Of a stretch of 64,000 nt of DNA, positions 1 through 64,000 are shown in pieces. Under the pieces are notes generated by a model. The model made no database searches. It saw only the letters and a program-made list of their open reading frames with translations, and was not told where the DNA came from. This stretch comes from an uncultured Flaviramulus sp. (GTDB lineage Bacteria; Bacteroidota; Bacteroidia; Flavobacteriales; Flavobacteriaceae). Location of the stretch: positions 1-64,000 of the forward strand of contig CANKVS010000005.1 in the NCBI GenBank assembly GCA_947487155.1, written 5' to 3'. Position 1 is the stretch's first letter, and each line of letters starts with the position of its first letter. The translations under genes and the position numbers were made by a program.

Positions 1-221
1 TTAACTATCTCGCTTTCTTAGTTATAGCTATTAAAAAAATTAAGAAAAGAAAAATTATAAAAGTTTAAATCACTTCACTTTAAATTTTTAGGTTAACTAT
101 TTCTTTCGTTTCTTTTTAAATGCGCATTTATATTATATATTTAACCAAAATGTCATTGTAAATGAGGTACGATTGAAGCAATCTCATTAACATTAACTTG
201 AAAGTTTAAGGCACGAATTAG
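1..221. other. AT-rich left edge without a gene
   Basis: No open reading frame of convincing length or composition is seen on either strand. The stretch is very AT-rich. It lies downstream of the second copy of the rlmL 3' end, so it may have been the original downstream flank of that gene. I see no tRNA fold or terminator in it. Confidence 0.5.
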
Positions 222-262
222 TTACTTCATATACTTCCCTTTTTTACTGCCTCCATACATCA
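222..262 (-). repeat. Second, diverged copy of the rlmL 3' end
   Basis: Read on the minus strand this stretch encodes VMYGGSKKGKYMK and a TAA stop, almost the same as the true C-terminus VMYEGSKKGKYMK of the methyltransferase gene, which ends at 790. The two 41-base copies (222-262 and 790-830) differ at five bases. Four of these are silent third-position changes and one changes E to G. The copies lie outside a repeat-rich block with a GIY-YIG gene, so they look like the two ends left by an insertion into, or replacement of, the gene's tail. A direct duplication that drifted without selection would not be expected to favour silent changes so strongly, although five changes are few. Confidence 0.8.
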
Positions 263-276
263 CACACTCAATTGAA

Positions 277-454
277 CGTCATTGCGAGGAGGCACGACGT
301 GGCAATCTGCCAATAATTAACTATAATACACCATGCAATACTAATTTTAAGCTTATAAAACTTCAATTTATGAGATTACCACGTCATTCGTTCCTCATTC
401 CTCGTAATGACGATTCAATTTAACAGATTGCTTCACTTCGTTCCTCTCAATGAC
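277..454. repeat. REP-like palindromic repeat cluster
   Basis: CGTCATTGCGAGGA (277-290) is matched by an inverted copy TCCTCGTAATGACG (399-412) and by a second inverted arm TTCCTCTCAATGAC (441-454). GCAATCTG (302-309) pairs with CAGATTGC (424-431), so 277-309 and 424-454 can fold into one long imperfect stem. Intergenic repeats of this look are common in flavobacterial genomes. A direct copy of the 14-mer follows the GIY-YIG gene at 765-778, so the nuclease gene lies between repeat copies. Confidence 0.75.
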
Positions 455-475
455 AAAATGTGTTATATTTAAACT

Positions 476-761
476 ATGAAAAAATCATTTGTTTATTTTA
501 TATACAGTCATTTATATTGGTGTTACAAGTGATTTACTAAAAAGAGTTTATCAACATAAAACGAAAACCTACAAAGGTTTTACTTTTAAATACAATTGTG
601 ATAAGCTTATTTACTTTGAAGAATTTGATAACATTAATCAAGCCATTGCAAGAGAAAAGCAAATAAAATCTGGAAATAGAAAAAGAAAAGAGGGTTTAAT
701 ACATTCAACAAATCCTAAATGGAATGATTTATCTGATGGTTGGTTGTTTTATTTTGATTGA
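476..761 (+). pseudogene. GIY-YIG nuclease family protein, frameshifted near the start
   Basis: The frame ending at 761 carries the core of a small (about 90 residue) GIY-YIG nuclease: TVIYIGVTSDLLKRVYQHK, then REKQIK and the basic SGNRKRKEG stretch near the C-terminus. Family members normally begin with a few residues, a VYIL strand and a short turn before YIGVT. Here the only ATG (476) opens another frame reading MKKSFVYFIY, which fits the missing N-terminus, while the YIGVT frame is open only from a TTG at 489. This fits a small deletion that removed the turn between the GIY and YIG strands and shifted the frame. A shortened protein starting at TTG 489 (FILYTVIYIG) is possible but would lack part of the first strand. 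It is flanked by repeats and by duplicated rlmL tails, which suggests a mobile or formerly mobile unit. Confidence 0.65.
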
Positions 762-764
762 CGC

Positions 765-778
765 CGTCATTGCGAGGA
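765..778 (+). repeat. Direct copy of the CGTCATTGCGAGGA repeat
   Basis: Identical 14-mer to 277-290 in the same orientation, just after the GIY-YIG stop codon and 11 bases before the stop codon of the rlmL-type gene. With the first copy it brackets a block of about 500 bases. Confidence 0.7.
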
Positions 779-789
779 CATAGGACGTA

Positions 790-1947
790 TTACTTCATAT
801 ACTTCCCCTTCTTACTCCCTTCATACATGACATATTTAACCAAACGCGATTCTAATTTCGCATTAAACAACTGTATTTTTCGTGATGGACGTAAGCCAAC
901 ATGTTTAAGTGCATCAAGATTACTAGTTATAAACCAAGCATCAGTATCTGGGTAATTTTGTTTTAAGGTATCGCCAATGTTTTTATAAAACGCCTCCATA
1001 TCTATATTTAAACGCTCACCGTATGGCGGATTAAATACCATGTGTAATTTTTCGTCACCTCCTTTTTGAGTTTTAAAAAAATCTTCGTGTTTTACCTCTA
1101 TAAAATCTTCTAATTGGGCATTTTTAACATTGTCTTTAGTTTTACTTACAGCACTTGGTGCTTTATCGTAACCTATAATTTTATAATGAAAATCGCGTGT
1201 TTTACCTAACAACGATTCTTCTATTTTCTCAAATAAATCGACATCCCAATCTTGCCAACGCTCGAACGCAAATTCTTTACGCATAAGATTTGGTGGAATA
1301 TTACAAGCTATCATCGCCGCTTCAATAAGCATCGTACCAGAACCACACATAGGATCCATAAAATCGGTTTGTCCATCCCAACCAGACAACATAATTAACC
1401 CTGCTGCCAAAACCTCGTTTATAGGTGCAATATTGGTTGCCGTTTTATAACCCCGTTTGTGCAACGAATCGCCAGAAGAATCTAACGAAATGGTACATTG
1501 TCGCCTGTCTATATGCACATTTATTTTTAAATCTGGAAATTTTAAATCAACGTTAGGGCGTTGTCCATCAGTATCTCTAAATTTATCAACTATAGCATCT
1601 TTTGTTTTTTGTGCAATGTAAAGCGAATGCGAAAACAAATCAGAATGTATCGTAGCATCAACCGCCAATGTGCCCGTTGGTTTTAAATACTGAGACCAAT
1701 CCATAGCATAAATTTTATCGTATAAATCTTTTTCGCTATTTACGGTAAAAGAATGAATGGGTTTTAAAATTTTAACTGCTGTACGCAATGCTAAATTTGC
1801 TTTGTACATAAAGCCTTTATCGCCAGAGAAAGCCACATTACGAACCCCTATTTTAACACCTTGCGCACCGAGTTGGGTGAGCTCTTTTGATAGTAATTCT
1901 TCAAAACCAAATAAAGTTTTGGCTACCATTTTGAAATTTTCTTCCAT
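790..1947 (-). CDS. rlmL: THUMP domain class I SAM-dependent RNA methyltransferase (RlmL type)
   Basis: Predicted to methylate guanine N2 in 23S rRNA, like the N-terminal half of E. coli RlmKL (m2G2445). The 385 residues hold an N-terminal ferredoxin-like/THUMP region (about 1-160), a SAM-binding motif DPMCGSGTMLIEAA near residue 200 and the catalytic NPPYGERL motif near 307, which is typical of N2-guanine methyltransferases. The RlmK half of the E. coli fusion is absent, which is usual outside Gammaproteobacteria. The start is supported by a TATTTTTG box about 40 bases upstream; an internal ATG at codon 7 is an alternative. The last 13 codons are duplicated on the far side of the adjacent GIY-YIG/repeat block. 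The family is clear; the exact target base is inferred. Confidence 0.93.
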   Translation of the reverse strand: MEENFKMVAKTLFGFEELLSKELTQLGAQGVKIGVRNVAFSGDKGFMYKANLALRTAVKILKPIHSFTVNSEKDLYDKIYAMDWSQYLKPTGTLAVDATIHSDLFSHSLYIAQKTKDAIVDKFRDTDGQRPNVDLKFPDLKINVHIDRRQCTISLDSSGDSLHKRGYKTATNIAPINEVLAAGLIMLSGWDGQTDFMDPMCGSGTMLIEAAMIACNIPPNLMRKEFAFERWQDWDVDLFEKIEESLLGKTRDFHYKIIGYDKAPSAVSKTKDNVKNAQLEDFIEVKHEDFFKTQKGGDEKLHMVFNPPYGERLNIDMEAFYKNIGDTLKQNYPDTDAWFITSNLDALKHVGLRPSRKIQLFNAKLESRLVKYVMYEGSKKGKYMK

Positions 1948-1985
1948 TTTTTACTACTACTTACTTGGTTTGCTTTAATAGATTG

Positions 1986-1993
1986 CAAAAATA
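1986..1993 (-). promoter_or_regulatory. -7 box TATTTTTG of the rlmL-type gene
   Basis: Minus strand TATTTTTG matches the Bacteroidota consensus TAnnTTTG and lies about 40 bases before the ATG at 1947. No clear TTG is seen at the -33 position. Confidence 0.5.
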
Positions 1994-2164
1994 GCGTAAT
2001 TTTGTGTTAAATTTATGTTAATACAAAATGGATTAAAGGTTACTTGCTGGTTAAAATTTTAAATAATGATGTCGTGAATATATAGCATTTAAAGCTACAT
2101 CCTTTTTAAAAGATATAGTAGAAAATCTTATCACGCAAAAACAAGGTAATCTTCAAATATTTAT

Positions 2165-2896
2165 ATGAACAATAACACTACAAAATGGTTTTCTTCTTGG
2201 TTTGACACACCATTTTATCACACTTTATACAAGAATAGAGATGATTCTGAAGCGCAAGCTTTTATGGATACACTTACTAATTATTTAAATATTCCTGAAC
2301 ATGGTACTATTTTAGATTTAGCTTGTGGTAAAGGGCGACACGCTAGATATTTAAATACTCTTGGATACCATGTTACCGGTGTTGATTTAAGTGAAAACAG
2401 CATTAACTACGCAAAACAGTTTGAAAATGACAGCTTGCATTTTGAAATGCACGATATGTGCAAACCATACAAAACACAATTTGATGCCGTTTTTAATTTA
2501 TTTACTAGTTTTGGATATTTTGATAAAGATGAGGACAACTTAAACACCGTTGAAGCTATTAAAGCAAACTTAAACACATTTGGTTTTGGAGTGATTGATT
2601 TTATGAATAGTGAGTTTGTTATTAATAATTTAGTATCTGAAAACACTAAAACAGTTGATACTATAACTTTTAATTTAAAGCGTTATGTTGAAGATGGTTA
2701 TATTGTTAAAGATATTTCGTTTAGTGCTGATAGCGAAAATTATAATTTTCAAGAACGTGTAAGAGCCTTTACTTTAAAAGATTTTGAAGCTATATTTGCC
2801 AAAGCAAATGTGCATTTATTAGATGTTTTTGGTGATTATAAATTAAATAAATTTAACCCTAAAACATCTGAACGTTTAATCATGATTTTTAAATAA
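2165..2896 (+). CDS. Class I SAM-dependent methyltransferase
   Basis: A 243-residue cytosolic methyltransferase of the broad Methyltransf_25/11 type. SAM-binding motif I ILDLACGKGRHARYL lies near residues 47-61 and is followed by the acidic strand VTGVDLS. Motif IV is the FDAVFNLFTSFGYF stretch near 110. The substrate cannot be told from the sequence. It is transcribed divergently from the rlmL-type gene across about 215 bases with no obvious strong promoter in front of it. An RNA, small-molecule or lipid substrate are all possible. Confidence 0.9.
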   Translation: MNNNTTKWFSSWFDTPFYHTLYKNRDDSEAQAFMDTLTNYLNIPEHGTILDLACGKGRHARYLNTLGYHVTGVDLSENSINYAKQFENDSLHFEMHDMCKPYKTQFDAVFNLFTSFGYFDKDEDNLNTVEAIKANLNTFGFGVIDFMNSEFVINNLVSENTKTVDTITFNLKRYVEDGYIVKDISFSADSENYNFQERVRAFTLKDFEAIFAKANVHLLDVFGDYKLNKFNPKTSERLIMIFK

Positions 2897-3019
2897 CCAA
2901 TAATTGGTTTTTAATTATTATTACTGTTGCAGATAATTGTTTAACAATATTGGTTTGAGTTACTGATTTACTATTGGGATGTATTGAGAACTAATTTAAA
3001 ATTTAATTAGGTTTTTTTA

Positions 3020-3694
3020 ATGAATAAATTTTTATTTCCTGCATTAGCAGTAGTTTTAGGAGTTATTATTGCTTTAGCTACTAAAAACAAAAAAACATGG
3101 AACACCAAGCTCCTACTCTCTTTTAGTGGTGCTTTTTTATTAGCTTTAACTCTTTTTGAATTACTCCCAGAAGTTTACAACCATTTAGAGACCAAACGTA
3201 CTGGCTTATACATTATGTGCGGTATTATACTGCAAATTGTTTTAGAGCTATTCTCTAAAGGTGCCGAACATGGGCATGTGCACATTCATAAAAACGAAAC
3301 TAATTTTCCGTGGTTATTATTTATAAGTTTATGTATTCATAGCTTTTTAGAAGGGTTCCCTATACACGAACATAACGATATGATTTATGGCGTTTTAATA
3401 CATAAAATACCAATCGCTGCTTTAATTAGCATGTTTTTGTTTCAGTCAAATTATAGCAAACTGCAAATTGTGTCTTTCTTATTAGTTTTTGCTATTATGA
3501 CACCGTTAGGGACTTTTATTTCAAATACTTGGGAAACTTTTGCAGACTATGCACATATAATTAATGCTATTGTTATTGGTATCTTTTTTCATATTTCTAC
3601 TACCATTTTATTTGAAAGTGGAGAAGGTCATAAATTTAATTTATCAAAGTTTATTTCAATTATTTTAGGTGTTGCAGTTGCTTATATGATATAA
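3020..3694 (+). CDS. ZIP family metal transporter
   Basis: A 224-residue membrane protein that probably imports zinc or another divalent metal. It has about seven hydrophobic segments, a His-rich loop (GHVHIHKNE, near residue 93) between the third and fourth segments, and the ZIP metal-site signatures HSFLEGFPI in TM4 and HKIPIAALI in TM5, which supply the intramembrane His and Glu ligands. The length is normal for short bacterial ZIPs. It stands alone, followed by two small hairpins. Metal preference and direction are inferred from the family only. Confidence 0.9.
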   Translation: MNKFLFPALAVVLGVIIALATKNKKTWNTKLLLSFSGAFLLALTLFELLPEVYNHLETKRTGLYIMCGIILQIVLELFSKGAEHGHVHIHKNETNFPWLLFISLCIHSFLEGFPIHEHNDMIYGVLIHKIPIAALISMFLFQSNYSKLQIVSFLLVFAIMTPLGTFISNTWETFADYAHIINAIVIGIFFHISTTILFESGEGHKFNLSKFISIILGVAVAYMI

Positions 3695-3709
3695 TATTCC
3701 TTTTTTGTA

Positions 3710-3777
3710 TTTCCGCGAAGGCGGAAATCTCATTAATCAAAACTTAATTATATAAAGATTCCCTTCTTCAAGGGAAT
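3710..3777. repeat. Twin REP-like hairpins with GAAG and CTTC loops
   Basis: TTTCCGC-GAAG-GCGGAAA (3710-3727) and ATTCCCTT-CTTC-AAGGGAAT (3758-3777) are two perfect short hairpins with tetraloops that are complements of each other. They sit between the ZIP gene and the DUF4268 gene. Related units occur at 16667-16684 and 32304-32323. They may also weaken read-through from the ZIP gene, but there is no following T-run. Confidence 0.7.
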
Positions 3778-3797
3778 AGAATAAGATAATATTTTCA

Positions 3798-4226
3798 ATG
3801 TTTAGCAAAGAAGAATCACGATTATTACGACAAGAATTCTGGATCAGTTTCGGAAAATCGTTTCCACGGAAATGGATATTGTATAACACCAAATTGAAAG
3901 GCCTCTCGTTTAAATTCCATTTTGATACTAAAAAAGCTTTAGTAGCTTTAGATCTTGAAGATGATTTAGAGCACCGCATTAAATACTGGGAAAAACTACA
4001 GGCTTTAAAATCGATTCTTTTAGACGAATATATTCCTGATGCTATTTTTGATGAGGAATACTTTTTAGAAAGTCATAAAGAAATTTCTAGGATTTATGTG
4101 CCTTTAGAACAAAAAGTATCTATTCATAATAAAAACACATGGCGTGATGTCATGGAATTTTTCAATGAAAAAATGAGTCTATTTGAAGCTTTTTTTGAAG
4201 AGTATAAAGATATTATTGAGGGGTAG
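3798..4226 (+). CDS. DUF4268 domain-containing protein
   Basis: A 142-residue soluble protein with no signal peptide. It begins FSKEESRLLRQEFWISFGKSFPRKW, the pattern I associate with the flavobacterial DUF4268 family. The family has no established role to my knowledge; some relatives are fused to restriction-like or nucleotide-binding domains, but nothing of that kind is seen here. The stop codon TAG lies directly against the stop codon of the convergent CDP-alcohol phosphatidyltransferase gene, inside a palindrome. ATG 3798 is the only good start. Confidence 0.8.
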   Translation: MFSKEESRLLRQEFWISFGKSFPRKWILYNTKLKGLSFKFHFDTKKALVALDLEDDLEHRIKYWEKLQALKSILLDEYIPDAIFDEEYFLESHKEISRIYVPLEQKVSIHNKNTWRDVMEFFNEKMSLFEAFFEEYKDIIEG

Positions 4227-4832
4227 CTACCCATTCAAATAATCATTTCGTTTAAAATCGACACCCTTTCTTATTAAATAAGCATGATATGCACTAGGTA
4301 TATCGTGAGTCCATTTTGGTAAAATAAGTGTTATTAATATTCTATCAATATGCGAAATTAAGCCCATTATTATTGCAGTAAAAAAAGGAATTCCGGCATG
4401 ATTAAAACCTATTAATGATGTAAAAGCAATTAAAAGTGTAATTCCCCACAATTTAGAAAGAAAAGCATGTGTACAAGTTTCTCTTTTAAATCTAATAATG
4501 CTAATTACATAGCATGCAACCTCCATTCCTAATATTGTCCAAATTGCAATTGAATTATCACTAATTAATTTTGGATACAAAATCCACGTTGCAAAACCTA
4601 TAGAAAGCCAAAAAATCATGTCTGTTTGACTATCCATTCTTCGCAGTTTCTCGGAAGAAATATTTTGCTTTCTAGCAATAATTCCATCTAAAATATCTGA
4701 TATCAAGCCTAAATACATTAATATCAAAATAATTGGTTTTGAACTTTCTCCAATAAAATATGACAAAGATAAAATTATAGGAGCCAATAAAAACCGAAAT
4801 ACTATCAACGCTATTGGTACATTCATATACAA
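4227..4832 (-). CDS. CDP-alcohol phosphatidyltransferase family protein
   Basis: A 201-residue integral membrane enzyme with about six hydrophobic segments, expected to transfer a phosphoryl-alcohol group from a CDP-activated lipid or alcohol. The signature DxxDGxxAR(8)GxxxDxxxD is present as D46, D49, G50, A53, R54, D67 and D71. The second conserved glycine, expected at position 63, is leucine (EKLRRMDSQTD). All four metal-binding Asp residues are kept, so activity is plausible, but the head group cannot be assigned. It is the last gene of a tight operon behind a GNAT gene (6-base gap) and ends back to back with DUF4268. ATG at 4826 is an alternative start. Confidence 0.88.
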   Translation of the reverse strand: MYMNVPIALIVFRFLLAPIILSLSYFIGESSKPIILILMYLGLISDILDGIIARKQNISSEKLRRMDSQTDMIFWLSIGFATWILYPKLISDNSIAIWTILGMEVACYVISIIRFKRETCTHAFLSKLWGITLLIAFTSLIGFNHAGIPFFTAIIMGLISHIDRILITLILPKWTHDIPSAYHAYLIRKGVDFKRNDYLNG

Positions 4833-4838
4833 AACATA

Positions 4839-5339
4839 TTATTTGTTTAAACTTTTCTTCATTTGATAATCATCCATAACATAGCCATTACCAATATCTT
4901 TAACCAAAGCACCCACATTTATAAATCCAAGTTTTTCATAGGCTTTAATTGAGTTTGTGTTATTCTTATTTACCGTAAGCATGATTATTTTTAAACCGTA
5001 GTTTTTTGCTTTTGTTTCAATAAATTGCATTGCTGTTTTGCCTACCTTTTTTCCTCTATAATCACTTAGCACATATATTTTACTTAAAAACAATGTATCT
5101 TCTTCTTTTCTAATAGAAATATAACCTACTGGAGTTTTTTCATATGCTAAAACAAAATATTCAAATCCTTCTTTTTCTACTTGAATAGAAATAGCCTCTA
5201 TTGATTGATATTTTTTTAGCATATATTCCACTTGCCCTATTCCAGTAATCGGAACATAATGATTGCGCCAAATCACATCAGCCAATTCTTCAATTAAAAC
5301 GTAACCTGGTCTTGTATTTGCAAGAGTAATTTCTATCAT
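4839..5339 (-). CDS. GNAT family N-acetyltransferase
   Basis: A 166-residue GNAT enzyme predicted to use acetyl-CoA. Motif A is YVLSDYRGKKVGKTAMQFIE with the R/Q-x-x-G-x-G/A-type pyrophosphate loop (YRGKKVGK), followed by NTNSIKAYEKLGF (motif B), both characteristic of the fold. The start ATG overlaps the stop of the upstream 42-codon membrane peptide in an ATGA arrangement, which suggests translational coupling. The substrate is unknown; the neighbours (a CDP-alcohol phosphatidyltransferase and a DUF4294 protein) hint at envelope work, but this is only context. Confidence 0.9.
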   Translation of the reverse strand: MIEITLANTRPGYVLIEELADVIWRNHYVPITGIGQVEYMLKKYQSIEAISIQVEKEGFEYFVLAYEKTPVGYISIRKEEDTLFLSKIYVLSDYRGKKVGKTAMQFIETKAKNYGLKIIMLTVNKNNTNSIKAYEKLGFINVGALVKDIGNGYVMDDYQMKKSLNK

Positions 5340-5464
5340 AAAAATAAAGCTATAATTGAAACACCGTAAACAATTAGTGAAATCAATACTACAATTCCAA
5401 ATGAGACTCCAAGAGTATAAGATATGGTATGTAACTTTTCTTCAAAAGGTATTTGAATTCTCAT
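5336..5464 (-). CDS. Small membrane protein of 42 residues
   Basis: Starting with ATG at 5464 this frame reads MRIQIPFEEKLHTISYTLG and then one long hydrophobic stretch with GIVVLISLIVYGVS, ending in ALFL. The gene begins two bases after the stop of the DUF4294 gene, and its TGA overlaps the ATG of the GNAT gene (ATGA). Such exact packing, a sensible single-pass topology with an amphipathic N-terminus, and the lack of any other use for the 127-base gap support a real gene. I do not recognise the family. It could anchor or modulate a neighbouring enzyme. The role is unknown. Confidence 0.7.
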   Translation of the reverse strand: MRIQIPFEEKLHTISYTLGVSFGIVVLISLIVYGVSIIALFL

Positions 5465-5466
5465 TG

Positions 5467-6144
5467 CTATTTTTTTTCTTTAGTATTTAACCATTTATCG
5501 GTTAAATCGTAAAAATCGAATTCAATTGCAGATTTTTGCCTTTCTAAGCGGCCACTCTGAAAATTTCGTTGCAAGACATCTTCAATCAAGTAATCTTCCT
5601 TATTGTTCATAGGATCGAATTCTCGCTTTAAAGAAATATCGAACATGCTCGCTGTAGTATTATACCAAAAGGCTCGCCAACCGCTACGTAATTCCTTAAC
5701 AAGCTCGAAGGTGGTTATTCCCGTTTGCCTGTGTATTAATTTAACTAAAATTTGTCCCTCGGTACGGGTGAGTTTTTTTAATTCATCTGAAAACTCGCCT
5801 TCAATATACTTTTGAATTTGTTTGGTATAGCGTTTTTTGTCGCGCTTTTTAGTTAGTCTTGCTAAACGCTTACTTAAAGAATCTAATCTATCAGCAGCCA
5901 TTTTAGCATAAGGATATACTTTAATTGTTTTTCTACGTATAATTAAATAGCGAATACGATCTTCTTTACTATCAAATTTCAGCTTATGCAAAAGCATAAC
6001 TTCATCTAAATTTATAGCTGTTCTAGGAACAGAATCGCCTTCAATTATAAGGTATTTAACTATAGTAGAGTCTTGTTCCTTAACATTAATTTGAGACAAG
6101 GTAATTAATGGAAAAAATATGAATATGTATTTTAAAAAATTCAT
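5467..6144 (-). CDS. DUF4294 domain-containing exported protein
   Basis: A 225-residue protein with a signal peptide (FLKYIFIFFPLITLSQ) and a highly basic middle (LAKLTKKRDKKRYTKQ-like stretch near 98-112). The stretch from VYPYAKMAADRLDSL to LVKLIHRQTG and GWRAFWYNTTASMFD matches the DUF4294 family, which is almost confined to Bacteroidota and has no known function. It heads the operon with the 42-residue membrane peptide, GNAT and CDP-alcohol phosphatidyltransferase genes. It is probably periplasmic. Confidence 0.85.
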   Translation of the reverse strand: MNFLKYIFIFFPLITLSQINVKEQDSTIVKYLIIEGDSVPRTAINLDEVMLLHKLKFDSKEDRIRYLIIRRKTIKVYPYAKMAADRLDSLSKRLARLTKKRDKKRYTKQIQKYIEGEFSDELKKLTRTEGQILVKLIHRQTGITTFELVKELRSGWRAFWYNTTASMFDISLKREFDPMNNKEDYLIEDVLQRNFQSGRLERQKSAIEFDFYDLTDKWLNTKEKK

Positions 6145-6295
6145 TTACAAAACATTGGAGCGTTTAATATGCCAAAATTACTAATATATCTTCTATTTGA
6201 TAATAAAATTAACAATACAATTTTATAAAACTTTTTTTGGTTGATTGAAAAAATCAAGACGAGTTCTATATCAAACTTAAATATTAACGCATAAA

Positions 6296-6334
6296 AAAAG
6301 AGGTTGTCTAAAAAAAAAATAGACAACCTCTTTT
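6296..6334. terminator. Bidirectional hairpin terminator
   Basis: A perfect 15-bp stem (AAAAGAGGTTGTCTA, loop of nine A, then the inverse) with T-runs on both sides. It lies directly after the YceI gene on the minus strand and probably ends its transcript; it also separates it from the DUF4294 operon. Confidence 0.88.
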
Positions 6335-6354
6335 GTTTTTGTAAACTTTCTAAA

Positions 6355-6933
6355 CTAAAATTCTAAATCTGATACTAAATCGAATTCATCATAAATAGCT
6401 TTATCTTTTAAGCTATCAAAAAAGCTTGCCGATTTATATTTTATACCATATTTAGTTCTATCAATTTTTAAGGACGCCGTAGCTTTATTTCCAGAAATTA
6501 CCATTTTAAAAGTAATTGGGTTTGTTTTTCCTTTAATGGTTAAATCGCCTGTTACAGTATATTCATTTTCATTCGTAGCCGTTACTTTATTAAATACTAA
6601 AGTAGCTGTAGGGTGAGCTGCAACACCAAAAAAATCATCAGATTTTAAATGTCCATCTAATTTTCCTTTACCTCCACCTTTCATATCGGTTGTGTTTATA
6701 CTTGTCATATCTATAACAAACTCTCCCCCTGATAATATACCTTCTGTAAAATTTAAAAATCCAGACTGAATAGCTATAGTACCTTCATGAGATCCTGTTA
6801 CTTTGTAACCTTTCCAAATAACTTTACTTTTTTCAGTTTTAATTTCTTTTTTATCAACATTAATAGTTGCAAAAGACAATGTAATAAACGCAACAACTGC
6901 TGCTAAGGCTAAGGTTTTAATAGTATTTTTCAT
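6355..6933 (-). CDS. YceI family protein
   Basis: A 192-residue exported protein. A signal peptide (residues 1-22, ALAAVVAFITLSFA) leads into a YceI-type lipocalin-like barrel: SKVIWKGYKVTGSHEGTI, GEFVIDMTSI, LDGHLKSDDFF, and YTVTGDLTIKGKTNPITF, in the normal order. Family members bind isoprenoid-like lipids in the periplasm, and the ligand here is inferred only. It is a single gene with its own -7 box upstream and a strong terminator downstream. Confidence 0.93.
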   Translation of the reverse strand: MKNTIKTLALAAVVAFITLSFATINVDKKEIKTEKSKVIWKGYKVTGSHEGTIAIQSGFLNFTEGILSGGEFVIDMTSINTTDMKGGGKGKLDGHLKSDDFFGVAAHPTATLVFNKVTATNENEYTVTGDLTIKGKTNPITFKMVISGNKATASLKIDRTKYGIKYKSASFFDSLKDKAIYDEFDLVSDLEF

Positions 6934-6960
6934 TTGTATTTATTTTTTTTAAATAATCAG

Positions 6961-6968
6961 CAAATATA
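6961..6968 (-). promoter_or_regulatory. -7 box TATATTTG of the YceI gene
   Basis: Minus strand TATATTTG matches TAnnTTTG and lies 28 bases before the YceI ATG. No good TTG is seen at the expected spacing. Confidence 0.5.
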
Positions 6969-6996
6969 TTATAGGTTTCAATGTTATGCAGCATAT

Positions 6997-7446
6997 TTAA
7001 CCTTTATTTATGAGTCTTCTATGGTAATTTATTTGCCCAAGATGATATGCTAAATGTGTGGTTAAATGTGCTAAGAAAAATTCTGTAGTCATTTTTTCCT
7101 CAAAAACACGACGCGAATATTCCTTTTGTAAATCGGCTTCTGTTAACAGGTTTAAAGTGCTTACAACTACCTTAGTTACATCATCTATTTGCTTAATTAA
7201 TTCTGATCTCGGAATATCTTTAAGTGAAAACTCTAACTCTCTTTGTCTTACATAACCTGTGTTCCCTAATTCTGCGCCTATAAAATGATTAAGGTTACCA
7301 ATTAAATGCAAACATAAATTACCCGCAGAATTACTTATACCATCTTTTAATATCCATAGGCTTTTTTCGTTTTTATAAGCTTTAATTTCTATTTTAAGTG
7401 CATTGAGGTCTCTCTTAAATATTGCCATTAATGTTTTGGTATACAT
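6997..7446 (-). CDS. DinB family protein
   Basis: About 149 residues forming the DinB/YfiT four-helix fold. The metal-binding His pattern is visible as HLIGNLNHFIG near the first third and HLTTHLAYHLGQINYHRR near the C-terminus. Family members include thiol-dependent S-transferases and many proteins of unknown role. I place the start at MYTKTL (ATG 7446), where relatives usually begin. An in-frame ATG at 7476 would add ten residues with no counterpart that I know. A second, distant DinB-type gene (DUF1572) lies at 20408. Confidence 0.82.
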   Translation of the reverse strand: MYTKTLMAIFKRDLNALKIEIKAYKNEKSLWILKDGISNSAGNLCLHLIGNLNHFIGAELGNTGYVRQRELEFSLKDIPRSELIKQIDDVTKVVVSTLNLLTEADLQKEYSRRVFEEKMTTEFFLAHLTTHLAYHLGQINYHRRLINKG

Positions 7447-7504
7447 GGTGTTTTTTATAAGTATTAAATCTAACAATAATATTATAATTTAATAAAATTG
7501 AAAT

Positions 7505-7537
7505 TTGATTTTACTCAACTAAATTACTCTATTTTTG
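7505..7537 (+). promoter_or_regulatory. Promoter of the Bcr/CflA-type exporter (TTG, N22, TATTTTTG)
   Basis: TTG at 7505-7507 and TATTTTTG at 7530-7537 fit the Bacteroidota sigma consensus. The ATG of the gene is only four bases after the box, so the transcript would start at or within a few bases of the start codon. Confidence 0.65.
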
Positions 7538-7541
7538 CCCA

Positions 7542-8738
7542 ATGCAAAATCAGCAAAATTTTAAATATGAATTCGTAGCACTAATGGCTTCTTTAATGTC
7601 TATAGTGGCATTATCTATTGATGCATTACTACCTGCATTACCCAAAATAGGCACATCGTTAGGTGTTTTTGATGCCAATAAACATCAATTGCTAATTACA
7701 ATGATTTTCTTAGGGTTAGGTTTTGGGCAACTTATATTTGGTCCATTATCTGATAGTTTTGGAAGGAAACCTATAGTTTATTTCGGATTTATACTTTTTA
7801 TAATTGCCAGTATTATTTGTGTAACTACCACTAGTTTTGAAATGATGATTATAGGCAGAGTTTTACAAGGAGTTGGGTTATCATCTCCAAGAAGTTTAAG
7901 TATCTCTATGATTAGGGATGAATTTAATGGCGATCATATGGCGAAAATATTATCGATTGTTGTCATGTTTTTTATTTTAGTACCAGTTATAGCACCAACC
8001 CTAGGTCAATTTTTGCTTAACTTTTTTAATTGGGAATCTATATTTTATGTTAATCTTATTTTTGGTGTTATTATTATGATTTGGTTTTGGATAAGACAAC
8101 CCGAAACATTATGCCAAGAAAAGCGTATTAAGTTTACTTCTCACTTGTTTATTGATGGAATTAAAGAGTTTTTTAAACATAAAGAAGCTGTTGCTTACAC
8201 ATTAGTTTCTGGATTTATTACAGGTTCGTTTATGGTTTATTTAAGTACCTCGCAACAAATTTTTCAAGTGCAGTATAATTTAGCAGATCTGTTTCCTTAT
8301 ATATTTGCGAGTTTAGCAATATCTGTAGGGTTAGCAACTTACTTAAATAGCAAGTTTGTAGTTAAATTTGGTATGTTTCGTATGGCCTATGTTTCTATAA
8401 TAGCTTATGCGTTTATTTCTATTTTGTATGTAGTTTTGTTTTGGTCTGGAATAAATCCAAATATAACAGTCTTATTAAGTTTTTTTGCTTTACAATTTTT
8501 TGCAGTTGGCTTTTTATTTGGAAACCTACGTGCTTTAGCTATGCAACCACTTGGGCATATTGCCGGCACTGGTGCTGCTATTAATGGTTTTATTTCTACG
8601 GTAATGGCTGTACCTATTGCTAATTATATTGGAGGTTTTGTATCTGATTCTGTATTGCCGTTATTTATGGGCTTCTCTCTTTTTGGTATCTTATCGTTGG
8701 TGGTTTTTATTGCACTTAAATCTAAATTACAAGCATAA
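7542..8738 (+). CDS. Bcr/CflA family multidrug efflux MFS transporter
   Basis: A 398-residue inner-membrane exporter of the major facilitator superfamily with about 12 transmembrane segments, expected to use the proton gradient. The loop 2-3 signature GQLIFGPLSDSFGRKPIVYFG lies near residues 62-82, and VLQGVGLSSPRSLSISMIRDEF in TM4 matches the drug:H+ antiporter-1 group. The length fits Bcr/CflA members. The promoter box ends four bases before the ATG, implying a leaderless or nearly leaderless mRNA. A shared hairpin terminator follows. The exported compounds are unknown. Confidence 0.9.
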   Translation: MQNQQNFKYEFVALMASLMSIVALSIDALLPALPKIGTSLGVFDANKHQLLITMIFLGLGFGQLIFGPLSDSFGRKPIVYFGFILFIIASIICVTTTSFEMMIIGRVLQGVGLSSPRSLSISMIRDEFNGDHMAKILSIVVMFFILVPVIAPTLGQFLLNFFNWESIFYVNLIFGVIIMIWFWIRQPETLCQEKRIKFTSHLFIDGIKEFFKHKEAVAYTLVSGFITGSFMVYLSTSQQIFQVQYNLADLFPYIFASLAISVGLATYLNSKFVVKFGMFRMAYVSIIAYAFISILYVVLFWSGINPNITVLLSFFALQFFAVGFLFGNLRALAMQPLGHIAGTGAAINGFISTVMAVPIANYIGGFVSDSVLPLFMGFSLFGILSLVVFIALKSKLQA

Positions 8739-8768
8739 AAAAGAGTCGCAAAAAAATACGACTCTTTT
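8739..8768. terminator. Bidirectional terminator between convergent genes
   Basis: AAAAGAGTCG, a ten-base loop, then CGACTCTTTT form a perfect 10-bp stem with A/T runs on both sides. It serves the exporter gene on the plus strand and the gyrA-TPR operon on the minus strand. Confidence 0.85.
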
Positions 8769-8789
8769 AGTTATATTAAATCAAGATAA

Positions 8790-10040
8790 CTAGTTTTCAA
8801 CTTCAAGAGTATCTACAGTTTCTTTAAGTGACTTATATTTATCGGTTTCGCCTAAAACACTATATATATTCATTAATGTTTTTGCCGCATTGATGCTTTT
8901 AGGGTTTATTTCTAAAGCTTTAGTTAAAAGTGGTACTGCAGATTTATATACCTCTTGGCGCTCTTCTCTTAATTCATCATAACGCTTATCATCAGCTTTT
9001 GAACTTCCTAAACCGTTCATTTCTTCAATAAGAGCTTCTTCTTGACCTAATACTAAAGCAGCCATATTAATATATGCATTAATATAGTTAGGGTCTAATT
9101 CAATAGCTTTATTATAATATGCTTTAGCTTCTTCTACTTCACCAGAATCTGAAGCAATAACACCTAAATTATATCTAAGTTCTGCATTATCTGGGTCCAT
9201 TTCTGTCGCCTTCACTAATAATGTTTTAAAATTTTCTGTATTACCCATTTTAAAATGAACGTTAGCTTCAGATAAAATTAAATTAATGTCATCAGGACTT
9301 TCTGCTCTTGCATCTTTCATTGCTTTCAAGGCTTTTTCATTATCTCCTTGATTTACGTATATAAGTGCAATGTTTTTAACAATTTCTGGTTTTCTAGAAT
9401 CTGTTAAACGTTCTCCTGGATTGATGTGGCTTTTTGCTTTAACATAAATATCTCTAGTTTGTTCGTCTATTACCTCTTCTTCCCCAGTTTCTTTATTAGT
9501 TGCAAAATACTCTTTTGTAATACCTGTATAATTCATGCTTTTTAACTCTTCATACAATTGAAGAGCTCTATCATACTCTTGAACATTTACAGCTGTAGCT
9601 GCAGCATAATAGAGGAACAGTGTATCTTTGGCAGATGTTCTGTAAGCATGTTCAAAATGTTTAGATGCTTTCGCAAAATCTTTTGCTTCGTAAGCTTCAT
9701 TACCTTTTGCTAAAATTCCATTAGTCATAGTTTGCTTAAGTTCAGCTATCTCTGTTTTATAAGCTCCTTTTACTTTTTCTAAATTTTCTATGGCCGAATC
9801 GATGTCATCACTTGTCCCTGATCCATTAGCATACAAGGCTTTACCTAATAAATAATAATATTTGGCTTTTGATTTTTCATCCATAGCTCCCATTAAGGCT
9901 TTTGCTTGATTTAAAGCTGCTTTTGCTTCAGAAAAATTAACGCCTTTAATTGCTTTTTCAGCAGCTTTTAGTTCTTTTTTTTGTGCGAATGAAAATACGC
10001 TTAGGCATATTGCTAGCGCTAAAATAATTTGTTTTTTCAT
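8790..10040 (-). CDS. Exported tetratricopeptide repeat protein
   Basis: A 416-residue protein with a signal peptide (KQIILALAICLSVFSFAQ) and several TPR units, clearest at AESPDDINLILSEANVHFKM, MDPDNAELRYNLGVIA and LDPNYINAYINMAAL. It is probably periplasmic or lies at the inner face of the outer membrane and acts as a protein-binding scaffold. It follows gyrA after 25 bases on the same strand and before a shared terminator, so it is likely co-transcribed with gyrase; I believe this neighbourhood recurs in flavobacteria. No enzymatic motif is seen. Confidence 0.88.
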   Translation of the reverse strand: MKKQIILALAICLSVFSFAQKKELKAAEKAIKGVNFSEAKAALNQAKALMGAMDEKSKAKYYYLLGKALYANGSGTSDDIDSAIENLEKVKGAYKTEIAELKQTMTNGILAKGNEAYEAKDFAKASKHFEHAYRTSAKDTLFLYYAAATAVNVQEYDRALQLYEELKSMNYTGITKEYFATNKETGEEEVIDEQTRDIYVKAKSHINPGERLTDSRKPEIVKNIALIYVNQGDNEKALKAMKDARAESPDDINLILSEANVHFKMGNTENFKTLLVKATEMDPDNAELRYNLGVIASDSGEVEEAKAYYNKAIELDPNYINAYINMAALVLGQEEALIEEMNGLGSSKADDKRYDELREERQEVYKSAVPLLTKALEINPKSINAAKTLMNIYSVLGETDKYKSLKETVDTLEVEN

Positions 10041-10065
10041 TTTTAAAATATTAATTTATGTTGTT

Positions 10066-12597
10066 TTAATTGTTTTCTTCTAAATTATTATCAAGAGTTG
10101 TGCCACCTTCAGGAGTGTCAGTATTTTCAATGGTTTCGGAATCATCAACCTCATCTTCATCATGCATTACTTTAGCTACTGCAGCAATAGAATCACTTCC
10201 TTTTAGGTTAATTAATTTAACGCCTTGAGTAGCTCTACCCATAACTCTTAAATCTTGAACAGCCATACGAATTGCTATGCCAGATTTATTGATAATCATT
10301 AAATCATCATCATCGGTTACATTTTTAATAGATACTAAGTTACCTGTTTTTTCTGTAATAGAAATCGTTTTTACACCTTTTCCGCCTCTATTAGTAATCC
10401 TATAGTCTTCTAAACTAGATCGTTTACCATATCCATTCTCTGACACTACAAGAATATTACTTTCCATATCATCAACAGCAATCATACCTATAACTTCGTC
10501 TGTTTTTTCATCTTGCAAACGAATTCCGCGAACACCAGATGCACCACGACCCATTGGTCTTGTTTTAGCTTCTTCAAAACGAATGGCTTTACCAGATTTT
10601 AAGGCTAACATAACTTGACTTTCGCCAGTGGTTAATTTTGCTTCTAATAAAACATCGTCTTCTTTAATAGTAATAGCATTAATACCATTTGTACGTGGAC
10701 GAGAATACTGCTCTAAAGACGTTTTTTTAACTTGACCTTTTTTGGTCGCCATAATTACATAATGGTTGTTTATGTAGTCTTCATCTTTTAAATCTTGAGT
10801 ACAGATGAAAGCCATTACTTTATCGTCTTGCTCAATATTTATTAAATTTTGAATGGCTCTACCTTTTGAGGTTTTACTACCTTCTGGAATTTCGTAAACA
10901 CGCATCCAGAAACACTTTCCTTTTTGAGTGAAGAATAGCATGTATTGGTGATTAGTACCAACAAATAAATGTTCTAAGAAATCTTCATTACGAGTAGTGG
11001 ATGCTTTTTGACCAACACCTCCTCTATTTTGTGTTTTATATTCGGTAAGCGATGTACGTTTTATGTAACCCGCATGAGAAATAGTAATTACTACTTTTTC
11101 GTTAGGAATCATATCTTCAATACTTAAATCGCCACCTGCATATTCAATTTGTGAACGACGCTCATCACCATACTTATCTCTAACAACTTCAAGTTCAGAT
11201 TTAATGATACCCATTCGACGCTCTTTTTTGTCAAGAATATCTTTTAAATCGATTATGGCTTTCATTATTTCGTCATACTCTGCACGTAACTTATCTTGCT
11301 CTAAACCAGTAAGCTGACGCAAGCGCATTTCTACAATAGCTTTAGCTTGTATTTCAGACAGTTTAAAGCGTTCAATTAAATTCGCTCTAGCTTCATCGGT
11401 GTTAGATGATGCTCTAATAATTTTAATAACTTCATCTATATTATCAGAAGCAATAATTAAGCCTTCTAAAATATGAACACGCTCTTCCGCTTTGCGTAAT
11501 TCGTATGTAGTACGTCTTACAACAACGTCGTGCCTATGCTCTACAAAATAATGAATTAGCTCTTTTAAGTTTAATAACTGTGGACGTCCATTTACTAACG
11601 CAATATTATTTACACTAAAAGATGATTGTAGTGCCGTATATTTAAACAATTTATTAAGAACGATATTTGGAATAGCATCACGTTTTAAAACATAAACAAT
11701 ACGCATTCCGTTTCTATCTGATTCATCACGAATAGTAGAAATACCATCTAGTTTCTTATCATTCACCAAATCAGCAGTCTTTTTAATCATGTCTGCTTTA
11801 TTAACTTGGTATGGTATTTCATTAACTATAATGCATTCCCGTCCATTAACTTCTTCAATATTGGCTTTAGCACGCATAACAATACGACCTCTACCTGTAT
11901 GAAACGCTTCTTTTACGCCATCGTAACCATAAATAGTTCCTCCTGTAGGGAAATCTGGTGCTTTTACATGTTGTATAAGCTCATCAATTTCAATATCAGT
12001 ATTATCAATATAAGCTATGGTACCGTTAACTACTTCTGTTAAGTTATGAGGAGGCATATTAGTTGCCATACCTACAGCTATACCAGATGCGCCATTAACA
12101 AGCAATCCAGGAATACGTGTTGGTAGTACTGTAGGTTCTTGAAGCGTATCATCAAAATTTAATTTGTGGTCTACAGTTTCCTTGTCGATATCTGCTAACA
12201 TATCTTCAGATATTTTGTGCATACGTGCTTCTGTATAACGCATTGCTGCAGGACTATCGCCATCTATAGAACCAAAGTTCCCTTGACCATCAACAAGCAT
12301 ATAACGCAAACTCCACTCTTGAGCCATACGTACCATAGCATCATAAACAGAAGTATCGCCATGTGGGTGATACTTACCTAAAACTTCTCCAACTATTCTT
12401 GCGGATTTTTTATGTGCCGAATTAGCTCTAATACCTAGCTCATGCATACCATAAAGCACACGCCTGTGCACTGGTTTTAAACCATCTCTTACATCTGGTA
12501 ATGCACGTGACACAATGACCGACATTGAATAATCAATGTAAGCCGATTTCATCTCATCTTCAATATTAATAGGGATCAATTTTTCTCCTTCTGCCAT
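10066..12597 (-). CDS. gyrA: DNA gyrase subunit A
   Basis: An 843-residue type IIA topoisomerase subunit that breaks and rejoins DNA to add negative supercoils together with GyrB. The catalytic tyrosine is Y121 ([10 protein letters not shown]). The quinolone-determining loop reads [10 protein letters not shown], with T82 and D86 at the E. coli S83 and D87 positions; Thr is, as I recall, the usual wild-type residue in related flavobacteria. The C-terminal beta-pinwheel is present. Its GyrA box region reads QNRGGVG instead of QRRGGKG. The tail is very acidic. It is followed by a TPR gene in the same operon. Confidence 0.97.
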
Positions 12598-12847
12598 ATA
12601 AAATATTATTAAGTTTTTATAAGTATTTCAAAACGTGCTAATATAACAATTCCATTAGTAATAACAGGTGCTTTAGATGTGCTTTTTCAATACTTTTTAT
12701 TAACAATTTTAGGGTGGTTTTTCGTTAATAAGTATGCTTTTAAAAATTTTGATTTTATAAAGTTTTTTTCGTCAATTAGCAAATTAAGGTACAGTTTTTG
12801 CCTTTAGTAAAATGATTTAGTATTTTTAATGCAGAAAGAAACCGAAT

Positions 12848-15397
12848 ATGGATGATAATTTTTCGCCAAGAGTTAAAGACGTTATTGCTTATAGCAAAGA
12901 GGAAGCATTGCGCTTAGGTCATGATTTTATTGGTACCGAGCACTTAATGCTTGGGCTGTTACGCGATGGTAACGGAAAAGCAATTAACATTTTAAATGCT
13001 TTAGATATCGATTTAAATCATTTAAGACGAAAAGTTGAAATTTTAAGTCCTGCCAATCCCAATATTACAGTGGCTTCTAACCAAAAAAAGAACTTACATC
13101 TTACCAGACAAGCAGAACGCGCTTTAAAAACAACATTTTTAGAAGCCAAATTATTTCAAAGTACATCAATAAACACGGCACATTTGCTACTTTGTATTTT
13201 AAGAAATGAAAACGACCCCACTACAAAGCTTTTAAATAAGCTAAAAGTTGACTATGATAATGTTAAAGAACAATTTAAACTTATGATTACAAACGATAAC
13301 GACTATATAGAACCAAAAGCGGAATCTTTTCCAGATGATGATTCGGGTTCAGCAGACGACACTTCAAAAGACAATATATTTAATGCACCCGCAGGCAAAA
13401 CTAATAAGAAGTCTAAAACCCCTGTTTTAGATAATTTTGGACGCGATTTAACAGTTTTTGCCGAAGAAGGGAAGTTAGACCCTGTTGTTGGCAGAGAAAA
13501 AGAAATACAACGTGTCTCACAAATTTTAAGCCGACGTAAAAAAAACAATCCGCTTTTAATAGGTGAACCAGGAGTTGGTAAATCTGCCATTGCTGAAGGT
13601 TTAGCCTTAAGAATTGTTAAACGAAAAGTTTCAAGAATTTTATTTAACAAACGTGTTGTAACGCTTGATTTAGCAAGTTTAGTAGCTGGAACAAAATATA
13701 GAGGGCAGTTTGAAGAACGCATGAAAGCTGTAATGAATGAACTTGAAAAGAATGATGATGTTATTCTCTTTATAGATGAAATTCATACTATAGTTGGTGC
13801 TGGAGGAGCTACTGGAAGTTTAGATGCTTCTAATATGTTTAAGCCAGCTTTAGCACGTGGCGAAATTCAATGTATTGGAGCAACGACCCTTGATGAATAT
13901 AGACAATATATTGAAAAAGACGGTGCTTTAGAGCGTCGTTTTCAAAAGGTCATTATAGAACCAACTACCGTTACAGAAACCATTGAAATTCTGAATAATA
14001 TTAAAAGTAAATATGAAGAACATCATAATGTAGATTATACTCCTGAAGCTATTGAAGCTTGTGTTAAGCTTACCAATCGCTATATGACTGAGCGTTTTTT
14101 ACCAGACAAAGCTATTGATGCTTTGGATGAAGCAGGGTCTCGTGTACATATTACCAATATAGAAGTACCAAAACAAATTTTAGAGTTAGAAAAACAACTA
14201 GAAAGTGTAAAGGAAACTAAAAATACCGTTGTAAAAAAACAAAAATATGAAGAAGCTGCTAAGCTTAGAGATGATGAAAAACGTATTGAAAAAGAACTAG
14301 CCATAGCTCAAGAAAAATGGGAAGAAGAAACAAAACAACATAGAGAAATTGTTACTGAAGACAATGTTGCAGATGTTGTATCTATGATGACAGGTATTCC
14401 TGTAAACAGAATTGCACAAACCGAAATTAATAAACTTGCCGAATTACCAAATCTTATAAAAGGAAAAGTAATTGGTCAAGACGAGGCTGTTGCCAAAGTA
14501 GTAAAAGCTATTCAGCGTAACCGTGCAGGACTTAAAGATCCTAACAAGCCTATTGGGTCGTTTATATTTTTAGGTCAAACAGGAGTTGGTAAAACGCAAC
14601 TTGCAAAAGTACTTTCAAGAGAACTATTTGATAGTGAGGAATCGCTTGTTAGAATAGACATGAGCGAATACATGGAGAAATTTGCTATTTCCAGACTTAT
14701 TGGTGCACCTCCAGGATATGTTGGTTACGAAGAAGGCGGCCAGTTAACCGAAAAAGTACGAAGAAAACCCTATGCCGTTATTCTTTTAGATGAAATAGAA
14801 AAAGCACATCCAGATGTGTTTAACATGCTGTTACAAGTACTTGATGATGGCTACTTAACCGATAGTTTAGGTAGAAAAATTGACTTTAGAAACACCATTA
14901 TTATAATGACATCTAATATTGGTGCACGTAAACTAAAAGATTTTGGTACAGGTATTGGTTTCGGAACTGCTTCTCAAAAAGCACAGGAAGATGCTAATGC
15001 TGTTAAAATTATTGAAAATGCGCTTAAAAAATCATTCGCTCCAGAATTTTTAAATAGAATTGATGATGTTGTTGTCTTTAATGCTTTAGAAAAAGAGGAC
15101 ATTAATAAAATTATCGATATTGAATTAGATAAACTTTTAATAAGAATAAAAGATTTAGGTTATATTCTAAAACTTAGTAAAAGTGCTAAAGATTATATAG
15201 CTGAAAAAGGTTTTGATAAACAATATGGTGCAAGACCGCTAAAAAGAGCCATTCAAAAATATATTGAAGATGCTCTAGCCGAAGAAATAATTACATCGCA
15301 TGTTGAATCTGGCGATAAAATTATTATCGATTTAGACAAAAAAGCAGATGAATTAAACATTAAAATTGAAAAAGCTGAAAAGCCTACTGAATCTTAA
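12848..15397 (+). CDS. clpC: ATP-dependent Clp protease ATP-binding subunit ClpC
   Basis: An 849-residue AAA+ unfoldase that feeds substrates to ClpP in the cytosol. In order: two Clp_N repeats (1-150), AAA1 with Walker A GEPGVGKS near residue 239 and Walker B VILFIDEIH, a UVR-type coiled coil near 460-480 (YEEAAKLRDDEKRIEKEL) that marks ClpC rather than ClpB, AAA2 with GQTGVGKT near 575 and VILLDEIEKAH, and a C-terminal ClpB_D2-small domain. It is divergent from gyrA across 250 bases. No CIRCE element (TTAGCACTC) or obvious CtsR site is seen upstream. Confidence 0.96.
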   Translation: MDDNFSPRVKDVIAYSKEEALRLGHDFIGTEHLMLGLLRDGNGKAINILNALDIDLNHLRRKVEILSPANPNITVASNQKKNLHLTRQAERALKTTFLEAKLFQSTSINTAHLLLCILRNENDPTTKLLNKLKVDYDNVKEQFKLMITNDNDYIEPKAESFPDDDSGSADDTSKDNIFNAPAGKTNKKSKTPVLDNFGRDLTVFAEEGKLDPVVGREKEIQRVSQILSRRKKNNPLLIGEPGVGKSAIAEGLALRIVKRKVSRILFNKRVVTLDLASLVAGTKYRGQFEERMKAVMNELEKNDDVILFIDEIHTIVGAGGATGSLDASNMFKPALARGEIQCIGATTLDEYRQYIEKDGALERRFQKVIIEPTTVTETIEILNNIKSKYEEHHNVDYTPEAIEACVKLTNRYMTERFLPDKAIDALDEAGSRVHITNIEVPKQILELEKQLESVKETKNTVVKKQKYEEAAKLRDDEKRIEKELAIAQEKWEEETKQHREIVTEDNVADVVSMMTGIPVNRIAQTEINKLAELPNLIKGKVIGQDEAVAKVVKAIQRNRAGLKDPNKPIGSFIFLGQTGVGKTQLAKVLSRELFDSEESLVRIDMSEYMEKFAISRLIGAPPGYVGYEEGGQLTEKVRRKPYAVILLDEIEKAHPDVFNMLLQVLDDGYLTDSLGRKIDFRNTIIIMTSNIGARKLKDFGTGIGFGTASQKAQEDANAVKIIENALKKSFAPEFLNRIDDVVVFNALEKEDINKIIDIELDKLLIRIKDLGYILKLSKSAKDYIAEKGFDKQYGARPLKRAIQKYIEDALAEEIITSHVESGDKIIIDLDKKADELNIKIEKAEKPTES

Positions 15398-15423
15398 TTT
15401 TAAAGGAATCTTATCCATAATCA

Positions 15424-15457
15424 AATCCTACAATCTTAAGACTGTGGGATTTTTTTT
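15424..15457 (+). terminator. Terminator of clpC
   Basis: AATCCTACAATCTT pairs with AAGACTGTGGGATT, giving a 14-position stem with one mismatch and one G-T pair, followed by eight T. It lies 27 bases after the clpC stop codon. Confidence 0.85.
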
Positions 15458-15513
15458 GTCAAAACTGTAACAAACAAAACCATTATCAATCTATACTATA
15501 ACAATTTGTTTTT

Positions 15514-16077
15514 TTGACGTCAACCAAACTAAATACTGAACAACTTATACAACTTTGCATATCTGGAAACCAATCAGCGCAATTGGAAATTTACAACAGA
15601 TATTACAAAGTCATGTACAACACATCTTTCAGAATTGTGAAAAATAGTTTTTTGGCAGAAGATATTATGCAAGACTCGTTTTTATTAGCATTTACAAAGC
15701 TAAAAGAGCTTAAAGACATAAAAATATTTGGACCTTGGTTAAAGCGAATTGTTATAAACAATAGTATTTATCATTATAAAAAGAACAGCAAAATTCAAAA
15801 TGTACCTTTAGATGATGTCTTGTATAAAATTGAAGATACCACTACTGACATTGAAAATAATAGCGAGCACACAAATTTAAAAGTTAGAATGCTTTTAAAC
15901 ACTTTAAAAACATTAAAAGAAAACTATAGAATTGCGCTAACACTTAACCTTATAGAAGGTTATGATTATGATGAAATAAGTGAAATTATGAACATTACAA
16001 ATGCCAATTGTAGAACAACAATATCTAGAGCAAAAGAAAGTTTACGACAAAAATTACAACTTAAAGAAACGCATTAA
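15514..16077 (+). CDS. RNA polymerase sigma factor, ECF (sigma-70 family)
   Basis: A 187-residue alternative sigma factor. Region 2 (YNTSFRIVKNSFLAEDIMQDSF, residues about 30-55) has the core- and -10-binding pattern. Region 4 (YDYDEISEIMNITNANCRTTI, near 150-170) is the -35-binding helix-turn-helix. No in-frame ATG exists upstream, and the frame opens with TTG at 15514, so a weak start codon may keep expression low. It is followed ten bases later by a membrane protein that probably acts as its anti-sigma factor, and then by a GIN-domain protein. The signal is unknown. Confidence 0.88.
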   Translation: MTSTKLNTEQLIQLCISGNQSAQLEIYNRYYKVMYNTSFRIVKNSFLAEDIMQDSFLLAFTKLKELKDIKIFGPWLKRIVINNSIYHYKKNSKIQNVPLDDVLYKIEDTTTDIENNSEHTNLKVRMLLNTLKTLKENYRIALTLNLIEGYDYDEISEIMNITNANCRTTISRAKESLRQKLQLKETH

Positions 16078-16087
16078 AAATTGAGCG

Positions 16088-16651
16088 ATGGATAGCGAAA
16101 ATTTAAACGATTTATTTGAAAACCTAGAGAACAGGTTTGATATTGAAACCCCTAATTTAGGTCATCATCAACGTTTTTTAAATAAGCTAGTTAAGCAAGA
16201 TAAAAACAATGAAGCTTTCATTCAAACTTCAACTTCTAAGAGTAAATTCTGGAAGCCTTTTATTGGAATCGCTGCAACTATTACATTGCTTGTTTCAGTA
16301 TTTATATTTATAAATCAACATAATTCACAAATAGATTTAGCTGAAATTTCGCCTAAAATGGCGCAAACAGAAACTGTATTTATCAAGGTATTCACTAATG
16401 AATTAAGTAAAATAAACAGTGAAGAAACACCTGAATATCAGGAATTAATTGTAGATGCGCTTTACAATATTAAAGTTATTGAAGAAGATTATAACCAATT
16501 AGTTATAGGTCTAAAAGAAAGCCCAAACGATCAATTAATTATGTCGGCAATGATTCTAAATTTTCAAAGTAGAATTGACATTCTACAAGACGTTATGCAA
16601 AAAATAGAAGAAGCTAAAAAATCAATAAAAAACAAACAAATTATTATTTAA
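16088..16651 (+). CDS. Probable anti-sigma factor, single-pass membrane protein
   Basis: I do not recognise a named family. The 187 residues have a soluble acidic N-terminus (about 1-55), one transmembrane segment (PFIGIAATITLLVSVFIFI, near 58-77) and a mostly helical extracytoplasmic part with several Asn/Gln-rich stretches. Position directly after an ECF sigma gene and this topology are typical of anti-sigma factors. No zinc-binding HxxxCxxC motif is present. The role is inferred from context. Confidence 0.7.
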   Translation: MDSENLNDLFENLENRFDIETPNLGHHQRFLNKLVKQDKNNEAFIQTSTSKSKFWKPFIGIAATITLLVSVFIFINQHNSQIDLAEISPKMAQTETVFIKVFTNELSKINSEETPEYQELIVDALYNIKVIEEDYNQLVIGLKESPNDQLIMSAMILNFQSRIDILQDVMQKIEEAKKSIKNKQIII

Positions 16652-16666
16652 TATTTAAATTATTTT

Positions 16667-16684
16667 TTTTCGCTAAAGCGGAAA
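16667..16684. repeat. Degenerate REP-like hairpin
   Basis: TTTTCGC-TAAA-GCGGAAA resembles the hairpin at 3710-3727 (TTTCCGC-GAAG-GCGGAAA) with a lost C and a changed loop. It sits between the anti-sigma-like gene and the GIN-domain gene and may lower read-through. Confidence 0.5.
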
Positions 16685-16702
16685 TACAAAAGTCTAAACA
16701 AA

Positions 16703-17425
16703 ATGAAAAAAATAATTATTACATCAATTTTTGCACTATTATTAGTTAGTGTTACTAATGCTCAAAACTGGGGAAAGAAAAAAATTAAAGGAAACGGTAA
16801 CGTTACTACAGAAACAAGAACTACAGGAGATTACAACGGCATTAAATGCGCAGGATCTATGGATTTTATTTTAGTGTCTGGTAACGAAGGAGAAATAAAA
16901 TTAGAAGGAGAATCTAATTTACTTAAATATGTTGTTACTGAAATAAAGAACGGAAATCTTATTGTAAAACTAAAGAAAGGTATTAATATAAGTTCAAGCA
17001 AAGGTATTAAAATAACAATTCCATTTAAAGACATTGACAATGTGTCTTTAGCAGGTTCTGGTGATTTAATTAGTAAGAATCAAATAGTTACCAATAAATT
17101 AAATGTTTCTTTAGCTGGATCAGGAGATGTGAGTTTAGATATTAAAACAGACTCGGTTAAGGGAGCAATTGCTGGATCTGGTGACATGACCTTGAGGGGG
17201 AACACTGATAATTTGGAAGCCAAAATTGCTGGTTCTGGCGATTTTCATGGTTTCAATTTACAAGCCGATAATACTGAGGTTTCTATAGCAGGATCTGGCA
17301 ACGCTCAAGTTGTAAGCAACAAAAATCTAAAAGCCAGAGTTGCTGGGTCTGGAGATATTACTTATCGCGGAAACCCAAAAGTTGATAAAAAAGTTGCTGG
17401 GTCTGGAGATATTTCTAAAGACTAA
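16703..17425 (+). CDS. Head GIN domain-containing protein (DUF2807)
   Basis: A 240-residue exported protein with a signal peptide (KKIIITSIFALLLVSVTNAQ). The body is a right-handed beta-helix-like head-GIN/DUF2807 domain with seven AGSGD or AGSGN turns spaced roughly 20-25 residues apart, plus an initial CAGSMDF. Such proteins are abundant in Bacteroidota and are thought to lie in the periplasm or at the cell surface; their function is not known. It is the last gene of the sigma factor set, which suggests it is a target or part of that stress response. Confidence 0.9.
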   Translation: MKKIIITSIFALLLVSVTNAQNWGKKKIKGNGNVTTETRTTGDYNGIKCAGSMDFILVSGNEGEIKLEGESNLLKYVVTEIKNGNLIVKLKKGINISSSKGIKITIPFKDIDNVSLAGSGDLISKNQIVTNKLNVSLAGSGDVSLDIKTDSVKGAIAGSGDMTLRGNTDNLEAKIAGSGDFHGFNLQADNTEVSIAGSGNAQVVSNKNLKARVAGSGDITYRGNPKVDKKVAGSGDISKD

Positions 17426-17448
17426 TTTAATTTGTAGCAATAATAAAG

Positions 17449-17479
17449 AAGCGGTCCAACTAATTGTGTCGCTTTTTTT
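17449..17479. terminator. Terminator after the GIN-domain gene
   Basis: AAGCGGTCCAA pairs with TTGTGTCGCTT around a CTAA loop (one mismatch, two G-T pairs), followed by a T-run. It lies between convergent genes. Confidence 0.75.
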
Positions 17480-17493
17480 CTTATATCATTTTT

Positions 17494-18867
17494 TTATTCT
17501 TGTTTTGGAACTCTAAATAAAAGAATAATGCCAACTAGAAAAAACACAAATAAAAATAAAATAGCATTGCGCATAGTACTTATTTGATCAACTACTGCAA
17601 ATATAGACATGCCAATTACGATACCTATTTTCTCTGCAACATCGTAAAAACTAAAATACGATGTCGTATCTTCTGTTTCTGGTAAGAATTTTGAATAGGT
17701 TGACCTCCCTAACGCTTGTACTCCACCCATAACCAAACCAACTAAGGCTGCGGCTATATAAAATTCATTTGGAGTAATCATAAAATACGCATAAAAACAA
17801 AGGCACATCCAGATAAAATTAATAACGATAAGTGTTTTTATGTTTCCAAATTTCTCTGAAGCTCTTGATGTTATAATTGCTCCCAATATTGCCACCAACT
17901 GAATAACCAGAATACTAACAATTAGTCCTTGTGTTTTTTTATCGCTATTCGTCCAAGAAATTTCTTTTTCGCCAAAATATACAGCCATTAGCATAATAGT
18001 TTGCACTGCCATACTAAACACAAAAAATGCATATAAATAACGTTTCAATCTTAAGTTTTGTTTTAATTGTTTCCATACGGTCTTTAATTCTCTAAATCCA
18101 TTAAAAACAACATCTTTAGTAACTTTATGCCCAGTCGATGCGCCTTTAGGTAAAATATAAAACGTGTATTGACTAAACAAAATCCACCACAAACCAACAG
18201 TTATAAATGAAATTTTCATGGCTTCAAAAGACGCTTTATTTCTTACTTCTTCTAAAGCAATCATAATTTCTTCTTCTGTTCCTGTTTTCATTATACTATC
18301 AGAAATAGACAAATCAAAACCAAACCATTCTGGTTTCATAACCATAGCTAAGTTTAACAATAACAATAAGACACTTCCTATATAACCTAATGAAAAACCT
18401 TTAGCACTAATACTATCTTGTTGGTCTTCAAAAGCGATATCTGGCAAATACGAATTATAAAACACCAAACTACCCCAATACCCAATTAACCCCATAAAGT
18501 AAAACAGAATACTTAAATGAATTTGATCTAAATTAAACCAATACAATCCAATACAACCTAATCCACCAACATAGCAGAAAAATTTCATAAAATTCTTTTT
18601 ATTCCCAACATAATCTGCAATTCCAGACAAAATAGGAGATGAAAAAGCAACAACTAAAAAGGTAAATGCTGTTACAATTGAAATTAAAACTGTTTGTTTC
18701 ATTTCAAAACCAAAGGCAGAAACGAGCTCTTCATCTGATGAAAATAGATTTGAATAAAAAATAGGAAATATAGAAGACGCTATTGTAAGTGTATAAACCG
18801 AATTCGCCCAATCGTAAAACGCCCAAGCGTTAAGAAGTTTTTTACTTCCTTTTTTAAGTATTGCCAT
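17494..18867 (-). CDS. MFS transporter, UMF1/Atg22-like family
   Basis: An integral membrane transporter of about 457 residues with 11-12 transmembrane segments. The N-terminus LLNAWAFYDWANSVYTLTI is the hallmark of the UMF1 (COG2270) family related to the yeast vacuolar amino-acid exporter Atg22. The longer reading frame begins at 18909, but its extra 14 codons are overlapped by the terminator of the upstream gene, so I place the start at MAILKKGS (ATG 18867). The substrate is unknown; amino acid export is only an analogy. Confidence 0.88.
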   Translation of the reverse strand: MAILKKGSKKLLNAWAFYDWANSVYTLTIASSIFPIFYSNLFSSDEELVSAFGFEMKQTVLISIVTAFTFLVVAFSSPILSGIADYVGNKKNFMKFFCYVGGLGCIGLYWFNLDQIHLSILFYFMGLIGYWGSLVFYNSYLPDIAFEDQQDSISAKGFSLGYIGSVLLLLLNLAMVMKPEWFGFDLSISDSIMKTGTEEEIMIALEEVRNKASFEAMKISFITVGLWWILFSQYTFYILPKGASTGHKVTKDVVFNGFRELKTVWKQLKQNLRLKRYLYAFFVFSMAVQTIMLMAVYFGEKEISWTNSDKKTQGLIVSILVIQLVAILGAIITSRASEKFGNIKTLIVINFIWMCLCFYAYFMITPNEFYIAAALVGLVMGGVQALGRSTYSKFLPETEDTTSYFSFYDVAEKIGIVIGMSIFAVVDQISTMRNAILFLFVFFLVGIILLFRVPKQE

Positions 18868-18893
18868 AAAAAAAACTGCCCTTTTATGAGCAG
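18868..18893 (-). terminator. Terminator of the M48 peptidase gene
   Basis: On the minus strand CTGCTC, six bases, GGGCAG, then TTTTTTTT. It ends one base before the ATG of the UMF1-type transporter, so the transporter must be transcribed from very near its start codon or by read-through. Confidence 0.75.
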
Positions 18894-18926
18894 CTTCTAA
18901 AATAAACAAATATTTTTATTCGTGAA

Positions 18927-19745
18927 TTATTTTCTGAATGATGTTACTCCAAATTTTTGGGCTTCAGCTTTTGCTTGTGGTGCTAATTTAGCAAGATTTG
19001 CTATTCGCGAATCGTTTGATGGGTGCGTACTTAATATTTCTGGTTGAGCACTTCCGCCACTATTAGCTTTCATCCGTTTCCATAACTCCGAAGCTTCATC
19101 TGGATTATAACCAGCAATAGCCATTAAATACAAACCAATTTTATCGGCTTCAGTTTCGTGCGCTCTACTAAAAGGCAGCATAACCCCTACTTGAGATCCT
19201 ATGCCATAATATTGATTAAAGGCATTTTTAGATTTTTCATCTTTAATAGCCACATTACCAGCTATAGCTACACCAGCCTGTAAATAAGCTGCACTCATAC
19301 GCTGTTGTCCGTGGTTTGCCAAAGCATGAGCTACTTCATGCCCCATTATAGCAGCCACACCAGTTTCGCCTTTCGCTATGGGTAAAATACCCGTATAAAA
19401 CACTATTTTACCTCCTGGCATACACCAAGCATTTACTGTTTTATCATTTACTAAATTGTATTCCCATTTGTAATCTTTTAAGTAACCTTGGTGCCCATTA
19501 GCATTTAACCAACGTTCTGCGGCAACAGCTATACGCTGCCCCACTCTAGTAATCATAGCAGCATCTTTTGTTCCTGTTACCACTTTATTTTCAGTTAAAA
19601 ACTGATCGTATTGAGCAAAAGCAGTTGGAAATAATTGAGAATTTGGCACTAATGCCATTGTTTTCTTTCCTGTAAAAGGATTTGTAGCACATGAAAATAT
19701 CAAGGCAATTAATCCTATAACTATAAAGGTGTTTTTAAAATTCAT
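18927..19745 (-). CDS. M48 family metallopeptidase, lipoprotein
   Basis: A 272-residue zinc peptidase related to E. coli LoiP/YcaL and BepA-like proteases that clear misfolded outer-membrane proteins. The signal ends in a lipobox LIFSC, with lipidation expected at C19. The zinc motif is HEVAH (136-140), and the third ligand glutamate is in the following AHETEADKIGLYLMAIAGY helix. The length is normal for single-domain members. It is probably anchored to the periplasmic face of a membrane. Confidence 0.92.
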   Translation of the reverse strand: MNFKNTFIVIGLIALIFSCATNPFTGKKTMALVPNSQLFPTAFAQYDQFLTENKVVTGTKDAAMITRVGQRIAVAAERWLNANGHQGYLKDYKWEYNLVNDKTVNAWCMPGGKIVFYTGILPIAKGETGVAAIMGHEVAHALANHGQQRMSAAYLQAGVAIAGNVAIKDEKSKNAFNQYYGIGSQVGVMLPFSRAHETEADKIGLYLMAIAGYNPDEASELWKRMKANSGGSAQPEILSTHPSNDSRIANLAKLAPQAKAEAQKFGVTSFRK

Positions 19746-19906
19746 AACACATGGTTTAATATTCTATAAAAATACAAAATCGTTTCTTAATTTTTTAGAC
19801 ACATCGTTTTTTTATTAGTCACAAAAAATAATAATTGAAACATACCATTTCACGTTATGTTAGGCAAACAAATACGACTCACCTTTAAAATATAACATTA
19901 TTATAA

Positions 19907-20392
19907 ATGAAAAAGTATTTAATATTCATAGTTACAATTATGTTTTTTAGTTGTAATAGCTCTGCACAAAAAAAAGAACAAATTAATTACAAAGTTTCTA
20001 AAACTGAAGCTGAATGGAAAGCTCAATTATCCGATTTAGAATTTCATGTACTAAGAAAAGCAGGGACAGAACGTCCATTTTCCAGTGCACTAAATAAAAA
20101 TTATAAAGAAGGCACTTACCACTGTAAAGCATGCAATACGCCACTGTTTAAAAGCGAACATAAATTCGATTCAGGCACTGGATGGCCTAGTTTTGATAGA
20201 GAAATTAAAGGTAATGTAGCCTACGGATCTGATAATAAATTAGGCTATTCGCGAGACGAAGAACATTGCGCAACCTGTGGCGGACATTTAGGTCATGTTT
20301 TTAACGATGGCCCTAGAAACACAACAGGTAAGCGTCATTGTATTAACGGTGTTTCTCTAACATTTGTTCCAAAGGAAAAAGAAGAAAAATAA
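19907..20392 (+). CDS. msrB: Peptide-methionine (R)-S-oxide reductase MsrB, lipoprotein
   Basis: Reduces R-methionine sulfoxide in proteins. The 161 residues include zinc-binding pairs C73/C76 (CKAC) and C121/C124 (CATC), the catalytic C145 in RHCINGVSL, and the conserved GTGWPSF stretch. Unlike the cytosolic form it has a signal sequence ending in a lipobox FFSC (C16), so it should repair oxidised proteins in the envelope. It is followed 15 bases later by a DUF1572 gene. Confidence 0.95.
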   Translation: MKKYLIFIVTIMFFSCNSSAQKKEQINYKVSKTEAEWKAQLSDLEFHVLRKAGTERPFSSALNKNYKEGTYHCKACNTPLFKSEHKFDSGTGWPSFDREIKGNVAYGSDNKLGYSRDEEHCATCGGHLGHVFNDGPRNTTGKRHCINGVSLTFVPKEKEEK

Positions 20393-20407
20393 AATTATAT
20401 TTGTTAA

Positions 20408-20974
20408 ATGAATAGTTATTTAACAAGTATTATTAAACAATTTGAATACTACAAAAGCCTTGGTGACAATACTATTGAATTGTTAAGTTTTGATGATTTA
20501 CAAAAAGAGTTTGCTAAAGATTCAAACTCTATCTCCATTATCGTAAAGCATATTGTTGGAAATATGCTTAGTCGATGGACAAACTTTTTGACCGAAGATG
20601 GTGAAAAAATATGGCGTCATCGCGATGCTGAATTTAAAAACACCTACACCTCTAAAGAAGCACTCATTGAAAACTGGAATACTGGTTGGGAATGCTTATT
20701 TAGTAATTTAAATGCTTTAACAGAAATTCATTTAGAACAAATAATTTACATTAGAAATCAAGGGCATACCGTAACCGAAGCTATTAACAGACAATTAGCG
20801 CATTATTCCTATCATGTTGGACAAATCGTTTTTTTAGGGAAACTTATTCAAGGTGAAAATTGGAAATCATTATCTATTCCAAAAGGCAATTCTACTAAAT
20901 ATAACAATGAAAAGTTTAGTAAAGAAAAAGGAAGACGCCACTTTACTGATGATTTTTTATCAGATTCTAAATAA
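20408..20974 (+). CDS. DUF1572 family protein (DinB superfamily)
   Basis: A 188-residue protein of the DinB-like four-helix fold. The His pattern is visible at IIVKHIVGNMLSRW and LAHYSYHVGQIVFLGK, and the C-terminal GRRHFTDDFL tail is typical of DUF1572. It is probably co-transcribed with msrB. Relatives use thiol cofactors or have no known role. A link to thiol or redox chemistry is possible given the neighbour, but this is inference. Confidence 0.87.
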   Translation: MNSYLTSIIKQFEYYKSLGDNTIELLSFDDLQKEFAKDSNSISIIVKHIVGNMLSRWTNFLTEDGEKIWRHRDAEFKNTYTSKEALIENWNTGWECLFSNLNALTEIHLEQIIYIRNQGHTVTEAINRQLAHYSYHVGQIVFLGKLIQGENWKSLSIPKGNSTKYNNEKFSKEKGRRHFTDDFLSDSK

Positions 20975-21187
20975 ACTATTATAGCCTTAATAATTATAAA
21001 AGTTGTAGTTTTTAATTACTACTACTCGCATTTACTATAAATGCTTATAAAACACATCTTTTTATATGGCTTATAAGTTAGTAAAGTTTTAAAGCATAAT
21101 TTAATCAAGCTGTTAAACCCATCTTAAAATTTTAGCCATTTGTAATTTGATAGTTACTTTTAACCCTAACAAAATTCTTTTAATATT

Positions 21188-22270
21188 ATGCATTTTAAAA
21201 AAATTATAATTACCTCAATTATATGTATTACTAGCCTAATTAGTGCTCAAGATGTTTCTTTCGAAGAATATAATCCAACATCTACGTTAGTCGTTCCAGG
21301 TAGCATTATAAAAAAAGCAAAATTTCCGTTTATCGATGTACATGGACATCAATACAGAATGGCAACTCAAGATTTATCGCCAGTTGTTGCTGCCATGGAT
21401 ACGCTTAATATGAAGATTATGGTGAATCTAAGTGGACGCTCTGGTGATAATTTACTGAAAGCAGTTAAGAATGTTGCTAACCATTTTCCAAATAGATTTG
21501 TGGTATTTGCTAATATTAATTTTGATGGTGCAGGAACTGAAGGTTGGATTGAAAAAACGGTAAACCAACTAAAGCAGGATGTTAAAAATGGCGCTAGAGG
21601 CTTAAAGGTTTATAAAAGCTTAGGCATGTACAATAAAGATGTAGATGGGAAAAGATTAGCTATAGATGATGATAGGTTGAACCCTATATGGAAAACCTGT
21701 GGCGACTTAGGTATTCCAGTGCTTATTCATGCGGCTGACCCTAAATCGTTTTGGGATGAATTTGATGCAGATAATGAGCGTTGGTTGGAACTTAAAACGC
21801 ATCCAAGAAGAAAACGTGGCGCAACAAACCCCGCACCTTGGGAACAAATTATTGAAGAACAGCATAACATGTTTAAAAAGCACCCAAATACAACGTTTAT
21901 TAATGCACATATGGGTTGGTTTGCTAATAATTTAGGAAAGTTAGGCGAACTACTAGACGACATGCCAAATATGAATGTTGGTATTGGTGCCATTATAGCA
22001 GAACTTGGGCGTCAACCTCGATTTGCAAAAGCGTTTTTTATAAAATACCAAGACCGTATTCTTTTTGGAAAAGATAGCTGGAAACCCAATGAATTTCCAA
22101 CATACTTTAGAGTGTTAGAAAGCAATGATGAATATTTTCCATATCATAAAAAATACCACGCGTTTTGGCCAATGTACGGATTAGATTTACCTGATGATGT
22201 TTTAAAAAAGGTGTATTATAAAAACGCTTTACGCATTGTACCTGGTTTAGATAAAAGTTTGTTTGAGTAG
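21188..22270 (+). CDS. Exported amidohydrolase family protein
   Basis: A 360-residue TIM-barrel hydrolase of the amidohydrolase_2 type (PF04909). A signal peptide ends near residue 21 (TSLISAQ). Metal-site residues are visible: H52 and H54 (DVHGH), LIHAADP, INAHMGW and the late aspartate in LFGKDSW. The order and length fit the family. Members hydrolyse or decarboxylate small cyclic or aromatic compounds; the substrate here is unknown. It is preceded by about 210 bases with no gene or clear promoter and ends seven bases from the convergent carboxylase gene, with no visible terminator. Confidence 0.88.
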   Translation: MHFKKIIITSIICITSLISAQDVSFEEYNPTSTLVVPGSIIKKAKFPFIDVHGHQYRMATQDLSPVVAAMDTLNMKIMVNLSGRSGDNLLKAVKNVANHFPNRFVVFANINFDGAGTEGWIEKTVNQLKQDVKNGARGLKVYKSLGMYNKDVDGKRLAIDDDRLNPIWKTCGDLGIPVLIHAADPKSFWDEFDADNERWLELKTHPRRKRGATNPAPWEQIIEEQHNMFKKHPNTTFINAHMGWFANNLGKLGELLDDMPNMNVGIGAIIAELGRQPRFAKAFFIKYQDRILFGKDSWKPNEFPTYFRVLESNDEYFPYHKKYHAFWPMYGLDLPDDVLKKVYYKNALRIVPGLDKSLFE

Positions 22271-22276
22271 TGATTT

Positions 22277-23824
22277 TTACAACGGAATATTACCATGCTT
22301 TCGCTTAGGGACATTAACTTGTTTGTTTTCAAGCATTGAAAACGCTTTAATTAGTTTTCGTCTGGTATTTTTAGGTAAAATAACTTCATCAATAAAGCCT
22401 CGTTGTGCAGCACTATAGGGGTTCGCAAATTTTTCAGCATATTCTGCTTCTTTTTCAGCTAACTTTTCCTCTGGATGTTCTGAAGCAGCAATATCCTTTC
22501 TAAATATAATTTCACTTGCGCCTTTTGCTCCCATAACTGCTATTTCTGCTCCTGGCCATGCATAATTTAAATCGGCTCCTATATGTTTAGAATTCATAAC
22601 ATCATAAGCGCCTCCATAAGCTTTTCTAGTAATTACAGTAACTTTGGGTACAGTAGCTTCACTTAGTGCATAAAGTAATTTGGCACCATGAACAATGATT
22701 CCGTTCCATTCTTGATCGGTTCCTGGTAAAAACCCTGGAACATCAACTAAAACAAGTAAAGGTATATTAAAACAATCACAAAATCGTGTGAAACGTGCCG
22801 CTTTTTTAGAACTATTCACATCTAACACACCAGCTAAAAATTGTGGCTGATTCGCAACTATCCCAATACTTTTACCGCCCAAGCGAGCAAATCCAACAAT
22901 AATATTTTCGGCGTAATCTTTATGAATTTCATAAAAAGAATCACTATCAATAATCCCAGAAATAATATTATGCATGTCGTACGGTTTATTTGGGTTATCT
23001 GGAACAATCTCAGACAAAACGTCTATAATTTCATCATTTAAGAGATAATCAAATGTTTTTGGGGTTTCCGTATTGTTTTGTGGTAAATAAGCTAGTAACT
23101 TTTTTAAATCTTCTAAACACGCAATGTCGTTTACTGATGTTTTATGGGCAACCCCAGATTTTGAAGCATGGGTATATGCACCGCCTAAAGCTTCGCTCGT
23201 CACCTCTTCGTTAGTTACTGTTTTTACAACATTTGGTCCTGTAACAAACATGTAACTTGTGTTTTCTACCATTAGTGTAAAGTCAGTCATCGCAGGAGAA
23301 TATACAGCACCACCAGCACAAGGTCCCATAATTGCTGATATTTGAGGAACGACTCCTGAGGCTTGTACGTTTCTATGAAAAATATCGGCATAACCGCCAA
23401 GAGACCGAACACCTTCCTGAATTCTTGCTCCGCCAGAATCGTTTAACCCAATAATAGGCGCTCCAACTTTTACAGCTAAATCCATGATTTTACAAATTTT
23501 TTCAGCATGTGTTTCAGAAAGTGCTCCTCCAAAAACCGTAAAATCTTGGGCGTAAACATAAACTAATCTGCCATTAATTGTGCCATAGCCTGTTATAACG
23601 CCATCACCATAGTATAGTTCCTTTTCCATACCAAAGTCGGTAGTTCTATGGGTAACTAAAATACCAATTTCTTCAAAAGATCCTTCGTCCATTAAATAGT
23701 TAACACGTTCTCTAGCTGTTAATTTTTTCTTTTCGTGTTGCTTATCAATACGTTTTTGCCCGCCACCTAAATGCGCTAATGCTATGCGCTCATTTAACTT
23801 ATTTATTTTAGAATTTGAGTCCAT
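22277..23824 (-). CDS. Acyl-CoA carboxylase carboxyltransferase (beta) subunit, probably propionyl-CoA
   Basis: A 515-residue carboxyltransferase that moves CO2 from biotin to an acyl-CoA. It carries the two crotonase-like halves, with oxyanion-type motifs [13 protein letters not shown] in the first and [16 protein letters not shown] / [11 protein letters not shown] in the second. The length fits PccB-type beta subunits (about 510) rather than split AccA/AccD. It is last in an operon with biotin carrier and biotin carboxylase genes. Propionyl-CoA is the likely substrate, but other acyl-CoAs cannot be excluded. Confidence 0.93.
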
Positions 23825-23834
23825 AATTTATAGT

Positions 23835-25274
23835 TTAATTTGGTAAACGCAACACCTTTTGGTCTTTTAAATACTGCTTTAATGCTATAATTGCAGCAAT
23901 TTTTGCTTCACTTTCTTTTTCTTCCTTTAGTACTTCTGGCGAATAATAATTTTTAACAAAATGGGTGTCAAAATTACCAGATTTAAATGCTTCATGCTCG
24001 CACACATATTTTCCAAACGGAAGTGTTGTTTTTACGCCTTCAACATGGTAGTTTTCAATAGCTTTTAGCATGACCTGAATGGATTCTTCTCGTGTTTTTC
24101 CATACGTTATTAATTTAGCTAACATAGGGTCGTAATACATAGGAATATCCATATCTTCTTCAAAACCATTATCAACACGAATGTCTTTTCCTACTGGGAG
24201 TTTATAAGTATTTAAACGGCCTACACTAGGTAAAAAATCGTTTAGAGGGTCTTCAGCATAAACCCGTAATTCTAAAGCATGTCCTTTTATTTTTAAATCG
24301 TTTTGATTTAATTGAAGTGCTTCACCTCGTGCTACCCGAATTTGTAACTCCACCAAATCTATTCCTGTAATTAATTCTGTAACAGGGTGTTCAACTTGTA
24401 GTCTCGTATTCATTTCTAAAAAATAGAAATTATGATTTGAATCTAGTAAAAATTCAACTGTTCCTGCTCCTAAATAATCACAAGATTTTGCCACTTTAAT
24501 TGCTGCTGCTCCCATTTTAGTCCTTAATTCTGAAGATAACACAGAAGAAGGAGCTTCTTCAACTACTTTTTGGTGACGTCGTTGAATACTACATTCTCGT
24601 TCAAAAAAATGCAGAATATTACCATGACTATCTGCCATCACTTGAATTTCTATATGTCTTGGAGAAGCTATGTATTTTTCAATAAATACCGCACCATCAC
24701 CAAAAGCAGATGTTGCTTCGCTAATAGCACGCTTCATTTGAGATTCTAAATCACTTTCTTTTTCAACAATACGCATGCCTTTTCCGCCACCACCAGCCGA
24801 TGCTTTTATTAAAATAGGAAATCCAATTTTTTTAGCAATACTGTTTGCTTTTTTAACATCGGTAATAGCTTCGTCAATACCAGGAACCATAGGGATATTA
24901 TACGCTTTAACGGCTTCTTTAGCTGCTAACTTACTTCCCATTATTTTAATGGCTTTAGAGCGCGGACCAATAAATATTATATTATTGGCTTCGCAGGATT
25001 CTGCAAACCCAGCATTTTCACTTAAAAAACCATATCCTGGATGGATAGCATCTACGTTTAATTGTTTCGCTACTTCTATAATTTTATCGCTTTTTAAATA
25101 CGATTGGTTTGAAGGCGGCTCTCCAATACAAACAGCTTCATCAGCAAATTTCACATGAGGCGCATTTCTATCGGCTGTAGAAAAAACCGCCACTGTTTTT
25201 ATGCCCATGTTCTGAGCTGTTTTCATAACTCTAATCGCTATTTCACCTCTATTGGCAACAAGTATTTTTTGCAT
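23835..25274 (-). CDS. accC: Biotin carboxylase subunit of an acyl-CoA carboxylase
   Basis: A 479-residue ATP-grasp enzyme that carboxylates biotin with bicarbonate and ATP. It starts KILVANRGEIAIRVM, has the glycine-rich loop ASAGGGGKGMRIV near 160-172, FLEMNTRLQVEHPVTE near 285-300 and an RVYAEDP region, all diagnostic. Only the biotin carboxylase part is present; the biotin carrier is encoded separately three bases upstream. It serves the adjacent carboxyltransferase rather than, or in addition to, fatty acid synthesis. Confidence 0.94.
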   Translation of the reverse strand: MQKILVANRGEIAIRVMKTAQNMGIKTVAVFSTADRNAPHVKFADEAVCIGEPPSNQSYLKSDKIIEVAKQLNVDAIHPGYGFLSENAGFAESCEANNIIFIGPRSKAIKIMGSKLAAKEAVKAYNIPMVPGIDEAITDVKKANSIAKKIGFPILIKASAGGGGKGMRIVEKESDLESQMKRAISEATSAFGDGAVFIEKYIASPRHIEIQVMADSHGNILHFFERECSIQRRHQKVVEEAPSSVLSSELRTKMGAAAIKVAKSCDYLGAGTVEFLLDSNHNFYFLEMNTRLQVEHPVTELITGIDLVELQIRVARGEALQLNQNDLKIKGHALELRVYAEDPLNDFLPSVGRLNTYKLPVGKDIRVDNGFEEDMDIPMYYDPMLAKLITYGKTREESIQVMLKAIENYHVEGVKTTLPFGKYVCEHEAFKSGNFDTHFVKNYYSPEVLKEEKESEAKIAAIIALKQYLKDQKVLRLPN

Positions 25275-25277
25275 AAC

Positions 25278-25763
25278 TTATTCAAATTCAATAATTAGTT
25301 GATTTTTTTCTACGGCATCACCTGTGTTTACAGAAATAGATTTGATAATTCCATCTCTTGGAGAAGATATAATGTTTTCCATTTTCATAGCTTCTAAAAT
25401 AAAAAGCGTATCGTTTTCTTTTATTTTTTGACCAACTTTTATAGCTATTTCTAAAATTAGCCCAGGCATTGGTGACTTTATAGAATTTACGTGTTTTGCA
25501 GAACCTACAGAAAAACCCATATTTTTAATTAATAAGTCTAAATCATTGAATATGTTTATATTATAGTTAGTATTATTAACTTTTACTTTATAGTTTTTAT
25601 TATTAAAATTAGTCTCTTGAATTTCAGCATTATAAGATTTATTATGCTGAAGAATATGATATTCAGATTCTGAAACTTGTAGAATATCAAGGTGTGAAAT
25701 CTCTTCAGCCTTAATTTCAAATTCAAATGAATTATTTACGTTTAACTTGAAAATCTTACTCAT
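25278..25763 (-). CDS. Biotin carboxyl carrier protein subunit
   Basis: A 161-residue protein whose C-terminal 70 residues form a biotinyl domain with the modified lysine K127 in EAMKMEN. The first 90 residues (with YKVKVNNTNYNI) form a small domain that probably docks to the carboxyltransferase, like the BT domain of larger PccA proteins. It opens the carboxylase operon, with only three bases before the next start codon. Confidence 0.92.
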   Translation of the reverse strand: MSKIFKLNVNNSFEFEIKAEEISHLDILQVSESEYHILQHNKSYNAEIQETNFNNKNYKVKVNNTNYNINIFNDLDLLIKNMGFSVGSAKHVNSIKSPMPGLILEIAIKVGQKIKENDTLFILEAMKMENIISSPRDGIIKSISVNTGDAVEKNQLIIEFE

Positions 25764-25812
25764 ATTATCGGTAATTTGTATTAGTAAATATAAGAATTAT
25801 ATATGCTAGATT

Positions 25813-25835
25813 TTACTAGATAATCGAGATTTAAA
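25813..25835 (-). repeat. Copy of the TTTAAATCTCGATTATCGAGT repeat family, degenerate
   Basis: The minus strand carries TTTAAATCTCGATTATC and then TAGTAA, one mismatch from the units at 59418-59442 and 63281-63305. The centre is a CTCGAT/ATCGAG type palindrome, here broken by one base. Confidence 0.6.
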
Positions 25836-25856
25836 CTTTCTTAGGTTAAGTTACTA

Positions 25857-26531
25857 TTACAAATTAAATTTAGAATTTTCTTGATGGGTTTTAATAGCTT
25901 TTCTAGATAATACAATGCCAATAAATAGCGATATAAATGCGCCAACCCAAATACCAGGTACAAAGTCTATGAATAAGAAAAAATCGTAAGCGCCATGAAA
26001 CATGATTGTAAGTAGCAATCCTAATAAATTGAGAAGTATTTTATTATTAGAAAACTTTGCTTTTCCCATATAATAACCCATTAAAATTCCAAAGGTTGCA
26101 TGCGCAGGAACAGCTGTAAATGCACGAATAAGTGCTGTTTGATACCCACCTTCTAACACATAAAAAATATTTTCGGTAGCTGCAAATCCCATAGATACCA
26201 TTACAGCATATACAATACCATCAAAGGGTTCGTTAAACTCTTTATTGGTTTGCGCGTAATAACGAACAATAACATATTTGCTATATTCTTCAGTTAATCC
26301 AACAACAAAAAATGCTTTTACAAATTGCTGAAAGATACTTTGATGATTGGGCAATGGCAAAATGAAATTAATTACATAATAAAGAACCGTTGTAATTATA
26401 ATACTAACAATAGCGCCTAATAAAAAGTTATAAAAGAGAAATGGCTTAGGTTCTTTTTCATATTTATCTTTAAAATAAATGTAAAGTATAATTATAAAAA
26501 CAGGGGCAACAGCTAGGAGTAGTAAATTCAT
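25857..26531 (-). CDS. PrsW family intramembrane metalloprotease
   Basis: A 224-residue membrane protein with about seven hydrophobic segments. The glutamate-rich motif EEYSKY, the FDGIVYAVMVSMGFAATEN helix, the PAHATFGILMGYYMG stretch and FHGAYDF are the conserved active-site blocks of PrsW/CAAX-like glutamic proteases. B. subtilis PrsW cleaves an anti-sigma factor, and substrates here are unknown. The sigma/anti-sigma pair at 15514-16651 is a conceivable but untested partner. Confidence 0.88.
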   Translation of the reverse strand: MNLLLLAVAPVFIIILYIYFKDKYEKEPKPFLFYNFLLGAIVSIIITTVLYYVINFILPLPNHQSIFQQFVKAFFVVGLTEEYSKYVIVRYYAQTNKEFNEPFDGIVYAVMVSMGFAATENIFYVLEGGYQTALIRAFTAVPAHATFGILMGYYMGKAKFSNNKILLNLLGLLLTIMFHGAYDFFLFIDFVPGIWVGAFISLFIGIVLSRKAIKTHQENSKFNL

Positions 26532-26557
26532 TATATAAATGTAGTTAAAAAATGAAT

Positions 26558-27109
26558 TTAAATAATAACCTGCTTAATGTTTTGCAAAACAGTTTTATAG
26601 TATGATTTGTTAGATGCTATAAAATGATTATTGGTTCCAGCGTTATTAATGAGTTCGTTAAACGTTGAAAAAGACACTAATTTAAGTGCTTCAACTTCTT
26701 CAATTTGTGGTTTTAATATGGTAAGTGGTATTTTAAGTTCTGCTATAAATGTGTTATGAAACTCGTTATCAACTATACAATTATCGTACGTTTGAGAGCA
26801 CTTAAATACACCTATTTTTTTTAAATCATTTTCAACTATTTTTACCCCAATCTCTTCGTAAGTTTCTCTTATAGCTGCTTGGGTAATCGTTTCGCCAGAA
26901 TCTACATGACCAGCAACGGATACATCCCAAAGTAATGGACAAATTGCTTTTTTTTTAGATCGTTGCGATAATAAAATTTCACCAGTATTAGTGTAAAACC
27001 AAACATGTGCTGTATGATGGTAATACCCTTTTTTATGGATTACAGATTTTAATTCTGATTTTCCAGTTGGTTTTCCTTTTTTATCTACAACGTCTATTAA
27101 TTCGTCCAT
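26558..27109 (-). CDS. NUDIX hydrolase
   Basis: A 183-residue protein with a full Nudix box GHVDSGETITQAAIRETYEE followed by IGV, near residues 67-90 (G, E, RE and EE in the right spacing). The start, LIDVVDKKGKPTGKSELKSVIHKKGYYH, resembles isopentenyl-diphosphate isomerase-like Nudix proteins, but that family's catalytic Cys is not obvious, so a hydrolase of a nucleoside diphosphate derivative is more likely. The true substrate is unknown. Confidence 0.9.
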   Translation of the reverse strand: MDELIDVVDKKGKPTGKSELKSVIHKKGYYHHTAHVWFYTNTGEILLSQRSKKKAICPLLWDVSVAGHVDSGETITQAAIRETYEEIGVKIVENDLKKIGVFKCSQTYDNCIVDNEFHNTFIAELKIPLTILKPQIEEVEALKLVSFSTFNELINNAGTNNHFIASNKSYYKTVLQNIKQVII

Positions 27110-27112
27110 ATT

Positions 27113-27136
27113 AAAAAAGCCCCATTTAAGAGGCTT
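27113..27136 (-). terminator. Terminator between the M42 peptidase and NUDIX genes
   Basis: On the minus strand AAGCCTC, six bases, GGGGCTT, then a T-run; one mismatch in the stem. It lies in the 32-base gap between the two genes, so the NUDIX gene probably needs its own promoter or depends on read-through. Confidence 0.7.
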
Positions 27137-27141
27137 AATAT

Positions 27142-28230
27142 TTATTCAAAATAACTAAAAGACTCGTTGCCTTTTATATTCAGTAATGTTTCATAAATTA
27201 ATTTAATAACATTTTCAACATCATCACGATGCACCATTTCTACCGTAGTATGCATGTAACGAAGCGGCAAAGATATTAAAGCTGAGGCCACACCACCATT
27301 ACTATACGCAAAAGCGTCGGTATCGGTACCAGTTGCCCTTGATAATGCAGAACGCTGGAAAGGGATTTTTTTGTCTTCGGCGGTTTCAGTTATTAAATCA
27401 CGTAATTTTTGTTGTACTGCTGGCGCGTATGCCACTACAGGGCCTTTACCAATTTCTAAATGACCTTCTTTTTTCTTTTCAATCATTGGTGTGGTAGTAT
27501 CATGAGTAACATCGGTAACTATAGCAACATTAGGTTTAATGGTGTGCGTAATCATTTCGGCGCCACGTAAACCTATTTCTTCTTGTACAGCGTTGGTAAT
27601 ATAAAGTCCGAAAGGCAATTCTTGTTTATTCTCCTTTAATAAACGCGCCACTTCAGCAATCATAAAACCTCCCATACGATTATCTAGTGCACGACAAACA
27701 AACTTATCACCGTTTAAAATATGAAATTCATCAGGATAAGTAATCACACAACCTACATGAATACCTTGTTTTTCAACCTCTTCTTTTGTTTTGCAACCAC
27801 AATCAATAAAAATATTATCTGGTTTTGGTGCTTCCTCTTTGGCTCTATTTCTGGTATGAATTGCAGGCCACCCAAAAACACCTTTTACAATACCCTTTTT
27901 TGTATGAATATTTACTATTTTACTTGGTGCGATTTGATGGTCGCTACCCCCATTTCTAATCACGTAAATTAAACCGTTATCGCTTATATAGTTTACATAC
28001 CATGAAATTTCATCGGCGTGCCCTTCAATAACAACTTTGTATTTAGCTTTAGGGTTTATAACACCAACTGCTGTACCGTAGGTATCGGTAATAAATTCAT
28101 CAACATAAGGTTTTAAATAATCCATCCATAGTTTTTGTCCTGTCCATTCGTACCCCGTTGGAGCTGCATTATTTAAATATTTTTCTAAAAAAGTTATTGA
28201 CTTTTTATTAAGTATGCTTTTTGTAGACAT
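27142..28230 (-). CDS. M42 family metallopeptidase (glutamyl aminopeptidase type)
   Basis: A 362-residue dinuclear metal aminopeptidase. Conserved blocks are VVIEGHADEISWYV (first metal His and Asp), CRALDNRMGGFM (bridging Asp) and TNAVQEEIGLRGAEM (catalytic EE), then VTDVTHDTT. These follow the tetrahedral aminopeptidase/M42 order. It is cytosolic, with no signal peptide, and probably degrades peptides released by larger proteases. Confidence 0.92.
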   Translation of the reverse strand: MSTKSILNKKSITFLEKYLNNAAPTGYEWTGQKLWMDYLKPYVDEFITDTYGTAVGVINPKAKYKVVIEGHADEISWYVNYISDNGLIYVIRNGGSDHQIAPSKIVNIHTKKGIVKGVFGWPAIHTRNRAKEEAPKPDNIFIDCGCKTKEEVEKQGIHVGCVITYPDEFHILNGDKFVCRALDNRMGGFMIAEVARLLKENKQELPFGLYITNAVQEEIGLRGAEMITHTIKPNVAIVTDVTHDTTTPMIEKKKEGHLEIGKGPVVAYAPAVQQKLRDLITETAEDKKIPFQRSALSRATGTDTDAFAYSNGGVASALISLPLRYMHTTVEMVHRDDVENVIKLIYETLLNIKGNESFSYFE

Positions 28231-28580
28231 AAGATTCTATATTCAGGTTTAAGTTATAACATTCGTTTTCTTCTGTATTTTGTAAAAATAATAGGATTTG
28301 TTTATTTAAGCTGGATTTTTTTAAAATTAATTTATAATAATTCCTATGTATCTCCTACTCATTTAAAAACTTGAGCTATAACATCCATGACTAAAAATTT
28401 AATCACACATAAAAATAATCAACTTGGGTTTATAAAGATTTCACTTCCATTATCTTAAAATGACTTCAATATCTTGTTAAGAATATGATTAATCTACGAA
28501 CATTTTTTTCAACTAAAAATGTAAAAAACCAAGGTTGGAAAAGATATTAATTTATTAGGATTCTAAATTCTTTATTCAAA
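28231..28580. other. Intergenic region with no recognised gene
   Basis: About 350 bases between divergent genes. Only very short frames are present (for example 23 codons at 28388-28459), without coding character. No tRNA fold, repeat family copy or terminator is seen. Base composition is very AT-rich. Confidence 0.5.
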
Positions 28581-28590
28581 ATCGATTTTG

Positions 28591-28598
28591 TAAATTTG
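28591..28598 (+). promoter_or_regulatory. -7 box TAAATTTG of the lipoamide dehydrogenase gene
   Basis: TAAATTTG matches TAnnTTTG and lies 31 bases before the ATG at 28630. The -33 TTG is not clear. Confidence 0.5.
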
Positions 28599-28629
28599 TT
28601 ACTTCAAAAAACGACTTAAAAATATACGC

Positions 28630-30006
28630 ATGAGTAAATACGATGTTATAGTTCTTGGAAGTGGCCCTGGTGGATATGTTACAGCTATTAGAGCCTCTCA
28701 ATTAGGTTTTAAAACCGCTATTATTGAAAAAGAAAGTCTTGGTGGTGTATGCTTAAACTGGGGATGTATCCCAACAAAAGCTTTATTAAAATCTGCTCAA
28801 GTTTTTGAATATCTTAAACATGCTGGTGATTATGGATTAACCGTTAAAGATTACGATAAAGATTTTGATGCTGTTGTAAAACGAAGCCGTGGTGTTGCTG
28901 AAGGTATGAGTAACGGTATTAAATTTTTAATGAAAAAAAATAAAATTGATGTTATTGAAGGTTTCGGAACATTAAAACCTGGAAAGAAAGTTGACGTTGA
29001 TGGGACTATTTATAGTGCCGACCATATTATAATTGCTACTGGAGCGCGTTCTCGCGAATTACCAAGTTTACCACAAGACGGCAAAAAGGTAATTGGATAC
29101 CGTGAAGCAATGTCTTTACCTAAACAACCAAAGAAAATGATTGTTGTTGGCTCTGGCGCCATAGGTGTTGAATTTGCCTATTTTTATAATTCTATGGGCA
29201 CCGAAGTTACCATTGTTGAATATTTACCAAATGTTGTACCTGTTGAAGACGAAGATGTTTCTAAACAACTAGAACGTTCTTTTAAGAAAAGCGGTATTAA
29301 AATAAAAACATCTGCCGAAGTTACAAGTGTTAATACATCTGGTAAAGGTGTTAAAGCTACTGTAAAAACTAAAAAAGGTGAAGAAATTTTAGAAGCCGAT
29401 ATTATTTTATCTGCAGTTGGTATTAAAACAAATATTGAAAATATAGGGTTAGAAGATGTTGGCATTGTAGTAGATCGCGATAAAATCTTAGTAAACGATT
29501 TTTACCAAACTAACATTCCTGGGTACTATGCCATAGGTGATGTTACACCTGGTCAAGCTTTAGCTCATGTCGCTTCTGCGGAAGGTATTCTATGTGTAGA
29601 ACATATTGCTGGACAACATGTTGAAGCATTAGATTACGGAAACATACCAGGTTGTACATATTGCTCTCCTGAAATTGCATCGGTTGGTTTAACTGAAAAG
29701 CAAGCTAAAGACAAAGGCATTGATATAAAAGTTGGAAAATTTCCATTCTCTGCTTCTGGTAAAGCAAGTGCTGCTGGTACCAAAGATGGTTTTGTAAAAG
29801 TAATTTTTGACGCTAAATATGGTGAATGGTTAGGGTGCCATATGATTGGAGCTGGCGTAACCGATATGATTGCTGAAGCTGTTTTAGGCAGAAAACTAGA
29901 AACCACAGGACACGAAGTATTAAAAGCAGTACATCCACACCCAACCATGAGTGAAGCTGTTATGGAAGCAGTTGCTGATGCTTATGATGAAGTGATACAT
30001 TTGTAA
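28630..30006 (+). CDS. lpdA: Dihydrolipoyl dehydrogenase (E3)
   Basis: A 458-residue flavoprotein that reoxidises dihydrolipoamide of the 2-oxoacid dehydrogenase complexes with NAD. It has the FAD-binding GSGPGGY at 10-16, the redox disulfide C41/C46 (GGVCLNWGCIPTK), a second Rossmann motif VVGSGAIGVEFAYF near 172-185 and the C-terminal catalytic HPHPTMSE. The E1/E2 genes are not next to it, so it may serve several complexes. Confidence 0.95.
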   Translation: MSKYDVIVLGSGPGGYVTAIRASQLGFKTAIIEKESLGGVCLNWGCIPTKALLKSAQVFEYLKHAGDYGLTVKDYDKDFDAVVKRSRGVAEGMSNGIKFLMKKNKIDVIEGFGTLKPGKKVDVDGTIYSADHIIIATGARSRELPSLPQDGKKVIGYREAMSLPKQPKKMIVVGSGAIGVEFAYFYNSMGTEVTIVEYLPNVVPVEDEDVSKQLERSFKKSGIKIKTSAEVTSVNTSGKGVKATVKTKKGEEILEADIILSAVGIKTNIENIGLEDVGIVVDRDKILVNDFYQTNIPGYYAIGDVTPGQALAHVASAEGILCVEHIAGQHVEALDYGNIPGCTYCSPEIASVGLTEKQAKDKGIDIKVGKFPFSASGKASAAGTKDGFVKVIFDAKYGEWLGCHMIGAGVTDMIAEAVLGRKLETTGHEVLKAVHPHPTMSEAVMEAVADAYDEVIHL

Positions 30007-30017
30007 ACAGATAGAGA

Positions 30018-30173
30018 AGCCCCTCCTAGCCTCCCCAAAGGAGAGGGACTCTTACTCGGACGAATAAACAAAAAATGCGATTCAAAATTGAATCACATTT
30101 TTTGTATTAATTAAATTGTTTTTTTACCTACAAGAGTGGGCATTCCTCCCCTTTGGGGAGGCTAGGTGGGGCT
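30018..30173. repeat. Inverted pair of GC-rich repeats around a terminator
   Basis: The left unit (30018-30046) contains CCTCCTAGCCTCCCC and the right unit (30145-30173) contains GGGGAGGCTAGGTGGGG, its near-perfect inverse. Both are far richer in G+C than the surroundings. Each also has an internal CTCCCC/GGGGAG-type pairing. The right unit ends at the stop codon of aroQ. This looks like a repeat family inserted as an inverted pair. Confidence 0.7.
30070..30103. terminator. Bidirectional terminator between lpdA and aroQ
   Basis: AAAAAATGCGATTCAA and TTGAATCACATTTTTT form a 16-position stem with one mismatch around a two-base loop, with T-runs at the end. It lies between convergent genes and inside the loop of the larger repeat pair. 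Confidence 0.8.
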
Positions 30174-30586
30174 CAAAAACTCTGTATTGCTAACTCATAA
30201 CTCTGTAATCCAAAACCTAAAATAACACCTCTAGCATTTGGAGATATATAAGATTGATGCCTAAATTCTTCTCTACTAAATGTATTAGAAATATGCACCT
30301 CTACTACAGGTGTCTCAATAGCCTTTACTGCGTCACCAATTCCCACAGAGGTATGTGTATATGCTGCCGCATTAAGAATTACACCATCATAATTAAAACC
30401 AACGTCATGTAATTTATCAATAATTTCACCTTCTATGTTAGATTGAAAGTGTTCAATCATAACATCAGGGTATTTATGCTTTATTTCATCTAAAAATTCT
30501 GTAAAAGATAAACTACCGTAAATATTTGGCTCTCTTTTTCCCAAAAGGTTAAGGTTAGGACCGTTGATGATGATTAGTTTTTTCAT
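30173..30586 (-). CDS. aroQ: Type II 3-dehydroquinate dehydratase
   Basis: Third step of the shikimate pathway: dehydrates 3-dehydroquinate. The 137 residues start KKLIIINGPNLNLLGKREP, with the active-site R18 and Y23 (IYG), and contain EVHISNTFSREEFRHQS with the catalytic and lid residues. I place the start at ATG 30586, where the family begins. A further in-frame ATG at 30601 adds five residues without support. The stop codon touches a GC-rich repeat. Confidence 0.95.
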   Translation of the reverse strand: MKKLIIINGPNLNLLGKREPNIYGSLSFTEFLDEIKHKYPDVMIEHFQSNIEGEIIDKLHDVGFNYDGVILNAAAYTHTSVGIGDAVKAIETPVVEVHISNTFSREEFRHQSYISPNARGVILGFGLQSYELAIQSF

Positions 30587-30613
30587 ATAACAAAAGTACA
30601 AAAGTTATTGCAC

Positions 30614-30653
30614 AAAAAAGAGGCTGTTTAAAAGTCTAAACAGCCTCTTTTTT
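30614..30653. terminator. Strong hairpin terminator
   Basis: A perfect 17-bp stem (AAAAAAGAGGCTGTTTA, loop AAAGTC, and its inverse). It follows the broken outer-membrane protein gene on the minus strand and precedes aroQ. Confidence 0.88.
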
Positions 30654-30672
30654 ATTATAATACTATTACGCC

Positions 30673-31155
30673 TTACCAAGCATAGCCTAAAGAAAGTCCC
30701 AAACTTACTGCTGTAGAACTAATAGAAACTGCAAGATTATCAGATTTTCCAGTTACATAGCCTAATCCTGCAAACAAATCGAGTGCAAAATGTTCTCCAA
30801 AAATCCATTGATGAGCAACTTCTCCTCCTATTGAAAAGAATCCTGCAGAATTATTAAAATCATCTTCAAGAGAAAAATAACCAGCAGATGGTCCTGCATG
30901 CCAACCTCTTAAAGCTTCACCACTTGAGAAATAAAATCTATACTCTGCCCCTGCTCCAAAACCAGATACATCAGAAATGTTATAATACAATCCAGAAACG
31001 GTAAGCGTTTGAGTATCATTAGTTTAAAATTCATACCCCGCATTAGCTACTCCAAAAGCTAAACCTAAAGGATTTACTTTAATAGCTTGTTCTTGAGCAT
31101 TTACACTTGTTAACCCAAATACTGCAATAGCAGCACATAATAATAATTTTTTCAT
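30673..31155 (-). pseudogene. Outer-membrane beta-barrel protein with a premature stop
   Basis: From ATG 31155 the frame gives a signal peptide (KKLLLCAAIAVFGLTSVNAQ), then ALKVNPLGLAFGVANAGYEF-like sequence, and TAA at codon 44 (31024-31026). The same frame continues without another stop to 30673 for a total of about 160 residues, with alternating hydrophobic beta-strands (GFGAGAEYRFYF, FFSIGGEVAHQW, FALDLFAGLGYV) and ends in SLGLSLGYAW, a typical C-terminal strand. So this is a small barrel or OmpA/DUF3575-like protein interrupted by one nonsense codon. The promoter upstream and terminator downstream are intact. It may be a recent pseudogene, a sequencing error, or a recoded stop. Confidence 0.8.
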
Positions 31156-31185
31156 AATTTAAAATATTTTCGTTTTTGATTAAAA

Positions 31186-31216
31186 CAAATTTAGTACGAA
31201 AAACCTTATTACACAA
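31186..31216 (-). promoter_or_regulatory. Promoter of the interrupted outer-membrane protein gene
   Basis: On the minus strand TTG (31216-31214), 20 bases, TAAATTTG (31193-31186): an exact match to the Bacteroidota consensus. It lies 30 bases before the ATG. Confidence 0.75.
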
Positions 31217-31318
31217 GAAAAATCGTACTTATTGTTAAAAGAAACAGGAACTGATAGCCTCTTATTTAACAAGTATTTAGCCATTAATACTAAATAATTT
31301 ATTTTATTTTTACAGTAA

Positions 31319-32236
31319 ATGAAATGGCAACACGCACTTAAAGATTATCAGTTATATTTAAAGATAGAACGCGGCTTATCACAAAATTCAATAGATAGTT
31401 ATTCGCTAGATATAAAAAAACTAATGGTGTTTTTAGAAGAAAATAATATAAGCTTATCTCCTATTTCAATAACTTCAGAAGTTATTCAACAATTTATTTA
31501 CGACACAGCAAAACGCGTTAATGCACGTTCTCAATCCCGTTTAATTTCTGGACTACGCAGTTTTTTTAACTATTTAATTTTTGAGGATTATATAGACCTA
31601 AATCCGTTGGAACTTATTGAATCACCTAAAATTGGGCGTAAGCTTCCTGACACATTAAGTTTGAAAGAAATAAACAAATTAATTGGTGCAATAAATTTAA
31701 GTAAAAAAACTAACGGTATTAATATTGGTGAACGTAATAGAGCTATCCTTGAAACCCTATACGGTTGTGGATTACGAGTTAGCGAACTCATTAACTTAAA
31801 ACTATCAGATTTATTTTTCGAAGAAGGTTTTATAAAAGTAACAGGGAAAGGTGATAAACAACGCTTTGTTCCTATTATAGACATTACGCAAAAATATATT
31901 AATATCTACAAAAACCAAGTGAGAAACCTGCCAATGCAAAAAATTCAACCTGGTTTTGAAGATACCCTTTTTTTAAACAGGCGCGGAAAACAGCTTACCA
32001 GAGCTATGATTTTTACAATTATTAAGCAATTAGCAGAAAAAATAGAACTTAAAAAGAATATTTCTCCACATACGTTTAGACATTCGTTTGCTTCACATTT
32101 ACTAGAAAATAAAGCTGATTTAAGATCTATTCAGCTTATGTTGGGGCATGAAAGTATCACCACAACCGAAATTTATGTGCATTTAGATAAAGGTCATTTA
32201 AAAGACACTATTGAGGAATATCATCCTAGGAAATAA
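31319..32236 (+). CDS. xerD: Site-specific tyrosine recombinase XerD
   Basis: A 305-residue tyrosine recombinase that resolves chromosome dimers at dif. It has an N-terminal SAM-like core-binding domain (about 5-90) and a catalytic domain with R153 (GLRVSEL), H251 and R254 (HTFRHSF), H277 (LGHESI) and nucleophile Y286 (EIYVHLD). The length and start fit XerD of Bacteroidota. It is a single gene, so a chromosomal housekeeping role is much more likely than a mobile element integrase. Confidence 0.94.
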   Translation: MKWQHALKDYQLYLKIERGLSQNSIDSYSLDIKKLMVFLEENNISLSPISITSEVIQQFIYDTAKRVNARSQSRLISGLRSFFNYLIFEDYIDLNPLELIESPKIGRKLPDTLSLKEINKLIGAINLSKKTNGINIGERNRAILETLYGCGLRVSELINLKLSDLFFEEGFIKVTGKGDKQRFVPIIDITQKYINIYKNQVRNLPMQKIQPGFEDTLFLNRRGKQLTRAMIFTIIKQLAEKIELKKNISPHTFRHSFASHLLENKADLRSIQLMLGHESITTTEIYVHLDKGHLKDTIEEYHPRK

Positions 32237-32258
32237 TAGTTATTGGTTGTTGGCAAAA

Positions 32259-32290
32259 TTAAAAAATCCAGTATATACTGGATTTTTTAA
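32259..32290. terminator. Perfectly palindromic terminator
   Basis: A 32-base perfect palindrome (centre CCAGTATATACTGG with A/T-rich ends) between the convergent xerD and rny genes, able to work on both strands. Confidence 0.85.
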
Positions 32291-32303
32291 ACTATTATAT
32301 TAG

Positions 32304-32323
32304 ATTCCTGCCTTCGCAGGAAT
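32304..32323. repeat. REP-like hairpin with CTTC loop
   Basis: ATTCCTGC-CTTC-GCAGGAAT is a perfect 8-bp stem followed by GACA. It shares the tetraloop and flanking ATTCC/GGAAT with the unit at 3758-3777. Confidence 0.65.
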
Positions 32324-32339
32324 GACAAATAAACCTTTT

Positions 32340-33917
32340 CTATTTCGCAATATTAACGGCGCGTGTCTCTCTAATAACTGTAACTTTAACCTGACCCGGA
32401 TACGTCATGTCTGTTTGAATTTTTTGAGAAATACTAAACGACAAATCTGCGGCCTTATCATCATTCACTTTTTCACTTTCAACAATTACTCTAAGTTCTC
32501 TACCTGCTTGAATAGCATATGCTTTTTTAACACCATTAAACCCAAAAGCAATATCTTCTAAATCCTTTAAACGTTGTATATAACTATCTAAAACTTGTCG
32601 TCTTGCTCCTGGTCTCGCGCCAGATATAGCATCACAAACTTGAATAATAGGTGCTAATAACGATTTCATTTCAACTTCATCATGGTGAGCGCCTATGGCA
32701 TTACAAACATCAGCTTTTTCATTAAATTTTTCAGCCCATTGCATTCCTAAAATAGCGTGAGGTGTTTCTATATCAGCTTCAGCATCTGGCACTTTTCCTA
32801 TATCATGTAATAAACCAGCACGTTTAGCTAGTTTAGGATTTAACCCTAATTCGGCAGCCATAACACCACAAAGTTTAGCGACTTCTCGTGAGTGTTGCAA
32901 TAAGTTTTGCCCGTAAGATGAACGGTATTTCATTCTACCCACCATCTTAATAAGCTCTGGATGCAAATTATGTATTCCTAAATCGATAACTGTACGTTTA
33001 CCTACTTCAATAATCTCCTGCTCAATTTGCTTCTGAGTTTTCTTAACAACTTCTTCAATTCTTGCTGGGTGAATTCTTCCATCAGTTACTAGTTTGTGTA
33101 ATGATAGACGTGCAATTTCTCTTCGTACAGAATCGAAACACGATAAAATAATAGCTTCAGGAGTATCGTCTACAATAATTTCAACACCTGTTGCTGCTTC
33201 AATAGCACGAATATTACGACCTTCTCGTCCGATAATACGTCCTTTAACATCATCAGATTCAATATTGAAAACAGATACGCAGTTATCAACTGCTTCCTCT
33301 GTTCCTATACGCTGAATGGTGTTAATAATAATTTTCTTTGCATCTTGCTCTGCAGTTAATTTTGCTTCTTCTAAAGAATTTTGAATAAAAGCCATCGCAT
33401 CATTTTTCGCTTCACCTTTTAAAGACTCAACTAACTGTTCTTTAGCTTCTTCTGCAGATAAACTAGAAATAACTTCAAGTTGCTGTACTTGGCTTTTATG
33501 TAACCTATCAAGCTCTACTTGTTTTTTATCTAACACTTCCAACCTATGGTTGTAATCTTTTATTTTTCCTTCTATACTTTCATTTAGTTTTTTACCTTTT
33601 GAAAGCTCATTAGATATTTGAGATTCTTTATCGCGTGTACGTTTTTCGGATTCAGCCATTTTTTTATCGCGCGATAAAATTACTTTTTCGTGTTCAGATT
33701 TAAGCTCTATAAATTTTTCTTTTGCTTGAAGAATTTTATCTTTTTTAATTGATTCGCCTTCGCTTTTAGCTTCTTTTAATATGTTAGACGCATTTCTTTT
33801 TGCTTCTTTTATAAGCTTTGAAGCTCTATTTTTTTCAAATGTCTTTGCTATAATAAATCCTACTATTAGTCCTAGTAGTACGCCTCCTGCTGTTAATATA
33901 ATTGAATTAGTATCCAT
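32340..33917 (-). CDS. rny: Ribonuclease Y
   Basis: A 525-residue membrane-anchored endoribonuclease that starts mRNA decay. An N-terminal transmembrane segment ([18 protein letters not shown]) is followed by a long coiled coil (about 30-200), a KH domain ([21 protein letters not shown]) and an HD domain with [10 protein letters not shown] and GAHHDEVE. The order and length are those of the family. It lies downstream of a 6S-like RNA and zapA on the same strand. Confidence 0.95.
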
Positions 33918-33941
33918 CTTAATTGGTTGGTTTGTATATAT

Positions 33942-34110
33942 AAAAAAGCCTACATCGGCATAAAGTTTTGTATAAACTCCTTAAAAACAAGTTTAGGGCT
34001 AACAAGCTGATCAAGGATCTGCGACTAAGGCAGCATGCTTTTACAACTTAAACTCACCCTTTTTAAAGAATTAACGTTGAGTTTATCAAAAAAAATAACC
34101 AATGTAGGCA
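33942..34110 (-). ncRNA. ssrS: Probable 6S RNA (flavobacterial type) between zapA and rny
   Basis: No protein gene fits this gap. On the minus strand an 11-bp closing stem is formed by GCCTACATTGG (34109-34099) and CCGATGTAGGC (33958-33948), followed at once by a T-run (terminator). Inside, GATAAACTC pairs with GAGTTTATA, then CTTTAAAAA with TTTTTAAGG, leaving a large central bubble: the long, interrupted rod expected of 6S RNA, which mimics an open promoter and binds RNA polymerase. 6S RNA genes lie next to zapA in gammaproteobacteria, and a 6S-Flavo family has been described in flavobacteria. The assignment rests on position and fold, not on a covariance search. Confidence 0.68.
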
Positions 34111-34137
34111 GTAACTTTTAGTTTATTTTAAAGAACG

Positions 34138-34431
34138 CTAAGAGACTAAGTAAGACTGTAATAAATCGTTAAGCGCGTTTAGTTTATCTTCAACATGCTC
34201 GTTTACAGTTTCTTTATCAATAGATTTCTGTTCTACTTGAGATGCAAATTGTAGCGCACACATGGCTAATACATCTTGTTTATCTCTAACAGAATAACTT
34301 TGCTCAAATTGTTTAATCATTATCTCAATGTTTTTAGCCGCTTTTCGCAATCCTTCTTCTTGATTTGCATCAATAGTTAAAGGATATACTCTGTTAGCTA
34401 TAGATAGCTTTATTTTAAGCTTTTCTGACAT
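34138..34431 (-). CDS. zapA: Cell division protein ZapA
   Basis: A 97-residue protein that cross-links FtsZ filaments at the division ring. It begins KLKIKLSIANRVYPLTID, continues with a conserved EEGLRKAAKNIEIMI helix and ends in a coiled coil, as in short ZapA proteins. It follows a coiled-coil gene by 14 bases and precedes the 6S-like RNA. Confidence 0.9.
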   Translation of the reverse strand: MSEKLKIKLSIANRVYPLTIDANQEEGLRKAAKNIEIMIKQFEQSYSVRDKQDVLAMCALQFASQVEQKSIDKETVNEHVEDKLNALNDLLQSYLVS

Positions 34432-34445
34432 TGAGTTTATTTACA

Positions 34446-34736
34446 TTAATCTGAAAGTTGGGCAATACAATGATCAATATCTCTAATTAATGCATTTATT
34501 TTAAGCTTAGTTTCTCTTTTATTATCGTCACTACCAAGTATTGAGTTTGCAATTTTTAGCGCTTCATATTTTTCTTCCCAACCCGCAATTTGCGTTTTTT
34601 GGTTTTTAATTTCTTGCTTTGAAATATCTAATTCTTCATTTAATTTCAAGTTAGCAAGTTTTAAAAGTTCTAGTTTGTGTAATACTTTACTAATCTTGTT
34701 TTCTAAAGAATCTACAATATCTTCAATACTACTCAT
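34446..34736 (-). CDS. Coiled-coil protein upstream of zapA
   Basis: A 96-residue protein that is almost wholly coiled coil (VDSLENKISKVLHKLELLKLANLKL onward). I do not recognise a named family. Its position directly upstream of zapA, as part of the same transcript, and its similarity in size and heptad pattern to ZapB-like proteins suggest a partner of ZapA in cell division. This is inference from context. Confidence 0.8.
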   Translation of the reverse strand: MSSIEDIVDSLENKISKVLHKLELLKLANLKLNEELDISKQEIKNQKTQIAGWEEKYEALKIANSILGSDDNKRETKLKINALIRDIDHCIAQLSD

Positions 34737-34912
34737 TTACAAATTTCAATACTTATCACACAAAGTTAACACACCTGCTTATAAATTACAATTGTTTTAT
34801 CATAAAAATTTCAAAATAAGTCTTAATACGTATTAATAGTACAATGGCTTGATTTTTGTTTTATTCTTTGCAAATTCATATCTAATTAATATTTTAGCGA
34901 TAATACTTTTCT

Positions 34913-36598
34913 ATGCGATTAATCCTTATTTTTTTTTTAGTTTCTTCTACATTATGTACTGCTCAAAATAACTATCCTCAGGATTATTTTAGCAATCCTT
35001 TAGATATACCTCTTATATTATCTGGCACGTTTGCCGAATTACGATCTAATCATTTTCATTCGGGATTAGACATTAAAACACAACAACGTGTGGGTTTAAA
35101 AGTAAAAGCAGCGGCTAGCGGATTTGTAAGCAGAATAAAGGTTTCGCATTTTGGATACGGAAAAGCTTTATACATTACGCATCCTAACGGATACACTACC
35201 GTATATGCGCATTTACAAAAATTTTCACCTGAGATTGAAGCTTATGTTAAAAAACAACAATATAAAAAGGAATCGTACGAAATTGAATTATTTCCAAGTG
35301 CTGAGACTTTACAAGTTGTAAAAAATAGTATTGTGGCGTATAGCGGAAACTCAGGGGGTTCTGGCGGTCCTCATTTACATTTCGAAATTAGGGATAAGGC
35401 AGAACGCCCCATGAACCCTATGCTTTTTGGAATTAATGTCACCGATACAACAAACCCTATTGTAAATTCCATTTTTGCCTACCCTATTGGCGAAAATTCT
35501 TTTGTTAATGCATCGAATACTAAACAAAAACTTAGACTTATACCGTTAAAAAATGGTGACTATACTGTTGAAAATATTGAAGCCATTGGAGAAATTGGTT
35601 TTGGTATTGAAACAACCGATAGGCAAAATTTAGCGGCTAATAAAAATGGTGTTTATAATATTCAAACATTTGTTAATGGCAATAACAATTTTGAATTAGA
35701 CTTTAAGCAGTTTTCCTTTAGCGAAACGAAACACATTAATCAGTTAATAGATTATGAATATTACAAAACAAAGAAAAAACGAATTCAAAAACTATTCAAA
35801 GAAAACAACCCTTTAAGTTTGTTTAAAAAATCATTAAACGATGGATTGTTAAATATTAAAGATAGCACATATTCGGTTTATAAAATACGTGTGTCTGATT
35901 ACGAGAATAATGAAGCGTGGATAACCGTTTCTATTAAAGGGGTTAAAAACAGCATCACAACGCCCAAAACAAATAAAACTACACCGTATTATATTAATGC
36001 TAATGAAACTATTAATTTAAAGCAAGGCAATATTTCGGTAAACATCAATCAAAATACCTTTTACAATAATTTTTATCTCGATTTTTCTGTAAATAACGAC
36101 ACTTTAAAATTACATGAAGATATTTACCCTGCTAAAAAAAGCTTCACAATAAATTACGATGTTAGTGCGTATTCTGAGGATGACAAAAGCAAACTATACA
36201 TTGCTAAATTAGTTGGTTATAAAAAATATCCATCCTATTCTTACACTAAAAGAAAGGAGAACGTATTATCAACCTATACAAAAACATTAGGTACATTCGC
36301 TTTAGCCACCGATACTTTAAAACCTACCATTAAACCGTCTAATTTTAAAAACGGACAATGGTTAAGTAATTTTAGGTATTTAAAAGTTGAAATAGACGAC
36401 AAATTATCGGGTGTTTCAAAATATAGAGCTACGGTAAATGACAAATGGATTTTAATGGAATACGATTACAAAACTAAAACACTTACATACGATTTTGATG
36501 ATGGTATCGTTACAGATACAAAGAATAATTTAAAAGTAATAGTAACAGATAATGTTGGAAATAATTCTACTTTTGAATCATTGTTTTACAGGAAATAA
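34913..36598 (+). CDS. M23 family metallopeptidase
   Basis: A 561-residue exported peptidase with a LytM domain that probably cuts peptidoglycan peptide bridges. A signal peptide (LILIFFLVSSTLCTAQ) is followed by the LytM domain: H49 and D53 (FHSGLD), H100 (YAHLQKF) and the H154-x-H156 pair (GGPHLHFEI), all ligands and catalytic residues present. A long C-terminal beta-rich part (about 180-561) has no named domain that I recognise. It opens a same-strand run with the TonB receptor, aspartyl protease and sulfatase genes. Confidence 0.9.
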   Translation: MRLILIFFLVSSTLCTAQNNYPQDYFSNPLDIPLILSGTFAELRSNHFHSGLDIKTQQRVGLKVKAAASGFVSRIKVSHFGYGKALYITHPNGYTTVYAHLQKFSPEIEAYVKKQQYKKESYEIELFPSAETLQVVKNSIVAYSGNSGGSGGPHLHFEIRDKAERPMNPMLFGINVTDTTNPIVNSIFAYPIGENSFVNASNTKQKLRLIPLKNGDYTVENIEAIGEIGFGIETTDRQNLAANKNGVYNIQTFVNGNNNFELDFKQFSFSETKHINQLIDYEYYKTKKKRIQKLFKENNPLSLFKKSLNDGLLNIKDSTYSVYKIRVSDYENNEAWITVSIKGVKNSITTPKTNKTTPYYINANETINLKQGNISVNINQNTFYNNFYLDFSVNNDTLKLHEDIYPAKKSFTINYDVSAYSEDDKSKLYIAKLVGYKKYPSYSYTKRKENVLSTYTKTLGTFALATDTLKPTIKPSNFKNGQWLSNFRYLKVEIDDKLSGVSKYRATVNDKWILMEYDYKTKTLTYDFDDGIVTDTKNNLKVIVTDNVGNNSTFESLFYRK

Positions 36599-36609
36599 AT
36601 TTTAGGCTT

Positions 36610-39090
36610 TTGAATACGAAAAAACTGCTAACTGCATTGCTCTTTTTAACTATAACCTTATTTAGTTATTCGCAAACCGCAACTGTAAAAGGTATTATTT
36701 TAGATGAAAATAACAACCCCATTCCTAATGTAAATATAAAGGCTAAAAATGATGGAACACAAACAAACAGCAATGGTTTTTACATTTTAAAAATAGCAGC
36801 AAATCAAGATATTAAAATAGAATTTACTCACATTTCCTTTAAAAAAATTGTAAGTGCTTTTAATTTAAAAAACGGTGAAGAGTTAGAGTTTAACCCTGTA
36901 ATGAAAACAGCAGTAGAACAAATAACAACCATTATTGTTACCAGCAAAAGTAGAAAAGGCATAACAGGCATTACTACTTTAAAACCAGAAACTATTAGAA
37001 AAATACCTGGAGCCAATGCTGGTGTAGAAAATTTACTATTAACACTACCAGGTGTTAATAACAACAACGAACTAAGTACACAATATTCAGTTAGAGGCGG
37101 TAATTATGATGAAAACTTAGTTTACGTTAACGATATTGAAGTATACCGTCCTTTTTTAGTGCGATCTGGTCAACAGGAAGGTTTAAGTTTTGTGAATACT
37201 AATTTAGTACAGAATGTCGACTTTTCTGCTGGTGGTTTTCAAGCAAAATATGGCGATAAATTATCATCGGTCTTAGATATTACATATAAAATGCCGTATC
37301 AATTTGAAGTTAATGCCGATTTAAGTTTATTAGGCGGAAGCTTATCGGTTGAAAATATTAGTAAAGACTCCAAGTTTTCGGCTATCGTTGGTTTGCGCTA
37401 TCGAGATAATAGTTTGCTTGTAAATTCAAAAGAAACTGAAACAAATTTTAAGCCTGCTTTTGCAGACACTCAAGCATATCTTACTTATAAGTTTACAGAT
37501 AAATTTCAATTAAGTTTTTTGGGAAATGCATCTTTAAACACATACAATTATAAACCGCTAACAAGACAAACCAATTTTGGCACTCTAGAAGATCCGTTAG
37601 CACTTATTGTTTTTTATGAAGGCCAAGAAAAAGACCGTTACCAAACCTTATTTGGAGCATTTAAAGGCACTTATTTTGCAAACGATGCTGTAACCCTAAA
37701 ACTTATAGCTTCAACCTATCATACTACCGAAGAAGAATATTTCGACATTTTAGCACAATATAATTTAGGACAAGTAAATACCAATATTGGAGATGAAAAT
37801 TTAGGTGAAGTAGAATTTAGCGAAGGTGTTGGAAGTCAGTTAAATCATGGAAGAAACGATTTAGATGCACTAATAACGACTGTTGAACATAAAGGTAATG
37901 CTAAAATTGAAGATCATAGAATTGAATGGTCTGTTAAATATACAAATGAAGATATTCGCGATCGTTTAGTAGAATGGGAAGTTATTGATTCTGCTGGATT
38001 TTCTATTAGGCCGCCAACAATTGACAATTTTAACGAGCAGCCTTACCAACCCTACTCAGGCCCTATTGAAGCGTTTCAAAATGTAAGAGCTACAAACAAC
38101 ACGCAAATAAACAGATTACAAGCTTATGCTCAATGGAGTAAACGCTCTAATATAGGAACTAGCGATGTTTGGTACAATGCTGGTATTAGAGTTCATAACT
38201 GGTCGGTAAAAGATAATGCGTCAACTACACTTAATACAGGTTCAAAATCATCGCAAACTGTATTTAGCCCTCGCGCACAATTTACAATTAAACCCGATTG
38301 GGAAAAAGATATGCTTTTTAGAGTTGCTGGCGGCTTATATTATCAGCCTCCTTTTTATAGAGAACTTCGTGATGCCAATGGCGTTGTTCAACCTAATGTA
38401 AAAGCACAACAATCGTTTCATTTGGTTTTAGGTAATGATTATAGTTTTAAAATGTGGGACAGACCTTTTAAACTAACAACCGAGGCCTATTACAAAAATT
38501 TAAGTAATGTAAACCCGTATACTTTAGAAAATGTACGCATACGCTATAGCGCAAATAATAATGCTAAGGCTTATGCTTATGGGTTAGATATGCGTCTTAA
38601 TGGTGAATTTGTTCCTGGTACAGAATCGTGGTTTAGTTTTGGGTATTTAAAAACCGAAGAAAATATAAATAATCGAGGTTATATTGCTAGACCAACAGAC
38701 CAACGTTTAAAATTTGCTGCTTTATTTCAAGATTATGTACCCAATGTTCCTAATATGAAAATGTATTTAAACCTTGTTTACAATACAGGATTACCAGGAG
38801 GCTCACCTAGTTATGCCGATCCATACGAATATCAAAATAGGTTACCCGCATATAAACGTGCAGATTTAGGCTTGCAATTTGTGCTTGTTGATGATAAAAA
38901 ACAATTTAATAGCGGTTGGAAAAAAGCCTTTAAAGAATTATCATTTGGGTTTGAAATATTTAATATTTTTGATGTACAAAACTCCATTACCAATACTTGG
39001 GTGAGAGATGTTTATAGCAAACGACAATATGCTATTCCTAATTTTTTAACTCCAAGAGTTTTTAATGTAAGGACGACTATGAAGTTTTAA
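36610..39090 (+). CDS. TonB-dependent receptor with carboxypeptidase-like N-domain
   Basis: An 826-residue outer-membrane gated transporter. A signal peptide (TALLFLTITLFSYSQ), a CarboxypepD_reg-like domain (about 23-105), a plug (GANAGVENLLLTLPGVNNNN, TQYSVRGGNYDENLVYVNDI) and a 22-strand barrel ending in an aromatic residue (TTMKF) are seen in order. The start is TTG at 36610, 11 bases after the M23 stop, with no nearby in-frame ATG. No SusD-like lipoprotein gene follows, so this is not a SusCD pair. The ligand is unknown. Confidence 0.92.
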   Translation: MNTKKLLTALLFLTITLFSYSQTATVKGIILDENNNPIPNVNIKAKNDGTQTNSNGFYILKIAANQDIKIEFTHISFKKIVSAFNLKNGEELEFNPVMKTAVEQITTIIVTSKSRKGITGITTLKPETIRKIPGANAGVENLLLTLPGVNNNNELSTQYSVRGGNYDENLVYVNDIEVYRPFLVRSGQQEGLSFVNTNLVQNVDFSAGGFQAKYGDKLSSVLDITYKMPYQFEVNADLSLLGGSLSVENISKDSKFSAIVGLRYRDNSLLVNSKETETNFKPAFADTQAYLTYKFTDKFQLSFLGNASLNTYNYKPLTRQTNFGTLEDPLALIVFYEGQEKDRYQTLFGAFKGTYFANDAVTLKLIASTYHTTEEEYFDILAQYNLGQVNTNIGDENLGEVEFSEGVGSQLNHGRNDLDALITTVEHKGNAKIEDHRIEWSVKYTNEDIRDRLVEWEVIDSAGFSIRPPTIDNFNEQPYQPYSGPIEAFQNVRATNNTQINRLQAYAQWSKRSNIGTSDVWYNAGIRVHNWSVKDNASTTLNTGSKSSQTVFSPRAQFTIKPDWEKDMLFRVAGGLYYQPPFYRELRDANGVVQPNVKAQQSFHLVLGNDYSFKMWDRPFKLTTEAYYKNLSNVNPYTLENVRIRYSANNNAKAYAYGLDMRLNGEFVPGTESWFSFGYLKTEENINNRGYIARPTDQRLKFAALFQDYVPNVPNMKMYLNLVYNTGLPGGSPSYADPYEYQNRLPAYKRADLGLQFVLVDDKKQFNSGWKKAFKELSFGFEIFNIFDVQNSITNTWVRDVYSKRQYAIPNFLTPRVFNVRTTMKF

Positions 39091-39100
39091 ACATTGGTTA

Positions 39101-40288
39101 ATGAATCAAACTATATATAAAACACTTCTATTTTTTTTAATTGTTATCTCGTCTTACGCTCAAAATCTAAATTTAGATAAGGGGCGAATTACTACCAAAA
39201 ATTATTACACAGAAATACTATATAAAAATGTAAATGGAAAATTAATAATTCCAGTAACTATTAAAAACAAAACTTATCGTTTCCTTTTTGACACTGGAGC
39301 TCCTAATTTAATAACTTCTCAACTTAGCAAGCAATTAAAACTTGAATCTGGTAATAACATTTCGGTATCTGATGCTAATAACGCGAGTCAAAAAATGAAA
39401 ATTATTACACTACCATTTTTTACACTTGGAAATGTATCGTTTAAAAACACCACTGCTTTAGTTTATAATGGCACTGATAATATGCTTTTTGATTGTTTTA
39501 AAATAGATGGTATTATTGGAAGTAATATTTTTAAAAAATCTATAGTTCAAATTTCATCCAAAAAACAAGTAATCATAATTACTAACCATCCAAAAAAACT
39601 AAATCTGAAAAGTCAAAAATCATCAAAACTCAAAGCATTAGGAGCTCAAAGTAGTCCATATTTCCAGCTTGTATTACATGGGGAAAAGCAAGTTACCGAA
39701 AATGTGTTATTTGATACTGGCTCAAGTACATTTTACGATTTATGCCTAAAGCATTATAATACTTTTAAGCCACATAATGTTGTTACAGCAGTATCTGAAG
39801 GAAAAGGCGCTAGCAATATTGGATTATTTGGAATTGCAGATGCGCAAAATCAATATCGTGTTAAAATCCCTAAACTAAGCATTAACAAAACTAATTTTAG
39901 TAATGTAATAACAATAACCGAGAGCAATGATAATTCTAGAGTTGGATCAGACTTATTAAATCATGGTATTGTAACCCTCGATTTTAAAAACAAAAAATTC
40001 TACTTCTCCCCATTTGAGACTGAAATAAATTTAGAAGAAAAACTACTTGGTTTTACACCTACCCTAAATAACAAAAAGCTTAGTGTTGGTTTTGTTTGGG
40101 ATGAATCCATAAAAGATAAAATTAGCTTTGGAGATGAAATTTTAGAAGTAAATGGTGTCGCCTTTAACACTATTGATATTTGCGATTTTATAACTAAAGA
40201 ATCGGTTTTTAAAGAAAGTGACACTTTAAATATTCTTTTTAAAAACAACAAAGGAGAAACAAATAAAATACGTTTTAAAAAACAATAA
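39101..40288 (+). CDS. Exported aspartyl protease family protein with PDZ-like C-terminus
   Basis: A 395-residue protein with a signal peptide (LLFFLIVISSYAQ). Two retropepsin-like halves are present, each with a DTG motif: FLFDTGAPNL (D64) and VLFDTGSSTF (about D206), so the active site could form within one chain as in pepsins. The last 90 residues (LLGFTPTLNNKKLSVGFVWD ... FGDEILEVNGVAF) resemble a PDZ domain. It lies between a TonB receptor and a sulfatase with gaps of ten and two bases. The substrate is unknown. Confidence 0.85.
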   Translation: MNQTIYKTLLFFLIVISSYAQNLNLDKGRITTKNYYTEILYKNVNGKLIIPVTIKNKTYRFLFDTGAPNLITSQLSKQLKLESGNNISVSDANNASQKMKIITLPFFTLGNVSFKNTTALVYNGTDNMLFDCFKIDGIIGSNIFKKSIVQISSKKQVIIITNHPKKLNLKSQKSSKLKALGAQSSPYFQLVLHGEKQVTENVLFDTGSSTFYDLCLKHYNTFKPHNVVTAVSEGKGASNIGLFGIADAQNQYRVKIPKLSINKTNFSNVITITESNDNSRVGSDLLNHGIVTLDFKNKKFYFSPFETEINLEEKLLGFTPTLNNKKLSVGFVWDESIKDKISFGDEILEVNGVAFNTIDICDFITKESVFKESDTLNILFKNNKGETNKIRFKKQ

Positions 40289-40290
40289 TC

Positions 40291-41874
40291 ATGAAAATTA
40301 TCATCACATCACTATTAACACTTATAACTTTAAGTGTGTGTAATAAGAAAAGTAACACTGCTGAAAAGCACCAAAAACCAAATGTATTATTCATATTAGT
40401 TGACGATTTAGGGTTTAAAGATTTAAGCTGTACAGGAAGCACTTTTTATGAAACCCCAAACGTAGATAAAATAGCTAATGCAGGTATGGTCTTTAATCAA
40501 GGGTATGCAGCTAGTCGTGTTTGTAGCCCTTCGCGAGCTAGTATTATGACTGGAAAATTTACTGCTAGACACGGTATTACCGATTGGATTGGAGCAAAAC
40601 ATGGAAAAACATGGAGAGAACATAATAGACATGATAAATTACTACCAGCAGACTATGTTCATATTTTACCAAAAGAAGATATTACCCTTGCCGAGGCCAT
40701 GAAAGCTTCTGGGTACAAAACATTTTATGCTGGAAAATGGCACTTAGGTAAAGAAGGGTCTTATCCTGAAGATCACGGATTCGATATAAATAAAGGAGGG
40801 TGGGATAAAGGCAGCCCTATTGGTGGCTATTTTTCGCCATGGAAAAACCCCAAATTAGAGAATACAACACCAGGTGAAAACTTATCGATGCGACTTGCTA
40901 AAGAAACATCTGAATTTATAAAAAAACATAAGGACACTAGTTTCTTCGCTTTCATGTCGTTTTATGCGGTTCATGGTCCTATTCAAACAACCCAAAACAA
41001 ATGGCAGAAATATAGAAATAAAGCTGAAAAACAAGGCATTAAGGATAAAGGTTATAAAATGGAACGTGTACTACCTATAAGACAAGTTCAAGACAATCCA
41101 ATTTACGGCGGTTTAGTTGAAGCTATGGATGATGCCGTAGGCCATGTTTTAAATACCCTAAAAACATTAAGATTAGATAAAAATACTATTGTAATATTCA
41201 CATCAGATAATGGTGGTGTTGCTTCAGGCGATAATTACTCCACGTCTAACTTACCCCTACGCGGTGGTAAAGGCTACCAATGGGAAGGCGGTATAAGAGA
41301 GCCTTTTTTCATTAATGTACCTTGGTATAACTCTAATGGCGCACGTACAGATTATCCTGTAACAGGAACCGATTTCTACCCAACCATTTTAGATTTAGTT
41401 GGTGCAAACCTACGTCCAGACCAGCATATTGATGGAGTTAGCTTAAAGCCGCTTTTAGAAGGAAATACTTTGGCAAATCGACCTTTATTTTGGCACTATC
41501 CGCACTATGGTAACCAAGGTGGTGAACCCTCATCAATTATTCAAGAAAATGGCTGGAAACTTATACACTATTGGGAAGATGAAAGAAATGAATTGTATAA
41601 TTTAGCACTAGACGGTAATGAACAAAACAATGTCGCTTCCGAAAACTCGAAAATAACGGAAGATCTTAGTAAAAAACTCAACTCTTGGCTATTAAATGTT
41701 AAAGCCAAAATACCTACTAAAGATTTAGAGTATAGCGAAAGTTTAGCTAAAGAACGACAAGCCTATTTAAAAAACACATTTATGCCTAAACTTGAAAGTG
41801 ATAGACTAAAATATTTATCAGAAGATTTTGAACCAAATGCCGATTGGTGGCAAAGTAAAGTTACTGTTGATTAG
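40291..41874 (+). CDS. Sulfatase, lipoprotein
   Basis: A 527-residue arylsulfatase-type hydrolase that removes sulfate esters. A signal ends in the lipobox LSVC (C17). The metal-binding LVDDLG (38-39 Asp pair) and the CSPSR motif (C78, converted to formylglycine by a maturase encoded elsewhere) are intact, as are GKWHLG and the late HYPHYGNQGG region. It starts two bases after the protease gene. Sulfatases in marine flavobacteria usually act on algal sulfated glycans, and the exact substrate is not predictable here. Confidence 0.93.
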   Translation: MKIIITSLLTLITLSVCNKKSNTAEKHQKPNVLFILVDDLGFKDLSCTGSTFYETPNVDKIANAGMVFNQGYAASRVCSPSRASIMTGKFTARHGITDWIGAKHGKTWREHNRHDKLLPADYVHILPKEDITLAEAMKASGYKTFYAGKWHLGKEGSYPEDHGFDINKGGWDKGSPIGGYFSPWKNPKLENTTPGENLSMRLAKETSEFIKKHKDTSFFAFMSFYAVHGPIQTTQNKWQKYRNKAEKQGIKDKGYKMERVLPIRQVQDNPIYGGLVEAMDDAVGHVLNTLKTLRLDKNTIVIFTSDNGGVASGDNYSTSNLPLRGGKGYQWEGGIREPFFINVPWYNSNGARTDYPVTGTDFYPTILDLVGANLRPDQHIDGVSLKPLLEGNTLANRPLFWHYPHYGNQGGEPSSIIQENGWKLIHYWEDERNELYNLALDGNEQNNVASENSKITEDLSKKLNSWLLNVKAKIPTKDLEYSESLAKERQAYLKNTFMPKLESDRLKYLSEDFEPNADWWQSKVTVD

Positions 41875-41884
41875 AATTTATAAA

Positions 41885-43024
41885 TTAAACAAACTCTTTT
41901 AAAACATCAATAACATAGTCTACTTCTTTTTTAGTATTGTAAATACTAAAGGAAAACCTAATTGAAGGTTTGTGCATATCAGCATCATTAAGTATTTCAG
42001 CTAAAACGTGAGACCCTTTTGCACTCCCGCTTTGGCAGGCACTTCCTTTAGAACAAGCTATACCTTTTAAATCTAACTGAAATAACAACATAGACGCTTT
42101 TTTCTCATCAATAGGCAAGCATACATTAATTAAAGTGTAAGTACTTTTTTCTATATCTCCCGAACTTCCATTAAAAGTTACTAAAGGTAATTCAGTCTTT
42201 AATTTCTGAATAAAATATTGCTTTATGTTTCTCACATACTGGTATTCCTCATCATAATTAGTATAGGCATGTTTTAAAGCCTCACTAAGCCCAACAATAT
42301 TATGAATGCTCTCTGTCCCTGCTCTAAGTCCTCGCTCCTGCTCGCCACCAAAAATTAATGGTTTAAGCCTTGTATTTTTTCTAATAAACGCGAAACCTAC
42401 ACCTTTAGGACCATGAAATTTATGAGCACTCGCTGCAATAAAATCTATAGGAATCTCTTCTAAATCCAATTTATAATGCCCTACAGACTGCACAGCATCA
42501 CTATGAAACAACGCATTATTTACTTTACATAAATTGGCAACTCTCTTAATATCTAAAAGGTTTCCAATTTCATTATTTACATGCATTAAACTAACCAATG
42601 TGTTTTCATAATTATTAAGAAGTTCTTCTAAGTGTAAATAATCAATATGTCCATTAGCATCAGTATTCACAAAAGACACCGCTATATTATATTCTTTTTC
42701 TAACTGTTCAATAGTATGCAATATGGCATGGTGTTCAATTTTAGTTGTAATTATATGGTTTATCTTCAAATCCCTAACGGCACTTCTTAAAACTAAATTA
42801 TCGGCTTCTGTTCCTCCTGAAGTAAATACAATTTCACCAGCCGAAGCATTTAAATAACGTGCTATGGTTTTTCTTGAATGTTCTATTAAAGACTTAGATG
42901 ACCTACCAAAGCTATGCGATGAAGACGCATTACCATAACTCGCTCTCATGGTTTCTGCCATAACAGTTATGACTTCCTCACGAATTTTAGTTGTAGCAGC
43001 ATTATCAAAATATACCTGAGTCAT
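41885..43024 (-). CDS. Cysteine desulfurase (NifS/IscS family)
   Basis: A 379-residue PLP enzyme that takes sulfur from cysteine for Fe-S clusters or tRNA thiolation. YFDNAATTK opens the fold; H101 stacks on PLP, K202 (SAHKFHG) binds it, and the persulfide cysteine is C330 (SKGSACQSG). No iscU, iscR or sufB gene is adjacent, so its sulfur acceptor is not given by context. A well-matched promoter lies just upstream. Confidence 0.93.
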   Translation of the reverse strand: MTQVYFDNAATTKIREEVITVMAETMRASYGNASSSHSFGRSSKSLIEHSRKTIARYLNASAGEIVFTSGGTEADNLVLRSAVRDLKINHIITTKIEHHAILHTIEQLEKEYNIAVSFVNTDANGHIDYLHLEELLNNYENTLVSLMHVNNEIGNLLDIKRVANLCKVNNALFHSDAVQSVGHYKLDLEEIPIDFIAASAHKFHGPKGVGFAFIRKNTRLKPLIFGGEQERGLRAGTESIHNIVGLSEALKHAYTNYDEEYQYVRNIKQYFIQKLKTELPLVTFNGSSGDIEKSTYTLINVCLPIDEKKASMLLFQLDLKGIACSKGSACQSGSAKGSHVLAEILNDADMHKPSIRFSFSIYNTKKEVDYVIDVLKEFV

Positions 43025-43054
43025 AAAACAAAATTTTAATAGCTTTTAAGAGGT

Positions 43055-43084
43055 CAAAAATACTTGAAATAAAATTATTATCAA
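43055..43084 (-). promoter_or_regulatory. Promoter of the cysteine desulfurase gene
   Basis: On the minus strand TTG (43084-43082), 19 bases, TATTTTTG (43062-43055): a full match to the Bacteroidota consensus, 30 bases before the ATG. Confidence 0.75.
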
Positions 43085-43112
43085 TATGATGCGTTATAAA
43101 TAACAATTCTAT

Positions 43113-43120
43113 TATTTTTG
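43113..43120 (+). promoter_or_regulatory. -7 box TATTTTTG of the Asp-rich lipoprotein gene
   Basis: TATTTTTG lies 17 bases before ATG 43138. Its last base is the G of a GTG that opens the longest frame, so that GTG cannot be in the mRNA. It overlaps no part of the divergent promoter at 43055-43084 but is within 30 bases of it. Confidence 0.65.
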
Positions 43121-43137
43121 TGCAAAACCCAAACTCT

Positions 43138-44049
43138 ATGCGTAAGTTCGTTTTTACTCTTTTATTGTTAAGCTTATTATGCTCATATTCATGTGATGAT
43201 GGCGATGTTATTACTTTTGAATTAGAATTCGATGAGGATTTTAGTGCTTGTGGAGAAACCAATTTAGTGTTATTTAAAACTAAAAACACGCCTTCTGAAT
43301 CTTTATCTGTAGTTATAAATAATCTTAATGTTGAAGATTTATTAGAAGTTGATAATGATAACAACCTTACTCTTACAAAAACAGGAGCATTTAATTACCG
43401 TACGTATAGCAACGAAACGCTTCCTACAAATTTGTTTTGTAACGATATTCCTCCTGCAGAGGTTAAAATTGTAGAAGATGACAGTGATGATTCTGTAAAT
43501 GCAACGTTCACTACAAAATTAGTTGAAGATGACCAAGATGGTGTTTTAGCTGCTTTAGAAGATGTTGACGGCAATGGTGATTTAACTAATGATGATACTG
43601 ATGAAGATGGTTTACCTAACTATATTGATGCCGATGATGATGGTGATAATGTGCTAACAAAAGATGAAAATCCAGACCCAAATGGTGATGGTAATTTTGA
43701 TGACGCTTTAGATACTGATGGTGATGGAATTCCTAACTATTTAGATGCTGATGACGATGGAGACGGAATTGATACTAGAGATGAAGAAAACGAAAGTCAA
43801 GACCAAAACCCAGGAAACGACGTCACAAATAGTGATGTTGGTGCCGATTATTTAAACAAAGATGTTGCCAATGTAGATACGCCAAAAGCAACAGCGTACA
43901 GAAATCATACAATTATTCAAACCTATACAGTTACTTTAACGATAACAGATATCGCTTTAGATCTTATCTCTATAGACGAGTTTGATTTTGGATTATTAAA
44001 TGACAGTTCTTTATCTGGATCTAGAACAGAAACTCCTAATTTTAATTAA
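43138..44049 (+). CDS. Lipoprotein with Asp-rich, thrombospondin type 3-like calcium repeats
   Basis: About 303 residues. The signal (KFVFTLLLLSLLCSYSC) ends in a lipobox, and the mature N-terminus CDDGD is acidic, as in surface-export signals of flavobacterial lipoproteins. Residues about 120-230 hold Asp/Gly repeats such as DTDEDGLPNYIDADDDGDN and DTDGDGIPNYLDADDDGDG, which bind calcium in TSP3-type proteins. The start is ATG 43138 because the upstream GTG lies inside the -7 box. Its 3' end overlaps the convergent Smr gene by four bases. A surface adhesion or structural role is possible. Confidence 0.82.
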   Translation: MRKFVFTLLLLSLLCSYSCDDGDVITFELEFDEDFSACGETNLVLFKTKNTPSESLSVVINNLNVEDLLEVDNDNNLTLTKTGAFNYRTYSNETLPTNLFCNDIPPAEVKIVEDDSDDSVNATFTTKLVEDDQDGVLAALEDVDGNGDLTNDDTDEDGLPNYIDADDDGDNVLTKDENPDPNGDGNFDDALDTDGDGIPNYLDADDDGDGIDTRDEENESQDQNPGNDVTNSDVGADYLNKDVANVDTPKATAYRNHTIIQTYTVTLTITDIALDLISIDEFDFGLLNDSSLSGSRTETPNFN

Positions 44050-44606
44050 CGCTTTAAGTTCTGATAAATATAGACTTCGGTTGCACCTAACCCATATTTT
44101 TGGTAATTAGCATCGTAGAATTTTAAATTATCGTAACGCCCAAATAAATATTCTAATTCTATTCTTAAAACACCTTCTCCAACGCCGTGAATAAATACTA
44201 CTTTTTGAATGCGTTTTGTGATAGCAAAATCTAATTGGCGTCTTGCCGTATCTAATTGTAACGTTAACATTTCATGATTAGACATTCCTTTTGAAGATTT
44301 CACCAATTGGTTTATATGCAAATCAACCTCCATAGTTGGCTCATAACTATCTTTAGCTCTTAATTTTATTTTGTTTTTTCGCTTTGGTTGTTCCTTTTCA
44401 GAAATAACAGTATTAATACTTTTATGAGAAAATAATTCGTTTTTAAGGGGTTGCTTAGGTTTAGCTACAACCAATTCCTTGGCTTTAAAATTTAATAAAA
44501 AGCCATCATCAGTTTCAATAGAAATGGTTTCACCAGCAATTTCTTTTACAAAACCAGATAAATCTTCATCTAAAACCAAAACATAATCACCCAAAGTAAA
44601 TGCCAT
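44046..44606 (-). CDS. Smr/MutS2 C-terminal domain protein
   Basis: A 186-residue protein with a small beta-rich N-domain (GDYVLVLDEDLSGFVKEIAGETI) and a C-terminal Smr domain bearing EVDLHINQL and VVFIHGVGEGVLR, the two conserved blocks of the nicking or RNA-cleaving Smr fold. MutS parts are absent. Substrates may be branched DNA or RNA at stalled ribosomes. It is co-transcribed with a small membrane protein gene two bases upstream. Confidence 0.9.
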   Translation of the reverse strand: MAFTLGDYVLVLDEDLSGFVKEIAGETISIETDDGFLLNFKAKELVVAKPKQPLKNELFSHKSINTVISEKEQPKRKNKIKLRAKDSYEPTMEVDLHINQLVKSSKGMSNHEMLTLQLDTARRQLDFAITKRIQKVVFIHGVGEGVLRIELEYLFGRYDNLKFYDANYQKYGLGATEVYIYQNLKR

Positions 44607-44608
44607 AA

Positions 44609-44803
44609 TTAAGCGTCTTCATTTTCATCACTATCATTTTCATCCTTATGTTTGCTAGGAATATTTTTAGAGATTCTATAAATACCTATCATAAGTATTA
44701 TAATACCTCCAATTAGTACATACTGATTTTGTTCGGTTCCTGCTTTAGAATACATAGCAACCGCTGCGCCAATAATTATTAATAAATAGTTTACATTTTT
44801 CAT
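44609..44803 (-). CDS. Small two-pass membrane protein
   Basis: 64 residues with two hydrophobic segments (YLLIIIGAAVAMYS and YVLIGGIIILMIGIYRI) and an acidic, charged tail (KHKDENDSDENEDA). I do not recognise a named family. It starts the two-gene unit with the Smr gene (two-base gap). Confidence 0.75.
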   Translation of the reverse strand: MKNVNYLLIIIGAAVAMYSKAGTEQNQYVLIGGIIILMIGIYRISKNIPSKHKDENDSDENEDA

Positions 44804-44920
44804 TTAAAAACAGATGAATTTTATGCATACAAATTACACTAAAAAATAGATTTCATTTAAACATTTCATCAATTAATTTTAAATTAAATTAATCGACAAA
44901 ATACATTTTTTAACGATTAA

Positions 44921-44951
44921 TTGTTGTGTATGCAGAATATTTATATATTTG
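44921..44951 (+). promoter_or_regulatory. Promoter of the T9SS cargo gene (TTG, N20, TATATTTG)
   Basis: TTG (44921-44923), 20 bases, TATATTTG (44944-44951): an exact consensus match 27 bases before ATG 44979. The longest frame begins with the TTG inside this box, which rules that start out. Confidence 0.8.
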
Positions 44952-44978
44952 CAGCGTAAATTGTTAGTCTCTCAAAAT

Positions 44979-46739
44979 ATGCATTATCGTTTTACTCTTA
45001 TTATTGCCTTTATTTGCAATGTATCATTCTCACAGCTTTCCGTAAGGAATGATTACTATGTCTTTGTTAATGATGAAGTTGTTTTTGTAGAAGATGATGT
45101 AAACCTGAATGAAACAGACAGTAGAATATATCTTCGTAGTGAGGGACAACTTATACAAGGCTCTGGTACAACAGGAAATTCTGGCGATGGCGAATTAAGT
45201 GTTTACCAAGAAGCTAATGTAGATGAATATGAATATAATTATTGGTGCTCTCCTATTATTGACCAATCGAGTAATATGTTTGGTATTTCTTTATTAAATG
45301 ATGCAACTAGCATTACAGCATCAACACCTGCCACATACAACCATAATGGCAATTACAACGGAACATCTAGTCCATTAAATATTGAACCGTATTGGATTTG
45401 GAAATATATTGCTTCTGATGAGTATTCAGAGTGGATACATGTGTTGGGCAATACAACTATAAATCCTGGAGAAGGTTTTACCATGAAAGGCACTTCAGGT
45501 TCTGGTAGCGCTCAACAATTCGATTATAGAGGAAAACCTAATACTGGTACTTTAGAGATTGATGTTTTAGATAATCAATTCACTTTGGTAGGTAACCCCT
45601 ACCCGTCTGCACTAGATGCATTAGCCTATATTCACGATACCGAAAACGCGAGTGTAATTACTGGCACGTTATACTATTGGGAGCAAAATCCAACTATCAA
45701 TTCTCATATTTTAAGAGATTACGATGGTGGTTATGCGACTTATACCATTAATGCCGCTGGAGATGTAGAAACTTATATCCCTGCCACATTTAGCACATAT
45801 AACAACGATGGCACTGTAAATGGTACTAGCGGTACGCCTCCATCTGGAAAAACAGCAAGACGCTATATTCCCATAGGGCAAGGATTTATGGTTGAAGGTA
45901 CAAGCACAGTTGGAACACCAAAAGTTAAAGCGAAAAATAGTCATCGTGTTTTTATAAAAGAAACAAACCCAGATAGTGAATTTTTTAAATCTACAAATAC
46001 AAAAGGAAAAGTTAGTCGCACAAACACAAGTTTTTCTATTGTTCCTGATGATTATAAACGTTTTAGATTAAATATAGATTTTAATAATACGTATACACGC
46101 CAAATAGTTGAAACATTTCATAATTCTGCCACTACAGGCTTTGATTACGGATTAGAATCTGAAATTAATGAAGGGGATATTTTAAATTCTGATGCCTATT
46201 GGAACGCTGAAAATTCATCATATATTGCTGAAGCATTACCGTTTGATGACACTTTAAAAATACCTTTAGCTGTTAAGGTTTCTGAAAATATGCCAGTTAA
46301 AATAAGAATGGTTGATATTCAAAATTTTGAAAGTAACCAACCTATTTATATTCATGATTTAGAAAACGATGCATTTGTCGATTTAAAAGCTCAAGATTTT
46401 AATATAAATCTCGATGCTGGTAGTTATACCAATAGGTTTGAAATTACATTTAGCAAAAACAATAGTTTAAGTATTGCTGACGAGGTGCTTGAAGGATTTA
46501 ACGTGTTTCAGAATAACAAAACATCAAAACTTAATCTATTTAATCCAAACTTCTTAGACATAGAAAGCTTTAGCTTATTTGATATTTCTGGCAAACGTGT
46601 TTTAAACGAACAGATTTCTTCAAATAAAAAATCGTATAATTATTCAACCAACGCGCTTAGTGATGGCGTATATGTTGCAAAAATAAGTTTATCTAACAAT
46701 CATGTTTTTAGTAAAAAGGTGATTATCAGTAATAGGTAA
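44979..46739 (+). CDS. Secreted protein with type IX secretion (type A) sorting domain
   Basis: 586 residues. The signal peptide (RFTLIIAFICNVSFSQ) leads into a large beta-rich region, and the last 75 residues (SLFDISGKRVLNEQIS ... ALSDGVYVAKISLSNNHVFSKKVII) form a Por secretion tail (T9SS type A), so the protein should cross the outer membrane through the type IX system, of which PorQ is encoded at 48880. The middle has no catalytic motif that I recognise; it has GFTMKGTSGSGSAQ-like turns seen in large flavobacterial surface proteins. The start is set by the promoter. Confidence 0.88.
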   Translation: MHYRFTLIIAFICNVSFSQLSVRNDYYVFVNDEVVFVEDDVNLNETDSRIYLRSEGQLIQGSGTTGNSGDGELSVYQEANVDEYEYNYWCSPIIDQSSNMFGISLLNDATSITASTPATYNHNGNYNGTSSPLNIEPYWIWKYIASDEYSEWIHVLGNTTINPGEGFTMKGTSGSGSAQQFDYRGKPNTGTLEIDVLDNQFTLVGNPYPSALDALAYIHDTENASVITGTLYYWEQNPTINSHILRDYDGGYATYTINAAGDVETYIPATFSTYNNDGTVNGTSGTPPSGKTARRYIPIGQGFMVEGTSTVGTPKVKAKNSHRVFIKETNPDSEFFKSTNTKGKVSRTNTSFSIVPDDYKRFRLNIDFNNTYTRQIVETFHNSATTGFDYGLESEINEGDILNSDAYWNAENSSYIAEALPFDDTLKIPLAVKVSENMPVKIRMVDIQNFESNQPIYIHDLENDAFVDLKAQDFNINLDAGSYTNRFEITFSKNNSLSIADEVLEGFNVFQNNKTSKLNLFNPNFLDIESFSLFDISGKRVLNEQISSNKKSYNYSTNALSDGVYVAKISLSNNHVFSKKVIISNR

Positions 46740-46830
46740 GCTATTTTTATATTCATTTAAAAAACACTATTCTTCATTAAAATCATTTTCCTATATTTAA
46801 TATTATTTTTATCAACCAAAATATATTAAA

Positions 46831-47100
46831 ATGGAAAACAAACCAGCAAGACCTAATAGCTATTTAGCCCTAGCCATTATAAGTACTATATTATGTTGTT
46901 TACCAACAGGTATTGTGAGTATTATTTATGCTACAAAAGTTAACAGCACTTATGAAGATGGTAAATACGAAGAGGCTAATAGAGCATCAAAAAATGCCAA
47001 AACTTGGGGACTAGTATCAATTGGTCTTGCCTTTTTTGGAATTATTATTTATGTTTTAATTTTTGGAGTTGCTTTTTTAGGAGCTATTAGTGGTGCATAA
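46831..47100 (+). CDS. CD225/dispanin family membrane protein
   Basis: 89 residues with two hydrophobic segments (SYLALAIISTILCCLPTGIVS, then LVSIGLAFFGIIIYVLIFGV) separated by a short loop (YATKVNSTYEDGKYEEANRASKNAKTW). The CCLP turn before the second half of the first segment and the A-S-K-x-A-K-x-W pattern match the CD225/dispanin family, which includes the interferon-induced IFITM proteins. Bacterial members have no known role. It opens a four-gene cluster and overlaps the next gene by 11 bases. Confidence 0.87.
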   Translation: MENKPARPNSYLALAIISTILCCLPTGIVSIIYATKVNSTYEDGKYEEANRASKNAKTWGLVSIGLAFFGIIIYVLIFGVAFLGAISGA

Positions 47101-47500
47101 ATACTTAAAACGCCTTTTAATAGCTTTAAGTCTATTAGTTTTAGGTGTCATTATGGTGTTTTATTTTAATTACAACCCATCGGATTATAACCTTTTTCCT
47201 AAATGTCCATTTTATACAATGACAGGTCTGTATTGCCCAGGTTGTGGAAGCCAAAGGGCTATACACCAAATATTGCATGGACATATTCTTAAGGGTTTAA
47301 GTCATAATTTCTTAATTATATTATTGATTTTCGTTTTAAGTTGCGATGCTATTATTTTATTAATGAATAGTATTCTAAAAAGGAAATTAAAAAACATCTT
47401 ACATAAACCTATAATTACTTATTTAATACTTGCATTAGTTATTTTATTTTGGTTTTTAAGAAACATTGATTTATATCCTTTTAGTATTTTAGCTCCCTAA
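47090..47500 (+). CDS. DUF2752 domain-containing membrane protein
   Basis: 136 residues with about three transmembrane segments. The hallmark C-P-x-Y-x-M-x-G-x-Y-C-P-G-C-G-S-Q-R motif lies near residues 41-60, followed by AIHQILHGHILKG. The start is a GTG (47090 or 47093) overlapping the end of the CD225 gene, which suggests translational coupling; the next ATG would remove the first membrane segment. The function of DUF2752 is unknown. The Cys cluster suggests a metal or redox site. Confidence 0.85.
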   Translation: MVHKYLKRLLIALSLLVLGVIMVFYFNYNPSDYNLFPKCPFYTMTGLYCPGCGSQRAIHQILHGHILKGLSHNFLIILLIFVLSCDAIILLMNSILKRKLKNILHKPIITYLILALVILFWFLRNIDLYPFSILAP

Positions 47501-47512
47501 CAAACCCTATTT

Positions 47513-47797
47513 ATGCAGCTTCTTGAAGACTATATGCTTCCCTGTTTAAACAAAAAACTATTTGGTATAGAATGTATGGGTTGCGGTATGCAAAGATCTG
47601 TTGTATTAATTTTTCAAGGCAACTTTGTTGATGCTTTTTATATGTATCCAGCAATTTACACGCTTATGCTTCTTTTTGCAGTCATTATAATTAATCTATT
47701 TAAAAAATTTAAGTATGCGAATAAAATAATTAGCAGCCTTTCAATACTTTCTATTCTAATTATTATCACTAGTTTTATTATCAAGAAAATTAATTAA
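47513..47797 (+). CDS. DUF2752 domain-containing membrane protein, short form
   Basis: 94 residues with a shorter version of the same motif (CLNKKLFGIECMGCGMQRSV) at 11-30 and two following membrane segments. It lies 12 bases after the first DUF2752 gene, so the pair probably arose by duplication and divergence. Confidence 0.83.
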   Translation: MQLLEDYMLPCLNKKLFGIECMGCGMQRSVVLIFQGNFVDAFYMYPAIYTLMLLFAVIIINLFKKFKYANKIISSLSILSILIIITSFIIKKIN

Positions 47798-47806
47798 AAC
47801 AAACTT

Positions 47807-48124
47807 ATGAAGAAACAACTTAATCCAACTTTAGTTTATGTATTATCAATATTAGGATTTCTTTGCTGTTGCATTGGAGGTGCTTTTTTATCTATTCCTG
47901 CATATTTTATTGCAAATAACAAAATAAAAGACGCTGAACTTAATCCAGATGATTATGAAGGAAGTTTAAAAGCAATGAAAATAGCGAAAATAGTTGCTTT
48001 AGTATCTTCAATTATTAATTTAATAGTTTTAATTAGAATTATTTACATTCTAACTACTAGCGATTTAGATGAATTACAAAGAGTTTTTGAAGAAGCTTTT
48101 GAACAAGCAAAGCAACAACAATAA
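47807..48124 (+). CDS. CCC-motif membrane protein
   Basis: 105 residues with two hydrophobic segments and three successive cysteines (FLCCCIGG) in the first. It resembles the CCC-motif membrane proteins found beside CD225 and DUF2752 genes in flavobacteria. The charged tail (ELQRVFEEAFEQAKQQQ) is helical. It ends the cluster and is followed by a hairpin shared with cmk. Confidence 0.8.
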   Translation: MKKQLNPTLVYVLSILGFLCCCIGGAFLSIPAYFIANNKIKDAELNPDDYEGSLKAMKIAKIVALVSSIINLIVLIRIIYILTTSDLDELQRVFEEAFEQAKQQQ

Positions 48125-48142
48125 CAAAGCATTTAACTTTAT

Positions 48143-48179
48143 AAAAGTCGTTTGAAAATTTATTTTTTAGACGGCTTTT
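48143..48179. terminator. Bidirectional hairpin overlapping the cmk 3' end
   Basis: AAAAGTCGTTT pairs with AGACGGCTTTT (11 positions, two G-T pairs) around a loop. The right arm lies inside the last codons of cmk. It probably ends the CCC-motif gene transcript and cmk. Confidence 0.6.
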
Positions 48180-48873
48180 CCTTTTTAAGTGTTTTATTAA
48201 CTAAGTCTAAAATAATATCAAATTGTGCTTTTATGCCTAACGTCGAGTTGTCAATTTTTATAGCATCTTCTGCCATTACCAAAGGAGAATCTTCGCGGTG
48301 TGTATCGATATAATCGCGTTCTTCTACGTTACGTAATACATCTTCATATTGTACATTGTCTCCTCTTTCTAAAAGTTCGTTAAAGCGTCTTGTAGCTCTT
48401 GTTTCAGCAGAAGCCGTCATAAATAGTTTAAGTTCTGCATCGGTAAAAACAACGGTTCCAATATCTCTACCGTCCATAACAACACCTTTGTTAACACCCA
48501 TTTGCTGCTGCTGTTTTACAAGTAAAGATCTAACCTCAGATATTTCGGCTACCTTACTTACAAACCCAGATACTTTTAATGTTCGTATTTCTCTTTCAAT
48601 GTTTGTATCATTCAAATACACTTCAGCAAACCCTAAGTTTTCATTAAAAACGAAACGTATTTTAATATCATCTAATTGAGATATTAACCCGCTAACATTA
48701 AAAAAATCTTCATCAATAAAATCATTAGTCATAGCATAAAAAGTAACCGCTCTATACATGGCACCAGAATCTACATAAATATACCCTAAATGCTTTGCTA
48801 GCTGTTTTGCTACGGTACTTTTACCTGTGGATGAAAACCCATCAATTGCAATTGTTATCTTATTTGTATTCAT
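48160..48873 (-). CDS. cmk: (d)CMP kinase
   Basis: A 237-residue kinase that phosphorylates CMP and dCMP. The P-loop is GFSSTGKST (10-18), followed by VDSGAMYRAVT and VMDGRDIGTVV with the conserved DGRD. It is encoded directly after porQ with a six-base gap, a gene order that recurs in Bacteroidota. Confidence 0.95.
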   Translation of the reverse strand: MNTNKITIAIDGFSSTGKSTVAKQLAKHLGYIYVDSGAMYRAVTFYAMTNDFIDEDFFNVSGLISQLDDIKIRFVFNENLGFAEVYLNDTNIEREIRTLKVSGFVSKVAEISEVRSLLVKQQQQMGVNKGVVMDGRDIGTVVFTDAELKLFMTASAETRATRRFNELLERGDNVQYEDVLRNVEERDYIDTHREDSPLVMAEDAIKIDNSTLGIKAQFDIILDLVNKTLKKEKPSKK

Positions 48874-48879
48874 ATTGAA

Positions 48880-49899
48880 TTATTGTAAATCAATTTGTAA
48901 GCCAAAAAAACTAGAATTGGCTGCACTTGTATATTTAGCATGTGTGTAACTAAATCGCATTTTATTCATTTTAATTGAAAAACCAGCAGATAATCCTGAA
49001 AAATTTCTTTGATCAACAATTCGCAATTCTTCAGCTCTTCTAAAATTATACCCCAACCTAATATTAAAACCACCTTCAGGAAATAATTCTGCTCCAAGAA
49101 TAGTATGCCTAATAACCTGCCCTAAAAACCCTATATTTTCACTAGACTGGTTACCGCTTAAATCGCTTGTTACACGCGCTGGATTTGGTCTTCCTATCGG
49201 CCATTTTTGTAAATTCTCGAAGGTAACATGCCACCTAATGGGTACATTCTCTAAAGTTTGAGACATACCAAAATCAACTTCAAAAGGCAGTGGTTCATTT
49301 AAACCAGCATAGGTTGTAATTTGTGTTCCTAAGTTTCTAACGGCCAATGCCGCATGAAAATCTATACGGTCGTTAATATATAACAACCCTAAATCCGTAG
49401 CAACTCCAAAAGAGCTATATTGTTCTAATTTTGAGGTTATTAATTTTACATTGGCACCAAAATAAAAATTAGAATACCCAAGTTGAAGCGCATACCCCAT
49501 GGATAGTGCTGCTTCGTTTCCTGTAAAAGCTCCTGTTTCGTTTCCGTTTTCGTCATAGCCTTCAAACTCTCCATAATTAATATAGGTAATACCCGCATGA
49601 AATGTTTGTGTTCGCCTATCTACAGTATAAGCATAAGCCGCAGTACCATAACCAATTCCGCCTAAATAGCTTGTGTAATTTACGGCTAATTGATTATCCA
49701 TATCAACATTAATAGTTGCTGGATTATATAAACCTTGCGTTACATCGTAATCTACATTTGTTAATACTTTACCTCCTAAAGCGGCTTGACGTGGTGACGA
49801 GATTAAGTTAAGAAATTGATAGGTACTTTCACCACCAACTTGCGCGTAGGTTAAAGTAAAACAAAACAAACAAAAAAAGGTGATAATTTTCCTTAGCAT
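48880..49899 (-). CDS. porQ: Type IX secretion system protein PorQ
   Basis: A 339-residue outer-membrane beta-barrel. A signal peptide (KIITFFCLFCFTLTYAQ) is followed by GGESTYQFLNLISSPRQAALGGK, the pattern that marks PorQ. PorQ works with PorZ/PorU/PorV in the attachment complex that releases T9SS cargo at the surface. The secreted protein at 44979 is a plausible client. Confidence 0.9.
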   Translation of the reverse strand: MLRKIITFFCLFCFTLTYAQVGGESTYQFLNLISSPRQAALGGKVLTNVDYDVTQGLYNPATINVDMDNQLAVNYTSYLGGIGYGTAAYAYTVDRRTQTFHAGITYINYGEFEGYDENGNETGAFTGNEAALSMGYALQLGYSNFYFGANVKLITSKLEQYSSFGVATDLGLLYINDRIDFHAALAVRNLGTQITTYAGLNEPLPFEVDFGMSQTLENVPIRWHVTFENLQKWPIGRPNPARVTSDLSGNQSSENIGFLGQVIRHTILGAELFPEGGFNIRLGYNFRRAEELRIVDQRNFSGLSAGFSIKMNKMRFSYTHAKYTSAANSSFFGLQIDLQ

Positions 49900-50035
49900 A
49901 TTTACAATACAAAGTAACTAAATCTATCTTAAAACGGTAGCACCAATCTTTTATTTTAAATAAAAAGAGTTCCTTATGACTCAGTATAAGATTTTATTTG
50001 AAATTGTCATTCTCTTGAAAGCTGTAATCATAAAG

Positions 50036-50173
50036 AAGAGGCTATGTGAAAATAGTAGAAATTCGTCATTCTGAATTTATTTCAGAATCTCAACAAATTG
50101 AAAACCAAAATTGTGAGAAAACTGAAACTAGTTCAGTTTGACGTAACATACTCTAATTTTACACAGCCTCTTT
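50036..50173. repeat. REP-like element inside a split terminator
   Basis: AAGAGGCTATGTGAAAAT (50036-50053) and ATTTTACACAGCCTCTT (50156-50172) are the arms of a terminator-like hairpin, but about 100 bases separate them. Inside lie CGTCATTCTGAA (50064-50075) and TTCAGTTTGACG, its near-inverse, with a further TTCTGAA/TTCAGAA hairpin. A palindromic repeat seems to have inserted into the terminator loop. Confidence 0.65.
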
Positions 50174-50188
50174 AAAATATTATGTTTA

Positions 50189-52639
50189 CTAAAGCTTTTT
50201 AGCATTTTTAACCTTTTGAGTTGTTAATGCTATTTTAATAACATCGCTCATATCGGTTACATAATGAAAGGTTAAACCTTTTAAATAATCGGCTTTAATT
50301 TCTTCAATATCTCTACGGTTGTCTTCGCATAATAAAATCTCTTTTATACGAGCACGTTTCGCTGCTAAAATCTTTTCTTTAATGCCGCCTACAGGAAGTA
50401 CTTTACCTCTTAGCGTAATTTCGCCTGTCATCGCTAAACTTTTCTTTACTTTTCGTTGCGTAAATAATGATACTAACGAGGTTAACATGGTTACTCCTGC
50501 ACTTGGTCCATCTTTTGGTGTTGCGCCTTCTGGAACGTGAATATGTACATTGTATTTATCGAAAATTGTAGCATCAATACCAAAAACATCTGCGTTAGAT
50601 TTAATATATTCCATGGCAATGGTAGCAGATTCTTTCATTACTTTACCTAGGTTTCCTGTAATTGAAAGTGTGCCTTTTCCTTTAGAAAGAATAGATTCTA
50701 TAAATAAAATATCACCACCAACACGTGTCCATGCTAAGCCTGTAACTACACCAGCTACATTGTTGTTTTCGTATTTATCGCGCTCTAATTTAGGCCCTCC
50801 TAAAACTTCAATAATAGCTTCGTTTGAAATTTTAACATTATAATCCTCTTCCATGGCGATGTTTTTGGCAGCATAACGTACCATTTTTGCAATTTGTTTT
50901 TCTAAACCACGAACACCAGATTCGCGTGTATAACCTTCAACTATTTTTTCTAATTGTGGCTTTGCAATTTTAATATGCTTATCGGTTAAACCATGTTCTA
51001 CCAATTGTTTTGGTAATAAATGACGTTTACCAATTTCAACTTTTTCCTCAATAGTATAGCCTGTTACATTAATAATTTCCATACGGTCGCGTAATGCAGG
51101 TTGAATAGTCGATAAACTATTTGATGTTGCTATAAACATAACTTTAGAAAGGTCATATCCCATTTCTAAAAAGTTATCGTAAAACTCGCTATTTTGCTCA
51201 GGATCTAAAACTTCTAACATTGCTGAAGATGGATCGCCTTGATGTGAATTAGAAAGCTTATCAATTTCATCTAAAACAAACACAGGGTTTGATGTTCCTG
51301 CCTTTTTTAAACTTTGAATAATACGCCCTGGCATAGCTCCAATGTATGTTTTTCTGTGTCCGCGTATTTCTGCTTCATCACGTAAACCACCTAAGGAGAT
51401 TCTAACGTATTCTCTTCCCAAAGCTTCTGCAATAGATTTTCCAAGTGATGTTTTACCAACCCCTGGAGGGCCGTATAAACAAAGAATTGGAGATTTCATA
51501 TCATTACGCAATTTTAAAACTGCTAAATACTCAATGATCCTCCGTTTAACATCTTCTAAACCAAAATGATCTCTATCTAATATCTTTTTTGCACGTTTTA
51601 AATCAAATTTATCCTCACTAAACTCATTCCAAGGTAAATCTAAAAATAGCTCTAAATAATTTCGTTGAATTGAATATTCTGCAACTTGTGGATTCATACG
51701 TTGCATTTTGGCGATTTCTTTATTGAAATGCTTCGCTACGTTTTCGTCCCATGCTTTTTCTTTTGCACGCGCTTTCATTTCTTCAACTTCTTCATCATGA
51801 CTCACTCCTCCCAATTCTTCTTGAATGGTTTTCATTTGTTGATGCAAGAAATATTCACGCTGCTGCTGATTCATATCCATTTGAACCTTAGACTGAATAT
51901 CATTTTTAAGTTCTAGCTTTTGAAATTCAACATTCATAAATTTCAAAGTAGCCAAAGCACGACTTTTTAAATCGTTAGTTTCTAAAAGGCTTTGTTTTTC
52001 GGCTACTGAAAGATTCATGTTAGACGATACAAAATTCACCAAAAACGAATTACTTTCAATATTTTTAATAGCAAATGATGCTTCACTAGGAATATTTGGA
52101 CTTTCCTTAATTATTTCGAGTGCTAAGTCTTTAATAGAATCTATAATTGCTGAAAACTCCTTATTATTTACTGCTGGTTTAGCTTCTGGAACGTCCCTAA
52201 TAGTAGCATTCATATAAGGTTCTTCAGTAATAACCTCGGCCACTTTAAATCGTTTTTTACCTTGAATAATAACTGTTACATTACCATCTGGCATTTTTAA
52301 AACGCGTAAAATTCGGGCAACCGTACCTGTCTCATTAATTTCTTTGGCTGTTGGGTTTTCAACCGATTCGTCTTTTTGAGACACAACGCCAATTACTTTT
52401 CCGCCTTTATTAGCATCGTTAATTAATTTGATGGACTTGTCGCGTCCTGCTGTAATTGGAATAACAACACCTGGAAACAAAACCGTATTTCTTAAAGAAA
52501 GAATGGGTAAGGTTTCTGGCAATTCTTCGTTATTTATTTCTTCTTCATCCTCTGGAGTCATTAATGGAATTAATTCTGAATTTTCATCAAACTCCTGTAA
52601 TGACAAACTGTCAATGGTAGTAAATTTAGATTTTTTCAT
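50189..52639 (-). CDS. lon: ATP-dependent protease Lon (endopeptidase La)
   Basis: About 816 residues. A Lon N-domain ([21 protein letters not shown]) is followed by an AAA+ module with Walker [12 protein letters not shown] near 388 and a C-terminal serine-lysine protease with S near 712 ([11 protein letters not shown]) and K near 754 ([13 protein letters not shown]). It degrades misfolded and regulatory proteins in the cytosol. The frame opens upstream with TTG at 52657, but ATG 52639 (MKKSKFTT) is the better start. A 12-bp inverted repeat lies about 65 bases upstream. Confidence 0.95.
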
Positions 52640-52702
52640 ATATATTTTTAGGGTCAAACTGTCATTAAAACAGCATGACTCGTGTTTTTAACTATTTTTA
52701 GA

Positions 52703-52739
52703 CAATATTAACTACGTGACTGTCAATTAGTTAATATTG
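52703..52739. promoter_or_regulatory. Inverted repeat upstream of lon
   Basis: CAATATTAACTA (52703-52714) and TAGTTAATATTG (52728-52739) are perfect 12-base inverse copies separated by 13 bases, in the leader of lon. It could be an operator for a dimeric regulator or an mRNA hairpin. It is not CIRCE and has no T-run. Confidence 0.55.
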
Positions 52740-52824
52740 ACATAGAATACAAATTCGTAGTATAAATTCAATAGCTATGCCATAAGTAACTTTAGAAGTT
52801 TAATTTTTATGAGCGGTAAACGCT

Positions 52825-53475
52825 TTACATCTTACCTGTTTTCTTCAAAACAAATAATAATACTATAGGTAACGCCAATAAACCAACCATCAATAAATTA
52901 GTTTTAAACAACCATGGAGATACTATTAGCGTAATAATATAACCTCCAACAGCGCCACCAAAATGGGCGTCATGACCTATATTTCCTATTCTATTTTTCA
53001 TACCATATATGGAGTACAATAAATACCCAATACCAAAAATATATGCTGGAATAGGTATGGGTATAAAAAACATATACAAACTCATTCCTGGTTGTAATAA
53101 AATAGCCGAATAAATAACGCCCATAACAGCACCACTAGCACCTACAGCACTGTAATGATACTCTTCTTTATGAAAATAAAGTGATAACAAACTACCAAGT
53201 AATAAACTGCCTAAATAGACAATTATAAAATAGAAAGCACCAATTAAATTAATAACAACATCAGCAAAAAAATACAACGAAAACATATTGAAAAATAAGT
53301 GACCATTGTCCGCATGCAAAAACCCAGAACTAAGCATTCTAATTTGTTCACCTCTACGAACAGCGCCTACATTAAATTTATATTTTTCAAAAAAAGCATA
53401 ATCACCAAATCCTTTATACGATGCGATAACATTTGCTGCAATTATAATTATTGTAATCAAATCTAATTTGCCCAT
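52825..53475 (-). CDS. Rhomboid family intramembrane serine protease
   Basis: A 216-residue six-segment membrane protease. The catalytic serine is S114 (VGASGAVMG) and the histidine H171 (HDAHFGGAVGG); GHLFFNMFSLYFF supplies the oxyanion-hole HxxxN stretch. The length is normal for the short bacterial form. Substrates are unknown. It is divergent from the acyltransferase gene. Confidence 0.92.
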   Translation of the reverse strand: MGKLDLITIIIIAANVIASYKGFGDYAFFEKYKFNVGAVRRGEQIRMLSSGFLHADNGHLFFNMFSLYFFADVVINLIGAFYFIIVYLGSLLLGSLLSLYFHKEEYHYSAVGASGAVMGVIYSAILLQPGMSLYMFFIPIPIPAYIFGIGYLLYSIYGMKNRIGNIGHDAHFGGAVGGYIITLIVSPWLFKTNLLMVGLLALPIVLLFVLKKTGKM

Positions 53476-53505
53476 AAGGTATTAACGTTTAAATATTATA
53501 TAACA

Positions 53506-53513
53506 TATCTTTG
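53506..53513 (+). promoter_or_regulatory. -7 box TATCTTTG of the acyltransferase gene
   Basis: TATCTTTG matches TAnnTTTG and lies 24 bases before the ATG at 53538. A TTA stands at the -33 position. Confidence 0.55.
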
Positions 53514-53537
53514 CTGCTGCAAATCTAAAATTATTTA

Positions 53538-54425
53538 ATGCAATTTCTAATTTATATTTTAGTTTATCCGCTTTTATGGTTTATTTCTATTTTACCTTTT
53601 AGAGTGCTTTACTTAGTGTCTGATGGTGTTTATATTTTACTTTATTACATTATTGGTTATCGTAAAAAAACAGTTACTGAAAATTTAAAACTTGTATTTC
53701 CTAATAAATCTGAAAAAGAAATTACTTCAATTAAAAAGAAATTCTACAGGCATTTATGTGATATGTTTTTAGAAATGGCAAAAACCATGTCTATTTCTGA
53801 AAAAGAATTAAAAACGCGATTTAAAATTTTAAATCCAGAAGAATTTAAACGACTAGAATCCTTAAACAAAAGTATTATTTTAATATTTGGACACTATGCA
53901 AGTTGGGAATGGTCTATTGTACTTCAAAACTACATAAACTTTAAAGGGTTAGCCGTTTATAAAAAATTAGCAAATAAACATTTTGATAAGCTGGTTCGGG
54001 ATATTAGAACCAAATTTAATACCTCACTAATAAGCACACGAGATACTATTGGCATTATAAATAAGAATGAAAAAGATGGTATAAAAAGCATAACTGGTTT
54101 TTTAAGCGACCAATCTCCACGACTAACCAAAGAGGTGTATTGGGGAGAGTTTATGGGTGTTAACATTCCTTGTTTTACGGGTGCCGAACGTTTAGCAAAA
54201 AAACTAGATTTAACTACCGCTTATTTAAAAGTAACTAAAGTAAAGCGTGGTTTTTATGAAGCAGAAATATTAACACTTGCCGAAAACCCAAAAAATTATA
54301 GTGATTATGAGCTAACTGATATGTTTTTACGTGAAGTTGAAAAACAAATTAATAAAGCCCCTGAATATTATTTCTGGACTCATAAACGCTGGAAGCATCG
54401 AGGAAAACTATATCAAAATAAATAA
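53538..54425 (+). CDS. Lysophospholipid/lipid A acyltransferase family protein (LpxL/HtrB-like)
   Basis: 295 residues with an N-terminal membrane anchor (YILVYPLLWFISILPF) and the HX4D/E motif H119-Y-A-S-W-E124, which marks this acyltransferase fold. The overall layout fits LpxL/HtrB-type enzymes that add secondary acyl chains to lipid A. It could also acylate other lipids such as aminolipids, which are common in flavobacteria. The next gene on the other strand (ATP-grasp) and glmM suggest an envelope region. Confidence 0.9.
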   Translation: MQFLIYILVYPLLWFISILPFRVLYLVSDGVYILLYYIIGYRKKTVTENLKLVFPNKSEKEITSIKKKFYRHLCDMFLEMAKTMSISEKELKTRFKILNPEEFKRLESLNKSIILIFGHYASWEWSIVLQNYINFKGLAVYKKLANKHFDKLVRDIRTKFNTSLISTRDTIGIINKNEKDGIKSITGFLSDQSPRLTKEVYWGEFMGVNIPCFTGAERLAKKLDLTTAYLKVTKVKRGFYEAEILTLAENPKNYSDYELTDMFLREVEKQINKAPEYYFWTHKRWKHRGKLYQNK

Positions 54426-54434
54426 CACAAAAAC

Positions 54435-55484
54435 TTACTGTTTTATTTGTTGGAGTAGCTTATTAAAAACAGGATTCTTTTTTAGTCCGTTTTCCATTCT
54501 ATCTGCGGAAAGTAAATAAAAATCATGATTAGCTTCTATTATAACAGGTCCATTTGGAGTTATTGCTATATCCCAACCTAACAAAGGGATCTTAAATAAA
54601 TTTGATGCTTTAATAACTATATCCCTAACTTCATTGAAATAAGGAATTTGAAAATCGTCAAACACAATTCCTGTATCGGGATGCTTATAAAAAACACCAC
54701 CTCCATTATCAAGTAACTGCACTCCTTCATCTCTTATTTTTCCTGTTTCTTTATTAAAAGAAACAAATAAACCTCCAGTATGGGAATTATCTACAATTGC
54801 CCCTGTTCTTCCAAACCTTATAAGTCCAGACAAAATTTCCACTTTATTGTCTTTAGGTTTATAGGTAACTATTCTTAAAGTGTTCGCACTAAAAGAGTTA
54901 ATTTTATTAAGAGACTCATGCTGCAATATCACCTCTTGGAATATAAATGCTTGAGAAAATATTGAATTGATTAAAGTATCTGTTGAATCTCTGAATGTAT
55001 TTTTGTCTAAAACAAATATATTTCTCCCCATCGATCCATCAATAGGCTTGCAAAAAAAACGCTGTACGCTTAAATCATTAAAAACGGTTTCTAAAAAAGA
55101 GAAAAAATCCTTTTTATTTTCTATTTCAAAAACAGTGTTTTTATAAGTAAATTTGTTTTTTGAATTATGAAAAAAAATTTGTGGTGTTGGTATGTTATTT
55201 TTAGTTAATAACTCTTCAAATAATAATTTGTTTTCAGCTAAAACTATTTGCTCTTTTCCATAAGAATAAGACCATTCCAGTAATTTTTCACTTTCTTTTA
55301 TAGTTAAATAGTCTTTATAATTAGACGCACTTTTTCGGTAAAGAAAACTGGTAATATAATTTACTGGTATTTTTTTTTCAAAATAGTAAAGAGTTGCAAA
55401 TTCTTTAATTATTTGAAACCAATTTTTTTTATGCTTATCTCTTAAAAAAAGTAGTAGTATTTGCTTACTTCTTTTAGATATCAT
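54435..55484 (-). CDS. Sugar-transfer associated ATP-grasp domain protein
   Basis: A 349-residue ATP-grasp enzyme. The visible parts are FFCKPIDGSMGRNIFVLD (ATP loop), FQEVILQHESLNKINSFSANTLRIVTY, GLIRFGRTGAIVDN and the metal-binding GWDIAITPNGPVIIEANHD. This matches the ATP-grasp group linked to sugar transfer and exopolysaccharide genes, which forms amide or ester bonds to sugar acids or amino acids. The substrate is unknown. It lies three bases after glmM and so may be co-transcribed with it. Confidence 0.85.
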   Translation of the reverse strand: MISKRSKQILLLFLRDKHKKNWFQIIKEFATLYYFEKKIPVNYITSFLYRKSASNYKDYLTIKESEKLLEWSYSYGKEQIVLAENKLLFEELLTKNNIPTPQIFFHNSKNKFTYKNTVFEIENKKDFFSFLETVFNDLSVQRFFCKPIDGSMGRNIFVLDKNTFRDSTDTLINSIFSQAFIFQEVILQHESLNKINSFSANTLRIVTYKPKDNKVEILSGLIRFGRTGAIVDNSHTGGLFVSFNKETGKIRDEGVQLLDNGGGVFYKHPDTGIVFDDFQIPYFNEVRDIVIKASNLFKIPLLGWDIAITPNGPVIIEANHDFYLLSADRMENGLKKNPVFNKLLQQIKQ

Positions 55485-55487
55485 AAT

Positions 55488-56873
55488 CTATGGATTTAAT
55501 TCTGTTATCTCCTCAATAAACTTATCTGCTAATGCATCTGCTTCATCTTGAGATTTAGCTTCTGTATATATCCTAATTATAGGTTCTGTATTACTTTTAC
55601 GTAAATGTACCCAACTTTCAGAAAAATCTATTTTAACACCGTCAATAGTTATTAGTTGCTCATTCTGGTAACGATCTTCCATTGTTTTTAAAATACCGTC
55701 AACATCTAACCCTGCTGTTAATTGAATTTTCTTTTTACTCATAAAATAATCAGGGTACGTTTTCCTAAGTGCACTAACGCTCATTTTCTTATCTGCTAAT
55801 AAACTTAAAAACAAAGCAATTCCAACTAATGCATCTCTTCCGTAGTGTGATTCAGGGTAAATGATACCGCCATTACCTTCACCTCCAATAACAACTTTAT
55901 TTTTCTTCATTAATTTTACCACATTAACTTCTCCAACTGCACTAGCTTCGTAGCTACCTCCATGTTTTTCAGTAATATCGCGTAATGCTCTTGTAGAACT
56001 CATATTACTAACTGTGTTTCCAGGTGTATTACTCAATACATAATCAGCACAAGCAACAAGCGTATACTCTTCCCCAAACATGTCTCCGTTTTCATCCATA
56101 AAAGCTAAACGGTCAACATCTGGATCGACCACAATACCAAAATCGGCACGTTCTTTAATCACCTTTTCAGATAAATCGCCTAAATGCTCTTTTAAAGGTT
56201 CTGGATTATGTGGAAATTGCCCATTAGGTTCGCAAAACAGCTTAATAACATCTACGCCCAACCTTTCAAGCATTAACGGAATAACAATACCTCCAGTAGA
56301 ATTAACTCCATCTACAACCACTTTAAATCTAGCAGCTTCAATGGCTTTTACATTTACTAATGGCAAATCGAGTACTTCAATAATATGCAAATCAAAATAC
56401 GCATCATTTCTTGTTATTTTACCCAAGCTATCAACATCGACAAAATTCATATCATCACTTTCAGCAAGCTCTAAAATTTTAGCACCTTCAACAGCATCTA
56501 AAAATTCTCCTTTTTCATTTAACAACTTTAAAGCATTCCATTGCTTTGGATTATGACTTGCCGTTAATATTATACCACCATCTGCATGCTCCATTGGTAC
56601 AGCAACCTCAACCGTTGGTGTTGTAGACAGACCTACATCGATAACATGAATTCCTAAACCAACTAAAGTATTCATAACCAAATTCTGAATCATTTCTCCA
56701 GAAATACGAGCATCTCTACCAACTACAATGCGATAGTTTTCTTTTTGGCGTTGTTGCTTTAACCAAACACCGTATGCCGATGCAAATTTAACCGCATCAA
56801 TAGGTGTTAAATTATCACCTACTTGCCCGCCAATAGTTCCTCTAATTCCTGAAATTGATTTTATAAGTGTCAT
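55488..56873 (-). CDS. glmM: Phosphoglucosamine mutase
   Basis: A 461-residue phosphohexomutase that converts glucosamine-6-phosphate to glucosamine-1-phosphate on the way to UDP-GlcNAc. S106 in ILTASHNPKQWNALK is the phosphorylated serine; VDPDVDRLAF is the metal loop, GEGNGGIIYP the sugar-binding loop and SNTEPIIRIYTEA the phosphate loop. Phosphomannomutase activity cannot be excluded. The start is ATG 56873 (TLIKSISGIRGTIGG); the longer frame from 56906 reaches beyond the -7 box. Confidence 0.92.
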   Translation of the reverse strand: MTLIKSISGIRGTIGGQVGDNLTPIDAVKFASAYGVWLKQQRQKENYRIVVGRDARISGEMIQNLVMNTLVGLGIHVIDVGLSTTPTVEVAVPMEHADGGIILTASHNPKQWNALKLLNEKGEFLDAVEGAKILELAESDDMNFVDVDSLGKITRNDAYFDLHIIEVLDLPLVNVKAIEAARFKVVVDGVNSTGGIVIPLMLERLGVDVIKLFCEPNGQFPHNPEPLKEHLGDLSEKVIKERADFGIVVDPDVDRLAFMDENGDMFGEEYTLVACADYVLSNTPGNTVSNMSSTRALRDITEKHGGSYEASAVGEVNVVKLMKKNKVVIGGEGNGGIIYPESHYGRDALVGIALFLSLLADKKMSVSALRKTYPDYFMSKKKIQLTAGLDVDGILKTMEDRYQNEQLITIDGVKIDFSESWVHLRKSNTEPIIRIYTEAKSQDEADALADKFIEEITELNP

Positions 56874-56894
56874 ATTATTACTAACTTTTTTTTG

Positions 56895-56902
56895 CAAATA
56901 TA
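56895..56902 (-). promoter_or_regulatory. -7 box TATATTTG of glmM
   Basis: Minus strand TATATTTG, 21 bases before ATG 56873. It lies within the first codons of the longer frame, which therefore cannot be the real start. Confidence 0.6.
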
Positions 56903-56947
56903 ACATTCAGAGTGTTAATCTTAACTATGAATTTGTAAATTACACCA

Positions 56948-57538
56948 ATGAATTTTTTAGCACACATTTATCTATCGGGAGATAACAACCTAATTACCAT
57001 TGGTAATTTTATTGCTGATGGCATTAAAGGAAAGGATTACAAAGCGTTTTCACCCCAAGTTCAAACTGGTATTTTATTGCACCGCCATATCGATACTTAC
57101 ACTGATGCTCACAAAACAGTTAGATTAAGCACTAAACGCTTACATAAAAAATACGGACATTATTCTGGTGTTATTGTAGACATTTTGTACGATCATTTTC
57201 TTGCAAAAAACTGGAGCAATTATAGCGATATTCCTTTAAATGAATACGTCGATAATTTTTACGATTCGTTAGAAGAACACTATGATATACTTCCATTGCG
57301 TATTCAAAAAATGATGCCTTATATGATTGCTGATAATTGGTTATTAAGTTATGCCTCCATTAATGGAATTACAAGAGTTTTAGAAGGTATGAATAGAAGA
57401 ACCAAAAACAAATCGAGCATGAATGAAGCAATTATAGAATTAGAGACATTTTACGAAGAATTTGAAAACGAATTCACTTCTTTTTTTAATGAACTCATAG
57501 CGTTTTCTAATCTAAAACTAAAAGAATTATCACTATAA
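56948..57538 (+). CDS. acpH: Acyl carrier protein phosphodiesterase
   Basis: A 196-residue HD-like phosphodiesterase that removes the 4'-phosphopantetheine arm from ACP. NFLAHIYLSGDNNLITIGNFIADGIKG opens the domain; HRHIDTYTDAH and DILYDHFLAKNW carry the metal-binding residues. It is followed after eight bases by a gamma-glutamyltransferase gene. Confidence 0.9.
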   Translation: MNFLAHIYLSGDNNLITIGNFIADGIKGKDYKAFSPQVQTGILLHRHIDTYTDAHKTVRLSTKRLHKKYGHYSGVIVDILYDHFLAKNWSNYSDIPLNEYVDNFYDSLEEHYDILPLRIQKMMPYMIADNWLLSYASINGITRVLEGMNRRTKNKSSMNEAIIELETFYEEFENEFTSFFNELIAFSNLKLKELSL

Positions 57539-57546
57539 ATTGTTTT

Positions 57547-59247
57547 ATGAAGAATGTATTTTATCTATTAGCATTTACACTGTTATTATTGTCTTGTAAA
57601 AATACTGAAGGCAAAAAAGACAAAACACATTTAAGAGGTGTAATTACCAAAAATGCTATGGTAGTTTCTGCACGAAAAGAAGCGTCTAAAATAGGTAGTG
57701 ATATTCTTAAAAAAGGCGGAAATGCTTTTGATGCCATGGTAGCAACCGAATTAGCTTTAGCAGTTGCATACCCATGTTCTGGAAATATTGGAGGCGGTGG
57801 TTTTATGGTTTATAGAAAATCAGATGGTAGTATTGGCAGTTTAGATTATAGAGAAAAAGCTCCCAAAGCCGCTACAAAAGATATGTTTTTAGACACTATG
57901 GGGAATGTTATCCCCAATAAAAGTACGCACGGAGCTATGGCTGTTGGCATTCCTGGAACAATAGCTGGTGTTTTTGCTGTTCATGAAAAATTTGGATCAC
58001 TACCACTAGAAGATATTTTAAACCCCGTAATAGCCTTAGCAAAACAAGGTGTTATAGTTACAAAAAAACAAGAAAATCGCATAGCTAATAAACAACAAGA
58101 TTTTTTTAAAGTTAATACCGATTCTATTCTTTTTACTAAGCAATGGAAAACCAACGATACTATTAAACATCCCGTTTTAGCAAAAACTTTTGAACGTATT
58201 CTTAAAAACGGTAAAGATGAATTTTACAAAGGTAAAACAGCCAAAATACTCGCAAAGTTTATTCAAGAACATGGAGGCATTGTTACCGAAGATGATTTAA
58301 CAAGCTACGAAACAAAATGGCGAACTCCAATTACGTTTACTTATGATGATTTAAAGGTTATATCCATGTCGCCACCATCTAGCGGAGGCATTTGTTTAGC
58401 CCAAATAATGAAAACATTAGAGCCCTATAATTTAGATACTTTTGGACATAATACGCTCAAATCCATACAAGTTATTACAGAAGCCTCACGTCGTGCCTAT
58501 GCAGATAGGAGTTACTATTTGGGTGATCCAGATTTTGTAACAATTCCTAATAAAAAATTAATAAGCGATACGTATTTAAAAGATAGAATGTCTAATTTTT
58601 CTTTTGAAAAAGCTACAAAGTCAAGCGAGTTATCGTATGATAATGTTGACATTATTGAAAGTAACGAAACCACCCACTACGCTATTATAGATCAGTTTGG
58701 AAATGCCGTTTCTGCAACAACAACACTAAACGCCTATTTTGGATCAAAACTTTTTTGCTCGGAATTAGGTTTCTTTTTAAATAATGAGATGGACGATTTT
58801 AGCAGTAAACCTGGTGTTCCTAATATGTTTGGGGTTACAGGTGGTGAAGCTAATAGTGTTTTACCCGAAAAGCGAATGCTTAGTTCTATGACGCCTACAA
58901 TTATTGAAAAAAACGGAAAATTATTCATGACTTTAGGTACGCCTGGAGGTTCAACAATTATCACTTCGGTATTGCAAACCATTTTAAATGTTCATGAATT
59001 TGATATGACCATGCAAGAGGCGGTAAATGCGCCTCGTTTTCATCACCAATGGCTTCCAGATGAGATTAGAATGGAACCTAATACATTTAATAAAAACGTG
59101 ATGCTTCAACTACAAAAATTAGGCTATACTATCAATGAAGAAGACGCTCCTGTAATTGGTAAAGTCGATGGAATTATGGTTTTAGAGGATGAAATACTAG
59201 AGGGTGGAGCAGATTATCGAGGAGACGATACGGCTGTCGGTTTTTAA
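57547..59247 (+). CDS. ggt: Gamma-glutamyltransferase, lipoprotein
   Basis: A 566-residue Ntn-hydrolase that cleaves glutathione and other gamma-glutamyl compounds. The signal ends in LLSC, a lipobox. AVAYPCSGNIGGGGFMVYR and TTHYAIIDQFGNAVSATTTLN are the conserved blocks; the first T of the TTHYAIID block is the self-processing nucleophile that opens the small subunit. SSMTPTI and LGTPGGSTI lie in that subunit. It is probably periplasmic or surface-exposed. Confidence 0.94.
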   Translation: MKNVFYLLAFTLLLLSCKNTEGKKDKTHLRGVITKNAMVVSARKEASKIGSDILKKGGNAFDAMVATELALAVAYPCSGNIGGGGFMVYRKSDGSIGSLDYREKAPKAATKDMFLDTMGNVIPNKSTHGAMAVGIPGTIAGVFAVHEKFGSLPLEDILNPVIALAKQGVIVTKKQENRIANKQQDFFKVNTDSILFTKQWKTNDTIKHPVLAKTFERILKNGKDEFYKGKTAKILAKFIQEHGGIVTEDDLTSYETKWRTPITFTYDDLKVISMSPPSSGGICLAQIMKTLEPYNLDTFGHNTLKSIQVITEASRRAYADRSYYLGDPDFVTIPNKKLISDTYLKDRMSNFSFEKATKSSELSYDNVDIIESNETTHYAIIDQFGNAVSATTTLNAYFGSKLFCSELGFFLNNEMDDFSSKPGVPNMFGVTGGEANSVLPEKRMLSSMTPTIIEKNGKLFMTLGTPGGSTIITSVLQTILNVHEFDMTMQEAVNAPRFHHQWLPDEIRMEPNTFNKNVMLQLQKLGYTINEEDAPVIGKVDGIMVLEDEILEGGADYRGDDTAVGF

Positions 59248-59400
59248 CACTTTTTTTTTAGTAAACCAATAGCATTTAATAATTTAGACGAAATATTACT
59301 ATGTGTTTTTGTGACAAATTACAAAAAATAAAACGTCTATGATTAAAATTTATTGGTATCAAAAACGTTTTACTAATAGTTGTATGTAATTGTAAAAAAG

Positions 59401-59442
59401 AGGAAACTACTTCAAAACATTTAAATCTCGATTATCGAGTAA
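59401..59442 (+). repeat. Copy of the ATTTAAATCTCGATTATCGAG repeat family
   Basis: AGGAAACTAC (59401-59410) and then a 25-base unit at 59418-59442 with a perfect CTCGAT-T-ATCGAG hairpin, shared exactly with 63281-63305. It ends 10 bases before the start codon of the next gene. Confidence 0.75.
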
Positions 59443-59452
59443 TTACAAATCT

Positions 59453-60169
59453 ATGAAACCAAAAAAAATATTAAAAATACTAATTGGTGCTGTTATATTT
59501 TTAACGCTACCTAGCTTATTATTTTTTGGCTTTATGTATTATACATATAATGAAGATTTGCCCTATGGCATCCAAGGTAAAGAGGCTGATGCATTAGCCT
59601 ATAAAATGCTGGATGCATTAAATTACGATGCTTTTAAAGAAACCAATTATTTAGAATGGACGTTTAAAAACAAACGTCATTACGAATGGAAAAAAAATAG
59701 AAAAATTTGCAATGTTTTTTGGAAAGAATACAAAGTGTCACTTAACCTAAATGATTATTCACAAAGTAAAGCTTACGTGCATAGTTTTAATATTGATAGC
59801 GAACTTACCGATGAGCTTATAAAAAAAGCAATACACTACTTTAACAATGACTCCTATTGGTTAGTTGCGCCTTATACTGTTTTTGATAAAGGGGTTGAAC
59901 GCAGATTAGTAAACCTCCCTAACAATGAAGAAGGATTACTAGTTACTCACACATCTGGCAGTCATAAATTAGGAGAGTCCTACCTATGGCAATTTGATAG
60001 TACAGGAAAACCAAAAAATTTCAAAATGTGGACATCAATGCTACCTATTGATGGTATTGAAGCCTCTTGGAGCCATTGGATTACCACAGAAAGTGGCGCA
60101 CAACTCCCCGCCTTTCATAAACTACTGTTTATGGGATTAGAAATGGGAACCGTAAAAGGAACAAAGTAA
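59453..60169 (+). CDS. Hypothetical membrane-anchored protein
   Basis: I do not recognise a family. The 238 residues have one N-terminal hydrophobic segment (ILIGAVIFLTLPSLLFFGFMYY) followed by a Trp- and Tyr-rich soluble part (HYEWKKNRKICNVFWKEYKVSL and FKMWTSMLPIDGIEASWSHW). It is probably inner-membrane anchored or an uncleaved signal-anchor protein facing the periplasm. No catalytic motif is evident. A copy of an intergenic repeat lies just in front of it. Confidence 0.75.
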   Translation: MKPKKILKILIGAVIFLTLPSLLFFGFMYYTYNEDLPYGIQGKEADALAYKMLDALNYDAFKETNYLEWTFKNKRHYEWKKNRKICNVFWKEYKVSLNLNDYSQSKAYVHSFNIDSELTDELIKKAIHYFNNDSYWLVAPYTVFDKGVERRLVNLPNNEEGLLVTHTSGSHKLGESYLWQFDSTGKPKNFKMWTSMLPIDGIEASWSHWITTESGAQLPAFHKLLFMGLEMGTVKGTK

Positions 60170-60371
60170 GTTAAGGTATGTAACTTCAATTTACACTTTT
60201 TTAAATATATCCGCATTGTATAAGGAGGAATAACTAATTTAACCTCATAAAATAGAACTCTAATTTAACAGACTGTCACGTTATAACTTCCTCTCAGTAA
60301 CGTAAAGAATTCATATAAACTTTAGTAACTTTTAACAATCAATTCATCTTCATTTTTAGACACAAAAAACG

Positions 60372-60379
60372 TACCTTTG
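60372..60379 (+). promoter_or_regulatory. -7 box TACCTTTG of uvrA
   Basis: TACCTTTG matches TAnnTTTG and lies 15 bases before ATG 60395. The longest frame starts with the TTG inside it, so ATG 60395 is the true start. Confidence 0.65.
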
Positions 60380-60394
60380 CAACTTTGCGTTTCT

Positions 60395-63229
60395 ATGACT
60401 AATTTCGAAGAACTTATTGAAGTAAAAGGAGCTAGGGTACACAATCTTAAAAATATTGATGTATCTATACCTCGCGAAAAACTTGTTGTTATTACAGGTT
60501 TATCTGGTAGCGGAAAATCGTCGTTGGCATTCGATACAATTTATGCCGAAGGGCAACGCCGCTACATCGAAACATTTTCGGCTTATGCCAGACAATTTTT
60601 AGGAGGTTTAGAACGACCAGATGTTGATAAAATTGACGGCTTATCTCCCGTTATTGCTATAGAGCAAAAAACAACAAGTAAATCGCCACGTTCTACAGTT
60701 GGTACCATTACCGAGATTTACGATTTTATGCGTTTACTTTTTGCCCGTGCTAGTGATGCTTATAGCTATAACACTGGCGATAAGATGATAAGCTATAGCG
60801 ACGAGCAAATTAAGGCACTTATTACAAGTGACTTTAATGGAAAACGCATCAATATTCTTGCTCCTGTAGTACGATCTCGTAAGGGACATTATCGCGAATT
60901 GTTTGAACAAATTGGCAAACAAGGCTTTGTTAAAGTGAGGACAGATGGTGAAATTCGAGATATTGTAAAAGGCATGAAACTCGATCGTTACAAAACGCAC
61001 GACATCGAAATTGTTATAGATAGGTTGGTTATTAACGATACCGCTGATAATGATAAACGCCTTACAGAAACCATAAATACAGCCATGTATCATGGTGAAG
61101 ATGTGCTTTTAGTAATAGACCAGGACACCAAAGAAACACGATACTTTAGTAGGCATTTAATGTGTCCGTCTTCAGGAATTTCATACCCAAATCCAGAGCC
61201 TAATAATTTTTCGTTTAACTCACCAAAAGGTGCTTGCCCAAATTGTAATGGTATTGGAGAATTATATCAGGTTAACGAAAATAAGATTATTCCAGATGAT
61301 ACACTTTCTATAAAAAGTGGCGCTTTAGCACCTCATGGTCCAGAAAAAAATAGTTGGATATTTAAGCAGTTTGAAACCATTGCACAACGTTTCAATTTCA
61401 AGTTAACCGATGCTTATAAAGATATTCCCAAAGAAGCGAAACAAATTATTTTATATGGAGGCAACGAAAAATTTTCTGTTGAAAGTAAAACTTTAGGGGT
61501 TACTCGCGATTATAAAATAGATTTTGAAGGGGTAGCTAACTTTATTGAAAATCAATATAAAACAGCAGATTCTACATCGTTAAAGCGTTGGGCAAAAGAT
61601 TATATGGATAAAGTTAAATGTCCAGAATGTCATGGCTCACGGTTACGTCAAGAATCACTTTACTTTAAAATAAACACTAAAAACATAGCAGAACTTGCCA
61701 ATACCGATATTGTTGATTTAGCCGATTGGTTTAATAATTTAAGCGAGCACTTATCAGAAAAGCAAATAAAAATTGCAGAAGAAGTTATTAAAGAAATAAA
61801 AACCAGACTTCAATTTTTACTTGATGTTGGTTTAGATTATTTATCGCTAAACCGAAGCTCTAAATCGCTGTCTGGTGGTGAAGCGCAACGTATTAGACTA
61901 GCAACACAAATTGGCTCACAATTGGTTGGCGTACTTTATATTTTAGACGAACCCAGTATTGGCTTGCATCAAAGAGATAACGAGAAACTAATAAACTCTC
62001 TATTATCACTTCGAGATATAGGCAATTCAGTAATCGTAGTAGAACATGATAAAGACATGATTGAACGTGCCGATTATGTAATTGATATTGGTCCAAAAGC
62101 AGGAAAACACGGTGGAGAAATCATTAGTATTGGCAATCCGGATGAGTTAAAATCTCACAACACCTTAACTGCTGATTATTTAAATGGTACTAAGAAAATT
62201 GAAATTCCTAAAAAACGTAGAACAGGAAATGGCAAGTTTTTAGAGCTTAAAGGCTGTACAGGCAATAATTTAAAAAATGTGTCTATTAAACTGCCTTTAG
62301 GAAAAATGATTGGTGTTACTGGGGTTTCTGGTAGTGGTAAATCTACTTTAATAAACGAAACACTCTACCCTATTTTAAATGCTCATTATTTTAATGGCGT
62401 AAAAAAACCAATGCCTTATAAAAGCATAAAAGGTTTAGAGCATATTGATAAAGTTATAGACATAAATCAATCCCCTATTGGAAGAACGCCTAGAAGCAAT
62501 CCTGTAACTTACACGGGTACGTTTAGCGAAATAAGAGCCTTATATGCTAAAATTCCTGAAGCCATGATTCGTGGTTATAAAGCGGGACGTTTTAGTTTTA
62601 ATGTTGCTGGTGGCAGATGCGAAACCTGTAAAGGTGGTGGTTTGCGGGTTATTGAAATGAATTTTTTACCAGATGTATATGTAGAATGTGAAACCTGCCA
62701 AGGGAAACGTTTTAACAGAGAAACTTTAGAAATACGCTACAAAGGAAAATCGATTAGCGATGTTTTGAATATGACCATAAATGAAGCTGTTTCGTTTTTT
62801 GAGCATATCCCAAAAATTTATAAAAAACTTAAAACCATTCAAGATGTTGGTTTGGGTTACATTACCCTTGGGCAACAAAGTACAACACTTTCTGGAGGCG
62901 AAGCACAACGTATTAAACTGGCTACCGAATTAAGTAAACGAGATACAGGTAACACATTTTATATTTTAGACGAACCAACTACGGGCTTACATTTTGAAGA
63001 TATAAGAGTATTAATGATAGTACTTAATAAGCTTGCCAATAAAGGAAATACGGTTTTAATTATCGAACATAATTTAGATGTTATTAAAACGGTAGATTAT
63101 ATTATTGATATAGGATACGAAGGCGGAAAAGGCGGCGGACAAATAGTGGTTGAAGGCACTCCTGAAGTGGTAGCGAAACATAAAAAAAGTTACACGGCTA
63201 AATTTCTTAAAAAAGAATTACATCAGTAA
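60395..63229 (+). CDS. uvrA: UvrABC excinuclease subunit A
   Basis: 944 residues; the damage-recognition ATPase of nucleotide excision repair. Two ABC modules carry Walker A motifs [13 protein letters not shown] (about 35-47) and [13 protein letters not shown] (about 641-653), with signatures [12 protein letters not shown] and [12 protein letters not shown]. Zinc-binding pairs are at CPNCNG (about 280) and CETCKGGG with CETCQG (about 741-770). The length is normal. No SOS-box-like site is visible upstream. Confidence 0.96.
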
Positions 63230-63250
63230 ACAATATGGAGTGGCGTTTAC

Positions 63251-63305
63251 AGGAAACTACCTCGTAGCAAACTCACGAGACATTTAAATCTCGATTATCG
63301 AGTAA
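63251..63305 (+). repeat. Long copy of the ATTTAAATCTCGATTATCGAG repeat family
   Basis: AGGAAACTAC (63251-63260), a CTCGT...ACGAG hairpin (63261-63279) and then the 25-base unit at 63281-63305. The copy at 59401 lacks the first hairpin. It lies between uvrA and the LOG-family gene. Confidence 0.75.
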
Positions 63306-63373
63306 ATCAAATAATAAAAACATTTAAATTTGAAAAAATCATTTTCAATTGAGCAACACATAAACGTATACAG

Positions 63374-64000
63374 ATGAGAAAAGAAAAACATCATAAAGGT
63401 TGGAATGCCATAAAAACAAACGACTCTTGGGCTATTTTTAAAATCATGGGTGAATTCGTTAACGGATTTGAAAAAATGAGTAAAATTGGTCCCTGTGTAT
63501 CTATATTTGGCTCTGCTAGAACAAATCCAGATAACGAATATTACAAATTAGCAGTAAAAGTAGCGCATAAAATTGTAGACCATGGCTATGGCGTTATAAC
63601 TGGTGGAGGTCCAGGTATTATGGAAGCTGGTAATAAAGGGGCACATTTAGGCGGCGGTACTTCTGTTGGATTAAATATAGATTTACCTTTTGAACAACAT
63701 GATAATCCTTATATAGACTCTGATAAAAGTTTAGACTTCGATTACTTTTTTGTACGTAAAGTCATGTTTGTTAAATACTCTCAAGGTTTTGTTGTTATGC
63801 CTGGTGGCTTTGGGACTTTAGATGAATTGTTTGAAGCCATCACATTAATTCAAACACATAAAATTGAAAAGTTTCCCATTATTTTAGTTGGAACAGATTT
63901 TTGGAAAGGGCTGTTAGGCTGGATAAAAGAGACACTTTTAGATAAATTTGGAAATATAAGTGAAAAAGATCTAGACCTTATTCATCTAGTTGATAATGAA
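63374..64000 (+). CDS. LOG family protein (TIGR00730), cut by the window edge
   Basis: The first 209 residues are present, and the frame is still open at 64000. The motifs GGGPGIMEAGNKGA (77-90) and PGGFGTLDELFE (143-154) are those of LOG proteins, which hydrolyse nucleoside 5'-monophosphates to a base and ribose phosphate (cytokinin activation in plants and some bacteria). An N-terminal extension of about 35 residues (KGWNAIKTNDSWAIFKIMGEF) is common in Bacteroidota members. ATG 63374 is the first in-frame start. Confidence 0.9.
   Translation, partial: MRKEKHHKGWNAIKTNDSWAIFKIMGEFVNGFEKMSKIGPCVSIFGSARTNPDNEYYKLAVKVAHKIVDHGYGVITGGGPGIMEAGNKGAHLGGGTSVGLNIDLPFEQHDNPYIDSDKSLDFDYFFVRKVMFVKYSQGFVVMPGGFGTLDELFEAITLIQTHKIEKFPIILVGTDFWKGLLGWIKETLLDKFGNISEKDLDLIHLVDNE

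Follow-up and report, generated by a model that had tools for sequence, protein, structure and literature searches.

Animal members of the CD225 (dispanin) family have been studied as stand-alone proteins, and a descent of IFITM proteins in animals from bacterial CD225 proteins, the occurrence of which in bacteria is already known, has been proposed (PMC3282796). The cysteines of the animal proteins are S-palmitoylated (PMC3282796, PMC4488726). In animals, relatives of CD225 restrict viral fusion, and the mycobacterial members have a moderate restricting effect on influenza when expressed in human cells (PMC4488726). The bacterial CD225 proteins examined here differ from this stand-alone picture in that a DUF2752 gene almost always follows directly downstream of theirs. 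DUF2752 (PF10825) is labelled in Pfam as a protein of unknown function, and it was mentioned nowhere among 5.39 million open papers, a collection that has most subscription journals and preprints outside its scope. Similarly, NF040945 (CCC motif membrane protein) carries an NCBIfam description without a link to CD225 or DUF2752, whereas here it appears as a CD225 relative paired with DUF2752.

The window analysed in this study, 64,000 nucleotides from an uncultured Flaviramulus sp., contains a row of four genes from these families. The best explanation of the whole, which we consider probable, is that they encode two DUF2752:hairpin pairs that would serve envelope homeostasis and not phage defence. 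The proteins themselves belong to known families. Their partnership and the link between CCC and CD225 appear undescribed within the open literature searched, and the adjacency to DUF2752 could have been seen by anyone browsing gene-neighbourhood databases.

Gene content of the locus

Positions 46831-48124 hold four co-directional open reading frames on the + strand, all encoding short membrane proteins, as an earlier sequence-only reading of this DNA had reported. The reported overlap of the first two spans 11 bases (47090-47100), the second gene starting at a GTG within the first; gaps of 12 and 9 bases follow. The features are as follows.

46831..47100, + strand: CD225/dispanin-family two-helix membrane protein, 89 aa (module A, gene 1)
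47090..47500, + strand: long DUF2752 protein, 136 aa, GTG start (module A, gene 2)
47513..47797, + strand: short DUF2752 protein, 94 aa (module B, gene 1)
47807..48124, + strand: CCC-motif membrane protein, 105 aa (module B, gene 2)
48143..48179, + strand: terminator-like inverted repeat from a consensus scan, between the CCC gene and a convergent cytidylate kinase gene

Since homologues occur in conserved order in dozens of genera, chance open reading frames are ruled out. The repeat at 48143-48179 is a possible end of a four-gene transcript, a weak reading because the scan found one such repeat against 0.6 expected by chance; matches in a sigma-70 promoter scan were at chance level only. The source genome contains one CD225, two DUF2752 and one CCC gene in total, and all four lie at this locus.

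Curated libraries bore out the proposed assignment of the proteins to CD225, DUF2752 (twice) and CCC. In a Pfam scan the first protein was a member of PF04505 (87.7 bits, E=5.4e-25; cut-off 27.1), with hydrophobic segments at about residues 16-32 and 61-77. It shares the CC pair, the GIV-I motif, the loop and the second transmembrane helix with dispanins such as IFITM3, PRRT1 and PRRT2, and the CD225 profile matched the PRRT1 chain in the PDB (E=5e-17). The pair, C22-C23, lies at the first hydrophobic segment and is conserved in the alignment; conserved cysteines are thus present in all four proteins, and not in three as had been claimed. The long and short DUF2752 proteins matched PF10825 with 61.3 bits (E=9.1e-17) and 65.4 bits (E=4.7e-18), respectively, against a cut-off of 27, and both retain all three cysteines of that family.

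The CCC protein is a member of NF040945 (95.6 bits, cut-off 65) and, at 16.6 bits against PF04505 (cut-off 27.1), is not a member proper of the latter. Comparison of the CCC and CD225 alignments gave an hhalign probability of 97.8 (E=1e-12, 69 columns), which identifies the CCC protein, on profile evidence, as a CD225 relative outside PF04505. The idea of CCC as an unrelated fourth family could not be maintained: the cluster comprises two DUF2752 and two CD225-type proteins, and both modules are versions of DUF2752 plus a CD225-type hairpin.

Two further observations concern CCC genes elsewhere. In-frame stop codons interrupt those at G061:C1:3354525-3354825 and G092:C11:40495-40782, which suggests that module B is decaying in some lineages. 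At L024, L027, L030 and L034 a CCC-type protein of greater length (157-209 aa) is encoded with no DUF2752, in another conserved operon that lies near a UvrC-like gene; the nearest Pfam family to the L027 protein is MpPF26, below the cut-off.

Pairing within the Flavobacteriaceae

We searched 120 Flavobacteriaceae genomes, one per genus, for the DUF2752, CCC and CD225 families, counting genes of these families as partners if they shared a strand and lay within 700 bp of one another. DUF2752 was present in 106 genomes, CCC in 93 and CD225 in 31. Nearly every gene had a partner, which for CD225 and CCC was a DUF2752 gene: 32 of the 33 CD225 genes, 105 of the 109 CCC genes and 121 of the 132 DUF2752 genes. 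The commonest architecture was DUF2752-CCC (63), followed by CD225-DUF2752 (17), DUF2752-CCC-CCC (15) and DUF2752-CCC-CD225-DUF2752 (9), with a few rarer ones. In these arrangements the long DUF2752 follows CD225, and CCC follows the short DUF2752. The co-occurrence of CD225 and DUF2752 in this sample (P about 0.01) is weak evidence, because DUF2752 is nearly universal in the family, and it is the adjacency that carries the argument.

The median distance from CD225 to DUF2752 was -8, with 60 of 100 pairs overlapping, which suggests that the two genes are translationally coupled; from DUF2752 to CCC it was +11. Two apparent CD225-DUF2752 fusions (L254 and L263; 231 and 246 aa) were rejected as start-codon artefacts, their N-terminal parts matching no CD225 profile.

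The sequence-only reading had proposed that the four families form one set and their products one membrane complex, and a survey of co-occurrence was suggested as its test. The set is not inherited as one unit, as the unequal counts above (106, 93 and 31 of 120 genera) and the frequent separation of the modules indicate. Of the 21 genomes with both modules, 11 have them side by side and 10 at separate loci, and on this evidence the idea of the four genes as a single co-occurring unit was rejected. In most genera only module B is present, and in several only module A. Where the two adjoin in close relatives, for which genome contigs were scanned with the CD225 alignment as query, the order is A-B in Flaviramulus, Flavivirga, Confluentibacter and Seonamhaeicola, and B-A in Winogradskyella, Psychroserpens, Xanthomarina and Mangrovimonas. 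Because the modules are often apart and their order flips, each behaves as a unit: A (CD225 and long DUF2752) and B (short DUF2752 and CCC) stand side by side in the window. A single complex of four subunits would fit the tight gene row in the window and the proximity of the same four types in 11 family genomes, among them close relatives with the A-B and with the B-A order. However, such a complex sits poorly with the ten genomes in which the modules are apart, with the genera that have only one of them, and with the inverted order in, for example, Winogradskyella and Psychroserpens relative to Flavivirga, Confluentibacter and Seonamhaeicola, and we regard it as quite improbable. What stands of the original proposal is a plausible membrane complex, with good support for the pairing, in the form of two DUF2752:hairpin pairs and not of a four-part assembly.

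Pairing in other bacteria

Among 247 Bacteroidota genomes, DUF2752 was found in 129 and CD225 in three (the source genome included), in all three beside DUF2752. At one of the loci (L106) the CD225 gene beside DUF2752 had been hidden by an over-long open reading frame call. CD225 was found in 12 of 119 Actinomycetota genomes and DUF2752 in 33; every one of the 12 has DUF2752 as well (hypergeometric P about 4e-8), with CD225 directly upstream of it in 10. In Nonomuraea (L306, NZ_LT559118.1) a DUF4190-like gene, CD225 and DUF2752 stand in a row, and a clostridial-looking fragment (L307, MT839860.1) carries an ABC transporter, CD225, DUF2752 and pyrimidine-synthesis-like genes. CD225-DUF2752 pairs occur in at least three phyla: Bacteroidota, Actinomycetota and Bacillota.

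DUF2752 also has other small membrane partners. The commonest in the Bacteroidota set is TM2 (PF05154), found within 700 bp of 76 of the 121 DUF2752 genes listed. Like the hairpins of the window, TM2 is a small two-helix protein encoded beside DUF2752 in many Bacteroidota and some Actinomycetota, but it is absent from the window modules and its alignment has one conserved cysteine column only, with no CC motif. Among 150 TM2 genes listed for the phylum, 76 were paired with DUF2752 and 74 had no adjacent DUF2752; about half are thus unpaired, so TM2 can act alone. Examples confirmed with Pfam place DUF4234, RDD and DUF5684 proteins beside further Bacteroidota DUF2752 genes. A count of 23 DUF2752 genes without a partner among these genomes was discarded as an overestimate, several of these having DUF4234, RDD or DUF5684 partners. 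Actinobacterial partners include TM2, DUF4234, RDD-like and DUF4870-like proteins, and one Streptomyces record has an annotated, overlapping TM2-DUF2752 pair.

Some of these loci are longer. Operons of the order TM2-DUF2752-DUF4870 (Tic20-like)-M48 peptidase occur in several Bacteroidota (L123, L124, L153 and L028; the third protein of the L028 operon has no Pfam match of its own), and at L102 the genes after the TM2-DUF2752 pair encode PadR and PspC. The DUF4870/HOTT proteins thus encoded in some DUF2752 operons are small membrane proteins of the Tic20 superfamily, and their MamF-like branch mediates organelle protein targeting (PMC11628618). Together, the DUF4870/M48 and PadR/PspC operons and the targeting role of the MamF-like proteins are the best leads and tentatively favour a function in membrane-protein or envelope homeostasis. 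These M48, DUF4870 and PspC links stem from TM2-type loci, not from the module types of the window.

A sharper version of this explanation would make DUF2752 and its hairpin a small insertase-like assembly factor, or an aid to targeting, with a role akin to that of Tic20/HOTT. The DUF4870 genes in DUF2752 operons and the targeting activity of the MamF-like branch speak for it, but the window modules lack DUF4870 and none of the four window proteins matched PF09685 (DUF4870) in the Pfam scan, so that DUF4870 is only a lead for function. The proposed factor has no known client, and a Foldseek search of the PDB returned no fold match between DUF2752 and any insertase. We therefore think it unlikely, if worth keeping in mind.

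The cysteine site of DUF2752

The long DUF2752 protein has three predicted transmembrane helices and the site C39..C49-x2-C52-G53-x2-R56; the short protein does not have the first helix and carries the same site as C11..C21-x2-C24-G25-x2-R28. This type of site (C-x11-C-x2-C-G-x2-R) is kept in every partner class. In 173 Bacteroidota proteins, one of which is short of the first column, the first cysteine was present in 172 of 172 and the second in 173 of 173, with nearly fixed spacing between them. The third position was cysteine in 168; the other five proteins have an acidic residue there (Asp in three, Glu in two), and none of them has Ser, Ala or Gly. The positive-inside rule would place the N-terminus of the long protein inside and its cysteine region outside, with a basic cytoplasmic loop between helices 2 and 3.

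The confident AlphaFold2 model of this protein (mean pLDDT 94.4) predicts three long helices, with short helices around the cysteines. A Foldseek search of this model against the PDB and BFVD gave noise only (E above 3, TM below 0.3), and a sequence search found no solved sequence resembling DUF2752. The CCC protein was left out of the fold search because its AlphaFold model was poor (pLDDT 68.6).

Such a site could in principle serve thiol chemistry, with DUF2752 acting as a membrane thiol-disulfide oxidoreductase or an acyl carrier or transferase on the CC or CCC cysteines of its partner. Strict conservation of C..CxxCG..R, the CC or CCC motifs conserved in the two partners at this locus and the S-palmitoylation of animal CD225 (PMC3282796, PMC4488726) are all consistent with this. 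Yet the DUF2752 cysteines are kept with other partner types, such as TM2, that have no CC motif, and exclusive replacement of the third by Asp or Glu would be odd for a redox cysteine; we consider thiol chemistry improbable. Acidic residues would suit a metal ligand more than a redox thiol. As four of the five sequences come from one family, and the metal argument rests on these five substitutions, we take this as a hint only. On balance we lean slightly towards a site that binds metal rather than one that is redox-active. The earlier suggestion of metal handling would accordingly survive in a weaker sense, as a possible structural metal site in DUF2752, and not in any stronger one.

Partner type also follows the phylogeny of DUF2752. 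Mapped onto the tree, which has few columns and many open forks, it requires 20 changes, compared with 69.5 in shuffles. The short window protein falls in a set of 21 rows, 19 of which are CCC-partnered.

A model for DUF2752 and its partners

The model that we propose starts from what was computed here: gene identity, CCC-CD225 homology, near-strict pairing, gene overlap, clustering of partners on the tree, the cysteine site and the genomic setting. The locus would consist of two tandem units of DUF2752 plus a CD225-superfamily hairpin, the members of each pair being made together and most likely forming an obligate inner-membrane complex. We consider a physical complex of DUF2752 with its hairpin likely, noting that near-universal adjacency could also mean shared regulation without physical contact. 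DUF2752 would be the constant subunit, anchored by its transmembrane helices, with its three-cysteine knuckle on the predicted outer (periplasmic) face, probably as a metal-stabilised structural site. The hairpin (CD225 or CCC here; TM2, DUF4234 and others elsewhere) would be the exchangeable subunit that sets the membrane process or client. The service itself would probably lie in envelope homeostasis, that is, in helping to assemble, stabilise or quality-control membrane proteins or the bilayer itself, a role that we put forward tentatively.

If correct, the role of bacterial CD225 proteins should be sought in a pair and not in a single protein, and a near-obligate partner in three phyla offers a direct handle on it. 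DUF2752 would also link the DUF2752, CCC, TM2, DUF4234 and DUF4870 families through one shared subunit, so that findings on any one pair would bear on the rest. More speculatively, and with the balance in our view tipped somewhat against it, DUF2752 may be the constant subunit of widespread, undescribed two-component complexes with CD225, CCC, TM2, DUF4234, RDD and DUF4870 hairpins, and the dispanin ancestors of IFITM may have been half of such a complex, whose partner was lost on transfer to eukaryotes.

Genomic setting

Phage exclusion had been among the functions suggested for the locus, with presence in defence islands as a check. In many genera module B occupies a conserved chromosomal site, preceded by cysteine-desulfurase-like and Smr-domain genes and followed by ornithine-aminotransferase-like and RNA-methyltransferase-like genes. 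Within one subclade, separate copies of module A have a formyltetrahydrofolate-cycloligase-like gene on one side and a lipoprotein-signal-peptidase-like gene on the other. (Smr was assigned by library scan; all other neighbours were named from sequence.) A scan of 98 module A neighbours against PADLOC families gave stray generic matches only, with no enrichment, and the four window proteins had no convincing match in PADLOC or PHROGs, the one weak PADLOC match (E=6e-4) being to the long DUF2752.

The loci are likewise nearly absent from mobile and viral records. No CD225 relative was found in the viral contigs set. Five plasmid records contain DUF2752, all predicted non-mobilizable, and the one plasmid record with CD225 (NZ_LT559118.1) is chromosome-sized at 11.85 Mb though listed as a plasmid. 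The sole phage record with CD225, MT839860.1 ('Bacteriophage sp.'), was set aside, as it looks like a clostridial chromosome fragment. The loci are chromosomal and lie among housekeeping genes. Family genomes without DUF2752 are mostly small. Taken together, the housekeeping setting, the near-absence from mobile and viral records and the absence of DUF2752 mainly from small genomes fit a dispensable, vertically inherited function, not a defence island.

A defence system in which CD225 keeps phage DNA from crossing the membrane or blocks fusion-like steps, assisted by the other three proteins, would be in keeping with the antiviral activity of CD225 relatives in animals, with the moderate restriction of influenza by the mycobacterial proteins (PMC4488726) and with the patchy distribution of CD225 (31 of 120 genera). 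Against it stand the conserved housekeeping neighbours, the lack of convincing PADLOC, PHROGs or viral matches and of any genuine phage record, and the near-universal presence of module B in the family, where DUF2752 is missing mainly from small genomes. We judge defence very improbable; the partnership of CD225 and CCC with DUF2752 points instead to an ordinary but undescribed function of the cell envelope.

The flanks of the locus have conserved features of their own. Directly upstream, at 44949-46739, is a protein with a type IX secretion (T9SS) sorting tail, homologues of which immediately precede module A or B in about a dozen further genera. Further upstream, a 64-aa membrane protein (44609-44803, - strand) adjoins the Smr-domain gene and is conserved in about 25 of the sampled loci; its sole Pfam match is a sub-threshold one to TMEM230/134.
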